Shown here in pieces: positions 1 to 64,000 of a stretch of DNA of 64,000 nt. Numbering within the stretch: position 1 is the stretch's first letter; each line of letters begins with the position of its first letter. The notes below the pieces were generated by a model. It worked only from the letters and a program-made list of their open reading frames with translations, searched no databases and was not told where the DNA came from. The stretch covers positions 124,001-188,000 of the forward strand of contig NZ_JAVIXR010000004.1 of assembly GCF_031157525.1 (NCBI RefSeq), in the 5' to 3' direction. The DNA is from Marinobacter sediminicola. Lineage in GTDB: Bacteria > Pseudomonadota > Gammaproteobacteria > Pseudomonadales > Oleiphilaceae. A program made the translations under genes and the position numbers.

Positions 1-612
1 GCTTTGGGCAAACAGAGCGCCCGCCAGGCCAACCAGGCCGTTGGATACGGCAACACCAAGAATAATCATGGCGCCGGTGGCGATGCCTTGGGCGCGGGCC
101 ATTCTGGCGTTAGCTCCGGTGGCGCGCATGGCCAGGCCGGTTTCAGATTTCATGAAGCGCCAGAGAAGAATAAGGGCGACAATAATCACGATCGCAAACA
201 GCAATACCGGCACTTGGTGGTAGGCGATGTCCAGCGAGTACCAAGGGGTGAGTACGGTTTCTTCACCTAGTAGCGCTATGTTTGGCCGCCCCATAACCCG
301 GAGGTTGATGGAGTAGAGGGCAATCATCGTGAGGATGGATGCCAGCAGGTTCAGGATGTTCAGTTTTACGTTGAGTATCGCAGTAACTGCACCGGCGGCC
401 ATGCCGGCAAGGACGGCAGAACCGGTTGCCAGCCAAGGGTTCCAGCCTTCCATAATAAGGACGGCTGCAACGGCTGCGCCAAGGGGGAAGCTGCCATCAA
501 CGGTCAGATCCGGAAAATCGAGTACACGAAAAGAGAGGTAGATACCGAACGCAACCAAGCCATAAATAAGGCCAGTTTCGACTGCGCCGTAAAATGCAAT
601 TTCACTGAGCAT
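1..612 (-). CDS. ABC transporter permease (partial, cut by window edge)
   Basis: Integral membrane permease of an ABC importer of the uncharacterised TrpXY-type family (COG4120-like). Reading leftward from the ATG at 612, the frame stays open for 204 codons to the window edge, so the C-terminus and probably the ATPase gene lie outside. The protein is mostly hydrophobic helices; the N-terminus (MLSEIAFYGAVETGLIYGLV) and a segment reading FRVLDFPDLTVDGSFPLGAA fit branched-chain-like permeases. It lies 69 bases downstream of its binding-protein gene on the same strand, separated by a hairpin with a T run. The substrate cannot be read from the sequence; relatives have been linked to tryptophan or other small amphipathic solutes. 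Confidence 0.85.
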   Translation of the reverse strand, partial: MLSEIAFYGAVETGLIYGLVAFGIYLSFRVLDFPDLTVDGSFPLGAAVAAVLIMEGWNPWLATGSAVLAGMAAGAVTAILNVKLNILNLLASILTMIALYSINLRVMGRPNIALLGEETVLTPWYSLDIAYHQVPVLLFAIVIIVALILLWRFMKSETGLAMRATGANARMARAQGIATGAMIILGVAVSNGLVGLAGALFAQS

Positions 613-633
613 GGGAAAGATTCACTGTGGAAG

Positions 634-669
634 AAAAACGGGCGGGCCCTTTATACAGAACCCGCCCGT
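634..669 (-). terminator. Intrinsic terminator/attenuator between binding protein and permease
   Basis: On the minus strand a 9-bp perfect stem (ACGGGCGGG with CCCGCCCGT, plus-strand 638-646 and 661-669) is followed by five T. It sits after the binding-protein stop and before the permease start, so it would let the binding protein be made in excess over the permease. Confidence 0.7.
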
Positions 670-681
670 GTAAGTCAGGTG

Positions 682-1656
682 TTACTTGCCACTACTAATC
701 ACTTCAGCAGCTTCTGCGAGTACGTCGTCTGGCAGGGTGATGCCCATGCGCTCACCGGCTTCGGGGTTTACAAACAGGTTGAGTTTTTCCATGGTTTCTA
801 CCGGCATGCCAGCTGGCTTTTCACCGTTAAGGATGCGCACAACCATAACGCCGGCCTGGCGGCCGTGGTCGTAGTAATCAAAGCCCAGTGCGGCAACGGC
901 ACCACGGGCAACGGTGGCTGTGTCGGCTGCAAATACCGGGATTTTGGCACGTTCGCCCACAGAGATTACGGCTTCAGCGGCGCTGATCACGGTGTTGTCG
1001 GTGGTCAGGTAAATAGCATCGGCTTTGCCCACCAGGGAGCGCGCTGCACCGAGTACTTCGGAGGTCTTGGTAGCGGCACCTTTAACCAGAGTCAGGCCGC
1101 GGGCTTCAAGGCGCTCTTCAAGCAGTTCAATAAGAGATACTGCGTTGGCTTCACCGGGGTTATATACGGTGCCGATACGCTTGGCATTCGGAACCATGCG
1201 CAGCAGCATGTCGATGTGCTTGTCGATAGGCAGCATGTCGCTTACACCGGTTATGTTCGCACCTGGTTCTTCAGCAGTTTTTACGAGTTTAGCGCCGACC
1301 GGGTCTGTTACGGCTGCAAACACGACCGGAATATTCCGGGCAGCGGCGGCAACAGTTTGTGCAGACGGTGTCGCGATGGCCACGATAACGTCGGTGTTAT
1401 CGCCCACAAATTTACGGGCAATCTGGGAGGCGATAGCGGAGTTACCTTGGGCACTTTCGTGCATGAGTTTGAGGTTTTCACCCTCAATAAAACCCTGTGC
1501 AGCCAGTTCATCTTTCACACCTTGATGAACAGCATCGAGAGCAGGGTGCTCCACAATCTGTGTAATAGCGACAACACGCGGTTCCGCGGCCATTGAAAGA
1601 CTTGTCAGTGCCATTAGTGACGCGCCCAGCAGGGTGCGCAGTGTTTTCTTGGCCAT
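682..1656 (-). CDS. ABC transporter substrate-binding protein (TrpX/COG2984-like)
   Basis: Periplasmic solute-binding protein of the importer whose permease follows. The N-terminus (MAKKTLRTLLGASLMALTSL) is a signal peptide ending near AMAA/EPR. The mature part has the two-lobe pattern of the COG2984 family (VVAITQIVEHPALDAVHQGV at the start; VFAAVTDPVGAKLV and ATGVSD-like segments in the first lobe). A start at 1665 adds three residues, but the GGAG motif would touch that ATG; it lies nine bases from the ATG at 1656, so I chose 1656 (324 residues). The ligand is unknown; homologues bind tryptophan or related compounds. Confidence 0.88.
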   Translation of the reverse strand: MAKKTLRTLLGASLMALTSLSMAAEPRVVAITQIVEHPALDAVHQGVKDELAAQGFIEGENLKLMHESAQGNSAIASQIARKFVGDNTDVIVAIATPSAQTVAAAARNIPVVFAAVTDPVGAKLVKTAEEPGANITGVSDMLPIDKHIDMLLRMVPNAKRIGTVYNPGEANAVSLIELLEERLEARGLTLVKGAATKTSEVLGAARSLVGKADAIYLTTDNTVISAAEAVISVGERAKIPVFAADTATVARGAVAALGFDYYDHGRQAGVMVVRILNGEKPAGMPVETMEKLNLFVNPEAGERMGITLPDDVLAEAAEVISSGK

Positions 1657-1897
1657 ATTGCCCATCTCCGAGGTTTGATACGGTATTTCGAGTTGTTAAG
1701 GTGCGGGAGTTTATCACAGCCTCACCCACTTGTTGTTAGAGCGTGCTAACGTGTTTGCAGTCTGATTCGTTATTCTCCGGTTGAGTTTCTGTTCAGCAGG
1801 CTTGTGTCACGCTTTGGCCCGCCATAATGTGTTGAAATATGCTACTAAAGTCTAAATAATGCCCTTATAAATCAAATAACGTACGTAAGGAAAGTCC

Positions 1898-3565
1898 ATG
1901 CCAACTAAAAATAAATTGCCCCTGGATATGGTCTATCACTGGGAAACGGCTAAATCGAACTCCCTGTATATGACACAGCCCATCGGAGATGGGAAGGTGG
2001 TTGAATACACTTGGGGTAGAGCGGTCGACGAGGCCCGCCGAATGGCGTCGTATTTGAAGTCGCTCAATCTTCCGGAAAAGAGCCGAGTAGGCCTGATTTC
2101 CAAAAACTGCGCGCACTGGATTATGACCGACTGGGCAATCTGGATGGCGGGCCATATTTCCGTGCCTTTGTATCCAACGCTCAACGCTGACACGGTCAAT
2201 TACGTGCTGAATCACGCCGAGTGCGACGTGTTGTTTGTGGGCAAGCTCGACGACTGGGATATGATGAAGCCGGGCGTTCCTGAATCTGTTCGCTGCATTT
2301 CCTTCCCCCTGAGCCCGCCTAATGATTTCGAAACCTGGGATGATATTGTTGCCAAGTACCCGCCGCTGGAAGAAAACGTTCAGCGTGATGCAGACGAGCT
2401 GGCAACCATCGTTTACACCTCCGGTAGTACCGGGCGGCCCAAGGGCGTCATGCTCAGCTTCCGCAATATGGCATACGCGGCGGAAGGTGGTATGGATGTG
2501 CTGCAGGTAGGCCCCAATGAGCGCATGCTGTCTTACTTGCCTCTTGCTCATGTGTTTGAGCGTACGTTTGTTGAGCTTGCATCGCTGTATGCCGGCTTTC
2601 ACCTGTTCTTTGCGGAATCTCTCGACACCTTTGTTGATGATATGAAGCGCGCGCAGCCAACTCTGTTCCTCTCGGTTCCGCGCCTTTGGGTCAGGTTCCA
2701 GCAGGGTGTTCTGCAGAAGCTGCCACAGAAAAAGCTGAATACGCTGCTGAAGATTCCTGTGGTGAACAAGCTGATCAAAAAGAAGGTTCTCACTGGGCTG
2801 GGCCTGGATAAGGTCAAGTTGGCGGGTAGTGGTTCTGCGCCGCTGGCCGGTGATGTGCTGGATTGGTATCGCAACCTTGGCCTGGAGTTACTTGAAGGCT
2901 ACGGCATGTCGGAGAACTTTGCCTATTCCCATATCAACAAGCCTGGGCGCTCCCGCACCGGTTATGTGGGTGAATCCATGCCCGGCGTAGACACCAAGAT
3001 TAGCCAGGAGGGTGAAATTCTGGTGAAGAGCCCGGCCACTATGATGGGTTACTACAAGGATGAGGAAAAATCCAAAGAGGCCTTTACCGAAGACGGATTC
3101 CTGAGAACCGGCGATAAGGGTGAAATTGACGAGATGGGCCGCTTGAAAATTACCGGCCGGATGAAGGAAATCTTCAAGACCAGCAAAGGGAAGTACATTG
3201 CTCCCGCGCCCATTGAAAACAAGTTGATGGCAAACCAGTCTATCGAGCTGGTGTGCGTGTCGGGTGCCAATCAAACCCAGCCCTATGCCATGATTCAACT
3301 GGCGGAAGGCGTTCGGCCCAAGGTAGGCGATGCGAACTTCCGGAAGGAGCTTGAGGCGGAACTGACGGAGCTGGTTGAACGGGTGAACAAAACTGTGGAT
3401 CCCCATGAGCAACTGGCGTTCGTTATTATTGTTAGCGATGAGTGGAGTATCGAAAACAGCTTCCTTACACCAACGTTGAAGCTGAAGCGGAACGTGGTGG
3501 AGGATACTTACGAAGGCAAAGTAAACGAGTGGTATGCGCAGAAGAAGAAGGTAGTTTGGCAGTAA
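1898..3565 (+). CDS. AMP-binding acyl-CoA synthetase-like protein
   Basis: Member of the adenylate-forming ligase superfamily, probably activating a fatty acid to acyl-CoA through an acyl-AMP intermediate. At 555 residues it matches long-chain acyl-CoA synthetases. Visible motifs: the P-loop-like TIVYTSGSTGRPKG near residue 170-183, the YGMSEN motif near 335, the TGD/hinge region LRTGDKGEIDEMGRLKITGR near 405-425 with KGKYIAP after it, and a C-terminal lysine in TPTLKLKRN near 530. The ATG is preceded by AAGGAAAG. The gene is followed by a 9-bp inverted repeat. The exact substrate cannot be told; bacterial long-chain and FAA1-like ligases are both possible. Confidence 0.88.
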   Translation: MPTKNKLPLDMVYHWETAKSNSLYMTQPIGDGKVVEYTWGRAVDEARRMASYLKSLNLPEKSRVGLISKNCAHWIMTDWAIWMAGHISVPLYPTLNADTVNYVLNHAECDVLFVGKLDDWDMMKPGVPESVRCISFPLSPPNDFETWDDIVAKYPPLEENVQRDADELATIVYTSGSTGRPKGVMLSFRNMAYAAEGGMDVLQVGPNERMLSYLPLAHVFERTFVELASLYAGFHLFFAESLDTFVDDMKRAQPTLFLSVPRLWVRFQQGVLQKLPQKKLNTLLKIPVVNKLIKKKVLTGLGLDKVKLAGSGSAPLAGDVLDWYRNLGLELLEGYGMSENFAYSHINKPGRSRTGYVGESMPGVDTKISQEGEILVKSPATMMGYYKDEEKSKEAFTEDGFLRTGDKGEIDEMGRLKITGRMKEIFKTSKGKYIAPAPIENKLMANQSIELVCVSGANQTQPYAMIQLAEGVRPKVGDANFRKELEAELTELVERVNKTVDPHEQLAFVIIVSDEWSIENSFLTPTLKLKRNVVEDTYEGKVNEWYAQKKKVVWQ

Positions 3566-3587
3566 CGCGCAATCCGTTTTGTTTCAA

Positions 3588-3619
3588 ATCAGGCCCGGCT
3601 CACGCTGGGCCTGATGCGT
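3588..3619 (+). terminator. Putative intrinsic terminator after acyl-CoA synthetase
   Basis: A 9-bp perfect inverted repeat (ATCAGGCCC at 3588-3596, GGGCCTGAT at 3607-3615) followed by GCGTTTT. The T run is short, so efficiency is uncertain. Confidence 0.5.
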
Positions 3620-3692
3620 TTTGGAACCGACATTGGTCGCATTGGGAAAGACGAGTGGCGGGCATAGAATTAACTCACATCAGGAGGGGTTT

Positions 3693-4184
3693 ATGGCTCA
3701 GCTTTCCGCGTTCCAACGGCGCATCCATGAGGAAATTCCGCTTTCTCGCGCGCTAGGCATCCAGCTGCATTCATGGGATGGCAGCTCGTTGCTTCTCAGC
3801 GCCCCGCTTGCGCCCAACATCAATCACCAAGGTACGGGTTTTGGTGGTAGCGTTTATTCAGTGGCCGTAACCGCAGCCTGGGGGGTCACGGAGCTTGCGC
3901 TGGCTGATCTCGGGTTGAAGGGGAGTGTGGTGGTGCAAACGGGGAGCATTGATTACCTTGAGCCAGTCACCTCTGACTTCTACGCCATTTGTCGCCTACC
4001 TGGGGATGAAATTCCGGAGCGCTTCAGGAAAAGCCTGGCAAGGCACGGTAAGGGCCGTCTGGATTTGACCACAGAGGTGTTCTGCGGCAAACCTAACCCT
4101 TTGCCCCACGGCGATCCGGTGGCGGTGTTTCAGGGCCGGTTCGTGGTTCAGGACGCCCGATCAAAGATGCCCCCGCAGCTTTGA
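3693..4184 (+). CDS. YiiD C-terminal-type hot-dog thioesterase
   Basis: A 163-residue single-domain protein with the pattern of the YiiD C-terminal/hot-dog thioesterase family: NINHQGTGFGGSVYSVA near residue 45-60, the usual active-site loop, and a later QTGSIDYLEPV strand. It is likely to hydrolyse an acyl-CoA or acyl-ACP thioester in the cytoplasm. A TTG 72 bases upstream is in frame but has no ribosome-binding site; the ATG at 3693 follows CAGGAGGGG, so I chose it. It follows the acyl-CoA synthetase on the same strand, which fits acyl-CoA handling, although a hairpin separates them. The substrate is not known. Confidence 0.82.
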   Translation: MAQLSAFQRRIHEEIPLSRALGIQLHSWDGSSLLLSAPLAPNINHQGTGFGGSVYSVAVTAAWGVTELALADLGLKGSVVVQTGSIDYLEPVTSDFYAICRLPGDEIPERFRKSLARHGKGRLDLTTEVFCGKPNPLPHGDPVAVFQGRFVVQDARSKMPPQL

Positions 4185-4190
4185 GGTGTA

Positions 4191-5879
4191 TCAGGCCATA
4201 GAGCGGGAGTTGGAGATGGATCGGCTCATCAGAATGATGGGAATAATACCGGCCAATACAATAATCAGGGCAGGCAGAGCGCTGTGGTACAGGCGCTCAT
4301 CAGAGGCAAACTGGTACACGTAGGTGGCCAGGGTTTCAAAGTTGAAGGGCCGGAGTATCAGCGTGGCTGGCAGTTCCTTCATGCAGTCCACAAACACCAC
4401 CAGTGCGGCGGTTACAAGGGTGCCGCGCAACATGGGTAGGTGCACCTTTACCAACGTTTTACCCGGGCTGTTGCCCAGTGACCGCGAGGCCATGTCCATA
4501 CTCGGGGTAATCTTCTGCAATGCACTTTCGACGCTGCCGGCGGAGACCGCAAGAAAGCGCACCGTATACGCAAATACGATGGCGAAGGCCGAGCCGCTCA
4601 GCAGCAGGCCGGTGCTCACACCGAAGTAATCCCGCATCAGGCTGTCCAGCCAGTTATCAAAACCCGCCAGGGGCACAATCACACCCACGGCCAGCACGGC
4701 ACCCGGCATGGCGTATCCCAGGCTTGAAAGCCGCATGAGCACCTGCATGCCGCGGGTATTGTGAAGCCTGCGGCTGTACGCAAGGGTTACGCCGATCAAA
4801 AGGGTGGTCAAGGCCGCGGTTCCAGAAAGGAACAGGCTGTTAAATGTGTTGCGCACGAAATCCGGGTTCCAGCTTTCACCAAAATACTCCCATGCATAAA
4901 CACTCAGCGTGACGCCGGGAACGACAAAGCCAAGCACCACTGGCACGGCGCAAACAGCAACGCAGATCAGCTGCCGGGGGAACGACATGGTAAAGCGGCG
5001 AATAGGGTCGCGGTTGTCTCGCGCTGCGAATTGTTGCTGGCGTCGTCGGGAATAGCGTTCAAGGGTGACCAGAATAACAACGAAGATAAGCATGGTGGTG
5101 GCAATTTGCGCGGCGCCGCCCAGGTTGCCCAGGTTCATCCAGGTATCAAACAGGCCAGCGGTGAGCGTTTGTACGGCAAAGAAATCGACGGTGCCAAAGT
5201 CGTTCAGTGTTTCCATTAATACCAGTGAAAGACCTACAGCGACGGCAGGGCGGGCGATGGGTAGAACCACTTTGAAAAAAGTGCTCAACGCTGAATGGCC
5301 AAGGCTGCGGCTAACGGCAAACAGGGAGGGCGACTGTTCCAGAAAGGCGGCACGGGCAAGAAGGTAAACGTATGGGTAAAGCACAAGGCCGATCATTAAC
5401 GTGGCCCCTTCCAGACTGCGAATTTCCGGGAACCAATAATCGGCGGCGCTGGTCCAGCCAAACACATCCCTCAGGGCACCTTGTACCGGGCCGGCATAAT
5501 CCAGAAGGCTGGTGTATACATAGGCGATAACATACGCCGGAACCGCAAACGGCAACAACATCGCCCATTCAAAGAACTTGCGCCCCGGAAATTCGCACAT
5601 GGTGACGGCCCAGGCGGTTGCAAGGCCGATTACCAGAGTAATGGCACCGACACCGGCCATGAGCTTAATGGTGGTTACAAGGTAGCGGGGTAAGGTTGTA
5701 TCCAGCAGGTGTGGCCAGATGTTTTCTTCAGGGAAAAAGGCCAGAAAAATAACGGTGAGAACCGGCAGCGCGACAATGGCAGTGGTGAGTGCAGCACTGA
5801 CCAACCAACGGCGTGAGGTTCGCTTTGCCAGCAAGGGCTGGGTTAGCCCGGGGTTAACGCTGGTCGCGACCTCGCTCAT
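4191..5879 (-). CDS. fbpB: Ferric iron ABC transporter permease
   Basis: Large fused permease (562 residues, about 12 membrane helices) of the FbpB/SfuB family, importing Fe(III) from the periplasmic FbpA-type binding protein encoded upstream. Two copies of the binding-protein-dependent permease domain can be seen, each with an EAA-like loop contacting the ATPase: SLGHSALSTFFKVVLPIARP in the first half (about residue 195) and SLGNSPGKTLVKVHLPMLRG in the second (about 475). AGGAA precedes the ATG. No ATPase gene lies next to it in this window, so a shared or distant FbpC is presumed. It is convergent with the thioesterase gene, six bases apart. Confidence 0.9.
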   Translation of the reverse strand: MSEVATSVNPGLTQPLLAKRTSRRWLVSAALTTAIVALPVLTVIFLAFFPEENIWPHLLDTTLPRYLVTTIKLMAGVGAITLVIGLATAWAVTMCEFPGRKFFEWAMLLPFAVPAYVIAYVYTSLLDYAGPVQGALRDVFGWTSAADYWFPEIRSLEGATLMIGLVLYPYVYLLARAAFLEQSPSLFAVSRSLGHSALSTFFKVVLPIARPAVAVGLSLVLMETLNDFGTVDFFAVQTLTAGLFDTWMNLGNLGGAAQIATTMLIFVVILVTLERYSRRRQQQFAARDNRDPIRRFTMSFPRQLICVAVCAVPVVLGFVVPGVTLSVYAWEYFGESWNPDFVRNTFNSLFLSGTAALTTLLIGVTLAYSRRLHNTRGMQVLMRLSSLGYAMPGAVLAVGVIVPLAGFDNWLDSLMRDYFGVSTGLLLSGSAFAIVFAYTVRFLAVSAGSVESALQKITPSMDMASRSLGNSPGKTLVKVHLPMLRGTLVTAALVVFVDCMKELPATLILRPFNFETLATYVYQFASDERLYHSALPALIIVLAGIIPIILMSRSISNSRSMA

Positions 5880-5980
5880 AGGGTTCCTGTTGGCAATAGG
5901 GAATAGGGTTTAACGTTGAAGGGTAGGGATTGTAGTCAGCTCAAATAGCCGCTGCAATGACTGGTGTCATTTGCCAGGCC

Positions 5981-6019
5981 GATTTAAAGAAATAGCGAGG
6001 GTGGTTGTGCCACCCTCGC
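5981..6019 (-). terminator. Hairpin with T-rich tail between fbpA and fbpB
   Basis: A perfect 10-bp stem (GCGAGGGTGG at 5995-6004, CCACCCTCGC at 6010-6019) with a 5-base loop lies just after the fbpA stop. On the minus strand it is followed by TATTTCTTTAAATC. It probably attenuates read-through into fbpB. Confidence 0.65.
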
Positions 6020-6027
6020 CAAAACGC

Positions 6028-7044
6028 TTACTCGCCGTCGTAATCTACGCGGTCAACCAATTTCACTGCTGCATTGCGCTTGTCTGCAATTTCCTGAAGA
6101 GAAAGGCTGTCTGGGTGGATTTCTCCCCATTCTGCTACCAGGCCAGTGGGTGTTACGTTCGGGTTGGCTGGGTATTCAGTATTCGCCTCAGCGTAGATGC
6201 CCTGGGCTTCCGGAGATGACAGGAACTCCATCAGCTTGATCGCGTTTTCGCGGTTCGGGGTGCTCTTGGTCAAAGAGATACCACTGATGTTGATGTGTGT
6301 TCCACGGCCATCGGCATTAGGGAACACCAACCGAACGGCTTCTGCCGTTGGGCGTTGGCTCTCATCCTGCAGCATGTTGCCGTAGTAATAGCTGTTGCCG
6401 ATAGACACATCGCACACACCTTCCGCGATGGCTTTAATCTGGTCGCGGTCTCCGCCTTGGGGTTTGCGGGCGAGGTTGTCTTTCAGGCCTTTGAGCCAGG
6501 TTTCTGTCTCGGCTTCACCGTGGTGCGCGATCATGGATGAAATCAGAGCAATGTTATAAGGGTGCTTGCCACTGCGGGTACAGATGCGGTTGTCCCACTT
6601 GCTGTCAGCCAACTGCTCGTAGGTTGTGATTTCACCTTCTTCAACGCGCTCTTTCGAGGTGTAAATCAGGCGGGCACGGGTAGTAAGGCCGAACCACTTG
6701 CCTTCGGGGTGGCGAAGGTTTTCGGGAATGTTCTTTTCCAGCACATCGTTGTCCAGGCCTTGAACCAGATCGCGCTCTACCAGTTCGTTAAGGCGTGAAA
6801 TGTCTACGGTCATCACAACGTCTGCCGGGCTGTTGCGGCCCTCGCGCTCCAAGCGCTCAGCCAGGCCCTGCTTTGCAAACACAACATTACTCTTGATGCC
6901 AGTCTCTTGCTCGAATGCGTTCAGCAGCGGCTCAAGGAGATACGCCTGCCGGTATGAGTAGATATTAACTTCACCGTCTGCGGAGGCGGCAAGTGGGAGA
7001 GCTGTAAGGGCGATTGCCGCAGTTGCAGCGAGTTTCATGCGCAT
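6028..7044 (-). CDS. fbpA: Fe(III) ABC transporter periplasmic binding protein
   Basis: Periplasmic ferric-iron binding protein of the FbpA/FutA family (338 residues). The signal peptide MRMKLAATAAIALTALPLAA is followed by DGEVNIYSYRQAYLLEPLL, the usual first strand. Family features seen: FEQETGI, a tyrosine pair SYYYG near residue 215 that provides iron ligands in this family, and a late TPTGLVAEWG stretch. AAGGA lies six bases before the ATG. The gene is first in a two-gene unit with fbpB, separated by a hairpin. A Fur-like sequence lies upstream, which fits iron repression. Confidence 0.92.
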   Translation of the reverse strand: MRMKLAATAAIALTALPLAASADGEVNIYSYRQAYLLEPLLNAFEQETGIKSNVVFAKQGLAERLEREGRNSPADVVMTVDISRLNELVERDLVQGLDNDVLEKNIPENLRHPEGKWFGLTTRARLIYTSKERVEEGEITTYEQLADSKWDNRICTRSGKHPYNIALISSMIAHHGEAETETWLKGLKDNLARKPQGGDRDQIKAIAEGVCDVSIGNSYYYGNMLQDESQRPTAEAVRLVFPNADGRGTHINISGISLTKSTPNRENAIKLMEFLSSPEAQGIYAEANTEYPANPNVTPTGLVAEWGEIHPDSLSLQEIADKRNAAVKLVDRVDYDGE

Positions 7045-7113
7045 AATGCATCCTTAAATGAGTCTGTTTGGGTTCGCATCTGAGTTTGAGATGAGTTGCG
7101 GTCTGTAAACGCC

Positions 7114-7132
7114 AACCATTCTCATTTCTATT
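7114..7132 (-). promoter_or_regulatory. Candidate Fur box upstream of fbpA
   Basis: The minus-strand sequence AATAGAAATGAGAATGGTT resembles the AATGAGAATNATT form of the Fur operator and lies about 70-90 bases before the fbpA start. The match is partial on the right-hand side, so this is an inference from sequence and context. Confidence 0.45.
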
Positions 7133-7190
7133 ACAGGTGTTGTCAATATTCCCTTTGGCGTACTTCTTCAAAATGGTGTTACTCTACGTA

Positions 7191-7220
7191 TTGATACATA
7201 CGAAATATGATTCGTATAAA
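7191..7220 (+). promoter_or_regulatory. Promoter with palindromic operator before the PilZ gene
   Basis: TTGATA (7191-7196) and TATAAA (7215-7220) are 18 bases apart. Between and across them lies a palindrome with perfect 7-bp arms, ATACGAA (7198-7204) and TTCGTAT (7211-7217), six bases apart. This is the position of a classic repressor or activator site. The regulator is not known; the site could also influence the divergent fbpA. Confidence 0.5.
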
Positions 7221-7268
7221 CACATAAAAATCTACAATGTACCGTAGTTAAGCAGTGGATCTTTGTTG

Positions 7269-7547
7269 ATGGCTGTAGATGACCGCAGAATACACTGTCG
7301 CACAGCGATGAGTGCCAAGGTAAAAGTGACCCACGAGCAGCTGGGAGAATTTATATTCTCTACCCGCGATATATCAGATGGTGGTGTGTTCATCGTGGTC
7401 GACACTGAGCCCTTTGCTCCGGAAATGGGCGACAAGGTGAATGTTCAGGTGCAAGGTTTGCCCGTAGAGGCACCGCTGCTGGAAATGGTTGTAGTTCGCA
7501 AAACCATAGATGGATACGGTTTGCAGTTTGATGAAAGCGTAAACTAG
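7269..7547 (+). CDS. Small PilZ domain protein
   Basis: A 92-residue protein consisting of one PilZ domain, the common receptor for the second messenger c-di-GMP. The binding motifs are present: arginines in DDRRIHCR near the N-terminus (RxxxR) and DISDGG near residue 37 (the D/NxSxxG motif). Two TTG codons just upstream are in frame, but the ATG at 7269 is the natural choice, with GTGGA ten bases before it. It sits behind a promoter with a palindromic operator and ahead of an unknown lipoprotein, in the same region as an HD-GYP protein. The output partner is unknown. Confidence 0.82.
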   Translation: MAVDDRRIHCRTAMSAKVKVTHEQLGEFIFSTRDISDGGVFIVVDTEPFAPEMGDKVNVQVQGLPVEAPLLEMVVVRKTIDGYGLQFDESVN

Positions 7548-7602
7548 GACACGCCCGCCGACTGCACCACCACACAGATTCCCTATGTATAGATTAGGTA
7601 TC

Positions 7603-8223
7603 ATGACCGCTTTCCGATTTAACACCTCTATTAGTGGTACTGCTGGCATTGCGCGCTTGTTGGTTGTCGCCGGGTTGCTGGTGACGCAGGCTGGCTGTGC
7701 TACTTATTACTCCCATTACGCGATGTTTCCTGCTGAAAATTCGAAAGGAGAGCCGCGTACTGTCCGGCTATCCTGGGACACTGCGGAATACCCCGGTTGG
7801 TGGTTTGTATCCGATCGCGCCACGCCTTTAACTGTCGAAACCCAGTGTAGTGAGCGAGTTTGGAAACTTTATGATGCGAGCCATGCTGAGGCAGAAGGCT
7901 GTGGCCAGGGTATCCGGGCCTGCGGGCAGCCCGGGCAGGACCGACTGGTAGAAAGCAGGCGGCCAGCGGGTGCGGACGATCAGTGTATGTCGGTGAGATC
8001 TTCGGATTCGGAAGCAAGAATTGCAGATATCCCCGGCCGGTTGGAGCTTGTCGTAGCCTGTGAGCCGGTTTCTCCGGTGAGGGGCGAAGGCAAGGAGGCG
8101 GTGAATGTTGATTACATTCGCGCATCGACGGTGCCTTATACTGTCTACTCTCGCAAAGCCCCAAGGGGTGCGTTCAATGCGCGCCCTCCAAAGTTTGAAC
8201 GCTCGGTATGCGATGCCGAGTGA
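7603..8223 (+). CDS. Unrecognised putative lipoprotein
   Basis: A 206-residue protein that I do not recognise. The N-terminus has a long hydrophobic signal (RLLVVAGLLVTQ) ending in AGC, so it may be a lipoprotein, although Gln at the third position before the cysteine is not standard. The mature part has several cysteines (TQCSE, EGCGQGIRACG, DQCMS, VACEP, SVCDAE), which suggests disulphide bonds in the periplasm or outer envelope. A start at 7585 would add six residues and neither start has a strong ribosome-binding site; an AGG lies before 7603. It follows the PilZ gene by about 55 bases and may share its promoter. Function unknown. Confidence 0.65.
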   Translation: MTAFRFNTSISGTAGIARLLVVAGLLVTQAGCATYYSHYAMFPAENSKGEPRTVRLSWDTAEYPGWWFVSDRATPLTVETQCSERVWKLYDASHAEAEGCGQGIRACGQPGQDRLVESRRPAGADDQCMSVRSSDSEARIADIPGRLELVVACEPVSPVRGEGKEAVNVDYIRASTVPYTVYSRKAPRGAFNARPPKFERSVCDAE

Positions 8224-8424
8224 TCGGCATTTGGATTTAGTGACATGGCGAGGGTAAGCACTGTGATGTTTGTCACGGTATTACACTCTGTTTCCGGCCG
8301 AATACAGTCGTTACTGTTTGTGTTGTTGTCGTTACTTTAAGCTACCAAGTTGTAATGGACTATTCCCTTTCTTCGGTTGAAAATAGTAGCAATCAAAGAA
8401 GTATTTGGCTCAAGGAGTGACGCG

Positions 8425-9735
8425 GTGGGTGTCTGTCAGAGAAAAGTAGCGGTGCATGATCTGGAGGTTGGCATGTTTGTGTCTGACCTTGATCGGCCGT
8501 GGCACCAGACACCGTTTCCGATTCAGGGTTTTCATATCCGCTCCGAAGACGATATTCGTGCGCTTGTCTCCCATTGTAAATGGGTGTCCATCGACGTTGC
8601 GGAAACAGCTGGTTCCGTTGAACTGACACGAATTGTGCGGCCGTCTTTTGGAAAAAGAAGCCAACAAAAGAATGATGGGCGCGAACAGCTTCAGCTTCCG
8701 CCGCTTAGTATACGTGAGCCGGTAAAATATCAGGCAAGCACCACGCTGAAGCGTGAAATGAAAACCTCCAAGCATCTGCTTGAAGATGCCGGCACTGCCC
8801 TTGAGCGGCTTTACGCCGCTGTAAATACCCAGGAAACCCGCGACCTGCGCCCGATTGCAGCCGTGATCAATAAAATGGTGCGCAGTGTTATTCGCCAGCC
8901 AGACGCCTTGTTATGGCTGAGCCGTGTTCAGCAGCACGATAACCATGTGTACCGGCATGCCCTCAATACGTCCGTGTGGGCGCTTGTTTGTGGTCGTCAG
9001 CTTGGTTTGAATGAAGGCTTGCTGAGTCATCTTGGTTTGGGTTGCCTGTTGTCCCAGGTGGGTAAAGCTCAGCTGCCTCAAGACCTGCTCAGTCGGGAAG
9101 GCCAGTTGGGCCCGGAAGAATTTGCGCTGTACCGGAGTTATGTCGAAAAAGGTATGGCGATGCTAGAGGATAGCGGGCTTTCCCGTGCGGTTCTCAGCGT
9201 TGTGCAGGGCCACCGTGAGCGCCATAACGGTTCGGGCTTTCCGGAAGGGATTCGTGGTGACAGGATTCCATTGCTGGCCAAGATTGCCGGGATTGCTGAG
9301 TTCTTCGAATCGCTGATTGAGCCGAGGGAAGGTTTAGGCGAGCCGATGACGCCTGCAAGGGCAGTAGCGCTGCTTTATGACATGCGCAACATAGAATTTC
9401 AGGATGAGCTTGTTGAGGGGTTTATACGTGCCATAGGCATTTACCCAACAGGCAGCCTTGTGGAGCTGACGGATGGTCAGCGCGGTATTGTGGTGTCGCA
9501 TTCACCCGGGCGCCGTTTGTGGCCCAAGGTGATGGTGATGTCGGACAGCAACCGCTCGCCCCTGAAAGCCGCAAAGGTTGTTGATCTTGCGAAATACAAC
9601 CAGAGCCGTTCAGCAGCCCAGATATTGGCGATCAGAGAGTGCCTTGCCCACGGAACTGATGGCCTGAATCCGGCGGGTTACGATGTTACCGGTTCAGAAT
9701 CCCGTTGGAGTATGAGCCGGTTTATCAGTCGATAA
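8425..9735 (+). CDS. HD-GYP domain protein with degenerate HD motif
   Basis: Member of the DUF3391 plus HD-GYP family, normally c-di-GMP phosphodiesterases. The DUF3391 part covers about residues 5-60 (VAVHDLEVGMFVSDLDRPW) and the HD-GYP part about 150-330. The first histidine is present (RHALNTS, about 176). The metal-binding HD dyad, normally in LHDIGK, reads LLSQVGK here (about 207). The GYP signature reads HRERHNGSGFPEGIRGDRI (about 262). It is therefore probably not an active phosphodiesterase, or has altered metal use. I chose the GTG at 8425 because AAGGAG lies seven bases before it; a TTG 48 bases upstream lacks such a site. Fully cytoplasmic, no membrane segment. Confidence 0.85.
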   Translation: MGVCQRKVAVHDLEVGMFVSDLDRPWHQTPFPIQGFHIRSEDDIRALVSHCKWVSIDVAETAGSVELTRIVRPSFGKRSQQKNDGREQLQLPPLSIREPVKYQASTTLKREMKTSKHLLEDAGTALERLYAAVNTQETRDLRPIAAVINKMVRSVIRQPDALLWLSRVQQHDNHVYRHALNTSVWALVCGRQLGLNEGLLSHLGLGCLLSQVGKAQLPQDLLSREGQLGPEEFALYRSYVEKGMAMLEDSGLSRAVLSVVQGHRERHNGSGFPEGIRGDRIPLLAKIAGIAEFFESLIEPREGLGEPMTPARAVALLYDMRNIEFQDELVEGFIRAIGIYPTGSLVELTDGQRGIVVSHSPGRRLWPKVMVMSDSNRSPLKAAKVVDLAKYNQSRSAAQILAIRECLAHGTDGLNPAGYDVTGSESRWSMSRFISR

Positions 9736-9741
9736 CCGTTT

Positions 9742-10890
9742 TCAAGGTGTTATAACAACCCGCAGAGTCTTCCGCACCCACCTGTAAGTAGAATCGGGCA
9801 AGAAGCTGGTCACAATCTCGGACTCGCCACCGGCAGGTCCGCCTATAAAGTATTCCACATCGGCCGTTTGCCAACTAAAAGAATGCACACTCACATCTTG
9901 TGGTCGGGTTGTGATGGCTTCAATGTCTGCAAGCTCAGCACTGCCACCAATACGACGTATTTCAAACCGTTTTATGCCGGTGTCGCTAGCCGGGTGCTTG
10001 GCTACGTGATTTTCCAGATAAAAGCGGTTTCCAATGGTGGTCGAAATGCTATCCAGCTCCCGGGTTAGATAGAGCCTGGCATCTTCAGCATCAACATCCT
10101 CCATGGAGCGAACAGAGTCGAGAATGCGTTGTCTTTTGTTGCGCAGATCTTCCTTGTACTCAATGTTCGGGTCCCATAGATCTTCGTCTTCTGGCCGATC
10201 AGGGGCTTGGTCTATTTCGTCTTCAGTTGGGGGCGTCTGGCAAAGTTCATCATCTGGCGGGTAAAAACAGATGCTGGTCAGCAACTGGTTTGCTGGGGAG
10301 GGCGCCGCGCCTGTTGCATTAAACTCGGCTTCACTCACGCGGAAATCAATGGGGCCGGAAAGGCCAGGCAGGGCCGCGTTCATCTGCTGAAGTACGCGGT
10401 CGCGGATGTCGATGCCATTGCCTTCCCGCAAATTTTCGGACCAATTGAGCGACAACAGGAATCGGGTGAGGTTGGTCAAGGTTACGTCAGTAAGAAGCTG
10501 TTGTTCGGTAATCCTGTGAGTACTGAGGCCCTCAGCATCGACAGCGGGTGTTGTGAGTTGGCTGCGTATTTCCGGCAGAAACTCGAGCAGCGTGACCCAT
10601 TCCTGCGCAGGTACGTCTTCTGCCAGAAGCAGATCGCCAACTTTGAGGCGGAGTGTTTCACCTGGGTAATACTGAAAATGGCCCTTGATGCCGGTTTTAC
10701 CGGACTGGCTGCTGGTTTGATAACTTAGCCCGCTAACGCCCAATGCGTTTATTGTCCCCGTGCTCGTGCCACCACCGTTATTGTTGCTGTCACTGCTCAC
10801 GCACCCGGAGAGTAGTGGCGCGACAATCAACGCAGCAAGGAGCGCGCGGGGAGGAGTAAAGAGTGAGCGAGCAAGGTGAACGGCAGCCAT
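9742..10890 (-). CDS. Unrecognised lipoprotein with GLSYQT-type motif
   Basis: A 382-residue predicted lipoprotein: signal ALLAALIVAPLLSGC with lipobox LSGC near residue 30, then a Ser/Asn/Gly-rich linker. Just after the linker comes a motif (GLSYQTSSQSGKTGIKGHFQ) that recurs at the start of several large gammaproteobacterial lipoproteins, followed by a PGETLRLKVGDLLL strand. The rest is acidic and partly helical (TEDEIDQAPDRPEDEDLWD) with no enzyme motif that I recognise. Such proteins are often labelled organic-solvent transporter-related, without good support. It is convergent with the HD-GYP gene. Function unknown. Confidence 0.72.
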   Translation of the reverse strand: MAAVHLARSLFTPPRALLAALIVAPLLSGCVSSDSNNNGGGTSTGTINALGVSGLSYQTSSQSGKTGIKGHFQYYPGETLRLKVGDLLLAEDVPAQEWVTLLEFLPEIRSQLTTPAVDAEGLSTHRITEQQLLTDVTLTNLTRFLLSLNWSENLREGNGIDIRDRVLQQMNAALPGLSGPIDFRVSEAEFNATGAAPSPANQLLTSICFYPPDDELCQTPPTEDEIDQAPDRPEDEDLWDPNIEYKEDLRNKRQRILDSVRSMEDVDAEDARLYLTRELDSISTTIGNRFYLENHVAKHPASDTGIKRFEIRRIGGSAELADIEAITTRPQDVSVHSFSWQTADVEYFIGGPAGGESEIVTSFLPDSTYRWVRKTLRVVITP

Positions 10891-11123
10891 GGTTCGTTGT
10901 ACATTCCCTGAGGTTGGGCCGTGCCAACTGTGCAGTCGTGGACGGCCTTCTGTAAATTGTTGTAACCGGCATTATAGGGAGCCCAATCAGGGTATATCGG
11001 GATACCTGTCGCAGTTTGCATATTTCGCGGAGCCTGAGTGGGTGCGCATTGGCCTTGAAAAAATGGGATAAGCCTCAATAAATGAGTGTTCCCTGAACAC
11101 TGCCTATTTAATCGGAACCTTTT

Positions 11124-12074
11124 ATGACCAATGCTCTGGAAATCGAGGGGCTAACCAAAACCTACGGTAGTGGGTTTGAAGCACTCAAGGGAATTGACCT
11201 GAAGGTAACGGAGGGCGATTTCTTTGCATTGCTGGGCCCTAACGGTGCCGGCAAATCGACCACGCTGGGTATTGTGTGCTCCCTGGTGACCAAAAGTGCG
11301 GGTAAGGTAAGCGTATTTGGTTACGACATTGATACCCATCTTTCAGAGGCAAAGCTCCATCTTGGGGTGGTGCCGCAGGAGTTCAATTTCAACCAGTTTG
11401 AGAAGGTGTTTGATATTGTCACCATTCAAGCGGGCTATTACGGAATTCCATTAAAGAAAGCGGCGGTTTCCGCTGAAAAATACCTGAAAAAGCTCGGTCT
11501 GTGGGACAAGCGGAACACACCAGCACGCATGCTGTCTGGTGGTATGAAGCGCAGGCTGATGATTGCCCGTGCCCTTGTGCACGAACCGAAACTGCTGATT
11601 CTTGATGAGCCCACCGCGGGTGTGGATATTGAATTGCGGCGTTCCATGTGGTCATTTCTTGAGGAAATGAACCGGCAGGGCACCACCATCATCCTTACGA
11701 CTCATTACCTCGAAGAGGCGGAGGCCCTGTGCCGGAATATCGCCATTATTGATCATGGGCGTATCGTCCGGAATACCAGTAAGCGGGAACTGCTGCAGCA
11801 GCTCAGCCTGGAAACCTTTCTGCTTGATACCGAGAAGCCGTTGAGTAAAACGCCAGAGTTGGAAGGTTTTACCTGCCGGTTAGACGATGAGGGTGTTCTG
11901 GAAGTGGATGTGCACAAAGGGCAAGCATTGAACGATGTATTTGCGCAGTTGGAACAGCAAGGTATAAAAGTTATCAGCATGCGGACCAAAGCAAACAGGC
12001 TGGAAGAGTTGTTTATCCGAATGGTGGAATCCAGTGCCCCTGAGGGCGAAGCCATCACGGAGGGCAGGGCATGA
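11124..12074 (+). CDS. yadG: ABC-2 type exporter ATP-binding protein YadG
   Basis: ATPase subunit of the YadGH ABC-2 exporter (316 residues). Walker A is GPNGAGKST near residue 38, the signature is LSGGMKRRL near 140, and Walker B is LLILDEPTAGVD near 158, followed by a switch histidine in LTTHYLEEAE. The C-terminal part after about residue 225 is an accessory region of DrrA-type ATPases. The stop overlaps the yadH start by four bases (ATGA), showing translational coupling. The exported substrate is unknown even in E. coli. Confidence 0.93.
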   Translation: MTNALEIEGLTKTYGSGFEALKGIDLKVTEGDFFALLGPNGAGKSTTLGIVCSLVTKSAGKVSVFGYDIDTHLSEAKLHLGVVPQEFNFNQFEKVFDIVTIQAGYYGIPLKKAAVSAEKYLKKLGLWDKRNTPARMLSGGMKRRLMIARALVHEPKLLILDEPTAGVDIELRRSMWSFLEEMNRQGTTIILTTHYLEEAEALCRNIAIIDHGRIVRNTSKRELLQQLSLETFLLDTEKPLSKTPELEGFTCRLDDEGVLEVDVHKGQALNDVFAQLEQQGIKVISMRTKANRLEELFIRMVESSAPEGEAITEGRA

Positions 12075-12844
12075 ACGCTCAGGCACTGTTTACTGCGTAC
12101 AGCACTATTGTACTGCGGGAAATTCGCCGGTTTACCCGCATCTGGCCCCAGACTCTGCTGCCACCTGCTGTCACCATGACGCTCTACTTTATTATATTTG
12201 GCAACCTGATCGGCTCCAGAATTGGTGAGATGGGCGGTTTCGACTATATGTCGTTTATCGTGCCGGGGCTTATCATGATGGCGGTTATTACCAGCTCCTA
12301 CGCCAACGTAGTGTCGTCGTTTTTCTCCATGAAGTTTCAGCGCAGCGTTGAAGAGCTGCTTGTTTCACCAGTGCCGAACTGGATCATATTGGCCGGTTAT
12401 GTAACGGGAGGAATGGCGCGCGGGCTAGGAATTGGCGTGATTGTGACTCTTTTGTCGCTGGCGTTTACCCAGCTGAAAATACACAGCCTTCCCATGGTTG
12501 TGGTAACGGTATTTCTGACATCTGCATTGTTCGCGGTGGGCGGTTTTATTAACGCGCTTTTGGCTACCAAGTTTGATGATGTCTCCATCGTGCCGACCTT
12601 TGTTCTAACGCCGCTGACCTACCTCGGCGGGGTGTTTTACAGCATCGATCTACTGCCGGATTTCTGGCAGGGCGTGTCGATGGCGAACCCGATCCTGTAC
12701 ATGGTTAACGGCTTCCGGTTTGGCATACTCGGCGTTTCTGATGTAAACCCGTTTGTGTCCCTTGGAATGATACTGGTGTTCATCGTTGTGCTTTCCTTTA
12801 TTGCGCTCAAATTACTGGCGCGGGGCAAGGGCATCAGGCATTGA
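12071..12844 (+). CDS. yadH: ABC-2 type exporter permease YadH
   Basis: Inner-membrane permease of the YadGH exporter (257 residues, about six helices). It closely resembles E. coli YadH: FTRIWPQTLLPPAVTMTLYF at the N-terminus, FQRSVEELLVSPVP in the cytoplasmic loop and FVLTPLTYLGGVFYSIDLLP near the C-terminal helices. It starts within the yadG stop. No other subunit is encoded alongside. Confidence 0.93.
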   Translation: MNAQALFTAYSTIVLREIRRFTRIWPQTLLPPAVTMTLYFIIFGNLIGSRIGEMGGFDYMSFIVPGLIMMAVITSSYANVVSSFFSMKFQRSVEELLVSPVPNWIILAGYVTGGMARGLGIGVIVTLLSLAFTQLKIHSLPMVVVTVFLTSALFAVGGFINALLATKFDDVSIVPTFVLTPLTYLGGVFYSIDLLPDFWQGVSMANPILYMVNGFRFGILGVSDVNPFVSLGMILVFIVVLSFIALKLLARGKGIRH

Positions 12845-12887
12845 TGCCTTCACCAGATACTGACAACTGTTATTTTTAGGACGTTTT

Positions 12888-13706
12888 ATGGCTCTTGATA
12901 ATGCGCCGCTTGGCAAAACCAGTGACTACCCGGATCGGTACGATCCAGCTCTGCTTTTCCCGGTAGCGCGGGATGAAAATCGCCGTCGAATCGGCCTCGA
13001 GGATGGGCGCTGGCCCTGGTTTGGTGGTGATCTGTGGCAGGCTTGGGAAATATCCTGGCTGCGGCCCTATGGCATTCCCCGGGTTGCCTGGGCAGAAATC
13101 CGGTTTCCGGCTGCGTCTCCGTCCCTGGTTGAATCCAAGTCACTCAAGCTCTATTTGAACTCCCTGAATCAAACCGTGTTCTCATCCGATGAACAGGTTG
13201 AGGAGACCGTTACTGCGGATCTCTCCAGTGTGTGTGGAGCTGCAGTGAATGTTCGCCTTTTGAGTGTTGATGAGTCTGACACGGCTACCGGGCGCCCGTC
13301 GGGATACGAATTGATTGATAACGAAACGGTTGAGGATGTGGTGTATGACTATGCGCCGGAATCACTTGCCGCATCCGGGCCTGTGGTTTCAGAGAAGCTG
13401 TGTTCACACTTGTTGAAGAGTAACTGCCCCGTAACCGGCCAGCCCGACTGGGGTACGGTGCTGATCAGTTATACCGGCTCTGCCATTGATCGCGCTGGGT
13501 TGTTGCGTTACATCGTGAGTTTTCGGCAAAAACAGGATTTCCACGAGCATTGTGTGGAAACCTTGTTTACGGATTTGTTGAGTCGTTGCAAGCCTGAGAG
13601 CCTGACGGTCTGCGCCCGTTATACCCGCCGGGGTGGCTTGGATATCAACCCTTGGCGCAGCACGGAGCCAGAAGAACAGGTTGGCCCAAGGTTGATTCGT
13701 CAGTAA
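12888..13706 (+). CDS. queF: NADPH-dependent 7-cyano-7-deazaguanine reductase QueF
   Basis: Reduces preQ0 to preQ1 in queuosine biosynthesis. At 272 residues it is the long, two-domain QueF form found in E. coli. The substrate/NADPH motif ESKSLKLYLNSLNQT lies near residue 82; the catalytic cysteine is in SNCPVTGQPDWG (Cys near 180, Asp near 187); FHEHCVE follows near 220. An AGGA motif precedes the ATG. Together with queA and tgt at 30-32 kb, the window encodes the preQ0-to-epoxyqueuosine steps except the last. It ends one base before the opposing cyclase gene. Confidence 0.96.
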   Translation: MALDNAPLGKTSDYPDRYDPALLFPVARDENRRRIGLEDGRWPWFGGDLWQAWEISWLRPYGIPRVAWAEIRFPAASPSLVESKSLKLYLNSLNQTVFSSDEQVEETVTADLSSVCGAAVNVRLLSVDESDTATGRPSGYELIDNETVEDVVYDYAPESLAASGPVVSEKLCSHLLKSNCPVTGQPDWGTVLISYTGSAIDRAGLLRYIVSFRQKQDFHEHCVETLFTDLLSRCKPESLTVCARYTRRGGLDINPWRSTEPEEQVGPRLIRQ

Positions 13707-15152
13707 TCAGTCCCGGGCGCTGTCTTCTTCATGCCGCAGACGCTCTGCGGCATCTTCCAAGGCACTGAGGATACTCTGCCGCTCTTTGCCGGTGATCTTC
13801 TCGGAATCCAGGTACATGGCAAAACCGCTGTGTTCATGTTCCATAAAGCTGCGGTTTGGCCCCATGTCCCTGCGGAAATCTACCACTTCATAGATGGGTA
13901 CGGGGCGGCCGAAGCCTTTCACCGTGATTTCGCCCTTGTCTCGGCACATGATCCGATCTTTGATCAGTGAGAAGGTCTCGTAGGAAACGAGAATTTCCCC
14001 CGGCTCTGCGAGAGATTCCAACCGGCTGGCAAGGTTAACTTCCTTGCCAATAATGGTGTAGTCCATGCGGTTTTCAGCGCCAAAGTTGCCTACGGTTGTG
14101 TAGCCGGTGCTGATGCCCATGCGAATTTCGAGGGGGGATTTAATGCCCTGGCTGCGCCACTTCTGCCGCATGATCTTCATGTGTTTGCGCATATCAATAG
14201 CCATGGATACGCAGGCAAAGGCGTCTTCCCGCTGGCCACGGCTGGTGGGGTCACCAAAGAAAATCATGATGGAGTCGCCCACGAATTTGTCGATGGTGCC
14301 GCCATACCTGAGGGCCACTTCAGACATGCCGTTGAAGTAGTGGTTGAGCAATTCAGTAAGCGCTTCTGGCTCCATTTCTTCCGACAGTTCGGTAAAGCCT
14401 TTTATGTCGGAGAAAAATACGGCGAGCTTTTTACGCTGGGTTTCAAGGCGAACATCTCTTTCCCCGGTAAAAATGGATTGCCATACCTGGGGTGAGAGGT
14501 ATTTGGACAACTTGTGGGAGAGTGCTATGGACTGCTCGCGCTGGTTTTGAATCTGGGTTTTTGCCAGCATGAGCGCCCGCGCCTGTTGATGCGAGTAAAA
14601 CGCAGTCACACAGATGTAGAAGCCAGCCGCTAGTATGGAGAACAGGCTTGTAAATAAAGGTGACTGGAACGAATCTGCGGGCCCCACCAAGGCCAAAAAA
14701 GCCAAAGCGGAGATGAGCATATACACGCAGCCGATGAGCCACTGTCGAATCCCGCCAATGATCAGCGCGCTGAACATCACCATAAGCCCGGCACAAGCGG
14801 ATGGAATGGCAATCAGCCCGATGCATCCCATGAAACTGCCGCCGATCACGGAGTCGACCATCAGCATTTTTTGTCGAATGCGGGAGGAGTTTTTCAAAAA
14901 CGTACGACGGCTTAACAGGTGCGCAATGTGGGGCCACATCAAGGCGCCGGCAACCAGCCACAAATGCCATGTTTGGAACACTTCCTCCCAAACGCCCACA
15001 GTAATAATGATGGCTGTGGCCGTATACGCCAGCACTCGCCCGCTGTAGTCGGGCATCGGGGGAATCACTACCGGTCTGTTCTGAGCATCGGATGCCAGAG
15101 ATTTCCCCAAGCTATTGCTGGCATTGCGCAGATCTGCCGGAGCACTCATCAT
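13707..15152 (-). CDS. Membrane-bound class III adenylate/guanylate cyclase (CyaB-like)
   Basis: A 481-residue nucleotide cyclase. The N-terminal half (about residues 40-205) has five to six membrane helices and resembles the MASE2 sensor of Pseudomonas aeruginosa CyaB. A short coiled linker leads to the class III catalytic domain. Both metal aspartates are present, in FFSDIKGF (about 245) and GDSIMIFFGD (about 295). The adenine-selecting lysine is in IDKF, the partner threonine in MDYTIIG, and the transition-state Asn/Arg in KEVNLASRLE (about 370). It should therefore be active and make cAMP. It probably feeds a Vfr/Crp-type regulator encoded elsewhere. It is convergent with queF. Confidence 0.88.
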   Translation of the reverse strand: MMSAPADLRNASNSLGKSLASDAQNRPVVIPPMPDYSGRVLAYTATAIIITVGVWEEVFQTWHLWLVAGALMWPHIAHLLSRRTFLKNSSRIRQKMLMVDSVIGGSFMGCIGLIAIPSACAGLMVMFSALIIGGIRQWLIGCVYMLISALAFLALVGPADSFQSPLFTSLFSILAAGFYICVTAFYSHQQARALMLAKTQIQNQREQSIALSHKLSKYLSPQVWQSIFTGERDVRLETQRKKLAVFFSDIKGFTELSEEMEPEALTELLNHYFNGMSEVALRYGGTIDKFVGDSIMIFFGDPTSRGQREDAFACVSMAIDMRKHMKIMRQKWRSQGIKSPLEIRMGISTGYTTVGNFGAENRMDYTIIGKEVNLASRLESLAEPGEILVSYETFSLIKDRIMCRDKGEITVKGFGRPVPIYEVVDFRRDMGPNRSFMEHEHSGFAMYLDSEKITGKERQSILSALEDAAERLRHEEDSARD

Positions 15153-15330
15153 GTATGCTGATCACTCATGGTGCTGGAACCATTCAAATTTATTTGTAGT
15201 TTGTAAGGCACGTTTGAGAGTAAAGATTGGAAGTACGACTAAAGGTTAGCAGTATTACGTATAACCCACAATTCGCTGGCACGGTTTGAATGCTAACGGG
15301 CCAGTGTTCTGTTATTGGAAAATTATCGAT

Positions 15331-15894
15331 ATGAGTTCAGTCACTGACTTTTTGCTCAATAGGGCATCTGAGCCACGGCTGGAAGCGCCAGCTCCTGATG
15401 CCGCAATACTTGACCGGGCCTTTACTTGTGCAGCCCGGGCACCAGACCATGCATTGCTACGCCCATGGCGTTATCTGGTGATTGAGGGTGAGGGTCTGGA
15501 TGCCCTGGGTGAGGTGCTTGCGGTGGGCTACTCCGATTTAAGGGGTAAGACCGACGAAAAAAAGCTCGACATCATACGCAATAAGGCGCGTCGATCCCCC
15601 ATGATTATTGTTGGAATTGCGTCTCCTAAGCCCCATCCAAAAGTTCCTGAGGTTGAACAAATACTCTCAGCCGGCGCCAGCATGAGCTATCTTGGACTTG
15701 CCCTTCAGGATGCCGGCTATGGGGTTATGTGGCGCACCGGTGAACTGGTCTACAATCGCCTGGTTCTGGAAGGGCTGGGCCTTGAACAGGGAGAATCTAT
15801 AATCGGTTTTCTCTATACAGGTACCGTGTCGTCGAACAAGCCTGCAGTCCCAAGGCCTGAGCTGTCGGAATTTGTTGCCCGTTGGCCAGCGTAA
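15331..15894 (+). CDS. YdjA-like nitroreductase family protein
   Basis: A 187-residue FMN-dependent nitroreductase-family oxidoreductase, close in length and pattern to E. coli YdjA (183). Motifs: RASEPRLEAPAPD near the start with an RxS-like FMN contact, CAARAPDHALLRPWRY near residue 30-45, and SAGASMSYLGLALQDAGYGVMW near 115-135, the dimer/FMN region. The frame is open further upstream to a TTG at 15286, but the ATG at 15331 matches the family N-terminus. The physiological substrate is unknown. Confidence 0.88.
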   Translation: MSSVTDFLLNRASEPRLEAPAPDAAILDRAFTCAARAPDHALLRPWRYLVIEGEGLDALGEVLAVGYSDLRGKTDEKKLDIIRNKARRSPMIIVGIASPKPHPKVPEVEQILSAGASMSYLGLALQDAGYGVMWRTGELVYNRLVLEGLGLEQGESIIGFLYTGTVSSNKPAVPRPELSEFVARWPA

Positions 15895-15902
15895 CAACAG
15901 GT

Positions 15903-15935
15903 CTGCTTCCCCTGCCGATTCAGCGGGGGAAGCAG
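15903..15935 (+). terminator. Putative hairpin terminator after the nitroreductase gene
   Basis: CTGCTTCCCC (15903-15912) and GGGGAAGCAG (15926-15935) form a perfect 10-bp stem nine bases after the stop codon. A clear T run is lacking, so it may act as a processing or partial termination site before the flagellar operon. Confidence 0.45.
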
Positions 15936-16037
15936 CTTGCCGCTTTCATCAGGCTTTGCCGCTTCTTTATCTGCATTATTATTCCCCGCACCTCTGTAAT
16001 CCCCTAAGACACCCGAATTCAGCGTACTTCCAAAATC

Positions 16038-16052
16038 TGGCATCAGCATTGC
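16038..16052 (+). promoter_or_regulatory. Sigma-54 promoter of the flgB operon
   Basis: TGGCATCAGCATTGC carries the -24 GG (16039-16040) and -12 GC (16051-16052) exactly ten bases apart, with good agreement to TGGCAC-N5-TTGC. It lies 68 bases before flgB. RpoN/FleQ control of flgB operons is established in polar-flagellate pseudomonads, so this is a well-supported prediction. Confidence 0.8.
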
Positions 16053-16119
16053 TTTAGTTCTGCCATAGAACGAAACCGGCAAAGCCAAATATTGCTGGTG
16101 ACAGTATTTCGGAGGTTGT

Positions 16120-16518
16120 ATGGCAATCACTTTTGATAGAGCTCTTGGCATTCACCAGCATGCGCTGCACGCCAGGGTTCAGCGTGCGGAAATTCTGGCG
16201 AACAATCTTGCCAACGCCGATACGCCGGGTTTTAAAGCCCGTGACGTGGACTTTCAGGCCATGATGCAGAAAGCCCAGGACAGCATGAGCGGTATCAGCA
16301 TGGAGAAAACCCACGCAGGCCATATGGATACCTCTGCCGGTGGCGGCGATTCAGATTTGCTGTATCGGGAGCCAGACCAGCCTTCGGTAGATGGCAATAC
16401 GGTGGATGCCCAGGCAGAGCAGACCCGGTTCATGCGCAATGCGATGGATTACCAGGCGAGCTTCCAGTTTTTGAACAGTAAATTTACCGGCCTGACCAAA
16501 GCCCTGAAAGGCGAGTAA
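16120..16518 (+). CDS. flgB: Flagellar proximal rod protein FlgB
   Basis: Structural protein of the proximal rod (132 residues), exported by the flagellar type III apparatus and placed between the MS ring and the rest of the rod. The N-terminal coiled region holds the rod/hook signature LANNLANADTPGFKARDVDF near residue 27-45, and the C-terminus has the paired helix DYQASFQFLNSKF. CGGAGG precedes the ATG. It is the first gene of a run that keeps the standard flg order through flgL. flgA and flgM are not in this window. Confidence 0.97.
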   Translation: MAITFDRALGIHQHALHARVQRAEILANNLANADTPGFKARDVDFQAMMQKAQDSMSGISMEKTHAGHMDTSAGGGDSDLLYREPDQPSVDGNTVDAQAEQTRFMRNAMDYQASFQFLNSKFTGLTKALKGE

Positions 16519-16552
16519 TCCGCGGTTCCACGATTTGTGAAGGAGAATCACC

Positions 16553-17002
16553 ATGTCCCTGGGCAACATATTTGATATCGCCGGCTCCGGCATGACAGCG
16601 CAATCGTTGAGGTTGAATACCACCGCCTCAAACATCGCGAACGCCGAGACAGCGAGTTCCAGCACCGACACGACCTATCGTGCGCGCAAGCCGGTTTTCT
16701 CTGCTATCCAGCAGTCCATGATGAATCCGGGCCAGCAGGGATTTGGGGCTCAGGCAGGAGAGGGTGCTGGTGCAGGCGTTCGTGTTGAGGGCATTGTTGA
16801 GAGCGATGCCGAGCTGCAGATGCGTTACGAGCCACATCACCCGGCCGCTAATGAAGATGGCTATGTGTACTACCCCAACGTGAACGTGGTGGAAGAAATG
16901 GCAGACATGATGTCTTCCTCAAGAAGCTTTCAAATGAACGTGGATATTATGAACACGGCAAAATCCATGATGCAGCGCATCCTGACACTTGGTCAGCAGT
17001 AA
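16553..17002 (+). CDS. flgC: Flagellar proximal rod protein FlgC
   Basis: Proximal rod component (149 residues). The N-terminal signature SLRLNTTASNIANAETASSS near residue 20-40 is typical, as is the C-terminal VNVVEEMADMMSSSRSFQMN. A strong AAGGAG site lies eight bases before the ATG. It is 34 bases after flgB and presumably co-transcribed with it from the sigma-54 promoter. Confidence 0.97.
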   Translation: MSLGNIFDIAGSGMTAQSLRLNTTASNIANAETASSSTDTTYRARKPVFSAIQQSMMNPGQQGFGAQAGEGAGAGVRVEGIVESDAELQMRYEPHHPAANEDGYVYYPNVNVVEEMADMMSSSRSFQMNVDIMNTAKSMMQRILTLGQQ

Positions 17003-17020
17003 CGGGGCGGGGATTCAATC

Positions 17021-17698
17021 ATGAGTGCAGTTAACGCAACACAAGCCTCAGATGTACTGGCGAACTACAGAAGCCAGCCACAGAGCGGCGCCAGCGGCAA
17101 GGGCGAACTCGGCAAGAACGAGTTCATGGAGCTTATGCTGGCACAGCTTAAAAACCAGAACCCGTTGGAGCCCCAGGACAACGGCGAGTTTATTTCCCAG
17201 CTTGCTCAGTTCAGCTCGCTGGAAGAAATGCAGAAACTGTCGGGCACTGTTGAAGACGTGGTAGGGCAGTTCCGCTCCACGCAGGCGCTGCAGGCCTCTG
17301 CAATGGTTGGCAAGACGGTTCTGGCGCCTTCGGAAGTCGGTATTCTTGGAGCGGAGGGTGAAATCTCCGGCAATATTCAGGTGCCGGCATCCACCGGTGG
17401 CGTGCGCTTGTCTATCCAGAGCCCCAGTGGCGAACTGGTGCGGCAGATTGATCTTGGCAGCAGTTCTGCCGGGGTCAAAGCGTTCAGCTGGGACGGCAAG
17501 GATGGCAACGGCAACAGTTTGCCGCCCGGGCCTTATCGAATTGTGGCTGAAGCCTCGTATCCGCAGGGTAGCGTGCAGCTTCCGACTCTGGTCAGTGCAA
17601 ACGTAGACAGCGTGTCACTTGGGCAAAATGGGTCAGTTACTTTAAACCTGGCAGGCATGGGCTCTATTGCTCTGTCAGATGTACAACAAATCAATTAA
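17021..17698 (+). CDS. flgD: Hook assembly scaffold (hook cap) FlgD
   Basis: Caps the growing hook and guides FlgE assembly; it is absent from the finished structure (225 residues). The N-terminal FlgD domain holds ELGKNEFMELMLAQLKNQNP near residue 28-50 and FISQLAQFSSLEEMQKL near 60-75. The middle of the protein has the FLN-type/Tudor-like region, including the AFSWDGKDGNGN-type loop near 155-170. Located between flgC and flgE with short gaps. Confidence 0.97.
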   Translation: MSAVNATQASDVLANYRSQPQSGASGKGELGKNEFMELMLAQLKNQNPLEPQDNGEFISQLAQFSSLEEMQKLSGTVEDVVGQFRSTQALQASAMVGKTVLAPSEVGILGAEGEISGNIQVPASTGGVRLSIQSPSGELVRQIDLGSSSAGVKAFSWDGKDGNGNSLPPGPYRIVAEASYPQGSVQLPTLVSANVDSVSLGQNGSVTLNLAGMGSIALSDVQQIN

Positions 17699-17724
17699 TA
17701 CCGATGTCAGACCAGGGGTGAATT

Positions 17725-19665
17725 ATGGCTTTTAATACGGGGCTCAGTGGCCTGCGGGCTGCAGCGGTAGATCTGGATGTTACGGGCAATAACATTGCCA
17801 ACGCCAGCACAGTGGGGTTCAAAGGGAGCAGGGTTCAGTTTGGCGACCTGTATGCCAGCGGCTTTCTGAGCGGCGGCTCCAACCCGATTGGCGACGGTGT
17901 CAATGTTCAGGACGTAAAGCAATCGTTTGGTCAGGGTAATATCAGCTTTACAGACAATGGCCTGGATATGGCTATTAGTGGCGATGGCTTCTTTATTCTG
18001 AATAGTGGTGGCGAAACCCGCTACTCACGTGCCGGGCAATTCACCATCGATAAAGACGGCTTTGTGGTAAATAGCCAGTCAATGCGGGTACAGGGCTACA
18101 CTGCTGATGATGATGGTAACCTCTCGGGCATCCGGGGCAATCTTGAAATTGCCACGGATAACCTGGCGCCGCGGCGTACCACTAATTTACGCTCTGATCT
18201 GAACCTGGACTCTCGCCAGTCTGTGCTGGAATCCAGAGTACGGGATGTGGTGCCTTTGTCATACAATGACATTAGCGGTGAAACCTTCGACGTTACCTAT
18301 ACCGATGGCACTCCTGCCTATTCCGTCGATTTGAGTTCATTGCCGACGGCACGTGCGATGGCCGACCAAATAGCCGGTGCGCCGGGTCTTAGCGCTTCCG
18401 CGACAACCACTGCACGCATTCAGCACCCAACCACGCCTGCACCAGCGGGCTCGGAACTCAACGACGCCTATATTTCGACCGCTCAAGCTCAAGTCCCTAG
18501 CAGTTTTTCATTCAATCTCAGTGTTAACAATGCGCCGATTCCTATAGATACCAGTTCTGTAAACTCGCTGGTTGACCTGCGGGATGCTATTAACAGATCG
18601 AGTGATAGCGCAATCTCCGCCACTATTGACAGTACCACTGGTGTGTTGAATGTCGTTCATAACCAGGGTGAGAATCTTCAATTCAGTTATGGCAATGGAA
18701 ATCCGGCCCAATCTATAGATCCAACTACGCCTGTAACTGTCTTCGGTGATGTGAATGCCATAGGCGACCGAACCATTTTAGGTCTTACATCTACAGGCGG
18801 AACTAGCAATTTTGTTGACAGTTATGGGACCTCTCCGATCCGCATAACCAATGAGTTCAACCCGCAGGATCAGCGAACCTATAACCACGCCACATCGACC
18901 TCGGTTTTTGACAGCTTGGGTAACTCCCACGAGCTAACGCAATTCTTTGTTAAAGAGCCAGCCCCTGGAAACGGTGTGGGCGTGAGTGAGTGGTCTGTGT
19001 ACCTGCAAATTGATGGCGAAATGGTAGCGGGCACAGACATTACCCCCTACACGGCGCGATTTGATCAAGACGGTGTGCTGCAATCCATTAACGGCGATAC
19101 CAGTGGTGAAATTCTGATCACTGACTGGGTTCCGAAAGATAGCCAAGGCCTACCTAACGGCGCCGATGGCCCTCCGGCGGCTGGCGCACCTGTGGTCACT
19201 CCCATTCCGGAGCCGCCTACTTCGTCCGCCTTCGTGTTGAGCCTTGGGGAGACCACCCAGTACGGTGCAGCCTTTGGCGTGGACGATCAGCGGCAAAATG
19301 GCTACACCACTGGGCGTTTGTCCGGTCTTGATGTGTCCAAGCAGGGTGTTCTGTTCGCCCGCTACACCAATGGCCAATCCAAAGCCCTGGGTCAGGTGGC
19401 CCTTGCCAGCTTTAATAACACCGATGGCTTGTCGCCCGTGGGCGATACCAGCTGGGTTGAAACCTTCGAGTCGGGCCAGCCAATTATTGGCCAACCTGAT
19501 ACGGGAACATTAGGTGGTATCAAAGCCAGTTCGGTGGAGGAATCCAACGTGGATCTTTCTGCGGAACTGGTCAACCTGATCATTGCGCAGCGCAACTATC
19601 AGGCGAACGCGAAAACCATTGAGACCTCCGATGCGGTCACCCAGACCATCATTAACCTGCGCTAA
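17725..19665 (+). CDS. flgE: Flagellar hook protein FlgE (enlarged)
   Basis: Subunit of the flagellar hook. The N-terminal D0 region (MAFNTGLSGLRAAAVDLDVT, then NNIANASTVGFKGSRVQF) and C-terminal D0 region (LVNLIIAQRNYQANAKTIET) are standard. At 646 residues it is much longer than the 402 of E. coli or about 460 in Pseudomonas. The extra part lies around residues 190-380. Within it, about 255-320 (FSFNLSVNNAPIPI, SLVDLRDAINRS, AISATIDSTTGVLNVV) resembles the flagellin hook IN repeat of FliD and flagellins. A proline-rich stretch (PPAAGAPVVTPIPEPPTSS) lies near 490. AGGGGTGA precedes the ATG. Confidence 0.95.
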   Translation: MAFNTGLSGLRAAAVDLDVTGNNIANASTVGFKGSRVQFGDLYASGFLSGGSNPIGDGVNVQDVKQSFGQGNISFTDNGLDMAISGDGFFILNSGGETRYSRAGQFTIDKDGFVVNSQSMRVQGYTADDDGNLSGIRGNLEIATDNLAPRRTTNLRSDLNLDSRQSVLESRVRDVVPLSYNDISGETFDVTYTDGTPAYSVDLSSLPTARAMADQIAGAPGLSASATTTARIQHPTTPAPAGSELNDAYISTAQAQVPSSFSFNLSVNNAPIPIDTSSVNSLVDLRDAINRSSDSAISATIDSTTGVLNVVHNQGENLQFSYGNGNPAQSIDPTTPVTVFGDVNAIGDRTILGLTSTGGTSNFVDSYGTSPIRITNEFNPQDQRTYNHATSTSVFDSLGNSHELTQFFVKEPAPGNGVGVSEWSVYLQIDGEMVAGTDITPYTARFDQDGVLQSINGDTSGEILITDWVPKDSQGLPNGADGPPAAGAPVVTPIPEPPTSSAFVLSLGETTQYGAAFGVDDQRQNGYTTGRLSGLDVSKQGVLFARYTNGQSKALGQVALASFNNTDGLSPVGDTSWVETFESGQPIIGQPDTGTLGGIKASSVEESNVDLSAELVNLIIAQRNYQANAKTIETSDAVTQTIINLR

Positions 19666-19684
19666 ACCGGCTTTGATCTGAACA

Positions 19685-19699
19685 TGGCATGACTCCTGC
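19685..19699 (+). promoter_or_regulatory. Internal sigma-54 promoter of the flgF operon
   Basis: TGGCATGACTCCTGC has the -24 GG (19686-19687) and -12 GC (19698-19699) ten bases apart. Transcription would start near 19711, about 43 bases before flgF. In P. aeruginosa flgBCDE and flgFGHIJKL are also separate units, which supports this site. Confidence 0.75.
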
Positions 19700-19748
19700 A
19701 GGAATGACTGTAAGAACACTGAAAACAGTCAAAATTCCGGCAGGAGTT
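19691..19748 (+). promoter_or_regulatory. Long hairpin covering the flgF ribosome-binding site
   Basis: ACTCCTGC (19692-19699) pairs with GCAGGAGT (19740-19747), then GGAAT with ATTCC after one mismatch, then GACTGT (19706-19711) with ACAGTC (19725-19730) after a 3-base bulge. The right arm contains the CAGGAG ribosome-binding site of flgF. A TTTT run ends the structure, so weak termination is an alternative role. Confidence 0.65.
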
Positions 19749-19753
19749 TTCCC

Positions 19754-20506
19754 ATGGACAAAGCACTCTATCTTGGTATGTCTGGCGCGAAGCAGAATAT
19801 GCTTTCCCAGCGTGCCCATGCCAACAACCTGGCAAACGTAAACACTACAGGCTTCAAGAAGGACTTTGCTCAGGCCCGTAGCATGCCCGTGTTCGGTGGG
19901 CATCATCCTACCCGTGCTTACGCCATGGCTGAACGCCCCGGTACAGATCTTTCGGCGGGTGCACTGATGCAAACCGGCCGGAAAATGGACGTAGCCATTG
20001 AAGGCGAGGGCTGGCTTGCCATTCAGAACAACCTGGGCGAGGAAGTTTTTACCCGGTCTGGCAGCTTGCAGATTGATGTGAACGGCCTGGTGCGCCTGGG
20101 CACTGGCGAGATGGTTCTCGGTAACGGCGGCCCGGTGGCTCTACCCCCCTTTGATAACGTACAGGTCGGTGCTGATGGCACTGTGTCTATTGTTCCCGTG
20201 GGTGGCCCGCCAGACCAGTTGGTGGAAGTGGACCGACTAAAACTGGTCAACCCGCCGCCAGAAGCGCTTGAGAAAGGTCTGGATGGTTTTATCCGCCGCA
20301 AACCTGGCGAAGGAATTGATGGCGAAGAACCCACCGATGCGAACTTGCGCGTGGCCTCAGGCTTCCTCGAAAGCTCCAATGTGAATGCCGTAGAAGAAAT
20401 GATTTCCAACCTTCAGCTCTCCCGCCAATACGAGATGCAGGTGAAGGTAATGCGTACTGCAAACGAGAATTCTGAAGCAGCGGCACGACTGTTGCAGAAC
20501 CTTTGA
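19754..20506 (+). CDS. flgF: Flagellar proximal rod protein FlgF
   Basis: Rod component (250 residues) of the FlgE/F/G family. N-terminal signature: HANNLANVNTTGFKKDFAQA near residue 24-43; C-terminal: SGFLESSNVNAVEEMISNLQ, then LSRQYEMQVKVM. The CAGGAG site is eight bases before the ATG but lies inside the long leader hairpin. First gene of the second flagellar transcription unit. Confidence 0.97.
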   Translation: MDKALYLGMSGAKQNMLSQRAHANNLANVNTTGFKKDFAQARSMPVFGGHHPTRAYAMAERPGTDLSAGALMQTGRKMDVAIEGEGWLAIQNNLGEEVFTRSGSLQIDVNGLVRLGTGEMVLGNGGPVALPPFDNVQVGADGTVSIVPVGGPPDQLVEVDRLKLVNPPPEALEKGLDGFIRRKPGEGIDGEEPTDANLRVASGFLESSNVNAVEEMISNLQLSRQYEMQVKVMRTANENSEAAARLLQNL

Positions 20507-20587
20507 TAGCGATTGAAAACAACGCCCGTCTGGCCCAGAAGCGGCAAATCTTAGCCGCAAGCCAGGCACCGGCAAGGAGTAATGACT

Positions 20588-21376
20588 ATGCATCCAGCTC
20601 TTTGGGTTAGTAAAACAGGGCTCAGCGCCCAGGACACCAACATGTCCACCATCTCGAACAACCTGGCCAACGTGAACACCACGGGCTTCAAGCGAGATAG
20701 GGCGGTATTTCAGGATTTGCTGTATCAGATCAACCGGCAGCCTGGAGGCATGAACACGCAGAACTCTGAGCTGCCATCGGGTCTGCAGTTGGGTACGGGT
20801 GTGCGAGTGGTTGGCACTGCAAAGCAGTTTAGCCAGGGCAACCTTCAGATCACTGAACAGCCTCTGGATTTGGCTGTTAACGGCCGTGGGTTCATGCAGA
20901 TTGAACTGCCGGATGGCCAGACCGCTTATACACGGGATGGCCAGTTTCAGCTCAACGCAGATGGCGATGTGGTTACGCCAGAGGGCTATGCACTTCAGCC
21001 CAATATCAACGTGCCTGAAAACGCTACAAAAGTGACCATCGGCAAAGATGGCACTGTTTCGGCGATTACTGATGATCAGGCTGCACCGGTGAACCTTGGG
21101 CAGATTACCCTGGTGAACTTCATCAACCCTCAGGGCTTGCAGGCCATTGGCAACAACCTGTTCAAGGAAACCAACTCCAGTGGTGACCCTGCTGAGGGTG
21201 AGCCTGGCTTGGCCGGGCTGGGCTCATTGGAGCAGGGAATGATTGAGTCCTCCAACGTGGAAGTGGTTGAAGAGTTGGTGAACATGATCACCACCCAGCG
21301 CGCTTATGAGATGAACTCAAAAGTTGTTTCAACTACCGATCAGATGCTCCAGTTCATTACCAATAATATTGGCTAA
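20588..21376 (+). CDS. flgG: Flagellar distal rod protein FlgG
   Basis: Forms the distal rod through the P and L rings (262 residues; E. coli 260). N-terminus MHPALWVSKTGLSAQDTNMS, signature NNLANVNTTGFKRDRAVFQD near 22-41, and C-terminal SSNVEVVEELVNMITTQRAY. Two ATG codons are possible; AAGGAG is only two bases from the one at 20582 but eight from the one at 20588, which also matches the family N-terminus, so I chose 20588. Confidence 0.97.
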   Translation: MHPALWVSKTGLSAQDTNMSTISNNLANVNTTGFKRDRAVFQDLLYQINRQPGGMNTQNSELPSGLQLGTGVRVVGTAKQFSQGNLQITEQPLDLAVNGRGFMQIELPDGQTAYTRDGQFQLNADGDVVTPEGYALQPNINVPENATKVTIGKDGTVSAITDDQAAPVNLGQITLVNFINPQGLQAIGNNLFKETNSSGDPAEGEPGLAGLGSLEQGMIESSNVEVVEELVNMITTQRAYEMNSKVVSTTDQMLQFITNNIG

Positions 21377-21404
21377 TAGACTGAAAGAAGTGAGGAGTGA
21401 GCTC

Positions 21405-22106
21405 ATGAAACCGATTACATCAACCTGGATAGCCAAACCGGCAGGCACCTTTGTGTTGGTATGGATGCTGATCCTGCTGCAAGGATGTACGGCCATGAGC
21501 CGGCCCAGAGCCGAGCCGAATGATCCCGCGTACGCACCTGTGCGTGCCAACGCAATGATGCAGCGTGATCCGGAATCAGGCGCGATTTTCCAGAGCTCCC
21601 GCAACTACAACTTTTACGGCGACACAGTGGCTTTGAATGTAGGCGATGTACTGACGGTTACGCTCAAGGAGTCCACGCGGGCCAGCAAGAATGCTGAAAC
21701 CAAGATCAATAAGGACAGTGATATTTCACTGATTGAGCCCACTATTCTGGGCAGGAATGATTTTGGCATCGCAACGTCCATCAAGAATGAAAGAGACTTT
21801 AACGGTAAAGCCGAAGCAGACCAGAGCAATAGCCTGGCGGGCAGTATTACAGTGACGGTTATAGAAGTGTTGCCCAACGGCGTATTGAAAGTGCGTGGCG
21901 AGAAGTGGATCTCGCTGACCAACGGCGATGAGTATGTGCGCCTGACAGGCCTGGTGCGCCCACAAGACATCGACCCGGGCAACATTGTTGCTTCCAGCCG
22001 TATAGCCGATGCTCGCATTGCCTACGGCGGTACCGGAGATTTTGATCAGGCGAATCAGATGGGCTGGCTGGCCCGGTTCTTCAACAGTGAGTGGTGGCCC
22101 CTATGA
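21405..22106 (+). CDS. flgH: Flagellar L-ring lipoprotein FlgH
   Basis: Outer-membrane L-ring subunit (233 residues). A signal peptide with lipobox LLQGC ends near residue 24, followed by the family pattern [20 protein letters not shown] near 60-80, [20 protein letters not shown] near 80-100 and [20 protein letters not shown] near 165-185. GAGGAG precedes the ATG at 21405; the frame is open further upstream but overlaps flgG. Its stop overlaps the flgI start (ATGA). Confidence 0.97.
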
Positions 22107-23200
22107 TGATACGCCGGTGCGTAGTTCTCTCACTGATGCTTGCCGTCATGGCGGCACCTGTATTGGCAGACCGCCTGAAGGACTTGGCGCGTATCAAAGG
22201 TGTGCGTAACAACCAGCTTGTGGGTTATGGCCTGGTGGTTGGTCTGGATGGTACGGGCGATAAAGCACCTTTCACCAACCAGACGTTTCGAAACATGATG
22301 AACCAATTCGGCATTACTCTGCCGGATGGTGTGAACCCGAACCTGGCCAACGTGGCTGCGGTTACTGTGAGTGCCACTTTACCGCCATTTGCGAAAATGG
22401 GTCAGGAAATGGATATAACCGTTTCGTCGATTGGAAACGCCGACAGTTTGCGCGGCGGAACCTTGCTGATGGCCCCCCTGAAAGGCGCAGACGGTAATGT
22501 TTATGCCATGGCACAGGGTAGCCTTGTGGTGGGCGGGTTCGGTGCTCAGGGGCAGGATGGTTCGCGTATTACAGTGAACGTGCCCAGTGTTGGCCGAATC
22601 CCCAACGGTGCGACCATTGAGCGTGAAATTGCCTCGCCGTTTACCCGTGGTGACACGATTACCTTCAACCTGATGCGTCCGGACTTCACTACGGCGCGCC
22701 GGGTGGTAGAGGTGGTTAACGAATTTCTTGGCCCTGATATGGCCTATGCCCATGATGCAACAGCAATCTCGGTTCGTGCGCCACGGGACCCATCACAGCG
22801 TGTGAGTTTTCTGTCCATTCTCGAAAATCTGGAAGTGGAGCCGGCAGAAGACGCAGCAAAAGTCGTCATAAACAGCCGCACGGGTACCATTGTTGTTGGG
22901 CAGAACGTGAAAGTCAGCCCCGCGGCCGTCACCCACGGCAACCTGACGGTGACCATTCAGGAGAACCCCTCTATTCAGCAGCCCTTGCCGTTTTCAGGTG
23001 GCACCACTGCGACCGAGCTGGACAGCCAGATTGCCATCACAGAAGACCCGGCCCGCATGTTCAAGTTTGGGCCAGCGGTTACGCTCAACGAAATTGTTCA
23101 GGCAGTAAACCAGGTAGGTGCGGCACCGGGGGATGTTATGGCCGTGCTGGAAGCTCTCAAACAGGCTGGCGCACTGCGCGCTGAGCTTATTGTTATCTAG
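22103..23200 (+). CDS. flgI: Flagellar P-ring protein FlgI
   Basis: Periplasmic P-ring subunit around the rod (365 residues, the usual size). It has a cleavable signal ([19 protein letters not shown]) and then [20 protein letters not shown]. Other family marks: [18 protein letters not shown] near 45-62 and [14 protein letters not shown]-like segment near 250. I chose the ATG overlapping the flgH stop; a GTG twelve bases upstream is also in frame and an ATG immediately after is possible. Confidence 0.96.
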
Positions 23201-23208
23201 GTGATGTG

Positions 23209-24192
23209 ATGCAGGATTATCAGCTTCAACAGGCCAGGGTATACACAGATTTCAGCGGGCTGAATGCACTTAAGCACAGCGCTGGGGATGACAAGCAGGC
23301 TGCGCTGGAAGAAGTGGCGCGCCAGTTTGAGAGTATTTTTCTGTCTGAAATGCTGAAATCCATGCGCAAAGCCGGAGATGTGTTTGCTGAGGGCAACTAC
23401 CTGAACAGTAGTCAGTCTGAAATGTATCGGGATATGTTCGATAGCCAGCTGAGCCTGTCCATGGCTAGCGGGCAGGGCACTGGGCTTGCGGATGCTCTTG
23501 TGCGTCAACTGGGTAAAAGTATCCCTGGAATGGATGAGGAAGGTAGTCCCTTGGCCGCTCACAAGAAGCTGCTGACGGACTACGAACGCAGCCTGCCGGT
23601 CATTTCACCACGCTTACCAGAGAGAGTTGATGAAGTGGCAGAAGTGGCACAGAAAACGAATGCAGAGCCTGCCGCGCAAGCCATCAAACTACCTGAACAG
23701 TTTGAATCGCCGGAACATTTTGTAAGCACATTGCTACCAGTTGCAGAATCGATTGCGGCCGATACCGGCATTAGCCCCAAGCTGATGGTCGCGCAAGCGG
23801 CTCTGGAAACCGGTTGGGGCCGGCACATGATTCGTGGTGACGGAAACCAGCCGAGTTTTAATCTGTTTGGTATCAAGGCGGACAGCCGTTGGCAGGGTGA
23901 TGCGGTGACGATTACAACCACAGAGTTCCGTGAAGGTGTGCCCATGAAGGAGCGAGCGGACTTCCGTGCTTACCCGGATTACGAATCCAGCTTCCGTGAT
24001 TATGTGGCATTTCTGGAATCGAACCCTCGCTATCGTGATGTGCTGGCCAGCGCCGATCAGCCCGATGTGTTTGCCAGAAAGCTGCAGGAAGCCGGGTACG
24101 CCACGGATCCGCAGTATGGGGATAAGATCAATCGGATTATGAACCGGGATTCTCTGATGACACTTTCAATGGGCAATGGAGCCGGGGAGTAA
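23209..24192 (+). CDS. flgJ: Rod cap and peptidoglycan hydrolase FlgJ
   Basis: Two-domain protein (327 residues). The N-terminal rod-binding/capping part (about 20-105) includes ARQFESIFLSEMLKSMRKAG. The C-terminal part (about 165-325) is a beta-N-acetylglucosaminidase that opens the peptidoglycan for the rod, with the catalytic glutamate in AALETGWGRH near residue 200 and SFNLFGIKA after it. A linker rich in Glu and Ala separates them. The ATG follows AGGTGATGTG; a GTG three bases upstream is also possible. Confidence 0.96.
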   Translation: MQDYQLQQARVYTDFSGLNALKHSAGDDKQAALEEVARQFESIFLSEMLKSMRKAGDVFAEGNYLNSSQSEMYRDMFDSQLSLSMASGQGTGLADALVRQLGKSIPGMDEEGSPLAAHKKLLTDYERSLPVISPRLPERVDEVAEVAQKTNAEPAAQAIKLPEQFESPEHFVSTLLPVAESIAADTGISPKLMVAQAALETGWGRHMIRGDGNQPSFNLFGIKADSRWQGDAVTITTTEFREGVPMKERADFRAYPDYESSFRDYVAFLESNPRYRDVLASADQPDVFARKLQEAGYATDPQYGDKINRIMNRDSLMTLSMGNGAGE

Positions 24193-24195
24193 ATT

Positions 24196-26235
24196 ATGGC
24201 GGGACTGATTGGTATTGGCCTGACCGGTATCCTTGGCCATCAGAGTGCCTTGAACACCACGGGCAACAACATCACCAACGCGAATACGCCTGGCTACAGT
24301 CGGCAGGAAGTGGTGTTCGAAACCCAGCAGGGGAACCGAACCGGCGCCGGAACCATCGGCACGGGTGTCAGCGTTATAGACATCCGCAGGCTGGCGAATG
24401 AGTTCCTTGTGCAGCAGGTTAGGGAAGACAGCACCCTGACAGGCGAACAGCAAACGTTGAATTCCGAACTGCGCCGGCTCGACAACTTGCTGGGTGGCGA
24501 GACCACGGGGCTGAACAATGCCCTGAATAACTTTTTTGCGAGCCTGCAGAACGCGGCAGAAGACCCAGCCTCCCTGCCACAGCGCCAGCTTGTGTTGAGC
24601 GAAGCCAAGCAGGTGGTCAACCGGTTTCAATCGCTGAGCCAGGAATTCATTCAGCAGCGGGAATCTGTAAAAACACAAATGCAGCAGGGTGTTAAAGACG
24701 CCAATACCCTGTTGAAAAGCATTGCCGATCTTAACCTGGCAATCTCGGAATCCCCAGGATTGGCCCAAGGCAGAATGCCAAATGAGTTGCTGGATCAGCG
24801 TGATGAAAAACTGCGCCAGCTCTCTGAACTGGTCAATATACGGGTAACCGAAACAGAGGGTAGTCAGGTTAACGTTTCTCTATCCAATGGATTGTCCCTT
24901 GTGGTTGGAAATAACGCGGCTCAGCTCGGTACCCGGAATAACGCGGAAGATCTGACCCGCCTGGAGTTCACACTCTCCACTGGTGGCCGCACTGTCAATA
25001 TTAATGAGCAGATCACCGGTGGAAAGCTCGGTGGTTTGAGGCGGTTTGATGATGAGGCACTGAAACCCGCGTTTGATGAACTGGGCCGGATTGCCATTGG
25101 GCTTGCCGCCAGTGTGAACTATCAGCACGAAATCGGGATGGACCTTGAGGGGGATCTTGGTGGCCTGTTTTTCAACGATATAAACGACCTGGCTGTACAG
25201 AGAAGCCGTGTGGTGGCCAACGCCAACAACCAGTTGCCGAAAGATGGGCGGTTGGCGGTTGAGATTACTGATAGTACGAAGCTGCCTGCGGGTAGCTGGA
25301 CACTGCAATTCAGTGGCGACGGCAGCAGCTTTGAGCTTATCGACAAAGCCAGCGGGGAAGTTGTAAATCAGGGCCGGTTGCCAAATCCCGTGCAGTCGGA
25401 AATTTCCATGCCCGGTTTTAATATTCGCATTGAAGGTGGCACCTTCAACGCGGGCGACAAGTACCTGATTCAACCGAGCCGAAACGCCGCCGAATCCATG
25501 GGTTTGCAGGTAGGTCGTGAAGAAGATCTGGCATTTGCCAGCCCGGTAAGGGCCACTACGGGCGAGCAGAACGTAGGAACTGGCAAGATTGACCAAGGCA
25601 CCATGTTCAATGTCCGCAACCCGTTTACCGGCTCTTTATTACCAGGGTTTCAGACAGCGGGTGAGTTGGCTAATGGTCCTCTGACCATCCGTTTTGCTGC
25701 AGGCGGTCCAACGGGCATGACTTTTACAGTAACCGGTCCACCGCCATCGAATACTGGCGTGGGAACGCCAAACCAGCCCTATGAGGCAGGGGAAATTAAC
25801 GATGTGTTCAGTGACGACCCTGCGGCGGGAGTGGATTACCAAGGCTTTCAATTCAAGTTGACCGGCAAGCCAGCAGTAGGCGATACCTTTGAGATTGCCT
25901 ACAACAGCAACGGTGTGTCAGACAACCGCAACGCTGAACTGTTGGCTGCACTGGGTACGGCGAATACGCTGAACGGCAAAAGCCAAAGCTTCACCGAAGG
26001 CTACGCCGGTTTGGTTGAGGATATAGGCGTAAAAACCCGCCAGAGCCAGTTTGATCTTTCAGCGGGCAAGACACTGTTGGAGCAGTCCACGGCTCAGCGC
26101 GAGTCGGTTTCAGGGGTCAACCTTGATGAGGAAGCTGGCAGGCTCATTCAGTACCAGGCCGCTTACAACGCTTCGGCGCAGGTAATATCGGTGGCCCAGG
26201 ATTTGTTCAATACACTGTTGCAGACGTTCCGGTAA
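24196..26235 (+). CDS. flgK: Hook-filament junction protein FlgK
   Basis: First hook-associated protein, joining hook to filament (679 residues, similar to the long pseudomonad form). N-terminal signature GNNITNANTPGYSRQEVVFE near 21-40 and C-terminal VNLDEEAGRLIQYQAAYNAS near 645. The central variable region includes FTVTGPPPSNTGVGTPNQPY. It starts three bases after flgJ, within the ribosome-binding region GGGGAG at the flgJ end. Confidence 0.97.
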   Translation: MAGLIGIGLTGILGHQSALNTTGNNITNANTPGYSRQEVVFETQQGNRTGAGTIGTGVSVIDIRRLANEFLVQQVREDSTLTGEQQTLNSELRRLDNLLGGETTGLNNALNNFFASLQNAAEDPASLPQRQLVLSEAKQVVNRFQSLSQEFIQQRESVKTQMQQGVKDANTLLKSIADLNLAISESPGLAQGRMPNELLDQRDEKLRQLSELVNIRVTETEGSQVNVSLSNGLSLVVGNNAAQLGTRNNAEDLTRLEFTLSTGGRTVNINEQITGGKLGGLRRFDDEALKPAFDELGRIAIGLAASVNYQHEIGMDLEGDLGGLFFNDINDLAVQRSRVVANANNQLPKDGRLAVEITDSTKLPAGSWTLQFSGDGSSFELIDKASGEVVNQGRLPNPVQSEISMPGFNIRIEGGTFNAGDKYLIQPSRNAAESMGLQVGREEDLAFASPVRATTGEQNVGTGKIDQGTMFNVRNPFTGSLLPGFQTAGELANGPLTIRFAAGGPTGMTFTVTGPPPSNTGVGTPNQPYEAGEINDVFSDDPAAGVDYQGFQFKLTGKPAVGDTFEIAYNSNGVSDNRNAELLAALGTANTLNGKSQSFTEGYAGLVEDIGVKTRQSQFDLSAGKTLLEQSTAQRESVSGVNLDEEAGRLIQYQAAYNASAQVISVAQDLFNTLLQTFR

Positions 26236-26253
26236 CAGACGAGGTGATGTGAC

Positions 26254-27492
26254 ATGATCAGAATTTCATCACAACAGGTGTTCTCAAGCGGTATCAACCG
26301 GTTGCAGGAGTTGAACAGTAACCTGAACAACACGCAACAACAGATATCTACGGGTAAACGGGTGAACAAGCCCTCGGATGATCCGGTGGCTGCGGCTCGC
26401 ATTCTCAAGCTGGATCAAGAGCTGACCCGGGTTAAAACCTATGAGCGCAACGTGAACCTTGCGGATAACCGGCTCAAGCAAGAAGAAAATACGCTCACAA
26501 GCGCGATCGACGTAATACAACGGATCCGCGAGTTGACGGTGCAGGCAGGTAACGGGGCACTGTCCCCCAATGACCGCAAGTCGATTTCCTCAGAAATGAA
26601 AGAACGGCTAGGGCAGCTTGCCAACATCGGCAATACCCGCGATTCCTCAGGTGAGTATATTTTCAGTGGGTTCCAGGGGTCGGTGCAGGCGTTTCAGAAA
26701 AATGCCGAAGGCAAGTACGAATACCATGGAGATGAAGGGCAGCGGGTTCTTGAAATTGATGACGGTGTGACCGTACCGATCAGTGACAACGGCAAGGGTA
26801 TATTTGTCAATGTGCCAGCGGCGGTGACAGGGCAGTTTGATGGTGCGACCCCTGCGGGAGAATCTATTTCAGGCGTTAAGGTGGTTAACGAGGCCGATTT
26901 GGCTGCTGCGTTTCCGAACGGATTCCCCAATGATATAACGCTTCAGGTCGATAACAGCGTGCCGCCACAGGTGTTAGCTTTCGACAACAACAGTACCCCA
27001 CCGCAGGCTTTACCTGTTAGCCCGGCGGACTACGAGGATGGAGGTGTGTTTGTTGTTGCAGGGATCGAGGCACGTATTACCGGAGCAACCCCAGGTTCGC
27101 CCGATACGTTCACATTGAAGGTAGGGGAGAAACAATCCGTTTTCGGTACCATCGAAAACCTGATTGCCGGCCTGGATTCTATCAATAAAGGCACTCCGGA
27201 AGGTCAAGCCGAATATGACGATTTGATCGCGCATTCTCTGGTGAATCTCGATAATGCTCAGGAAAGCTTTATTCTCAAACAGACAGAGCTCGGCGGTCGA
27301 ATGAATGCAGTTGAATCTACCAAGAGCTTCCTTGCAGACTCCTCTGTGTACACCAATGAGATTCGCTCACAACTACAAGATGTGGATTATGCAGAGGCAA
27401 TCAGTAACCTGAGCTTCCAGAGCTTTGTGCTGCAGGCAGCCCAGCAGTCGTTTGCCCAGGTTTCCCAGCTGTCGTTATTTGACCGGCTGTAA
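26254..27492 (+). CDS. flgL: Hook-filament junction protein FlgL
   Basis: Second hook-associated protein (412 residues), homologous to flagellin at both ends. N-terminus: MIRISSQQVFSSGINRLQEL, then QISTGKRVNKPSDDPVAAAR near 30-50; C-terminus: YAEAISNLSFQSFVLQAAQQ. GACGAGGTGA precedes the ATG. Last gene of the flagellar run; flagellin genes are not in the window. Confidence 0.97.
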   Translation: MIRISSQQVFSSGINRLQELNSNLNNTQQQISTGKRVNKPSDDPVAAARILKLDQELTRVKTYERNVNLADNRLKQEENTLTSAIDVIQRIRELTVQAGNGALSPNDRKSISSEMKERLGQLANIGNTRDSSGEYIFSGFQGSVQAFQKNAEGKYEYHGDEGQRVLEIDDGVTVPISDNGKGIFVNVPAAVTGQFDGATPAGESISGVKVVNEADLAAAFPNGFPNDITLQVDNSVPPQVLAFDNNSTPPQALPVSPADYEDGGVFVVAGIEARITGATPGSPDTFTLKVGEKQSVFGTIENLIAGLDSINKGTPEGQAEYDDLIAHSLVNLDNAQESFILKQTELGGRMNAVESTKSFLADSSVYTNEIRSQLQDVDYAEAISNLSFQSFVLQAAQQSFAQVSQLSLFDRL

Positions 27493-27531
27493 AATGTTTG
27501 GCCTGTGAGGAAAACTTGCAGGCTCAGTGTC

Positions 27532-27559
27532 TTGCTTTCACGATCAGGCTAAGTATAAT
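27532..27559 (+). promoter_or_regulatory. Sigma-70 promoter of tRNA-Leu
   Basis: TTGCTT (27532-27537) and a perfect TATAAT (27554-27559) are 16 bases apart and end 16 bases before the tRNA. This fits a strong stable-RNA promoter. Confidence 0.65.
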
Positions 27560-27575
27560 TCCCCCACTCTTCGTT

Positions 27576-27662
27576 GGCGGCGTGGTGGAATTGGTAGACA
27601 CGACGGATTCAAAATCCGTTGCTAGAAATAGTGTGGCGGTTCGAGTCCGCCCGCCGCTACCA
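27576..27662 (+). tRNA. tRNA-Leu (anticodon CAA)
   Basis: 87 bases including an encoded CCA. Anticodon stem ACGGA/TCCGT with loop TTCAAAA gives CAA, reading UUG. The long variable arm (class II) and GGTAGAC D-loop are typical of tRNA-Leu. T-stem GGCGG/CCGCC with TTCGAGT loop. Setting T8-G9 by homology makes the first acceptor pair G1-U72, a wobble. Confidence 0.95.
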
Positions 27663-27699
27663 AAATCTTACGAAGGTTTTTGGTTAAAAAGAGAAACAC

Positions 27700-27728
27700 A
27701 AAACCAGCTTCAAGGCTGGTTTTTTTGT
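27700..27728 (+). terminator. Intrinsic terminator after tRNA-Leu
   Basis: AAACCAGC, loop TTCAAG, GCTGGTTT, then a run of T. A textbook rho-independent terminator about 40 bases after the tRNA. Confidence 0.85.
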
Positions 27729-27921
27729 GCCTGTCTGTTTTTCGCTGGAAATACCCGATACGCGAATTTGAACATGCGGCGAATTTTTACGGGTGCTGAT
27801 CCTACCTCTGAACTATAATATTTCTTCGAATTAAGTTGAGGCTTTCAAATGGGGGCCTTTGGGGCTGGCTGTCGATAATGCTCTATTAGCTATGGATAGA
27901 TCTGAATGGGGATATAAGGGA

Positions 27922-28974
27922 ATGAACATCATTATCAAATCTTTTTGCGTAGCCTTGATCATGTCTTTTGCGACGGCGGGTGCCGTGCAGGCAGCTGACA
28001 CTGTCGAAGAATATATTCGGGAGTTTCCCAACCAGGAACAGGTCAAGATGATGCACGCCTGGCTGGAAAAAAATGAGAAAGGTACGTTTCAGTTTACCGG
28101 CTTGGTAGACCCCACCGACAGTACCGTTGTGACGCCCCAGGCCACGGTGAACTATGGGTACAACTGGTTCTCGGTTTCTGATGATCCCGCCATTGTTAAA
28201 ACTCCGAAGTATGACAAGTTTTTCTCAGTTTCGATCTTTGATATGAAACACAATGTGCCTGCAGTGATTGTAAACCCGGACAAACCTATTCTGATCAAAC
28301 GCCCGGGGCAGAAGGTACCTGACGGCGACTTCCATGTTGTTTCACTGGAAACTGATCAAGGCGTGATTCTTACACGCATGGTTGTTGTGGATAACCTAAA
28401 AGAGGTTATGGGACTGAGTAAGAAGATCGTTATGGAAGGCGGGAGGGGTAGTATGGTTCGAAACGTGCAGCGTTTCTCCGCTGAAACAGAAAAGAACGCG
28501 CTCTCTGTTATAGATGCCATTGTATCTTATGCGAACCCGGATGTTGCTTTCGGGGAAGTTAGTGGCGACGTGAGTTTCCTGAATCTTGCCGCAGGTGTGA
28601 AACTGGGGCAGTTGGGGACGCCGGCCGATACTGTCCGCTACGGCATAATGCTGACGGATAATAAGGGGCAAGCACTCAATGGTAAGGATACTTATGTAGT
28701 TACCGTCCCTGCCGGGCTTCATTTAAAGGGTGGCTATTATTCGGTCACGCTTTATGGAGCAGACAACCAGCTACTGATTCCAAACGACAAGAAGATCTAC
28801 GATCGCACCACTTTTTCATCTAAAGCAAATGTGGACGGCAGTTATACCTTGACTTTTAGCCCTGATGGCGAAGGGATTAATGGCATACCGACAGGCAAGG
28901 CTTTCTATGGGGTTTTGAGAGCCTATGTGCCTAACCCGGATGCAAACATGAAGGTTAAAGTTGTAAGGCAATAG
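27922..28974 (+). CDS. DUF1254/DUF1214-type periplasmic protein
   Basis: A 350-residue secreted protein. A signal peptide (MNIIIKSFCVALIMSFATAG, then AVQA) is cut near residue 24. The C-terminal third has the DUF1214 pattern: GGYYSVTLYGADNQLLIPND near 255-275 and GKAFYGVLRAYVPNP near the end. The middle, with NYGYNWFSVSDDPAIVKTP, resembles DUF1254. The molecular function of this family is not established. I chose the ATG at 27922 because it gives a clean signal peptide; the frame is open to a TTG at 27859. A TATAAT lies at 27814. Located between tRNA-Leu and a lipoprotein gene on the same strand. Confidence 0.75.
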   Translation: MNIIIKSFCVALIMSFATAGAVQAADTVEEYIREFPNQEQVKMMHAWLEKNEKGTFQFTGLVDPTDSTVVTPQATVNYGYNWFSVSDDPAIVKTPKYDKFFSVSIFDMKHNVPAVIVNPDKPILIKRPGQKVPDGDFHVVSLETDQGVILTRMVVVDNLKEVMGLSKKIVMEGGRGSMVRNVQRFSAETEKNALSVIDAIVSYANPDVAFGEVSGDVSFLNLAAGVKLGQLGTPADTVRYGIMLTDNKGQALNGKDTYVVTVPAGLHLKGGYYSVTLYGADNQLLIPNDKKIYDRTTFSSKANVDGSYTLTFSPDGEGINGIPTGKAFYGVLRAYVPNPDANMKVKVVRQ

Positions 28975-29077
28975 TTTCTGGCAGAGGTTGGCTGGAGCTG
29001 CATCCAAAGTGATTTATCCAACAAAAGGCGGCCGCAAATGAGGCTGCCGTGAGCTTCACAGAATTAAGAGGGAGAGT

Positions 29078-29725
29078 ATGAAAGGATCTACGGCGATGAT
29101 GAAATATGTCTGCTTTTTTATTGCTGCACTTCTGGCCGGGTGCGCTAGCTCCGGTACGAAGGTTCAGCGAATCGATGCGGTCTCAGAGGTTGATAAAGAC
29201 TATAAACGCGTAATGGTGTTTGCGGTAACCCAAAAAGAGCGTAACCGCTCAGCGATTGAAGCCGAGCTTGTTGCGGAACTGAACAAGAGTGACTTCAAGG
29301 CCAGTCGATTTGCAATGTCGAACTCTGACATCCCCTGGGGCGATCCTACCAAGCTGCAGAACCTCGTTGCAGAAGATGCCAGAGCTGGAGAGTACGATGG
29401 TGTTCTGGTGGTTTCGCTTGTGAGTAAGCAACGCGAATCACGGTATGTGCCAGAGCAGGTGAACTACCAGCCAATTGTTACATCCGTAGGGCCTCTCGCT
29501 GCATCTACCTACATGCAAACAACGGTAGCGCCGGCTGATTATGAAGAAACAACAACTTACGCGTTGAAATCGACGCTGTTTGATACCGACTCCGCCAAGC
29601 CTGTTTGGCAACTCTATTCCAGCACCGTTGATCCAATGTCTATAGATTCCGCTGCCAAAGACTTCGGAGCGGTTATTGTTAAAGCACTTGAAAAGACCTT
29701 ACCCCACGTAAAGAAGGGTAAATAA
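29078..29725 (+). CDS. Unrecognised lipoprotein
   Basis: A 215-residue predicted outer-membrane or periplasmic lipoprotein: hydrophobic signal CFFIAALLAGC with a good lipobox LAGC near residue 22. The mature part begins SSGTKVQRIDAVSEVDKDYK and contains RVMVFAVTQKERNRSAIEAE, a pattern seen in small envelope lipoproteins that form alpha/beta domains, but I do not recognise a named family. GAGGGAGAG precedes the ATG. It follows the DUF1254/1214-type gene by about 100 bases and may be co-transcribed. Function unknown. Confidence 0.72.
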   Translation: MKGSTAMMKYVCFFIAALLAGCASSGTKVQRIDAVSEVDKDYKRVMVFAVTQKERNRSAIEAELVAELNKSDFKASRFAMSNSDIPWGDPTKLQNLVAEDARAGEYDGVLVVSLVSKQRESRYVPEQVNYQPIVTSVGPLAASTYMQTTVAPADYEETTTYALKSTLFDTDSAKPVWQLYSSTVDPMSIDSAAKDFGAVIVKALEKTLPHVKKGK

Positions 29726-29824
29726 GGGTATTCAGACCCTGGATGGTTACACTGCGCTGTAAGCTTGGGCTACGCGCGCTGCGCGGTTGTAACCAAGCTG
29801 GCGGGCGTGCGATACTATGCCGCC

Positions 29825-29865
29825 TCCGTAAGTGGGTGAGTTCAATTAAATCAACCACTTACGGA
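29825..29865. promoter_or_regulatory. 11-bp inverted repeat in the queA leader
   Basis: TCCGTAAGTGG (29825-29835) and CCACTTACGGA (29855-29865) are a perfect 11-bp inverted repeat with a 19-base AT-rich centre, 85 bases before queA. It could be an operator or an RNA hairpin. A second pair, TGGTTACA (29744-29751) and TGTAACCA (29788-29795), lies just upstream. Confidence 0.4.
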
Positions 29866-29949
29866 AATTAACCAGCAGCGATCCGGAACTGGCATCTGCA
29901 GCTACCCCAATCAAGTCGCAGGAATGCGGCGCCTTGAATAGTCTGGTTC

Positions 29950-32198
<2,249 letters not shown>

Positions 32199-32228
32199 AT
32201 CCTTTTGCTTAATCAACGGAGAGTTTTG

Positions 32229-32594
32229 ATGAAATCAGTCAAGTTGTTTTTGGCCGGCCTAATAGCAATGATGCCTGCACTGGCTATGGCTCAGGCGGCG
32301 CCTGCCGCTGGTGGTATGGGTGTTATGGGTCAGGTTATCTTTTTCGCCGGCTTTATCCTTATTTTCTACTTTTTGATCTGGCGCCCACAGTCCAAGCGTG
32401 CGAAAGAGCACAAGTCACTTATGTCGGGCTTGAACAAGGGTGATGAAGTGATTACCTCTGGCGGCATTGCCGGAAAGATCACCAAAGTAGCTGACGACTT
32501 CATCGTTGTTGAGATTGCCGACAATGTTGAAGTAAAGGTACAGAAAGTAGCTGTAGCTGCCGCACTGCCTAAAGGTACGCTCAAAGATATCTGA
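32229..32594 (+). CDS. yajC: Sec translocon accessory protein YajC
   Basis: Small inner-membrane partner of SecDF (121 residues). A signal-like N-terminus (MKSVKLFLAGLIAMMPALAM), a membrane helix (QVIFFAGFILIFYFLIWRPQ) and the conserved RPQSKRAKEHKSLMSGLNKG followed by GDEVITSGGIAGKI. GGAGAG precedes the ATG at 32229. The standard tgt-yajC-secD-secF order is kept. Confidence 0.96.
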   Translation: MKSVKLFLAGLIAMMPALAMAQAAPAAGGMGVMGQVIFFAGFILIFYFLIWRPQSKRAKEHKSLMSGLNKGDEVITSGGIAGKITKVADDFIVVEIADNVEVKVQKVAVAAALPKGTLKDI

Positions 32595-32606
32595 GCAAGG
32601 ACTCTC

Positions 32607-32676
32607 TGGCCGGCCCTGATACCCGCCGGCCTGAACCTTTCTGGCTGAAACACCAAGGCCGGCTTTTGGGCCGGCT
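32607..32676 (+). repeat. Two GCCGGC-rich hairpins between yajC and secD
   Basis: GGCCGGC (32608-32614) pairs with GCCGGCC (32625-32631), and GCCGGC (32658-32663) with GCCGGC (32670-32675). All four arms share the core GCCGGC, so they can also pair across the two hairpins. No T run follows. Possible control of secDF expression or an mRNA-stability element. Confidence 0.45.
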
Positions 32677-32688
32677 ACAAGGGATCCC

Positions 32689-34563
32689 ATGCTGAACAAG
32701 TACCCGCTTTGGAAAAACCTGATTATCCTGGTCGCGGTCGTGATCGGGTTTATCTACGCTTTACCCAACCTGTTTCCCGATGATTACGCTGTGCAGATCA
32801 CCGGTGCCCGTAGTAGCACTGAAGTGAACTCCGCTGTTCTTGAAAGAGCCGTTAAAGCGCTGGAATCGGATGGCATTGAAGTTAAAAGCAGCACGCTTGA
32901 GGATCGGGATGCCCTTATACGGTTAACCAGTTCCGATGATCAGTTGCGTGCCCGCCCTGCCGTTCAGGCAGCTCTCGGCCGAGACTATCTCGTTGCGTTG
33001 AATATGGCACCGTCTACGCCAGCCTGGCTCAAGAGTCTGGGTGCAGGGCCAATGAAACTTGGCCTTGATCTGCGTGGTGGCGTCCACTTTTTGCTTGAAG
33101 TGGATATGGATACTGCCGTTGGTCAGAGGCTGGAAGCAGTTTCAGGTCAGATCAAGCGCGAACTTCGCGAAGAACGCATCCGCTACCGCGGGGGCGATGT
33201 TAAAGGTACTCGCGATATCGTTTTGAGCTTCCGCGATGAATCGTCGCGTACCGAAGCCTTTAACCTCATCAAGCGTCAGTACAACGAGTTTCTTTTGGAT
33301 GAAAAGACCGTCGGCGATGAGTTCCAGATTGTCCTTACGCTTTCCGAAGCTGAAGTAAGTGCCATTCGAAAGTATGCCCTCGAGCAAAACCTGACCACTA
33401 TTCGCAATCGAGTGAACGAGTTGGGTGTTGCAGAGCCTTTGGTTCAGCAGCAGGGCGCAGACCGGATTATTGTTGAGCTTCCGGGTGTTCAGGATACCGC
33501 TCAGGCAAAACGGGTACTTGGAGCCACGGCAAACCTGGAATTCCGTATGGAGGCGCGGCAGGATGCGCCTGCCAGTGAAACCGAACAGTTCAGTTTCCGC
33601 AATGAGCGTCAGCGTACTGCTCGTTTGGAGCGGGACACAATCGCTACCGGTAACAACGTTGCAAACGCGCAGCAGGCCTTTGATGAGAATGGTCAGCCAC
33701 AAGTCAGCATTACGATGGACTCGATCGGTGGCGATCTGATGAATCGCGCTACGCGGAATGCAATAGGGCGGCGCATGGCCGTTCTGTTTATCGAGTTCCG
33801 TACGGAAACCGAAACCAGAATGGTTGATGGTGAGCCTGTTGAAGTAGACAAGCGGATCGTTGAGAAAGGCATTATCAGCCTCGCGACTGTTCAATCTGCT
33901 TTAGGTAGCAGCTTCCGCATCACCGGGCTGGATTCCATACCTGAAGCGTCCGAGCTTGCGCTGTTGTTGCGTGCAGGTGCTTTGGCGGCGCCTATGTACT
34001 TTGTTCAGGAGCGCACTATTGGGCCTAGCCTGGGTCAGAAGAACATTGATGCCGGCATGATGTCGGTGGCTCTGGGCTTCATTCTTGTGTTGCTGTACAT
34101 GCTGGTCTACTACCGTGGGTTTGGCGTTGTTGCGAATATCGCTCTGACCATCAACCTGATGCTGCTGATAGCGTGCATGTCCATTCTCTCCGCGACGCTA
34201 ACGCTGCCTGGTATTGCTGGTATCGTTCTGACTGTGGGTATGGCGGTCGATGCTAACGTTCTGATATTCGAACGTATAAAAGAAGAGCTTAAATCGGGTG
34301 CGTCGCCGCAGCTTGCTATCAACGCGGGCTACTCTCGTGCTTTTGTGTCGATCTTTGATGCGAACATCACCACCTTACTTGTGGCCATTATCCTTTTCGC
34401 GATGGGCTCAGGACCGGTAAAAGGGTTCGCGGTGACACTGTGTATCGGGATTATGACGTCCATGTTCTCAGGACTGATGGTCAGCCGCAGTATCGTTAAT
34501 ATGGTTTATGGCGGCCGCAGGGTCGAGAAACTGTCGATCGGAGGAAAGCTCGCCAATGTCTGA
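32689..34563 (+). CDS. secD: Protein translocase subunit SecD
   Basis: Inner-membrane motor that uses the proton gradient to help pull proteins through the Sec channel (624 residues). One N-terminal helix, a large periplasmic part with DLRGGVHFLLEVDMD near 125-140, then five C-terminal helices. GMAVDANVLIFERIKEELKS near 515-535 is the conserved TM4 region with the functional Asp. The start follows AAGGGATCCC. secF starts eight bases before the secD stop. Confidence 0.97.
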   Translation: MLNKYPLWKNLIILVAVVIGFIYALPNLFPDDYAVQITGARSSTEVNSAVLERAVKALESDGIEVKSSTLEDRDALIRLTSSDDQLRARPAVQAALGRDYLVALNMAPSTPAWLKSLGAGPMKLGLDLRGGVHFLLEVDMDTAVGQRLEAVSGQIKRELREERIRYRGGDVKGTRDIVLSFRDESSRTEAFNLIKRQYNEFLLDEKTVGDEFQIVLTLSEAEVSAIRKYALEQNLTTIRNRVNELGVAEPLVQQQGADRIIVELPGVQDTAQAKRVLGATANLEFRMEARQDAPASETEQFSFRNERQRTARLERDTIATGNNVANAQQAFDENGQPQVSITMDSIGGDLMNRATRNAIGRRMAVLFIEFRTETETRMVDGEPVEVDKRIVEKGIISLATVQSALGSSFRITGLDSIPEASELALLLRAGALAAPMYFVQERTIGPSLGQKNIDAGMMSVALGFILVLLYMLVYYRGFGVVANIALTINLMLLIACMSILSATLTLPGIAGIVLTVGMAVDANVLIFERIKEELKSGASPQLAINAGYSRAFVSIFDANITTLLVAIILFAMGSGPVKGFAVTLCIGIMTSMFSGLMVSRSIVNMVYGGRRVEKLSIGGKLANV

Positions 34564-35509
34564 TGATCAGAAGCAAAAGTTCGATTTTATGGGGTTTCGG
34601 AAAATTGCTTCCGTAATCTCCATTACTTTGGTGGTCGCGTCTATCGTGTTGCTTGGAGTCCGCGGCCTCAACTTCGGCATGGATTTTACCGGTGGTACGT
34701 CGGTAGAGCTGGAATACGCACAAGCGCCGCAACTGGATGAGGTACGCTCAACTCTTACAGAGGCTGGCTACGATCAATTTGTTGTGCAGAACTTCGGTGC
34801 AGATACGATTGTTCTTGTGCGCCTCAACGAATCGGGTAACGACCAGTTGGCGCCAGAGATTGTCAGCGTTTTGGCCAAAAACGGTGGCGATCTGAAGTTG
34901 ATAGGTTCCGAGTTTGTAGGGTCGCAAGTGGGCGACGAGCTTAAAGAGAACAGCGGCCTTGCGCTTCTCATCGCGCTTGCGGTGGTGCTCATTTATGTGG
35001 GCATGCGGTTCCAGTTCAAGTTTGGTATTGCGTCGGTAGTGCCATTGGCCCACGACGTTATTATCGTTCTTGGGATCTTCGCGCTGTTTCAGTGGACGTT
35101 CGACCTTACGGTTCTTGCAGCTCTGCTGGCGATTATCGGCTACTCGCTGAACGACACCATCGTTGTGGCTGATCGTATTCGGGAGAATTTCCGGAAAATG
35201 CGGGTGGGTGGATCCTGGGATATCATCAACGAGTCTATTCATCAGACCATTGCCCGTACCATCAACACCTCTGGTACTACGTTGGTGGTTCTTCTGGCTC
35301 TGTATTTCTTCGGAGGCGAAGCCATTAACAAGTTTGCGTTGGCATTGATTATCGGTGTGGTGGTGGGTACCTACTCATCTATCTATGTCTCCGCCAACTT
35401 GCTGATGGTTATGGGTGTTTCTCGCGAAGACCTCATGGTGCCTGCTAAAGAGGGTGCCGGGGAAGGTGCTGAAGAGGAACAGCCACCGGAATGGCTTGAC
35501 CGTATGTGA
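34556..35509 (+). CDS. secF: Protein translocase subunit SecF
   Basis: Partner of SecD (317 residues, six membrane helices). Conserved GLNFGMDFTGGTSVELEY near 38-55 and IGYSLNDTIVVADRIRENFR near 195-215. The ATG overlaps the end of secD, with GAGGAAA eight bases upstream; an in-frame start further up is unlikely. The C-terminus has an acidic tail. A strong bidirectional terminator follows. Confidence 0.97.
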   Translation: MSDDQKQKFDFMGFRKIASVISITLVVASIVLLGVRGLNFGMDFTGGTSVELEYAQAPQLDEVRSTLTEAGYDQFVVQNFGADTIVLVRLNESGNDQLAPEIVSVLAKNGGDLKLIGSEFVGSQVGDELKENSGLALLIALAVVLIYVGMRFQFKFGIASVVPLAHDVIIVLGIFALFQWTFDLTVLAALLAIIGYSLNDTIVVADRIRENFRKMRVGGSWDIINESIHQTIARTINTSGTTLVVLLALYFFGGEAINKFALALIIGVVVGTYSSIYVSANLLMVMGVSREDLMVPAKEGAGEGAEEEQPPEWLDRM

Positions 35510-35532
35510 TTCAGGTCCCGGGTTAATAACCC

Positions 35533-35579
35533 GGGCACAAAAAAACCGCCACTCGTTCGTTGGCGGTTTTTTTGTGCCC
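35533..35579. terminator. Bidirectional terminator between secF and suhB
   Basis: GGGCAC, seven A, ACCGCCA, loop, TGGCGGT, T run, GTGCCC form one nearly perfect 19-bp stem that works on both strands. It is preceded by a second dyad, CCCGGGTTAATAACCCGGG, at 35517-35535. Confidence 0.9.
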
Positions 35580-35622
35580 TGAACTTGGCTTTGGCTCAGT
35601 CCAGGGGTTAAGCGTATTCAGC

Positions 35623-36423
35623 TCAGGCAGGCATGCGACCACGGAATGGGTGCAATACCTTGAGAACCTCCCGGAACAGCTTCGGGTTCGCAACAACGAG
35701 TTGGCGTGCCTTATCTGTTGAAGGGTTGCCCGAGAAGTCTGCGGTAAGAGCACCGGACTCCATTGCCAAGGCTACGCCGAGGTCCAGATCAACGGCATCT
35801 GGGCGGAAGATGACTGCAGCATCGAGAAGGCCGGCAGAAACCCGCGCAATATCAAGGACCACGCAGCCAGATGTGCGAAACATGGAGGAGTTCTGGGCCA
35901 GTACTGCGGCCATCTCGCCCCAAAGCAGCGGGTTCTCGCTTTTGCGCGCCTGATCAAGCAGGTTGGTTGCAAACGCGGCTTTCTCGGCATGCTTGACGTC
36001 AGACACCCGAACTCTGCGGCTATTCAGTGCGGCGCCTCGGCCACGGCTGGCAGAGTATTCCTCACCGGTAACCGGGTTAACCAGAAGAAGGTTTTCCGTG
36101 CGGTTGTTTTTCTTCTGAGCCAGTGCCAGAGCAAATTCAGGAATGCCACGAAGGAAATTTTCGCGTCCCAATACCGGGAAAATATGCCAGCTACGTTCGC
36201 TGGTTCCGGCGTCTGATTCGTTCAGGGGCGCAATGGTGTGATCTTTGTAGGCCTTTTCGAGTTGCTCTGCAAAGTTGTCATAAATGGATTGCTCGACCCG
36301 GTCCAACTGGAAGCGACGCTCGTCGTCGTCTTTTCCGGTAGGCTCCTGGCGCTCGAAGTGGGCTTTCAGGTAATCCGACCCTTGACGCGCGACGCGCAGG
36401 GCCATTTTAATAGCTGGTTGCAT
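35623..36423 (-). CDS. suhB: SuhB-type inositol monophosphatase family protein, catalytic motif lost
   Basis: A 266-residue member of the inositol monophosphatase fold, at the genomic place where pseudomonads keep suhB (between secF and trmJ). In active enzymes the metal site is DPLDGT; here the same place (about residues 80-90) reads HIFPVLGRENF, so both aspartates are gone while Pro, Gly, Asn and Phe of the motif remain. The later WDxAAG motif is also replaced (FRPDAVDLDLG). The rest of the fold looks intact (ADFSGNPS, VVANPKLFREVL). E. coli SuhB also acts with NusA in rRNA antitermination, a role reported not to need catalysis; this protein may keep only that role. No strong ribosome-binding site is visible. 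Confidence 0.85.
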   Translation of the reverse strand: MQPAIKMALRVARQGSDYLKAHFERQEPTGKDDDERRFQLDRVEQSIYDNFAEQLEKAYKDHTIAPLNESDAGTSERSWHIFPVLGRENFLRGIPEFALALAQKKNNRTENLLLVNPVTGEEYSASRGRGAALNSRRVRVSDVKHAEKAAFATNLLDQARKSENPLLWGEMAAVLAQNSSMFRTSGCVVLDIARVSAGLLDAAVIFRPDAVDLDLGVALAMESGALTADFSGNPSTDKARQLVVANPKLFREVLKVLHPFRGRMPA

Positions 36424-36606
36424 CTGTGTGTTCGTTATCCGGGTGTGTGAAGGCCGGGTATGATAGCAAAAGATCCCCCTCCTTGTATGTTTTTTGACTC
36501 AGGAAAAGCACGGATGTTGCTATGTGAGTGAATATCCGGAGCGCAGAAGGTATCTGGTTTCTGCTATCATTGCGGCCCTTAAATTTTAACCTCGGGCTAG
36601 TCACCA

Positions 36607-37443
36607 ATGCATAAGCCATCTCCGCCTCTGGAAGGGCCAGACGCGTTTCAGGATAAAATTCGAATTGTCCTGGTCGAGACCTCTCACTCCGGAAACATCG
36701 GGGCTGTCGCACGGGCCATGAAAAACATGGGGTTGGCCAATCTCTGGCTGGTCAATCCCAATTCTTTTCCAGATGAAGCCTCATACGCTCGAGCGGCCGG
36801 AGCCTCCGACATACTCGACAGAGCCCAGGTAGTTCCAAGTCTGGATAAAGCGCTTGAAGACTGCATTATGGTGATGGGTACCAGTGCCAGGGGTCGGAAA
36901 ATTCCCTGGCCCGTATTGCCGCCGCCAGAAGCGGCCGAAATTGCAGCGGAGAAGAGCCTTAGTGGCCCAGTGGCATTGGTGTTCGGGCGTGAAAATCATG
37001 GGCTGAGCAACGATGAGCTCCACCTGTGTCATTACCATATTCATATCCCCACGAACCCCGATTACAGTTCTTTGAACCTGTCTATGGCGGTTCAGATTAT
37101 GTGCTATGAATTGCGCATGCTTTTCTTGCGTAACCTTGAAGAGGGTAAAGACAATCCCTATCTAAAACCGATGCTCGCGCCAGGCGATGCTGGCTGGGAT
37201 GTGCCGCCCGCCAAGGTAGGTGATGTGGAAGGCTTTTTTGGCCACCTTGAGCAGACGCTACATGATGTGGATTTCCATCGTCGCGATAATCCCAGACAGT
37301 TGATGTCTCGCTTGCGCCGATTGTTCCAGCGCGCAAAGCTTGATCAGATGGAAATCAACATCCTTCGGGGCATTTTGAGTGCTGTTCAAAAGGCCGCAGG
37401 CGCATCCGGGCACACCAATTCAACCAAGGCCAGTACAGACTGA
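36607..37443 (+). CDS. trmJ: tRNA (cytidine/uridine-2'-O-)-methyltransferase TrmJ
   Basis: SPOUT-class enzyme that 2'-O-methylates position 32 of several tRNAs (278 residues). Motif 1 is IRIVLVETSHSGNIGAVARA near residue 17-36, motif 2 is GPVALVFGRENHGLSNDEL near 119-137 and motif 3 is NPDYSSLNLSMAVQIMCYEL near 150-170. An extra Ala/Ser/Thr-rich tail follows the usual C-terminus. It lies divergent from suhB and 12 bases before cysE. Confidence 0.95.
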   Translation: MHKPSPPLEGPDAFQDKIRIVLVETSHSGNIGAVARAMKNMGLANLWLVNPNSFPDEASYARAAGASDILDRAQVVPSLDKALEDCIMVMGTSARGRKIPWPVLPPPEAAEIAAEKSLSGPVALVFGRENHGLSNDELHLCHYHIHIPTNPDYSSLNLSMAVQIMCYELRMLFLRNLEEGKDNPYLKPMLAPGDAGWDVPPAKVGDVEGFFGHLEQTLHDVDFHRRDNPRQLMSRLRRLFQRAKLDQMEINILRGILSAVQKAAGASGHTNSTKASTD

Positions 37444-37455
37444 CCGGGCAGGGAA

Positions 37456-38235
37456 ATGGCCATGTTTAGGCATTTGAAAGAAGATATAAATAGCGTTTTT
37501 CATCGAGATCCTGCTGCCAGGAACACGTTTGAGGTACTCACGAATTACCCGGGGCTCCACGCACTGCTTATTCACCGGTTCTCCCATTGGCTGTGGAATG
37601 TCGGGCTGAAATGGCTGGCTCGCACAATATCGACCTTGGCACGATGGTTTACGGGTATCGAGATTCATCCGGGCGCAACGATTGGTCGGCGCTTTTTTAT
37701 TGACCATGGCATGGGCGTGGTTATTGGGGAAACGACGATTATTGGCGACGATGTGACGCTGTACCAAGGTGTGACCCTCGGCGGAACAAGCTGGAATAAG
37801 GGAAAGCGGCATCCCACGATAGGTAACGGTGTGGTCGTTGGTGCAGGCGCGAAAATACTCGGGCCCTTTGAGGTAGGCGAGGGTGCCAAGGTTGGATCTA
37901 ACTCAGTGGTAACCAAAGCGGTTCCCGCCGGTGCGACTGTTGTGGGAATCCCCGGTCGGATTATCGTGAAGCAAAAAATGGAAGACGATGCCCGCCGCAA
38001 GGTTATGGAAGAGCGCATGGGTTTTGATGCTTATGGCGTGACCGAGGAGATGCCGGATCCTGTTGCTCGCTCCATGCGTGCGCTGTTGGATCACATGCAT
38101 GCGGTGGATGATCGCATTGAAATCATGTGTAAGGCGCTGCGCAAGGTGAATAGTGAGTACCAGAATGGAGAGCTTCCGGTGCTTGACGAAGACGATTTTG
38201 ATTGCGTGCGTGATGAAAGCGAGGATCGCGGCTGA
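37456..38235 (+). CDS. cysE: Serine O-acetyltransferase CysE
   Basis: Makes O-acetylserine for cysteine synthesis (259 residues). The C-terminal left-handed beta helix is clear: [20 protein letters not shown] with the catalytic histidines, then [17 protein letters not shown], then [20 protein letters not shown]. The N-terminal helical part starts with [20 protein letters not shown]. The gene sits directly upstream of iscR, linking cysteine supply with sulfur mobilisation, as in pseudomonads. Confidence 0.95.
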
Positions 38236-38285
38236 ATACTTGACTGAATTACTTGGTCAATTCATACTCAGTCTCGCATACTGAG
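38236..38285 (+). promoter_or_regulatory. iscR promoter with partial IscR-type site
   Basis: ATACTTGACT (38236-38245) is a perfect match to the left half of the type 1 IscR site (ATASYYGACT) and contains a -35 TTGACT; a CATACT lies 17 bases further. The right half is imperfect: GGTCAATTCAT at 38255-38265 is displaced. A further dyad, CTCAGT/ACTGAG, is at 38267-38285. Autoregulation is likely but the site is not standard. Confidence 0.5.
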
Positions 38286-38312
38286 ATTCATTCCCATCAT
38301 GGGGCTGATGCC

Positions 38313-38810
38313 ATGAAGTTGACTACTAAAGGCCGCTACGCCGTTACGGCAATGCTGGATCTCGCTCTCCACGGAGGGCAGGGGCCGGTAACGCTAGCGG
38401 ATATTTCAGCCCGTCAGGAAATATCGCTTTCCTATCTGGAGCAACTCTTCTCACGTCTTCGTCGCCGGGAGTTGGTGATAAGTATTCGTGGGCCCGGCGG
38501 TGGTTATCACCTGAGCCGAAGTGCGGCCAGTATTTACATTGCCGAAGTGGTTGATGCAGTCAGTGAGTCCCTGGATACCACGCGGTGTGGAAATAAGGGC
38601 GATTTCCAGAATGGTGAAAAATGTCTGACGCATCACCTGTGGTCTGACTTGAGTGATCAGATTCATCAGTTTCTTAGCGGGATCAGTCTCGGAGATCTGA
38701 TGCAAAGACACGAAATCCGCCAGGTTGCGGACCGACAGAATCGCCGGCAAGCCGAAGGTGATTCCGACACAATTAATACCGAGCGTCTGATAGATCAGGC
38801 GCCCGCCTGA
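38313..38810 (+). CDS. iscR: Fe-S cluster regulator IscR with Cys98 replaced by Phe
   Basis: Rrf2-family transcription regulator (165 residues). The N-terminal winged helix is standard ([20 protein letters not shown], then [20 protein letters not shown] and [12 protein letters not shown]). E. coli IscR binds a [2Fe-2S] cluster through Cys92, Cys98, Cys104 and His107. Numbering coincides here: Cys92, Cys104 and His107 are present ([15 protein letters not shown]), but codon 98 at 38604-38606 is TTC, Phe. The gene starts at 38313; the frame is open upstream without a better start. It is followed 18 bases later by iscS. The protein may work mainly in its cluster-free form. Confidence 0.93.
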
Positions 38811-38828
38811 ATCAAGCCTCTGTATTCT

Positions 38829-39977
38829 ATGAAAAAGCCTGTATACCTCGATTACGCGGCAACAACACCCGTTGATCCTGCCGTAGCGGAAGAGATGATC
38901 AAGTATCTGACACCGGAGGGCTTCTTTGGTAACCCTGCGTCCCGTTCCCATGGTTTTGGTTGGCAGGCTGAAGCGGCTGTAGAGGCTGCTCGAGGTCAGG
39001 TGGCGAGCCTGATTCATGCGGATCCTCGTGAAATAGTCTGGACTTCCGGAGCTACCGAATCTGATAATCTCGCCATCAAGGGCGCGGTTGCGGGTCGAGA
39101 TAAAGCCCACGTCATAACCTCTACTATTGAACACAAGGCGGTTGTTGATACCTGTAAATGGCTCGAGGGCCGCGGTGTTGAAGTTACGTGGTTGGAGCCT
39201 GAACGTGATGGCGTGATCCGGCCGCAGCAGGTATTTGATGCGCTTAAGCCAGAAACTCTTCTGGTGAGCCTGATGCTTGTGAACAATGAGTTGGGTTGTG
39301 TAACTGACATAGCCACTATTGGTACGGAGCTTCGAAACCGTGGTGTTTTGTTCCATGTCGATGCGGCCCAGGCCGCTGGCAAGCTCGCCGTTGATGTCAC
39401 CACTATGCCAGTGGATCTTATGTCTCTCTCTGGCCACAAAGTATACGGACCCAAAGGTGTGGGCGCGCTCTATGTGAGGCGATCGCCGGATGTTCGTATC
39501 GAAGCCCAGATTCATGGCGGTGGCCATGAGCGTGGTATGCGTTCGGGAACCCTGCCGACGCACCAGATTGTTGGCATGGGTAAGGCATTCGCAATTTCCC
39601 AGCTCTGTCTCGAGGAAGAAATCGGCAAGCTCGAAGCCTTGCGTGCTGAATTTCTTGGTGGCCTTGAAGGGTTGTCAGGGGTGACTCTCAATGGTTCTGA
39701 TACGTGCCGCGTGCCGGGAATCATGAATCTTTCATTTGATGGTGTTGATGCCGAGTCTCTGATGCTTGGTCTCAGGCATCTCGCTGTGTCATCTGGTTCT
39801 GCTTGCGCTTCTGCCACCTTAGCGCCTTCATATGTGCTTCTCGGTATTGGGCTGGGCGAAGAGTTAGCCCATCGTGCACTGAGATTTTCCATCGGGCGTT
39901 TTACCACGTCTGAGGAAATTGCCTTCGCCAGCACGCAAATTGTTGAAGTTGTTACCCGCCTTCGCGCAGTGCGGTAG
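38829..39977 (+). CDS. iscS: Cysteine desulfurase IscS, short C-terminus
   Basis: PLP enzyme that takes sulfur from cysteine and passes it on as a persulfide (382 residues; E. coli 404). PLP lysine in [12 protein letters not shown] (Lys204) and active cysteine in [17 protein letters not shown] (Cys326) are present, with [10 protein letters not shown] near 177. The chain ends with VTRLRAVR; the last 20 or so residues of the E. coli enzyme (the SPLWEMYK...SIEWAHH tail used to dock IscU) are missing, and no frameshift remnant follows. iscU, iscA, hscBA and fdx are absent downstream. It may supply sulfur for tRNA thiolation and other acceptors. Confidence 0.94.
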
Positions 39978-39997
39978 GCAGTGGGCCTCTGACTGCG

Positions 39998-40003
39998 TAT
40001 AAT
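39998..40003 (+). promoter_or_regulatory. -10 element of the ndk promoter
   Basis: A perfect TATAAT lies 55 bases before ndk; the best -35 at 17-base spacing is TAGGCA (39975-39980), inside the iscS end. This suggests that ndk is transcribed separately from iscRS. Confidence 0.5.
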
Positions 40004-40058
40004 CGCAGGCCTGAAATTCACCCGTATTCCATAACCCAAACCCTCTAGGAGAAATACC

Positions 40059-40487
40059 ATGGCTAATGAGCGCACGCTTTCTATTATCAAGCCCGATGCA
40101 GTTGCAAAAAATGTGATCGGTGAAATCTACAGCCGCTTTGAAAAAGCCGGCCTGAGCATTGTAGCGTCACGCATGATGCACCTTACCCAGGAGCAGGCGG
40201 AAGGCTTTTACGCTGAGCACAAAGAGCGTCCTTTCTTCAACGATCTGGTTGCATTCATGACCTCCGGTCCTGTTGTTGTTCAGGCTCTGGAAGGCGAAGG
40301 CGCCATCCTGAAGAACCGCGACCTGATGGGTGCAACTAACCCGAAGGAAGCGGATGCCGGCACAATCCGCGCAGACTTCGCTACATCTATTGATGCGAAT
40401 GCGGTTCACGGTTCCGATTCTGCAGCTTCTGCAGAGCGTGAAATTGCTTATTTCTTCAGTGACAACGAAATCTGCCCGCGCGGCTGA
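40059..40487 (+). CDS. ndk: Nucleoside diphosphate kinase
   Basis: Transfers the terminal phosphate between nucleoside triphosphates and diphosphates (142 residues, normal size). N-terminal [20 protein letters not shown]; the catalytic histidine is in [20 protein letters not shown] near residue 117. CTAGGAGAAA precedes the ATG. In Pseudomonas ndk follows a full isc operon; here it follows iscS directly. Confidence 0.98.
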
Positions 40488-40549
40488 TTTTGTTGGTCGG
40501 GGGCTGCCGTCGGCGGCTCCCGCATTGATTATCTGATCGAGGTTATAAA

Positions 40550-41662
40550 ATGACAGCCGCTGCTGAAAAAACCAACCTGCTGGGAATGCCCAAAGCAAAG
40601 CTTGAGGCTTTCTTTGAATCCCTGGGCGAGAAGCGTTTTCGTGCTACTCAAATGCTCCAGTGGATGCATCAGCGGGGTGTGGATGACTTCGATCAAATGA
40701 CCAATGTGAGTAAATCTCTACGGGAAAAACTCAAGGAAATAGCCGTAATTCGTGGTCCGGAAGTCGTCTACGATGAAACATCGAAAGACGGCACACGCAA
40801 GTGGGTCATGCGCATGGATAACGGCAACAGTGTAGAAACTGTTCTGATTCCAGACGGTGAGCGGGGCACTTTGTGTGTGTCTTCGCAAATCGGCTGCACC
40901 CTGGACTGCACCTTTTGTTCAACGGGCAAGCGTGGTTTTAACAGAAACCTTACGGCTGCCGAAATTATCGGGCAGGTATGGGTTGCGCGCAAAGCCTTCA
41001 TGCCATTTGAGCCGGGCCCTGACCGGCCAATTACCAACGTTGTCATGATGGGAATGGGAGAGCCCCTGATGAATTTTGACAACGTGGTAGATGCAATGAA
41101 TCTTATGATGGAGGACCTCGCATACGGTATCTCCAAACGCAGGGTAACGCTCAGTACCTCGGGCGTGGTGCCGGGCATTGATAAGCTTGCGGAAGTTACC
41201 GATGTTTCACTGGCCATTTCCTTGCATGCGCCCAATGATGAGTTGAGAAACAAGCTGGTGCCGCTTAACAAAAAGTACCCGATTGCGGAGCTTTTGGCGG
41301 CCACAAAACGCTATTTCAGCCGTCTTCCTGATAAGCGTAAAGCGACCATTGAGTATACGGTTATTGAAGGCATGAATGACAAGCCAGAGCATGCTCACGA
41401 GCTGGCTGAGTTGTTGCGGGATATTCCCTGCAAAATCAACCTCATTCCCTTTAATCCGTTCCCGGAAAGCGACTTCCGTCGGCCTAGCATGAACGCTACC
41501 CGGCGTTTTCAGGCTGTCCTGAATGAGGCAGGCTACATCGCTACCATCAGAACAACCCGCGGCGATGATATTGATGCGGCGTGTGGACAGCTTGTTGGAC
41601 AGGTTGAAGACCGTACCCGTAGAAGCCAGCGATACATCAATGTTCAGCAGGTGAATTCCTGA
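40550..41662 (+). CDS. rlmN: 23S rRNA/tRNA m2A methyltransferase RlmN
   Basis: Radical-SAM enzyme that methylates C2 of A2503 in 23S rRNA and A37 of some tRNAs (370 residues). The cluster motif [18 protein letters not shown] (CxxxCxxC) is near residue 122, [12 protein letters not shown] near 168, and the C-terminal acceptor cysteine in [11 protein letters not shown] near 345. Starts 62 bases after ndk and continues into pilW. Confidence 0.97.
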
Positions 41663-41702
41663 TCGGACACTTGCAATGTTTAACCCGCGAGGAACGCATT
41701 CT

Positions 41703-42509
41703 GTGGCTATGAAATTGCTAAATGGACGATGTTCTACAGCAGCGGCCTTGTTGGTTGCTCTGCTGGTCACCGGGTGTGTTACCACTACGGATAACCGTTT
41801 TTCCCGTGAAGCGGACCGCCAGAAAGCTGTTGATAATTACGTTGAGCTTGCCTCGGCCTATATTGGCCAAGGTAACATTGAGCGCGCGCGGCATCATCTG
41901 GACCGTGCTCTTGAGATTGAGCCAAACAGCCCGCAGGCCCTGGCGACTCTGGGGTTGATTTATAATGCTGATGGCGAGTCGGAGCTTGCAGAAGAGAGCT
42001 TCAAGAACGCAATCTCCAAAGACGCCGGATACACGCGTGCAAGAGTGTATTATGGCGCCTTTCTTTATTCCAAACAGCGGTTTTCAGAGGCGCGCAATCA
42101 ATTTAGCGCAGCTTCCAGAGATACGAGTTACAAAGACCGTGGGTCTGTTTTTTACAATCTGGGAATGACACAGGAGCGCCTTGGGGATCAGGACGGTGCA
42201 ATTGTTGCCTATCGTCGCGCGACGGAGCTTTCCCGTGGCGATGCGCGCTCCTTGCTTTCGCTTTCCCGGGTAATGGTCGACTCGGGCGATGTGGCCGGGG
42301 CCAAGCGCTATTATGACCGCCTTCTGTCGATCATGCAGCGTAACCCGAATTTGCAGCATTCGCCTGAGAGTCTTTTTACGGGTATTCGTATTGCGCGATA
42401 TTCCGGGGATAGAAATCAGGAAGCGAGCCTGATTTTGCAGCTGAAGAACAAGTACCCGGAGTCAGTAGAGTACCAACAATACAAGGCGCTGATTTCAAAT
42501 GACAAGTGA
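41703..42509 (+). CDS. pilW: Type IV pilus biogenesis/stability lipoprotein PilW (PilF)
   Basis: Outer-membrane lipoprotein that helps the PilQ secretin assemble (268 residues). The signal ends in the lipobox VTGC near residue 25, and the mature part is built of TPR repeats (AYIGQGNIERARHHLDRALE, TLGLIYNADGESELAEESF, ARVYYGAFLYSKQRFSEARN, FYNLGMTQERLGDQDGAIVA). GAGGAA lies eight bases before a GTG at 41703, my choice; ATG codons at 41676 and 41709 are alternatives. It ends 11 bases inside rodZ. Confidence 0.9.
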   Translation: MAMKLLNGRCSTAAALLVALLVTGCVTTTDNRFSREADRQKAVDNYVELASAYIGQGNIERARHHLDRALEIEPNSPQALATLGLIYNADGESELAEESFKNAISKDAGYTRARVYYGAFLYSKQRFSEARNQFSAASRDTSYKDRGSVFYNLGMTQERLGDQDGAIVAYRRATELSRGDARSLLSLSRVMVDSGDVAGAKRYYDRLLSIMQRNPNLQHSPESLFTGIRIARYSGDRNQEASLILQLKNKYPESVEYQQYKALISNDK

Positions 42510-43473
42510 TGACTCCCAACAAAATGCAGCGAATGAAGCCGTTGGCCTGCAACTGAAGCGAGCTCGTGAAAGGCAAGGATTGAGCGTCGCCCAGATTGCT
42601 GATGCCCAGCATTTAAGAAATGGTGTTGTCCAGGCTATTGAAAATGGCGATTACGCACAAATCGACAGCGAGCTATTCCTTAAAGGTTATGTTCGAGCCT
42701 ATGCGAAACAGGTCGGCCTGGATGCAGATGCCATTATTGCTGATTTAAATGTTGAACTTGAACCGGCGCGAATTCAGAAAGCCCGGGAGCTTGAAGCCAA
42801 CCCTCTCATTGATATTGAGCGTCGGAGGCGCAGAAAGCGCCGCATCGCCAAGCTTTTTTTGCTGTTTGCGGCAATGGTGGCTGTTGGCGCTTTAGTGGTC
42901 ATGTTTGTTATGCCGAAGTTTACTGCTGGCCAAGCAGATGCCGAGCTTCCGGCGGAAACGGGTGTCATGTCGCAGCCGGATGATGCGCTGCCAGAAGATA
43001 GCATCAGCTTACCCGATGAGCCCGACAGCAAGAGTGATGACAATAACGAGATTCAGTCTGATCTTGGATATCTTGATGAAGCCCCAGCGGCCGAGCTGGT
43101 TGCCGGGGATGTTGAGCCTGAGCAGGTTGTGGTGCAGCCCGAAGTTTCAGACCAGGTACCCGTTGTGGCTCAAACCATAGAGCCAGCTCTGGCCCAGCCG
43201 CCGGTTACGGAAAGCTCTGGGCCTGTATCCGGCGTGCTGGAAATTGCATTTACAGGTGACTGCTGGGTACAGGTAAGTGATGCCACTGGACATCGTTTGG
43301 CCAGTTCCCTGCAAAGAGCAGGTGATACACTTCAAGTATCCGGCAAACCCCCATTGAAGGTTGTTATTGGCGCAGTAAGCACTGTGGATACGATTCGCTT
43401 TCAGGGCGAGTCTGTGGACATAAGGGACTTCCCGGTGGTGAACAACCGGTCTGAGTTCACACTGACAATCTGA
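42499..43473 (+). CDS. rodZ: Cytoskeleton protein RodZ
   Basis: Links MreB to the elongation machinery in the inner membrane (324 residues). N-terminal helix-turn-helix (about 15-80: [20 protein letters not shown]), a basic stretch [10 protein letters not shown] and one membrane helix near 117-140, a long Asp/Glu/Pro-rich periplasmic linker, and a C-terminal DUF4115 beta domain ([20 protein letters not shown]). The gene overlaps pilW by 11 bases, the usual arrangement before ispG. Confidence 0.94.
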
Positions 43474-43510
43474 ACACTTTTTTGCATTTATCTATCTCGG
43501 TCGTAAGCAC

Positions 43511-44629
43511 ATGAAACACGAATCCCCGATCATAAGACGCAAATCCCGCCAAATCATGGTTGGGGATGTTCCCGTTGGTGGCGATGCGCCCATAGCTGTT
43601 CAGAGCATGACCAACACCAATACCTGCGATGTTGACGCAACGGTTGGTCAGATTACTGCGCTTCAGGAAGCGGGTGCCGACATTGTCAGGGTATCTGTAC
43701 CCTCAATGGAGGCTGCTGATGCCTTCGGAAAGATTCGCGAGCGGGTGTCTCTGCCGTTGGTTGCAGACATCCACTTTGATCACAAAATAGCGCTTCGGGT
43801 TGCTGAGCTGGGCGTGGATTGCTTGCGCATCAACCCTGGCAACATTGGTCGTGATGACCGGGTCAGTGCAGTTATCAGCGCTTGCCGGGATCGCAACATA
43901 CCTATGCGCATCGGCGTAAACGCCGGATCACTTGAAAAAGAGCTTCAGCGCAAGTACGGCGAACCCACGGCGGACGCTTTGGTTGAGTCGGCAATGCGCC
44001 ATATCGACATTCTTGATCGGCATGATTTTCAGAATTTTAAAGTGAGTCTGAAAGCATCGGAAGTGTTCATGACGGTGGAAGCCTACCGTAAGATCGCCAC
44101 CCAGATTGATCAGCCGCTTCACCTGGGCATCACCGAAGCCGGCGGGCTCCGTGCAGGTACGGTTAAATCATCCATCGGTCTTGGCATGTTGTTGATGGAT
44201 GGTATTGGCGACACGATCAGGGTGTCTCTGGCCGCAGACCCGGTTCAGGAAATCAAGGTCGGTTTCGACATACTCAAAAGCCTGCGCTTGCGTAGTCGGG
44301 GCATTAACTTCATTGCGTGCCCGAGCTGCTCCCGTCAGAACTTCGACGTTATCCAGACCATGAACGATTTGGAAGTGCGACTGGAAGACGTGAACGAATC
44401 TTTGGATGTTGCCATCATCGGCTGCATCGTCAACGGTCCCGGTGAAGCCAAAGTGGCGGATATCGGCCTAACCGGAGGCAGCCCAAAGAACCTGTTTTAC
44501 AGGGCAGGAAAACCAAATCAAAAGCTCGACAATGCCAATCTTACGGATGATCTTGAGCGGCTGATTCGTGAAGAAATCGCCCGAAAAAAAGAACAGGAAG
44601 ATGCCATTATTGCGCGCTCGGGCAAGTAA
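43511..44629 (+). CDS. ispG: 4-hydroxy-3-methylbut-2-enyl diphosphate synthase IspG
   Basis: [4Fe-4S] enzyme of the MEP isoprenoid pathway (372 residues). The N-terminal TIM-barrel is marked by [20 protein letters not shown] near 27-46. Cluster ligands are the two cysteines in [12 protein letters not shown] near 270 and that in [11 protein letters not shown] near 305, with the conserved Glu. Needs Fe-S assembly, which is notable given the reduced isc locus here. Confidence 0.97.
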
Positions 44630-44670
44630 TCGAGCAGGCACGATTATCCAGCAGGAATTAAGGGTTTACA

Positions 44671-45951
44671 TTGGCTAAGATTCAGGCAATACGCGGGATG
44701 AACGACATCCTGCCAGAACAGACACCCATCTGGCAGTTCGTTGAGTCCACCGCGCGCAAAGTGCTCCGGCAATATGGTTATCAGGAAATCCGGATGCCCA
44801 TTGTCGAGCAGACAGATCTGTTTAAACGCTCCATTGGCGAAGTGACCGATATCGTTGAAAAGGAGATGTACACCTTTGAGGACCGTAACGGCGATAGCCT
44901 GACGCTTCGGCCAGAAGGTACGGCTGGCTGCGTACGGGCTGCCGAAGAGCACGGGCTGCTGTTCAACCAGACCCGGCGGTTGTGGTACACCGGGCCGATG
45001 TTCCGGCATGAGCGGCCACAAAAAGGGCGCTATCGTCAGTTTCATCAAATTGGCGTTGAGTGTTTCGGTATTCAGGGCCCGGACATTGACGCAGAACTGC
45101 TGATTCTTACGGCCAGACTCTGGCGGGAATTGGGCCTTACCGATCATGCTCGCCTGGAAATCAACTCAATTGGATCATCTGCTGCCCGCAAGGAGTTTCG
45201 TCAGGCATTGGTCGAATACTTGGGGCAGTACAAATCGGAACTTGATGAAGACAGCCAGCGACGACTCGATACCAACCCACTTCGCATTCTGGATACCAAA
45301 GATTCGGGCACCCGCAAGTTGCTTGCCGATGCGCCGCGCCTTGAAGACTATCTTGATGCAGAGTCACGTGAGCATTTCGATCGCCTGAAAGAGCTTCTGG
45401 ATGCTGCGGGTATCGTCTACACCGTTAACCCAGCTCTGGTTCGCGGGCTCGATTACTACGGGAAAACCGTTTTTGAGTGGGTGACCGAGAGTCTTGGCGC
45501 ACAAGGTACTATCTGTGCGGGCGGCCGGTACGACGGTCTTGTTGAGCAGCTTGGCGGGAAGCCGACGACGGCTGTTGGGTTTGCCATGGGGCTGGAGCGT
45601 CTCATTTTACTGCTTGATACCCTCGGGCTTGTGCCGGAAGAAGCAAACAGCAATGCGGATGTCTACGTAACCGCTATGGGCGATACAGCGTTAGCACCAG
45701 CAATGGCGCTTGCGGAAACACTGCGCAATCAGCTGGAAGGTCGCGTGGTGATCAGCCATTGTGGCGGTGGCAGCTTCAAAAGTCAGATGAAAAAAGCGGA
45801 CAAAAGTGGCGCTCGGTACGCAGTGATTCTGGGCGACAACGAAATAGAGAACGCAACGGTGGGTCTCAAACCGCTGCGTTCCGATGAAGAACAAAGCAGT
45901 GTGGCACAGAGCGATCTTGCATCGGTGCTTGCGAAAGCCCTGGCGAACTGA
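44671..45951 (+). CDS. hisS: Histidyl-tRNA synthetase
   Basis: Class II synthetase charging tRNA-His (426 residues). [20 protein letters not shown] at the N-terminus, motif 2 in [13 protein letters not shown] and [12 protein letters not shown], and the histidine loop [14 protein letters not shown] near 258. The start is a TTG, with AAGGG eight bases upstream; the family N-terminus requires it, because the first ATG falls at codon 10. Confidence 0.97.
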
Positions 45952-45994
45952 ATTCGCATCAATATAAAAGTAAAAAACCATTACAGGAGTCATC

Positions 45995-46660
45995 ATGGCG
46001 GAAATGCGCACCGAAGAAGAACAGGTTCAGGCGATCAAGGACTGGTGGAAGAAAAATGGCAGCTCTCTGCTCATTGGTATCGGTGCCGCCCTCGCAATTG
46101 TTTTCGGCTGGCAGGCTTGGCAGAACCATCAGGAACAACAGCGAGCGGAAGCTGCTAACCAGTTTGCCACGCTGTTAAACGCATTTGGCAATCAAGCGGA
46201 TGACACTGCTGGCGAAACTGTAGACTTCGTTGCGAACACGCTGCGTGAAGATCATGCTGAAAGCGCCTATGCAGTTTATGGCAATTTGATTCTGGCCCGT
46301 CAGCAGCTGGTTGAAGACAAGGATGCGGAAGCAGCCGTTGCTTCACTGGAGTGGGCTCTTGAAAAAGCCGGTGACCATAAAGCACTGGCGCTGGTGGTTC
46401 GTAACCGTCTGGCCCGCGCTCAATTCTCTGCCGAGCGTTATGATGATGCACTGGCAACCATCGATGGTGCTGGCGATGTTGAAAGCGCTGACGCTTTTAC
46501 TGCAATTTTCTCTGAGTTGCGTGGTGACATTCTGTTGGCTAAGGGCGACAAGAAAGGTGCACTGGATGCTTATCTGGCTGCCCGTGAACAAAGCCAGCAA
46601 GGCCGCAGTGGTATTTTGGAGCTCAAGCTGTCTGATCTTGGTGTTGGAGAGGAGGCCTGA
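45995..46660 (+). CDS. yfgM: Inner-membrane chaperone-network protein YfgM
   Basis: A 221-residue protein with a short cytoplasmic N-terminus, one membrane helix (SLLIGIGAALAIVFGWQAWQ near 24-43) and a periplasmic TPR-like part. In E. coli YfgM works with PpiD and the Sec translocon. The region MRTEEEQVQAIKDWWKKNG is characteristic. ACAGGAG precedes the ATG. It is followed by bamB with a one-base overlap. Confidence 0.93.
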   Translation: MAEMRTEEEQVQAIKDWWKKNGSSLLIGIGAALAIVFGWQAWQNHQEQQRAEAANQFATLLNAFGNQADDTAGETVDFVANTLREDHAESAYAVYGNLILARQQLVEDKDAEAAVASLEWALEKAGDHKALALVVRNRLARAQFSAERYDDALATIDGAGDVESADAFTAIFSELRGDILLAKGDKKGALDAYLAAREQSQQGRSGILELKLSDLGVGEEA

Positions 46661-47877
46661 TGAAGTTTGCGGGTAACAGGCTGTTCCGGGCTGGTGTTTT
46701 TTCAGCCCTGGTAGCTGCACTGGGTATCACCGGGTGCAGCACAACCGATACCTTTGAGCAACCGGTGCCGGTTCCTGAAGTAGATAGCTCCGTTGCGCTT
46801 AAAACAGTCTGGAAGATGTCCGTCGGCGACGGACATGATGGCGATTTTCTATACTTGGCACCATTGAATGCGGGAGACGTTGTGTACGCGGCTTCTGCGG
46901 ATGGCGAGCTGGTTGCTGTGAATTCGGAAACTGGCAAGTTGATATGGGAGCGCGAGCTTCAAGACCGCATATTTGCCGGTGTTGGTGGGGATCTGGAACA
47001 ACTCTACCTGGTCACCCGTGAAGCAGATCTGATCGCGCTTTCCCGTGAAGACGGGCGGGAACTATGGCGTAGCGCCTTGCCCACAGAGGCCTTGGCAGCG
47101 CCGCAATCGAACGGATCGCTGGTAGTGGCTCAAACAACGGATGGGCGAGTCCTCGCGTTTGATACAGCTGATGGCGAAATACTCTGGCAGTATGACGGCG
47201 TTGTGCCTGCTTTGTCTCTGCGGGCCGCTGCTGCTCCATTGGTGGGCGGCGATGTGGTGATTGCGGCGTTCTCCAACGGAAAGCTGATGGCGTTGGCGGC
47301 CGACTCAGGGCAGCCATTGTGGCAGTACGAAGTTGGGCAGCCTCAGGGGCGGACGGAACTTGAGCGGCTTGTGGATATTGCGGGTCAGCCTTTGGTTCTC
47401 GAGAGTGCAATAATGGTTGCGGGTTATCAAGGAAAGCTTGCGCTCGTTGATATCCGCACTGGGCAGGAGATATGGAGCCGTAAGGCATCCAGCTTGCAAG
47501 CCCCGATGATCGGGGGTGGCAATATATATATGTCATCTGCTAACGGCGATGTTGTGGCTTATCGTGGCTCGGACCGAAGAGAAGTATGGCTTCAGGATAA
47601 GTTATCCTGGCGCCAGTTGACCCAGCCAGCTGTTTACGAAAACTATCTGGTTGTTGGCGACTACGAAGGCTATCTGCATGTATTGTCTGCAGATGATGGG
47701 CGCCTTGTTGGCCAGACGCACTATGATAGCGATGGCCTCCGGGTTCCATTGCAGCGGTTGGCGAACGGTAACCTGATGGTTTTCGGAAACGGCGGTAAAT
47801 TGTCTGTATTCACACTGAGAGAACGGAACGGTTCCGTTCGTACTCAAGGCTCTGCCAAAAGACAGAGCCTAAAATAA
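46660..47877 (+). CDS. bamB: Outer-membrane assembly lipoprotein BamB
   Basis: Beta-propeller lipoprotein of the BAM complex (405 residues). The signal ends in ITGC near residue 24; after it come repeated PQQ-like blades (YAASADGELVAVNSETGKLI, ALSREDGRELWRSALPTEAL, FDTADGEILWQYDG, VDIRTGQEIWSRKASSLQAP). GGAGAGGAGG lies before the ATG. Overlaps the yfgM stop. Confidence 0.96.
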   Translation: MKFAGNRLFRAGVFSALVAALGITGCSTTDTFEQPVPVPEVDSSVALKTVWKMSVGDGHDGDFLYLAPLNAGDVVYAASADGELVAVNSETGKLIWERELQDRIFAGVGGDLEQLYLVTREADLIALSREDGRELWRSALPTEALAAPQSNGSLVVAQTTDGRVLAFDTADGEILWQYDGVVPALSLRAAAAPLVGGDVVIAAFSNGKLMALAADSGQPLWQYEVGQPQGRTELERLVDIAGQPLVLESAIMVAGYQGKLALVDIRTGQEIWSRKASSLQAPMIGGGNIYMSSANGDVVAYRGSDRREVWLQDKLSWRQLTQPAVYENYLVVGDYEGYLHVLSADDGRLVGQTHYDSDGLRVPLQRLANGNLMVFGNGGKLSVFTLRERNGSVRTQGSAKRQSLK

Positions 47878-47894
47878 CTTCATAGCGAACCATT

Positions 47895-49316
47895 ATGACC
47901 CCAGTAATTGCCCTTGTTGGCCGGCCGAATGTTGGCAAGTCGACGTTATTCAACCAGATGACGCGCTCCCGCGATGCTTTGGTGGCAGACTTTCCCGGCC
48001 TGACCCGGGATCGAAAGTACGGTGAGGGCACCTACGAAGACCAGCGCTTTATCGTTATTGATACCGGTGGTCTGACGGGTACAGAAGAAGGGCTGGATCT
48101 CGAAATGGCCCGGCAGTCCATGCAGGCCGTAGACGAAGCAGACATAGTTCTGTTCCTGGTTGACGGTCGCGCGGGTTTGACTGCCGGCGATGAGATAATC
48201 GCGGATCACCTGCGCCGGTCGGGCAAGCCAGCCCATTTGGTGGTTAACAAGACCGACGGGCAGGATCCCGATGTCGCTGCGGCTGACTTCTATAGCCTTG
48301 GGTTTTCTTCAACGTTTATGGTTGCCGCATCCCATAACCGCGGCATACGATCGATGCTTGAGTTGCTGCTACCTTCTGAAGAAGAGCGTGAAGCAGCTGA
48401 TCGGGCGGATCGTTACCCTGGTATTCGCATAGGCATTGTTGGTCGTCCCAACGTAGGTAAATCAACGCTGGTCAACCGTATGCTGGGCGAGGATCGGGTG
48501 ATTGTTTATGACATGCCTGGCACTACTCGGGACAGTGTTTATATCCCTTATGAGCGCCACGAAAAGCAATACACTCTTATCGACACCGCAGGTATTCGGC
48601 GCCGCAAAAATGTGAATGAAGCGGTGGAGAAGTTTTCCATTATCAAAACATTGAAGGCCATCGACGATGCCCATGTTGTGATACTGGTTATTGATGCGCG
48701 TGAAGGATTGGTTGATCAGGATTTGCATCTTATCGGCTTTGTTCTCGATGCCGGCCGCTCACTGGTGATTGCGGTCAACAAGTGGGACGGAATGGATCCT
48801 GAAGCCCGCGCCAAAGTGAAGGAGCAGGTGAAGCGTCGTTTGGACTTTCTGGATTATGCTGACAAGCACTATATCTCTGCGCTGCACGGCTCGGGGGTAG
48901 GGGTTCTGTACGAGTCAGTGGAGGCTTGTTATGAGTCAGCCATGGCGAAGTGGCAGACCAACCGGCTTACGGCGATTCTGGAAGATGCAATTGCGCAACA
49001 TCAGCCCCCAATGGTTCGTGGACGCAGGATAAAATTGCGCTATGCACACCAAGGTGGCTCTAACCCGCCGGTTATTGTTGTCCACGGTAACCAGACAGAT
49101 GCCTTACCTGGATCTTACAAGCGCTATCTTGAAAATACGTTTCGCAAAGTGCTGAATGTCACCGGTTCACCGATCCGCTTTGAGTTCCGCTCCGCCGAGA
49201 ACCCGTTCGCCAACAAGGTTGATCGGAAAACACCTCGCCAGAAGGTAAAGCAGGACAACGACCAGAAGGCAGGTCGTCAAGTGAAAAAGACCCGCCAGAA
49301 GAGCACTAAACGCTAG
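47895..49316 (+). CDS. der: Ribosome assembly GTPase Der (EngA)
   Basis: GTPase with two tandem G domains, needed for 50S subunit maturation (473 residues). P-loops are [14 protein letters not shown] near residue 8 and [14 protein letters not shown] near 184, with DTGG/DTAG switch II motifs and NKTD/NKWD base-recognition motifs. A KH-like C-terminal domain (about 360-440) and a Lys/Arg-rich tail follow. Convergent with pta. Confidence 0.97.
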
Positions 49317-49342
49317 CGGGACTGTTTGTTGATCGGGGCGGC

Positions 49343-51499
49343 TCAGGCCAGCCCCGCATCCTCAACCTGCTTTGCCTGCACCGCTGTCAGTGCGATGGTA
49401 AACACAATATCCTCTACTAACGCCCCCCTCGAGAGATCGTTAACTGGTTTCCTCAGGCCCTGTAGCATTGGGCCAATGCTCACTACATTAGCGCTACGCT
49501 GAACCGCTTTATAGGTCGTGTTTCCGGTGTTGAGATCCGGGAATATGAACACTGTCGCCTTGCCCGCGACCTTGCTATTGGGTGCTTTACTGCGTGCCAC
49601 GCTTTCGATGGCTGCTGCGTCGTACTGCAGCGGACCATCAATGAGCAGGTCCGGCCTGCGTTCGCGCGCTATTCTGGTGGCCTCTCGCACCTTCTCCACA
49701 TCGTGACCACTACCAGACTCGCCAGTGCTGTAGCTGATCATGGCAACCACAGGCTCCACACCAAAAGCTTCTGCAGATTCGGCGCTCTGGATAGCGATAT
49801 CGGCCAGTTCCTCTGCATTGGGGTCTGGATTGATTGCACAGTCACCATAAACTAGCACCTGCTGCGGAAGCAGCATGAAAAACACTGACGACACTACTTT
49901 GGCGTCGTCATGGGTCTTGATCAGCTGAAGGGCAGGGCGCACGGTGTTTGCTGTGGTGTGGATAGCGCCTGAAACAAGACCGTCGGCTTCATCCAGAGCC
50001 ACCATCATGGTGCCCAGAACCACATTGTCCTCAAGCAGTGCTTCGGCCATATCCGGGGCCAGCCCTTTGTGTTTGCGCAGCTCAACCATGGGGGCAATAT
50101 AGTTTTTGCGCACATCAACCGGGTCAATGATCTCAATATCGTCAGGCAACTCGAAGCCCTGCGAAGCCGCAACATCCCGAATGTCTGCTGCGTTGCCAAT
50201 CAGGGCGCAACGTGCAAGCTTGCGTTGGTGACAAATGATCGCAGCCTGAACGGTGCGTGGCTCACTGCCTTCTGGCAGTACAATGCGCTTGTTTGCCGCC
50301 CGGGCGCGTTCAGATAACTGATAGCGAAATGCCGGTGGGGACAGTCGGCTCTGAACTGCAACGCGCAGGTGCTCCTGCAGCCAGTCTGTATCGATCTTTG
50401 TCGCTACGGCTTCCATCGCTTTTTCGACCCGGTCAGGGTCGTCGGTGGGAATCGCGCTGGAGAGATTCGCCAACATGTGTGCGGTTTCGTAAGTATTGGT
50501 GGGGGAACTCAGCACCGGCAAGCCCGTATGCAGCGCACGGGAGCACAGATCAATGACTCGCTGATCAGGCATAAGCCCGCCGGTCAGCATGAGGCCCGCT
50601 AAAGGAACACCATTAAGTGCCGCAACGGCGGTTGTCACGATGATGTCTTCGCGGTCGCCAGGAGTCACCATCAAGGTGCCTGGGCCAAGGGTCTCCGTCA
50701 TGTTGCGGATGGAGCGGGCGCAGACAGATACTCTCTGTACCCGGCGAGTGTGCATCTGGCCTTCATACAGCACCGGGACGTTAAGCTCTCGGGCAATATC
50801 AGACACGCGCGGCGCCAGTAGGTCGGACTGCCACGGAATTTGGCCAAGCAAGCGGAAGCGCCCATCGCGGAACACCTTGCAGCTATTACGGTAGTCCGGA
50901 GTTTCCCCTTCGGTCTGGCTGATATTGCTGTAGGGTTCCATGCCAGAGCGTTCGGGCTCGCCGAGTTTGTTGAGAATAACGGCAATCACATCCTGAGCTG
51001 AAACATCTGAAAACAGCCGTGCAGAGAAATCCAGTTCCTCGTCGAGTTCGGCAGGGCTGCTCTTGCCCGGTGTGCTGACCAACACCACGTCTGAGCCCAG
51101 ATTGCGCGCCACTTCCACGTTTAAACGAGCGATGTAGGCCTCGCGACGGTCGGGAACAAGACCTTCAATAATAACAACATCGACATCTTTGGCGACTTTC
51201 TGGTATTCGCCCACCACGGTTTCCATCAGCAGGTCGGATTTGCCGCGGTTCAACAGGTGCTGAGCCTTCTTCAGAGGAATCGGTTCGGGGGGCTGCAGGT
51301 GGCTTCGCGAGCGCACAAAGGTAACGGATGAATCTTTGCCATCGTTATGCAAAGACTCGGCTTGGTTCACCGACTGGTAGAAGGGTTTGTAGAACCCAAC
51401 GCTTATACCCACGCGCTCCATTGCGCGCAGCAAGCCCAGACACACGGATGTAAGCCCTGAATCCATGGATGTAGGTGCAATAAACAGACTTTTAGCCAT
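49343..51499 (-). CDS. pta: Phosphate acetyltransferase Pta
   Basis: Interconverts acetyl-CoA and acetyl phosphate (718 residues; E. coli 714). The N-terminal P-loop-like domain starts with MAKSLFIAPTSMDSGLTSVC, a central DRTGG domain lies near 215-330, and the C-terminal transferase (about 390-715) has IVLPEGSEPRT, VSGAIHTTANTVRPALQ and FPDLNTGNTTYKAVQRSANV. It lies 70 bases after ackA on the same strand, giving the acetate switch in one unit. Convergent with der. Confidence 0.96.
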   Translation of the reverse strand: MAKSLFIAPTSMDSGLTSVCLGLLRAMERVGISVGFYKPFYQSVNQAESLHNDGKDSSVTFVRSRSHLQPPEPIPLKKAQHLLNRGKSDLLMETVVGEYQKVAKDVDVVIIEGLVPDRREAYIARLNVEVARNLGSDVVLVSTPGKSSPAELDEELDFSARLFSDVSAQDVIAVILNKLGEPERSGMEPYSNISQTEGETPDYRNSCKVFRDGRFRLLGQIPWQSDLLAPRVSDIARELNVPVLYEGQMHTRRVQRVSVCARSIRNMTETLGPGTLMVTPGDREDIIVTTAVAALNGVPLAGLMLTGGLMPDQRVIDLCSRALHTGLPVLSSPTNTYETAHMLANLSSAIPTDDPDRVEKAMEAVATKIDTDWLQEHLRVAVQSRLSPPAFRYQLSERARAANKRIVLPEGSEPRTVQAAIICHQRKLARCALIGNAADIRDVAASQGFELPDDIEIIDPVDVRKNYIAPMVELRKHKGLAPDMAEALLEDNVVLGTMMVALDEADGLVSGAIHTTANTVRPALQLIKTHDDAKVVSSVFFMLLPQQVLVYGDCAINPDPNAEELADIAIQSAESAEAFGVEPVVAMISYSTGESGSGHDVEKVREATRIARERRPDLLIDGPLQYDAAAIESVARSKAPNSKVAGKATVFIFPDLNTGNTTYKAVQRSANVVSIGPMLQGLRKPVNDLSRGALVEDIVFTIALTAVQAKQVEDAGLA

Positions 51500-51569
51500 A
51501 TATAGAGGTTCCGGTAGTTCTGGTAACAGGTTCTGGTAATGGGCGAAGCAGGCAGCCCGGTAAATCTAT

Positions 51570-52757
51570 TTAAAAACTTTCAGCCAGGCGCGCAGCCTCG
51601 CGTGCGATTACAAGCTCTTCGTTAGTGGGAATGACCAGAATCGGGAATCGTGAGTTGGCGCTTTCTATCCTGCCATCGCTGCGACGCCCGTTATGCTGAT
51701 TCCGGTCCGTATCCAGATCAAATCCGAGCAGCTTGAGATGACCCAATGTCTTCTGTCTTACCCGACTGCTGTTTTCTCCGATACCACCGGTGAACACAAG
51801 CGCATCAAGATGATCCAATGAGGCCATCATGGCACCAACATACTTTGCCAGGCGGAAGGAGAATATCTCGATTGCTAGCGCTGAAGGCTCGTGGCCTTGG
51901 TCGGCCAGTTCACACAAGGTGCGCATATCGTTAGTTTTGCCGGAGATTCCCAGAAGCCCACTGTTTTGGTTCAGTTCCCTGTGTACATCGGCTAATTGCA
52001 TACCTCGGGAGTTCAGGTAATCGAAAAGCCCCGGATCGATATCACCACTGCGGGTACCCATCACCAATCCTTCCAGCGGGGTCAGACCCATGCTGGTGTC
52101 CATGCTGGCACCGTCCTTGATTGCCGTAATGCTGCACCCATTCCCCAGATGCGCTGAAATAATCGAGGTAGTGGCAAGGGTTTTACCAAGAAGACGCGCG
52201 GCCTCATTGGCCATAAAAAAATGGCTGGTTCCGTGGAATCCGTAGCGTCTTACGCTCCAGTCTCGATAGTAGGACTCTGGCAGTGCATAAAGATATGCAT
52301 GGGGTGCAAGGGTTTGGTGGTACGCGGTATCAAACACGGCGACTTGTGGTATTTCAGGAAACTGTTCCCGGGTGGCTTCAATGCCAGCAAGATTGACCGG
52401 GTTATGGAGAGGGGCCAGCCCTGCGCAGTCGTTAATCGCGTCCACAACACCGTTGTCTATTAAAACGGCTTCGCGGAAGGTTTCGCCACCATGCACCACG
52501 CGATGCCCGATAGAGGTGGGCGCTGCGGGCATAAAATCACGCTCACGGAACGCCGACACCAATGCACTAAGGGCTTGCTTGTGATTGGCTTTGGCTGGCA
52601 ATTCGACGATGCGGTCATCACCATTGATTCGTGCGAAGGCTTGCGGCTCATTGAGCCGTTCTGCTATTGCAGATACGAGCTTTTCTTCATTTTCGTCGAA
52701 CAAGGCAAGTTTAAGCGACGAACTGCCGCAGTTAACGACAAGAATGGATTGTTTCAT
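51570..52757 (-). CDS. ackA: Acetate kinase AckA
   Basis: Makes ATP and acetate from acetyl phosphate and ADP, reversible (395 residues). Motifs: SILVVNCGSSSLKLALFDEN at the start, RYGFHGTSHFFMANEAARLL near 165-185, SAHLGNGCSITAIKDGASMD near 200-220 and FTGGIGENSSRVRQKTLGHL near 320. It begins 21 bases after the GGDEF-EAL gene, so the two are probably co-transcribed. Confidence 0.97.
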   Translation of the reverse strand: MKQSILVVNCGSSSLKLALFDENEEKLVSAIAERLNEPQAFARINGDDRIVELPAKANHKQALSALVSAFRERDFMPAAPTSIGHRVVHGGETFREAVLIDNGVVDAINDCAGLAPLHNPVNLAGIEATREQFPEIPQVAVFDTAYHQTLAPHAYLYALPESYYRDWSVRRYGFHGTSHFFMANEAARLLGKTLATTSIISAHLGNGCSITAIKDGASMDTSMGLTPLEGLVMGTRSGDIDPGLFDYLNSRGMQLADVHRELNQNSGLLGISGKTNDMRTLCELADQGHEPSALAIEIFSFRLAKYVGAMMASLDHLDALVFTGGIGENSSRVRQKTLGHLKLLGFDLDTDRNQHNGRRSDGRIESANSRFPILVIPTNEELVIAREAARLAESF

Positions 52758-52778
52758 GTTCCCGGTATTCCGTGAGAG

Positions 52779-55196
52779 TTAGGTTGGTGTACGGTGATTG
52801 GCTTTCAGCCACTCAATAAACTCCCCTGCAGGGAGTGGGCGACTGTAGAAATAGCCCTGGGACAAATCACACCCTTCCTGCTTCAGGAAATGGGTCTGTG
52901 ATTCCTCTTCAACGCCTTCCGCTATGATGGTCAACCCCAGGCTGTGCGCCATATTAATTATTGCGCACACCAGGGAGGCTCCCCCTTGCGACTTTGTTAC
53001 ATCGTTGATGAAGGTGCGGTCAATTTTAAGGGTATCGAACGGGTAGCTCTTGAGGTAGCTTAGAGCAGAGTAACCAGTACCGAAATCATCGACTGACAGG
53101 CGGATGCCCGCCCGGTCCAGTTCTCTGAGAATTTCTGCTGTTTCGATGGAATTGTCGAGCAGCAAGCGCTCGGTAATTTCCAATTCCAGCAACTGGGGAG
53201 CGAGATCGTTGTTGGTTAGCGCACGCATCACAGCATTGATAAATCCGGGGTCCCGGAACTGTCTTGGTGACACGTTGACAGAAATTCCAATATCCCGGCC
53301 GGCAATTGCTTTCCACTCGGTAGCTGCGAGGCAGGCTTGTTCAAGCACCCATTCACCAATAGCGATGATAAGCCCTGTCTCTTCAGCCAGCGGAATAAAG
53401 CGGTCCGGCATTACCATTCCCATAACGGGGTTGTTCCAGCGTAGAAGTGCTTCTACAGCGCGCACTTCGCCGGTGGTGGTCTCAACAATAGGTTGAAAAT
53501 ACAGTTCGAACTCATTTTGCTCCAATGCCCTCCGCATGCGGGATTCCATTTGCAGGCGCTCATGGGAGACCTCAGACATTTCGGGAGTGAAGTGCGCGAA
53601 GGAGCTTTTGCCCTGGCGCTTTGCCTGATACATGGCGGCGTCCGCGTGCTGGAGAAGGGTGCCACTGTTGTCTGAATCGGTCGGGAAAATTGCAATACCA
53701 ATACTGGTCGTAACAAAGACTTCCTGGCCATTCAAGGTATAGGCCGGGGTAAAGTTCGAAAGAATACGTTCTGCCACCTGTGCCGCGGAATCCGAGCCGT
53801 TAAGCCCTGGCAAAATCACAAGAAATTCATCGCCTCCGAGCCTGGCTACCGTGCTTGTTCCGCGCAAGCAACTGGATATTCGCCTCGCAGCTTCAATCAG
53901 CAGATTGTCGCCGGCGTCGTGCCCTAGTGTGTCGTTAATGTGCTTGAAGTTATCAAGATCCAAAAACATGACGCCAACCATGGTGCCTTCGCGGCGCGCC
54001 TGAGCCAGGGCCAATTTGAGCCTGTCCAATGCCAGCATGCGGTTGGGTAAACCGGTCAGTATGTCGTAGTTCGCTTGACGCAACAATTGCTGTTCGTAAC
54101 GCTTACGAATGCTGATGTCTTCACCGAGAATAAGGTAGCCCGTCGCTTCGCCAGCACTATCCTTAATAGGTGTAACAATAAGCTGTTCCCAAAAGCGCTC
54201 GCCATTGCGTCGTGCGCTGTTCACTTCACCCTGCCATACGCCCACGCGCTGAACTTGCAGGCGAATGGATTGCCACAGTTGGCGATTTTCACGGATTTCC
54301 ATGGTGTTCTCGCTTAATGCACCAGGGTGTTGGCCAACAATCGCTTTTGCGTTGTACCCCGTAAGCTGCGTGAACTTGTGGTTCGCAAACTCGACTCGCC
54401 ATTGGCGGTCGCATATAACGACAGAGGAGGGGCTTTGCTCGATAGCCATGGAGAACTTGTGAATCTCGGCGGCATCCCTTTCCTGCCGTACCATGTCGTC
54501 ATTCAGACGCTCGCGCATCTGGTTGATAGCATCGGTTACCCGGCCGATTTCATCTCTGTGGTGCGACGGAGTATCCGGACGGTCAAGAGTGAGCGGGGTG
54601 CCGAGGTTCTTCAGAGAGATGTCCTTTGCATAGTTCGCCATAGCGGTTAAATGGCGGGTAACAAAGTGCTGGAAAACCCAGATGATCAATATCGATACAA
54701 AAAAGGTTTTCAGGAATTGGGTGGCGAGAATAATGCCGACTTTAACCTTCAGATCTTCATAAACACGATCAAGATTGGCTGTTACCGTGAGTTCGCCCAG
54801 TTTGAATGCCCCTTCGCCCTCATGAAGCAGATCAAATTTGTGCGATTTGGTATCAGAGCCTCGGGGAATGTCTCCCATAACCAGTTCAGAGTCTGGCTCA
54901 ATGCCCAGTCTCAGATGAACGATGTCTGGCAGGCTGAGAATCCCTTCCATCTGGGTTTGCAGAAGTTTCTGGTCAAGGGCCCAGAGGCTTCTGGCAAGGC
55001 TGGAGGCATACCCGGATTCAACCACAGCTATGCGGCTATCAATCTGTGCTAGGTCGTTACGGTAATCAGAATAGATCTGGATAGCCGATGCTATCAGCGT
55101 GAAGGCCGAGCTGAACAGAAGTATCCAGGCGAGCAGCCTGAAGGACAGGGGGGAGCCTGAGCGAAAACGTTGTAAGCGTGTCGGCAGTTTCGGCAT
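52779..55196 (-). CDS. Membrane-bound PAS-GGDEF-EAL c-di-GMP protein
   Basis: An 805-residue signalling protein. Two membrane helices (about 22-42 and 150-172) frame a periplasmic sensor; then come HAMP (about 180-240), PAS (about 245-365), GGDEF (about 380-545) and EAL (about 555-800). The cyclase motif LGGDEFLVI (about 450) is intact. The phosphodiesterase part keeps EALLRW (about 583), VNVSPRQF, LELEITERLLLD, DDFGTGYSALSYLKSYPFD and EGVEEESQ, so both activities are possible; such hybrids often act mainly as phosphodiesterases. ackA starts 21 bases downstream, which suggests a link to acetate metabolism. Confidence 0.93.
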   Translation of the reverse strand: MPKLPTRLQRFRSGSPLSFRLLAWILLFSSAFTLIASAIQIYSDYRNDLAQIDSRIAVVESGYASSLARSLWALDQKLLQTQMEGILSLPDIVHLRLGIEPDSELVMGDIPRGSDTKSHKFDLLHEGEGAFKLGELTVTANLDRVYEDLKVKVGIILATQFLKTFFVSILIIWVFQHFVTRHLTAMANYAKDISLKNLGTPLTLDRPDTPSHHRDEIGRVTDAINQMRERLNDDMVRQERDAAEIHKFSMAIEQSPSSVVICDRQWRVEFANHKFTQLTGYNAKAIVGQHPGALSENTMEIRENRQLWQSIRLQVQRVGVWQGEVNSARRNGERFWEQLIVTPIKDSAGEATGYLILGEDISIRKRYEQQLLRQANYDILTGLPNRMLALDRLKLALAQARREGTMVGVMFLDLDNFKHINDTLGHDAGDNLLIEAARRISSCLRGTSTVARLGGDEFLVILPGLNGSDSAAQVAERILSNFTPAYTLNGQEVFVTTSIGIAIFPTDSDNSGTLLQHADAAMYQAKRQGKSSFAHFTPEMSEVSHERLQMESRMRRALEQNEFELYFQPIVETTTGEVRAVEALLRWNNPVMGMVMPDRFIPLAEETGLIIAIGEWVLEQACLAATEWKAIAGRDIGISVNVSPRQFRDPGFINAVMRALTNNDLAPQLLELEITERLLLDNSIETAEILRELDRAGIRLSVDDFGTGYSALSYLKSYPFDTLKIDRTFINDVTKSQGGASLVCAIINMAHSLGLTIIAEGVEEESQTHFLKQEGCDLSQGYFYSRPLPAGEFIEWLKANHRTPT

Positions 55197-55360
55197 CTTG
55201 TACTTCAGCCACCCAGACCGGTTGATATAAGCAGATAGTCCATTATTCGATGACTATAGCAGTCCTTTTATTCAAATTCCCTGCAAATCCGCGAAAACAC
55301 GGGAGAATTATGTTCACTTTTGTATTTGAGGGCTTTTGAGTTATAGCAGTGATGCCGCCA

Positions 55361-55401
55361 TTGACCTAGATCAATATCCGTATTCAGTAGTGACGTAATC
55401 T
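55361..55401 (+). promoter_or_regulatory. Anr/FNR box and -10 of the ccoM-like gene
   Basis: TTGACCTAGATCAA (55361-55374) differs by one base from TTGAT-N4-ATCAA. A TAATCT at 55396-55401 is correctly spaced for a class II Anr promoter with the box centred near -41.5. It predicts induction at low oxygen. Confidence 0.75.
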
Positions 55402-55439
55402 GAGCTTAATCAAGTTTGAATATGGGTAGGAGAAAAAAT

Positions 55440-55595
55440 ATGTATATGGATGTGGTGGTTTTCGCTGGAATTGCGACTGTGTTGTTGATGGTGGCGTTTT
55501 TTGTTGGCGTAGGCATTTTTGTGATGCGGGATCAGAAAGCTCACGGCACTAGCGCTGCAAAGAAAGATATTAAACTGGATAGAAAGGCCGCCTGA
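55440..55595 (+). CDS. ccoM: CcoM-like small cbb3 oxidase subunit
   Basis: A 51-residue single-helix membrane protein: MYMDVVVFAGIATVLLMVAF, then FVGVGIFVMRD and a basic tail. From memory it lines up position for position with CcoM, the small extra subunit of Pseudomonas stutzeri cbb3 cytochrome oxidase (a short Asp, a Val-rich helix with LMVAF, then a charged K/R-D end), but the tail is about 14 residues longer. AGGAG lies seven bases before the ATG. An Anr box upstream fits a microaerobic oxidase subunit. The other cbb3 genes are not in the window. Confidence 0.68.
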   Translation: MYMDVVVFAGIATVLLMVAFFVGVGIFVMRDQKAHGTSAAKKDIKLDRKAA

Positions 55596-55661
55596 ACAGG
55601 CGCGCCTTGATTTGGGCAAGTAAGCGACTTTTTTCACTCAAGAGTTCTATGAGGGAAAAAA

Positions 55662-55737
55662 TGGCGTCCCCTAGGGGGTTCGAACCCCTGTTGCCGCCGT
55701 GAAAGGGCGGAGTCCTAGGCCACTAGACGAAGGGGAC
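55662..55737 (-). tRNA. tRNA-Glu (anticodon UUC)
   Basis: 76 bases with encoded CCA, nearly identical to E. coli tRNA-Glu (starts GTCCCCTTCGTCTAG). Anticodon stem CCGCC/GGCGG with loop CTTTCAC gives TTC. T-arm AGGGG TTCGAAC CCCCT. Confidence 0.97.
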
Positions 55738-55830
55738 GCAACGCTTTAAAACTTTGCCTCGTCGAGGTGGCGCGTATATTAAGTAAGCCTCGTGCAGCTG
55801 TCAACGCTTTTGATGAAAAAAGCTAATAAG

Positions 55831-56733
55831 TTATTTAGTGGTGGCTTCGAGCGCTTCTGCAAGTGTCGGATAGCGAAATTCGAATCCGGCGTCGATCAGC
55901 CTTTCTGGTATTGCCCGCTGGCCAGTCAACAGTAGTCGTGACATCTTCCCGAGTGCAAGTTTGAGCACTGGTGCCGGAACAGGGAACATAGCGGGCCGAT
56001 TGAGTGTGCGAGCAAGGCAAAGGGTGAACTCACGATTAGTGACCGGGTTAGGACTGACTACATTGTATGCACCGGAGGCCTGTGGCGTTTCCAGCATCCA
56101 GATAAGAGCCGCGACCACATCCTCACGATGAATCCAGGGCATGTACTGATGCCCGCCGCAAAGGCGGCCACCCAGTCCAAGCTTAAATGGTAAAACCATA
56201 CGCTTCAAAAAGCCGCCCCCAGGACCTGCCACTATGCCCGTTCTGGAGATGCATACGCGCACTCCAAGCGATTCCAGTTCGAGCGCTGCCTTTTCCCAGT
56301 CCCTGCACATCTGGTGAGTAAACTCATCGTTGGGTGCGGTGTTTTCGGTTACCCGCAGGTCACCCTGATCACCGTAAAAACCGACAGCCGAGCCCGAAAC
56401 CATCACGTCAGGCTTTTGCTTCCAGCTCTTGATGACCTCTACCAGAGTGTGGGTTAAAGCAATGCGGCTGTTTAGCAATGCTTGCTGACGCCCGGCAGTC
56501 CAGCGCTTGTCGGCGATGCCTTCACCTGCGAGATTGATCACGGCATCGTAACCCGCATGGCCGCGGACGTTTTCAAGGTTATTGATCACCTCAACCTGCC
56601 CGCACAGGGCCCGTACTGCATCGGCGGACTGTCGGCTTAAAATGGTCAGCCCGTAGCCACGATCAAGCAATGTGCCGCAAAGCGCGCCGCCAATAAAGCC
56701 AGTGCCGCCGGTAATCAGTACGCGCTTTTTCAT
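55831..56733 (-). CDS. TIGR01777-type NAD-dependent epimerase/dehydratase (YfcH-like)
   Basis: A 300-residue extended short-chain dehydrogenase-family protein of the YfcH/SulA-like group. The nucleotide motif ITGGTGFIGGAL is at residue 6-17, GDAVINLAGEGIADKRWT-like segment near 62-80 (DAVINLAGEGIADKRWTAGR), and SGSAVGFYGDQGD near 113 replaces the usual active-site strand of epimerases. The C-terminal DUF1731 part has VVSPNPVTNREFTLCLARTL. The real substrate of this family is unknown. It lies 11 bases from the CbiX-like gene, transcribed after it. Confidence 0.9.
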   Translation of the reverse strand: MKKRVLITGGTGFIGGALCGTLLDRGYGLTILSRQSADAVRALCGQVEVINNLENVRGHAGYDAVINLAGEGIADKRWTAGRQQALLNSRIALTHTLVEVIKSWKQKPDVMVSGSAVGFYGDQGDLRVTENTAPNDEFTHQMCRDWEKAALELESLGVRVCISRTGIVAGPGGGFLKRMVLPFKLGLGGRLCGGHQYMPWIHREDVVAALIWMLETPQASGAYNVVSPNPVTNREFTLCLARTLNRPAMFPVPAPVLKLALGKMSRLLLTGQRAIPERLIDAGFEFRYPTLAEALEATTK

Positions 56734-56744
56734 GTTGACGCTCC

Positions 56745-57122
56745 TTAATCTTTGGCGCTGTGAGCCAGTTGCAGGGTTACCACGTCTTTGATTGCCTGAC
56801 CCAGAAGCGGGTTCTCTCCAATGGGGGGGGAAAGCGTAATATTTGCCCCAGTGGTTGTCTCAAGGGCTGTAATCATGGCCGGCACATCTTTACGCAGGTG
56901 GCGCCCGGCGGCTAGAAAAAGGGGGACAACTGTGAATTCTCGGCTTCCGGCTGCCACACCGTCGCGAACGACGGCCTCCAGGGAGGGTTCCGCCAGTTCC
57001 ATATAGGCAATCCTCGAGTTTGGTACAGCCTTTAGCGTCGGCTCTGCAAGCGCCTCGAATGTGTCGCACCAGCGTTTATCGCTGCTACCATGGGCTAACA
57101 GAATAATGCGGCGACTGCTCAT
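56745..57122 (-). CDS. CbiX/SirB-type sirohydrochlorin chelatase family protein
   Basis: A 125-residue single-domain type II chelatase-like protein. HGSSDKRWCDTFEAL near residue 11 holds the metal-binding histidine, and FTVVPLFLAAGRHLRKDVPA near 63-82 the second motif. Small CbiX proteins insert cobalt or nickel into tetrapyrroles; here the metal and substrate are unknown. It is first of a two-gene minus-strand unit with the epimerase. Confidence 0.85.
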   Translation of the reverse strand: MSSRRIILLAHGSSDKRWCDTFEALAEPTLKAVPNSRIAYMELAEPSLEAVVRDGVAAGSREFTVVPLFLAAGRHLRKDVPAMITALETTTGANITLSPPIGENPLLGQAIKDVVTLQLAHSAKD

Positions 57123-57223
57123 TCGTGCTCCTCGATGATCTGTGACAGGTGCCTGTCGTAAATTTGGTTGCGGGCCGGTATTCTCTGTCGATCCCGTCAG
57201 TCAAGATAACAGGGTGTTCTTTA

Positions 57224-57826
57224 ATGTTCGATTGGAAAGAGATTCTGGATTTCTGGTTCGGTGAATTAGATGAAAATGGACTCCCCGACAGCGAACATCG
57301 TAATCGTTGGTTTCTTTCAAGCCGTAAGTTCGACCAGGAAATTCGCCGTCGGTTTCTTTCCATGGTTCTGTTCGCGTCTGAGCAAGGTCTGGATCACTGG
57401 CGTAAGATTCCTGGTGGGCAGTTAGCTGAAATTATTCTGCTTGACCAGTTTTCCAGAAATATTTTTCGGGGCGGGGCACTTGCGTTCGAGCAGGATAAGC
57501 AGGCAAGGGCGCTTTGCAAAGAGGCCATGCGCAGGGGAGGTGACGTCGCGCTTCCACCGATTCAGCGTGCATTTATGTATATGCCACTACAACACTCTGA
57601 GCGGCTTGATGATCAAGCGTTGTCGGTTGAATGTTATGAGCAGTTGGTCGCGTCTACCTCAGGGATGTTGCAGGATTTTTTAAGAAGCTTTCTGCGGTCA
57701 GCTCAGGATCACCACAACATCATTGAGTGTTTTGGGCGGTTTCCCCATCGTAATAAGGCTCTTGGACGACCCTCGACTGACGCGGAGAAGGACTATCTGG
57801 GCACCGCCAATCGATTTGGGCAATAA
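57224..57826 (+). CDS. DUF924 family protein
   Basis: A 200-residue protein of the DUF924 family, predicted to be an all-helical TPR-like cytoplasmic protein. Motifs: WKEILDFWFGELDENGLPD at the start, AEIILLDQFSRNIFRG near 67-82, QRAFMYMPLQHSERLDDQ near 110-128 and HHNIIECFGRFPHRNKALGR near 165-185. The frame is open upstream, but the ATG at 57224 fits the family start. Function unknown. Confidence 0.88.
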   Translation: MFDWKEILDFWFGELDENGLPDSEHRNRWFLSSRKFDQEIRRRFLSMVLFASEQGLDHWRKIPGGQLAEIILLDQFSRNIFRGGALAFEQDKQARALCKEAMRRGGDVALPPIQRAFMYMPLQHSERLDDQALSVECYEQLVASTSGMLQDFLRSFLRSAQDHHNIIECFGRFPHRNKALGRPSTDAEKDYLGTANRFGQ

Positions 57827-57844
57827 AAAAGTTTGCAAAGGAGG

Positions 57845-57872
57845 TTGACGAAAGGGGCGGGATGCGTAGAAT
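57845..57872 (+). promoter_or_regulatory. Sigma-70 promoter of tRNA-Gly
   Basis: TTGACG (57845-57850) and TAGAAT (57867-57872) are 16 bases apart, with a G-rich discriminator region, 34 bases before the tRNA. Confidence 0.6.
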
Positions 57873-57906
57873 ACACATCCGTTGTTAGCGCAAGCTGGTC
57901 AACATT

Positions 57907-57982
<76 letters not shown>

Positions 57983-57990
57983 AATTCCAG

Positions 57991-58025
57991 AAACCCGACC
58001 TCGAAAGAGGTCGGGTTTTTTGTTT
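57991..58025 (+). terminator. Intrinsic terminator after tRNA-Gly
   Basis: AACCCGACCTC, loop GAAA, GAGGTCGGGTT then a run of T. A strong rho-independent terminator. Confidence 0.9.
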
Positions 58026-58077
58026 TTGGTTATACTGCCCGCCTCCCCACATTTGATTCCTGCTCTGGAGACGCGCC

Positions 58078-58872
58078 TTGAAAGTTCATTCACTCCATGT
58101 TTACCCGGTGAAGTCGCTCACTGGCATCGAGGTTTCCTGTTTTGAAATGGACGACTTCGGCCCTAAAGGTGACCGGCGATGGATGATTGTTGATGAGGAG
58201 CGCCGGTTTGTTACCCAGAGAGAGCTTCCTGAGTTGGCCAGGGTGTCAACCTCTCTACATGGGGGCTCCGTCAGCATTCACGTGCCAGGTGAGGGCGATT
58301 TCTTGTTGCAGCAGACTGACCGGGAGTTACGAGTGCTGGTCTGGCGCGACTGGGTTAAAGCTCTGGAGGGTGGGTCAGCCGCCAGTGAGGCGCTAAGTCG
58401 CTATTGCGGTAGGCGCTTGCGCTTTGTCTATATGCCGGACTCTTCGTTTCGGCGGGTTGATGCCGGGCATGTAAGTGAATATCGTCGAGTAGGCTTTGCG
58501 GATGGCTTTCCTTTTTTGATCACCAATCTGGCCTCTTTAAGTGAGCTTAACGGGCGACTCGAGGCGCCTGTGGATATGCGCAGGTTCCGGCCCAACATCG
58601 TTATAGGGGGCATGGCACCCTGGCAGGAAGACCACTGGCGCAAGCTTTTGGTAGGAGAACAAAGCTTCAATGTTGTGAAGCCAAGTTCCCGTTGTGTGCT
58701 GACCACCGTTGATCCGGATACCGGGTTGAAAGATCCCGGCCTGCAGCCTTTGAGAGCGCTCTCTGGATACCGCAGGACGCCAGACGGTGTTATTTTCGGC
58801 CAAAATGCCATTCACGAATCCCCCGGAATAATCCATGTGGATGATTCCGTCACTGTTATTGAATCGGAGTAG
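58078..58872 (+). CDS. MOSC domain protein (YcbX-like, without ferredoxin domain)
   Basis: A 264-residue molybdenum-cofactor-binding protein. An N-terminal MOSC_N domain (VHSLHVYPVKSLTGIEVSCF, then GDRRWMIVDEERRFVTQRE) is followed by a MOSC domain with the cofactor cysteine in KPSSRCVLTTVDPDTG near 205. E. coli YcbX, which reduces N-hydroxylated bases, has an added ferredoxin domain that is missing here, so an electron partner would be separate. The start is a TTG, with GGAG eight bases upstream; no ATG fits. uup begins eight bases downstream. Confidence 0.88.
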   Translation: MKVHSLHVYPVKSLTGIEVSCFEMDDFGPKGDRRWMIVDEERRFVTQRELPELARVSTSLHGGSVSIHVPGEGDFLLQQTDRELRVLVWRDWVKALEGGSAASEALSRYCGRRLRFVYMPDSSFRRVDAGHVSEYRRVGFADGFPFLITNLASLSELNGRLEAPVDMRRFRPNIVIGGMAPWQEDHWRKLLVGEQSFNVVKPSSRCVLTTVDPDTGLKDPGLQPLRALSGYRRTPDGVIFGQNAIHESPGIIHVDDSVTVIESE

Positions 58873-58880
58873 AAAACAAC

Positions 58881-60851
58881 GTGCCACTGTTAACACTGGA
58901 CTCGATTTCCCTGGCCTTCGGAATGCACCCGCTGCTTGATCAGGCTTCGCTGAATATTGAAGCTGGCGAACGGGTATGTTTGTTGGGAAGGAATGGCGAG
59001 GGTAAGTCCACGCTGCTAAAGATCGTCTGCGGTGATGTTATTCCGGATGGCGGCAAGGTGCGCCTTGAGGATGGCGCCGTGTTGGCGGTCCTGCCCCAGA
59101 ACCTTCCCTCAGACGATACCAGAACGGCGTACGAAGTAGTGTCTGGCGCCTTCCCGGAAGCAGGCCAACTTCTGGCGGAGTTTCACACGCTTACCCAAAG
59201 CGCAGACGAATCCAGTCTCGATCGCATGATGAAGGTTCAGGAGCGCATTGAAGCTCTTGACGGGTGGCGGCTCGATCAAAAGGTTACGGCCATTTTGGCG
59301 CAATATGGCATAGATCCGGACCAGCGGTTGAATACCCTCTCCGGAGGGTGGCAGCGTCGGGTGTTGTTAGCTAAAGCGCTCGTTGGAGAGCCGGATATTC
59401 TTTTGTTGGACGAGCCCACCAACCATCTTGATGTGCCAGCCATCGCTTGGCTTGAGGAAGCGCTTGGTGCATTTCGTGGCGCCATGCTGTTTGTGAGCCA
59501 CGACCGGGCTTTTATCAGGCGCATGGCTACCCGAGTCGTAGAGTTGGATCGCGGGAAGTTGATCAGCTTTGCTGCCTCTTATGACCGATATCTTGATCTG
59601 AAAGAGAAAGCGCTTGAGGAGGAAGAGCGGGAAAATGCGCTTTTCGACAAGCGGCTGAAACAGGAAGAGACGTGGATTCGTCAAGGCATTAAAGCTCGCC
59701 GCACCCGCAACATGGGTAGGGTAAGGGCCCTGAAAGCGATGCGCGAAGAGCACCGGCAGCGCAGAGTTCGTGGTGGTACAGCGAGCTTCGCTGTGGAAGA
59801 TGCTGCGCGCTCGGGCAAGCTGGTAGTAGAGACAGTTGATGCCGGCTTTGCATACCCTGACGGGACAGCCATTATTCGAGATATGAGTCTTACTGTGCTC
59901 CGGGGCGATAAAATTGGCCTTGTGGGTGAGAACGGAACGGGTAAAACAACGCTGGTGCGTTTGTTGTTGGGCGACCTGAAGCCGACTGAAGGCACGATCC
60001 GCTTGGGTACTAACCTCCAGGTGGCCTATTTTGATCAGCTTCGTGGTGAGCTCGACCTTAACTCGAACGCACTCGACAACTTGTCGGAAGGCCGGGAATT
60101 TATTGATATCAACGGCCAGAGCAAGCATGTGCTTGGGTATTTGCAGGAGTTCCTGTTTACGCCGGAGCGGGCCAGATCGCCTGTTCGGGTATTCTCCGGG
60201 GGTGAACGTGCAAGGTTGTTGTTAGCAAAACTGTTCAGCAAACCAGCAAACATTCTGGTACTGGATGAGCCAACCAACGATCTGGATGTGGAAACCCTGG
60301 AGTTGCTGGAAGAGCAGCTTTCCGAATTTGCCGGCACCGTGATTGTTATCAGCCACGACCGGGAGTTTCTCGATAACGTTGTAACGGAAACGGTTTTCCT
60401 GGACGGTTCTGGGCGGGTGCGAGAATACGTAGGTGGTTATAGCGACTGGCGTCGGCAGGGAGGATGTTTCCCGGCTGAGGAAACGGGCGCACGCCCCGAT
60501 CGGCACGACAAGGCGGCAAAGTCAGGTAAGCAAACGGGTGGCAAGAAAAATGGTGATTCGCCAGCCAAGGGTGAGCAGGCTGCAGAAAGCTCGAATGATG
60601 CCGGTGTCAGCAAGCCTAAGCCGGTTAAACTGAGTTATAAGTTGAAGCTCGAACTTGAACAGTTGCCAGGGCAAATAGAAGCTTTGGAGCAGGATGTAGC
60701 GAGCATTCAGGCGCGTATCGCTTCAGCCGATTTTTATTCAGGTACAGCTGAAGACGTTGCTGAGGTTCTGGAAGAGCTGGAGCAGAAAGAGCTCAAGCTG
60801 GAGAAGGTTATCGAGAGATGGATGGAACTGGAAGAGCAGGCGCTTGGTTAA
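58881..60851 (+). CDS. uup: ABC-F ATPase Uup
   Basis: Soluble twin-ATPase of the ABC-F family, thought to act on ribosomes or DNA-related processes (656 residues). Two ABC cassettes: Walker A GRNGEGKST near residue 35 and GENGTGKTT near 350; signatures LSGGWQRRV and FSGGERARLLL; Walker B with LLLDEPTNHLDVP and LVLDEPTNDLDVE. A charged linker follows and then a C-terminal coiled coil (LEQLPGQIEALEQDVASIQA). The start is GTG. The last residue block matches the DNA-binding coiled coil of Uup rather than EttA or YheS. Confidence 0.93.
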   Translation: MPLLTLDSISLAFGMHPLLDQASLNIEAGERVCLLGRNGEGKSTLLKIVCGDVIPDGGKVRLEDGAVLAVLPQNLPSDDTRTAYEVVSGAFPEAGQLLAEFHTLTQSADESSLDRMMKVQERIEALDGWRLDQKVTAILAQYGIDPDQRLNTLSGGWQRRVLLAKALVGEPDILLLDEPTNHLDVPAIAWLEEALGAFRGAMLFVSHDRAFIRRMATRVVELDRGKLISFAASYDRYLDLKEKALEEEERENALFDKRLKQEETWIRQGIKARRTRNMGRVRALKAMREEHRQRRVRGGTASFAVEDAARSGKLVVETVDAGFAYPDGTAIIRDMSLTVLRGDKIGLVGENGTGKTTLVRLLLGDLKPTEGTIRLGTNLQVAYFDQLRGELDLNSNALDNLSEGREFIDINGQSKHVLGYLQEFLFTPERARSPVRVFSGGERARLLLAKLFSKPANILVLDEPTNDLDVETLELLEEQLSEFAGTVIVISHDREFLDNVVTETVFLDGSGRVREYVGGYSDWRRQGGCFPAEETGARPDRHDKAAKSGKQTGGKKNGDSPAKGEQAAESSNDAGVSKPKPVKLSYKLKLELEQLPGQIEALEQDVASIQARIASADFYSGTAEDVAEVLEELEQKELKLEKVIERWMELEEQALG

Positions 60852-60871
60852 GGCAAGTGCTTGGGATTAAT

Positions 60872-60909
60872 AAAAAAGCCTGGGGCAGTGTATTGCCTCA
60901 GGCTTTTTT
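60872..60909. terminator. Bidirectional terminator between uup and the usp gene
   Basis: AAAAAAGCCTGGGGCA, loop, TGCCTCAGGCTTTTTT form a 16-bp stem with one G-T pair, flanked by A and T runs on either side; works for both converging genes. Confidence 0.9.
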
Positions 60910-60934
60910 CCAGGGCTGGGTGTTGCGAGATGAG

Positions 60935-61366
60935 TTAGCGAATTCTGATCGCTAAAACATCGCACTCTGTACCATGCAACACGCCATTTGCAGTTGAGCC
61001 GAGTAGCAACTGGAAGCCCTTCCTGCCGTGGCTTCCCACAATCACAAGATCCGCAGCCTGCTCTTTAACCAACCGGTGTATCTCAGATTCCGGTCGGCCC
61101 ACAGTCACAATCTGGTTGGTCTTTTCGACGCCATACTGTTCACCGTACGCAGCCAGCTGTTCCCGGGCCGCTTTATCGAGCTGAGTTTGAAGCTCGGTCA
61201 GGTCCATCGGGATATCTCCACCATACGCGTACCCCACTGGCTCGACAACGTGTACCAGAACCAGGTTGGCACCGTGAGCTACGCTCATGGCTTTAGCTTT
61301 TTCCAGAACCTGGGGTGCTTCTTCGGTAAGATCGATAGCAACGAGCATTGTATTGTATGCAGACAT
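60935..61366 (-). CDS. Universal stress protein, UspA family
   Basis: A 143-residue single Usp domain. N-terminal NTMLVAIDLTEEAPQVLEKA; the C-terminal motif VGSHGRKGFQLLLGSTANGV fits the ATP-binding pattern G-x2-G-x9-G-S/T, so this is the nucleotide-binding type. Usp proteins take part in stress resistance; the exact role here is unknown. Convergent with uup. Confidence 0.93.
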   Translation of the reverse strand: MSAYNTMLVAIDLTEEAPQVLEKAKAMSVAHGANLVLVHVVEPVGYAYGGDIPMDLTELQTQLDKAAREQLAAYGEQYGVEKTNQIVTVGRPESEIHRLVKEQAADLVIVGSHGRKGFQLLLGSTANGVLHGTECDVLAIRIR

Positions 61367-61440
61367 CCCTAACTCCTTCTATATCGGCTTTGCTACAGCA
61401 TAGTACGCGAGCCCGACTGGGGGAAGGGCTCTCGTGGTAT

Positions 61441-62259
61441 TCACGCGCTCTGCTGGAGTAGCGAAATAACCGAAGTCAGGCTTTCGAGGATGCGCTTGGA
61501 GTACCGGTCAATTACAAAGCCTACGTTGTTTTCGTTGTAGTTGATGTAAGAGCCGCGGATAAACTGCCATTTTGCATTTACGTCGCTTAATAGTCCGCTC
61601 AGCTCTGCGTTACTTTCACCCGTGCTCATTGTTTCAAGCAGCTTGTCAAAGTCTTTGGCCTGCTCATCAAGTGATGTTTCCAGGGAGGAGCCTTGAAAGA
61701 TTTGCGCAACCGACGAGTTGGTGCGAACTGAGTACTTTGCCATCATTTGGGCAATGACAACCGCACCCATTCTGGCTGCTTCAACCCGCTGGCTTGTTTG
61801 TTTCGCGGAGCCTTCCTGGGCGATCTGGTAAAGCTCGGTTGCCTTGCTGTTCATTTCCAGTGCCTGATTAGCCATGTCAGACACCAAACGTAAATCTGGA
61901 TAACCCGTTGTCCGCACATCGTTGATGTTGTCGCGCATCAGACTTTTGAATTTATCGAATTGGCCGTTGAGCTCTTCAAGTTGTTCTTTGGATAGTCCGC
62001 CACTTGTATTGTTTGTAACGAGGTTCATGGCGTCGTTGGCTGAGTTGATACCGGCCACGATCTCGTTCAGAGTGTTGGTGCTGCCAGATCCGATAAACCG
62101 GTAATACGCATCAAGCGCCACGTAGTTGCTCACGCGGAAGTTATGCAGTTGGGCGAGGAAGTCGTCAGACTCCTGTGCCTTTACGTTCATAGATGTGAGC
62201 AAGAACAAAAACAGTGAAGCAACCAGAGAGGCGCGAGCGCCCAGGTGGGTGGTTTTCAT
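61441..62259 (-). CDS. Unrecognised helical periplasmic protein
   Basis: A 272-residue secreted protein that I do not recognise. Signal peptide MKTTHLGARASLVASLFLFL, then LTSMNVKAQ, cut near residue 30. The mature part is almost entirely helical with Asn, Gln, Ser and Leu (NEIVAGINSANDAMNLVTNN, LSKEQLEELNGQFDKFKSLM, ELYQIAQEGSAKQTSQRVEA), somewhat like the helical sensor parts of chemoreceptors but without membrane or signalling domains. The ATG at 62259 follows GGAGAATCCGTCCG; an earlier in-frame start would add 27 residues and spoil the signal peptide. Confidence 0.72.
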   Translation of the reverse strand: MKTTHLGARASLVASLFLFLLTSMNVKAQESDDFLAQLHNFRVSNYVALDAYYRFIGSGSTNTLNEIVAGINSANDAMNLVTNNTSGGLSKEQLEELNGQFDKFKSLMRDNINDVRTTGYPDLRLVSDMANQALEMNSKATELYQIAQEGSAKQTSQRVEAARMGAVVIAQMMAKYSVRTNSSVAQIFQGSSLETSLDEQAKDFDKLLETMSTGESNAELSGLLSDVNAKWQFIRGSYINYNENNVGFVIDRYSKRILESLTSVISLLQQSA

Positions 62260-62686
62260 CGGACGGATTCTCCGTAAAGCGTTTATTATTGTGTACCAAA
62301 GTCGTAGAACGAAGGTAAAGTAAGTTTCTCGGCCAATCAAGCAGTTTTGCTGGCGCGGGAATGGGGAATTGTAAATATCTTTGAAATTTGCGTCATGAAG
62401 TTCAAGCTCCTTCTATGCATTAGGTTGTAATCTACTGATACATAAGGATCTGATGTCGTGGCGCGGGTGTAATTGCTGCATGTTGCGTTCGATCACAAAG
62501 AAACAAATTGACAAACGTGCTGTTTTTTCACATCGTGTGCCCTCACGATTCAAACGACTGTATGAATTTTTAGTCGTCTGATCGGGCAGTGACAGAAATC
62601 TCGCTGCATCAAACAGCTTTGGCAATCTCGATAAAGAGGCTGTCCAGAGTTGGAAGCAGTTCCAAACACAGACTGGAGATCAGTTG
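62260..62686. other. Divergent intergenic region before fadB
   Basis: 427 bases without a convincing gene. It holds TTGACA at 62508-62513 (possible -35, weak -10 at 17 bases) and overlapping inverted repeats: CAAACGACT (62551-62559) with AGTCGTCTG (62572-62580), and ATTCA (62548-62552) with TGAAT (62563-62567). These may be operator sequences of a fatty-acid regulator; no clear PsrA site was found. Confidence 0.45.
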
Positions 62687-64000
62687 ATGATTTACGAAGG
62701 TAAAGCCATCACGGTTAAAGAGATCGAAGGCGGGATCGCTCAGTTGGACTTCGACTTGCAAGGCGAGTCGGTAAACAAGTTCAACCGTCTTACCATTGAA
62801 GAGCTCCACGCCGCGACTGATGCACTTAAAGCACAGAAGAAACTCAAGGGCCTGGTAGTAACCAGTTCCAAAGACAGTTTCATTGTTGGTGCCGACATTA
62901 CAGAGTTTACTGAACTGTTTGCCGGTTCCGAGGAAGACCTGGTTGCCAACAACCTGAAGGCCAATGCAATTTTCAGCGCGGTAGAGGATCTTCCTTTCCC
63001 CACTGTGACTGCAATTAACGGTATCGCTTTGGGCGGCGGTTTTGAAATGTGCCTGGCGACCGATTATCGGGTTATGGCTCCCAAGGCTAAAGTAGGCCTG
63101 CCTGAAGTAAAGCTGGGTATCTTCCCGGGCTTCGGCGGCACTGTTCGTCTATCCCGCCTGGTAGGTGTGGATAACGCTGTTGAGTGGATTTGTGGCGGTG
63201 CAGAAAACCGTGCCGACGTAGCTCTGAAAACGGGTGCTGTTGACGCAATTGTTGAGCCGGCGCAGCTGGTGGAAGCAGCTGTTGCTATCATTAATCAGTG
63301 CAACGAAGGCAAGCTTGACCACGAAGCGCGTCGCGAAGAGAAGAAAGGCAAGATCAAGCTCAATGCCATGGAAAGCATGATGGCGTTCGAGATTTCCAAA
63401 GCCTTTGTGGGTGCCAAAGCGGGCAAGAACTACCCAGCACCGGTCGAAGCGATCAAGGTGATGCAAAAGCACGCTGGCATGACCCGCGACAAGGCGATTG
63501 AAGTGGAAGCCAAAGGCTTTGCCAAAATGGCGAAGACGAATGTGGCGGCCTGCCTTGTTGGCTTGTTCCTGAATGATCAGGAACTTAAAAAGAAAGCCAA
63601 AGCTTGGGAAAAAGAAGCGTCTGAAGTGAAACTGGCTGCCGTACTGGGTGCCGGAATCATGGGTGGCGGCGTTGCTTATCAGTCAGCACTGAAAGGCACA
63701 CCGATCATCATGAAGGACATTAACCAGGCCGGTATTACCCTGGGTCTGAATGAAGCCAAGAAGCTGCTAACCAAGCGCGTCGATAAAGGCCGCATGGACG
63801 CAGGCAAAATGGCCGATGTTCTCAACAGCATTACTCCGACCCTCAACTACGGTGACTTTAAAAACGTAGATCTGGTTGTAGAAGCTGTTGTTGAAAACCC
63901 GAAGGTAAAAGATGCTGTTCTGCGTGAAGCAGAAGATATGGTTCGTGACGACGCCATTTTGACGTCGAACACTTCAACCATTTCCATCGATCTTCTGGCC
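62687..64000 (+). CDS. fadB: Fatty acid oxidation complex alpha subunit FadB (partial)
   Basis: Multifunctional beta-oxidation enzyme; 438 codons are present and the frame is open at the right edge (about 715 expected). The N-terminal enoyl-CoA hydratase/isomerase part has [12 protein letters not shown] near 67, [20 protein letters not shown] near 110-130 and [14 protein letters not shown] near 143, including the two catalytic glutamates of the family. The 3-hydroxyacyl-CoA dehydrogenase part begins with [18 protein letters not shown] near 320 and continues past the edge ([15 protein letters not shown]). GGAG lies eight bases before the ATG. fadA is expected downstream. Confidence 0.96.

Follow-up and report, generated by a model that had tools for sequence, protein, structure and literature searches.

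Loss of the cluster ligand Cys98 from IscR in a single Marinobacter genome with a type 1-like site before its suf genes

One Marinobacter genome (G000, the genome under study; other genomes of the genus carry G-numbers) encodes an IscR regulator in which Cys98, one of the four ligands of the [2Fe-2S] cluster, is replaced by phenylalanine. The genus set consisted of 124 genomes, 123 of which have an iscR match (the exception, G076, is 82% complete). Since all 122 other IscR-bearing genomes keep Cys98, C98F is best read as a strain-level mutation and not a Marinobacter trait. Comparison with related sequences indicates that the base is probably real and the mutation probably recent. Taken as a whole, the explanation we favor is a likely one: a recent C98F change cost IscR a ligand, the protein is now mostly in its apo-form, and the Fe-S assembly genes are expressed constitutively. 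If the change is real, this is a naturally sequenced IscR cluster-ligand mutant, a class otherwise encountered in mutants made in the laboratory or arising in evolution experiments. Its setting is little studied: a cell without detectable IscU, with suf behind a putative type 1 site. This combination of iscRS lacking iscU with a suf operon behind such a site is a more general and more useful result than C98F.

IscR and its cluster ligands

The window, meaning the whole 64-kb stretch of DNA that was analyzed, contains a single iscR gene, in which the four ligand codons can be read directly.

38313..38810, + strand: iscR, 165 aa, the sole IscR match of the genome; Glu43 present, DNA-binding half intact
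38586..38588, + strand: codon 92, TGT, Cys ligand retained (read from the sequence)
38604..38606, + strand: codon 98, TTC (Phe) where G114, the nearest genome, has TGC (Cys); private to G000
38622..38624, + strand: codon 104, TGT, Cys ligand retained (read from the sequence)
38631..38633, + strand: codon 107, CAT, His ligand retained (read from the sequence)

The preliminary description of this DNA had reported TTC at codon 98 with Cys92, Cys104, and His107 present, in the residue numbering of E. coli IscR. Both statements hold. Residues 1–148 form a gapless alignment with the E. coli IscR structure 4hf1, which makes the E. coli numbering valid for the Marinobacter protein, and codon reading finds three of the four ligands in place and phenylalanine at the fourth. 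The same alignment finds Glu43 present. According to PMC3899308, the ligands of the IscR cluster are Cys92, Cys98, Cys104, and His107, and Glu43 holds apo-IscR off type 1 sites.

The protein is still an IscR by descent, with one ligand lost. It scores 128 bits with the Pfam Rrf2 model (cut-off 30), IscR models take the top two places in NCBIfam (214 and 201.9 bits, below the curated cut-offs of 275 and 207.55), and its closest solved structures are IscR. The gene stands at the head of an operon with iscS adjoining (38313-38810, then 38829-39977). A second IscR that might stand in for this one is ruled out: the genome has a single match to its own IscR at E <= 0.001, and the only further full-length member of the Rrf2 family, of 145 aa, has NsrR as its best model, at 141.3 bits and under the cut-off of 182.

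What would the loss of Cys98 mean for the cluster? The closest evidence comes from Pseudomonas aeruginosa, where a C98A protein represses iscR 1.6-fold, versus 16.9-fold for the wild type, and absorbs less at 415 nm. Its repression is partial and can still be relieved by plumbagin, from which the authors infer a weakened cluster; C92A and H107A give no repression at all, making C98A the milder change (PMC3899308). Purified C98A protein left the isc promoter unbound at concentrations up to 2 uM (PMC6599224). In E. coli adaptive evolution, paraquat is linked to iscR mutations, which most often fall in the cluster site, the subunit interfaces, or the DNA-binding region; Isc activity was raised in an evolved C98G strain that also carried other mutations, and construction of C104S in that E. 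coli strain failed, with growth defects suspected (PMC11264330). A clusterless E. coli IscR (C92A) does not repress the isc promoter (PMC12594620). In Rhodobacter sphaeroides, only one Cys takes part in the binding of an Fe-S cluster by IscR (PMC4618611).

Within the protein itself, the Cys and His inventories of the G000 and G114 sequences are identical except for C98, so no substitute ligand has been gained elsewhere in IscR and that possibility is ruled out. Phenylalanine is larger than alanine and has no iron-binding group. From the P. aeruginosa C98A and evolved E. coli C98G proteins, the loss of Cys98 should weaken the cluster and remove type 1 (cluster-dependent) repression. Together with the nature of the Phe side chain and the lack of a new Cys or His, the same analogies make it likely that the cluster is weak or absent and that the protein is mostly apo in air.

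The effect of C98F may be partial, because P. aeruginosa C98A retained some repression and an oxidant response. The claim of the preliminary description that the regulator would be “cluster-free” is accordingly too strong. Its account of Cys98 as a ligand whose loss has a cost to the cluster stands, and its “mostly apo” is likely by analogy with C98A. A related alternative, which we think unlikely, is that the F98 protein keeps working with a weaker [2Fe-2S] cluster whose fourth ligand would come from water, the backbone, or a neighboring side chain, its regulation being shifted and not abolished. The residual 1.6-fold repression and plumbagin response of C98A, read by its authors as signs of a weakened cluster (PMC3899308), would fit such a protein, as would the cluster of R. 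sphaeroides IscR with its single Cys (PMC4618611), but C98A bound no isc promoter up to 2 uM (PMC6599224). The bulk of Phe, its lack of an iron-binding group, and the absence of any Cys or His added relative to G114 also speak against a serviceable fourth ligand.

Candidate IscR sites and the Fe-S assembly genes

Two overlapping elements lie upstream of iscR.

38236..38260, + strand: type 1-like IscR site before iscR; 20/25 versus the E. coli consensus; intact here and highly conserved across the genus
38240..38268, + strand: sigma-70-like promoter, TTGACT-17-CATACT; overlaps the IscR site; supported by its conservation

The block TGAATACTTGACTGnnnTnnTnGGTCAATTCATACT upstream of iscR shows strong conservation across the genus, and G000 has it unchanged. 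Within the genus, AATACTTGAC occurs in all 123 iscR upstream stretches, TTGACT in 118 of the 123, and CATACT in 121. A promoter scan returned 3 sites versus 1.8 expected, which is not above chance. The score of the IscR site, 20/25, is weak by itself, given that one other place in the 64-kb window also reaches 20, and the site does not appear among the genome hits with <=3 mismatches. That other place (window 21721-21745) is taken for chance. The second site before E. coli iscR scores 22/25 versus the consensus and shares 17/25 bases with the Marinobacter site, the two being put in register by eye.

The stronger matches lie elsewhere in the genome. A whole-genome scan for type 1 sites with <=3 mismatches found two places only, and a reversed-pattern control found 0. 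The first is ATACCTGACTAATTTAGTCTGGTAT, before sufB, at 24/25 versus the type 1 consensus (G000:C22:278453-278477, which is 6454-6478 of locus L213, G000:C22:272000-291999). The second has 3 mismatches (22/25) and lies ~60 bases upstream of where erpA probably starts (G000:C39:213587-213611, or 1501-1525 of locus L254), the likely erpA being identified at 184.3 bits against a cut-off of 117. The suf site scores 21–23/25 in 29 of 30 genus loci and 24 in G000; these loci are the 30 best by SufB score of the 124 genomes, and in L241 the start was not located. In E. coli, isc, erpA, and nfuA have type 1 sites and are repressed by holo-IscR (PMC5040110), and suf has a type 2 site and needs apo-IscR (PMC12594620). 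The similarity of the Marinobacter suf site to the type 1 consensus suggests that suf is wired opposite to that of E. coli, being repressed by the cluster form. In Marinobacter, suf and erpA are thus predicted IscR targets on the basis of site similarity. For this large marine genus, the putative reverse wiring of suf is a clear-cut prediction.

In the window, iscR is followed by a shortened iscS and then by ndk.

38829..39977, + strand: iscS, 382 aa, 20 residues short of E. coli IscS at the C-terminus; ndk directly after
40059..40487, + strand: ndk, directly 3' of iscS, where an isc operon would continue with iscU

No match to iscU, iscA, hscBA, or fdx was found within the window. The C-terminal 20 residues absent from IscS correspond to the IscU-docking end of the E. 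coli protein, and their absence is in keeping with the absence of IscU. A model search for iscU found no match in the whole genome either; the same model left IscU undetected in 123 of the 124 genus genomes and was positive in 11 of 14 control genomes. The single match in the genus is below the cut-off and on a contig other than that of the genome's iscR. It lies at L111 (G081:C34:107623-107982) in a longer open frame (346 aa) and is possibly NifU-like. HscA is missing as well: the best HscA-model match in G000 falls below the TIGR01991 cut-off and is DnaK by score (1040 bits, versus 637 with another HscA model, just over its cut-off of 620). Hence the genome does not hold a complete ISC system in the sense of iscU, hscA, and fdx with iscRS, iscU being absent genome-wide and fdx absent in the window.

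The SUF genes sufB, sufC, sufD, sufS, sufA, sufT, and sufE stand in one row in G000, with sufA and sufE named by their best models at scores below the cut-offs. No other complete Fe-S assembly set was found in the genome. Across the genus, sufB was matched in 123 of the 124 genomes and was over the cut-off in 121. An iscR without a neighboring iscU is not peculiar to Marinobacter: among the best 80 of 585 iscR loci, 50 have an iscU match nearby, 29 have none, and 1 (L066) is too short. The distribution of ISC and SUF in Pseudomonadales is the subject of section 12 of PMC11559095; their control in Marinobacter is not covered in that section. Two observations on sufB can be added. First, G021, G049, G066, G073, G096, and G109 have two full-length sufB matches each, apparently from a second SUF cluster. 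Second, sufB is in pieces in two single-contig assemblies with ~6% contamination (G051:C1:2436319-2437436 and G065:C1:980899-982274); the splits look like frameshifts and are perhaps sequencing errors.

What are the expected consequences of C98F in this setting? A single-base G to T missense would have removed one of the four [2Fe-2S] ligands from an IscR that is otherwise normal. The F98 protein is expected to fold and to keep its DNA-reading half, and it would hold the cluster weakly or not at all, so as to be mostly apo in air. As apo-IscR does not bind type 1 sites, the protein would leave those of iscRS, suf, and erpA. With type 1-like sites in front of all three, C98F should derepress iscRS, suf, and probably erpA together, so that their expression would be constitutive and no longer answer to the cluster supply. 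At any type 2 sites the apo-form may remain active. In its boldest form the proposal is that G000 is a natural feedback-blind mutant, in which the only complete Fe-S factory, SUF, is type 1-wired, such that one base cuts the sensor and makes the whole set constitutive. This we put forward tentatively, at slightly worse than an even chance. If it is true, such a cell tolerates, or gains from, the full loss of Fe-S feedback with no ISC to fall back on.

Origin and distribution of the substitution

The nearest genome, G114, is ~96% identical in DNA over the window. Between the two iscR genes there are 14 codon differences, of which 13 are silent and one, C98F, is missense. Private changes were sought in 17 sequences over 13 genes, from secD to hisS; the last of these was represented in too few sequences to be counted, leaving 12 genes. 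In their 3763 usable sites, G000 has 1 private residue at an otherwise invariant site, and that residue is C98F; of its near relatives, G114 has 3 and G121 has 2, and more distant loci have 1 to 115, consistent with their distance. A codon-change tally took in 54 of 58 mechanically chosen ORFs of the window (1 has no counterpart in G114, and 3 lie in neither the G114 nor the G121 stretch, which end before the window does). It counted 74 private missense to 635 silent changes in G000 and 108 to 780 in G114. Eight ORFs showed frame-breaking gaps in the DNA alignment with G114 or G121. Compared as proteins, they are stop-free in G114 in 8 of 8 cases (one over 91 of its 106 residues) and in G121 in 7 of 8, the exception being a 112-aa ORF, possibly not a true gene. 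The assembly has 41 contigs, 99.94% completeness, and 0.15% contamination. As a separate observation on these stretches, a gene for a DUF1254/DUF1214 protein (window 27858-28974) is present in G000 and G121 and missing from the otherwise collinear G114 stretch.

No error load was seen in G000 in the private changes of the 12 genes, the codon tally, or the frame check, and these three rule out poor sequence around codon 98. That C98F is both the sole amino acid change from G114 in IscR and the sole private change at an invariant site in the 12 genes likewise gives no sign of poor sequence. The 122 other genomes agree at 86 of the 165 IscR sites, and 98 is the only one of these at which G000 deviates. 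A private change at an invariant column is not by itself extraordinary, because 8 of the 123 genomes, including G000, have some private substitution or gap at an otherwise invariant IscR column. The unusual aspect of C98F is that it hits a ligand. Changes that do so make up 29 of the 1071 possible one-base missense changes (2.7%), a post hoc figure for a site picked for its oddness.

Was the loss of the ligand selected? Under this reading, it was favored in the habitat or in culture, with constant high Fe-S assembly helping under redox stress. There is some evidence pointing that way: the iscR mutations of evolved E. coli are paraquat-associated, are often at the cluster site, and include C98G (PMC11264330), and the only missense change from G114 struck within the small class of ligand-hitting changes. 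However, this is a single event in one isolate, chosen for its oddness, and the C104S change could not be built in E. coli, where growth defects were suspected (PMC11264330). We regard selection as doubtful.

An error is less probable still. The living strain might have TGC, with TTC arising as a consensus mistake in sequencing or assembly or as a one-clone variant of the culture stock. A lone error of this kind would fit the facts that only G000 shows the change, that no other genome of the genus varies at the site, that TTC is one base from a Cys codon, and that the assembly is in 41 contigs. The genome as a whole does not look error-prone, however. It has no excess of odd changes (1 in 3763 sites, versus 3 in G114 and 2 in G121), its missense-to-silent tally of 74:635 compares with 108:780 in G114, its frame-gap ORFs are stop-free in G114 and, apart from the 112-aa ORF, in G121, and its assembly is 99.94% complete with 0.15% contamination. 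We therefore consider an error quite improbable and a true, recent C98F the better account of the sequence.

The preliminary description was right about the ligand loss; it missed that the change is private to this genome, as well as the type 1-like site before suf and the absence of IscU. Reading codon 98 in the genus genomes and in 82 further rows places Phe98 in G000 only. Codon 98 is TGC in 94 and TGT in 28 of the 123 IscR-bearing genus genomes, and TTC in G000 alone. Cys98 is also present in all 82 further rows, which partly repeat genus genomes: these are the best 80 of 585 confirmed loci plus duplicate stretches of G114 and G121. The 80 loci include many from Pseudomonas and other gammaproteobacteria, and the Marinobacter-like ones are probably in part already counted. 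The scan that yielded them, keeping the best 80 of the 585 confirmed stretches, included one peptide bearing Phe98, so a second case in the same surroundings would have been favored. Loss of Cys98 as a trait of Marinobacter, or of ISC loss, is thus ruled out. A lineage-specific redesign of IscR accompanying the loss of the ISC machine, for which one might cite the retention of iscR in 123 of 124 genomes with IscU undetected in 123 of 124, is refuted to near certainty by Cys98 in 122 of 122 others.

Relation to known IscR mutants and systems

C98F belongs to a known class of IscR mutations, of which it is an example from nature that is private to one strain. A partial literature search found no report of a natural IscR C98 substitution, of IscR control of suf in Marinobacter, or of natural loss-of-function iscR isolates. 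The literature search likewise found no paper on IscR C92Y, no paper linking iscR mutation with biotin, and no published Oceanospirillales IscR regulon.

How does G000 compare with the systems that have been described? First, P. aeruginosa IscR-C98A is alike in having lost the same ligand in a gammaproteobacterial, self-repressing type 1 IscR (PMC3899308, PMC6599224). It has a reduced cluster, represses weakly, and does not bind its promoter in vitro. The P. aeruginosa change is laboratory-made and to Ala rather than Phe, in a species that has ISC and no suf operon. Second, E. coli IscR-C98G and the other evolved cluster-site mutations resemble G000 as spontaneous missense losses of a ligand (PMC11264330). 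They differ in coming from evolution experiments with other mutations present, and in an E. coli background where suf is under a type 2 site and activated by apo-IscR. Third, E. coli IscR-C92A, the standard clusterless form, is a ligand mutant that serves as a stand-in for apo-IscR and leaves the isc promoter unrepressed (PMC12594620). The ligand lost there is another one, and promoters of type 2, suf among them, respond to it in E. coli (PMC12594620), whereas Marinobacter suf has a type 1-like site. Fourth, the IscR of R. sphaeroides, like that of G000, has fewer than three cluster cysteines and is encoded before iscS and suf genes (PMC4618611). Unlike C98F, its cysteine deficit is family-wide; its ligand scheme and DNA motif are different, and the protein still binds a cluster (PMC4618611).
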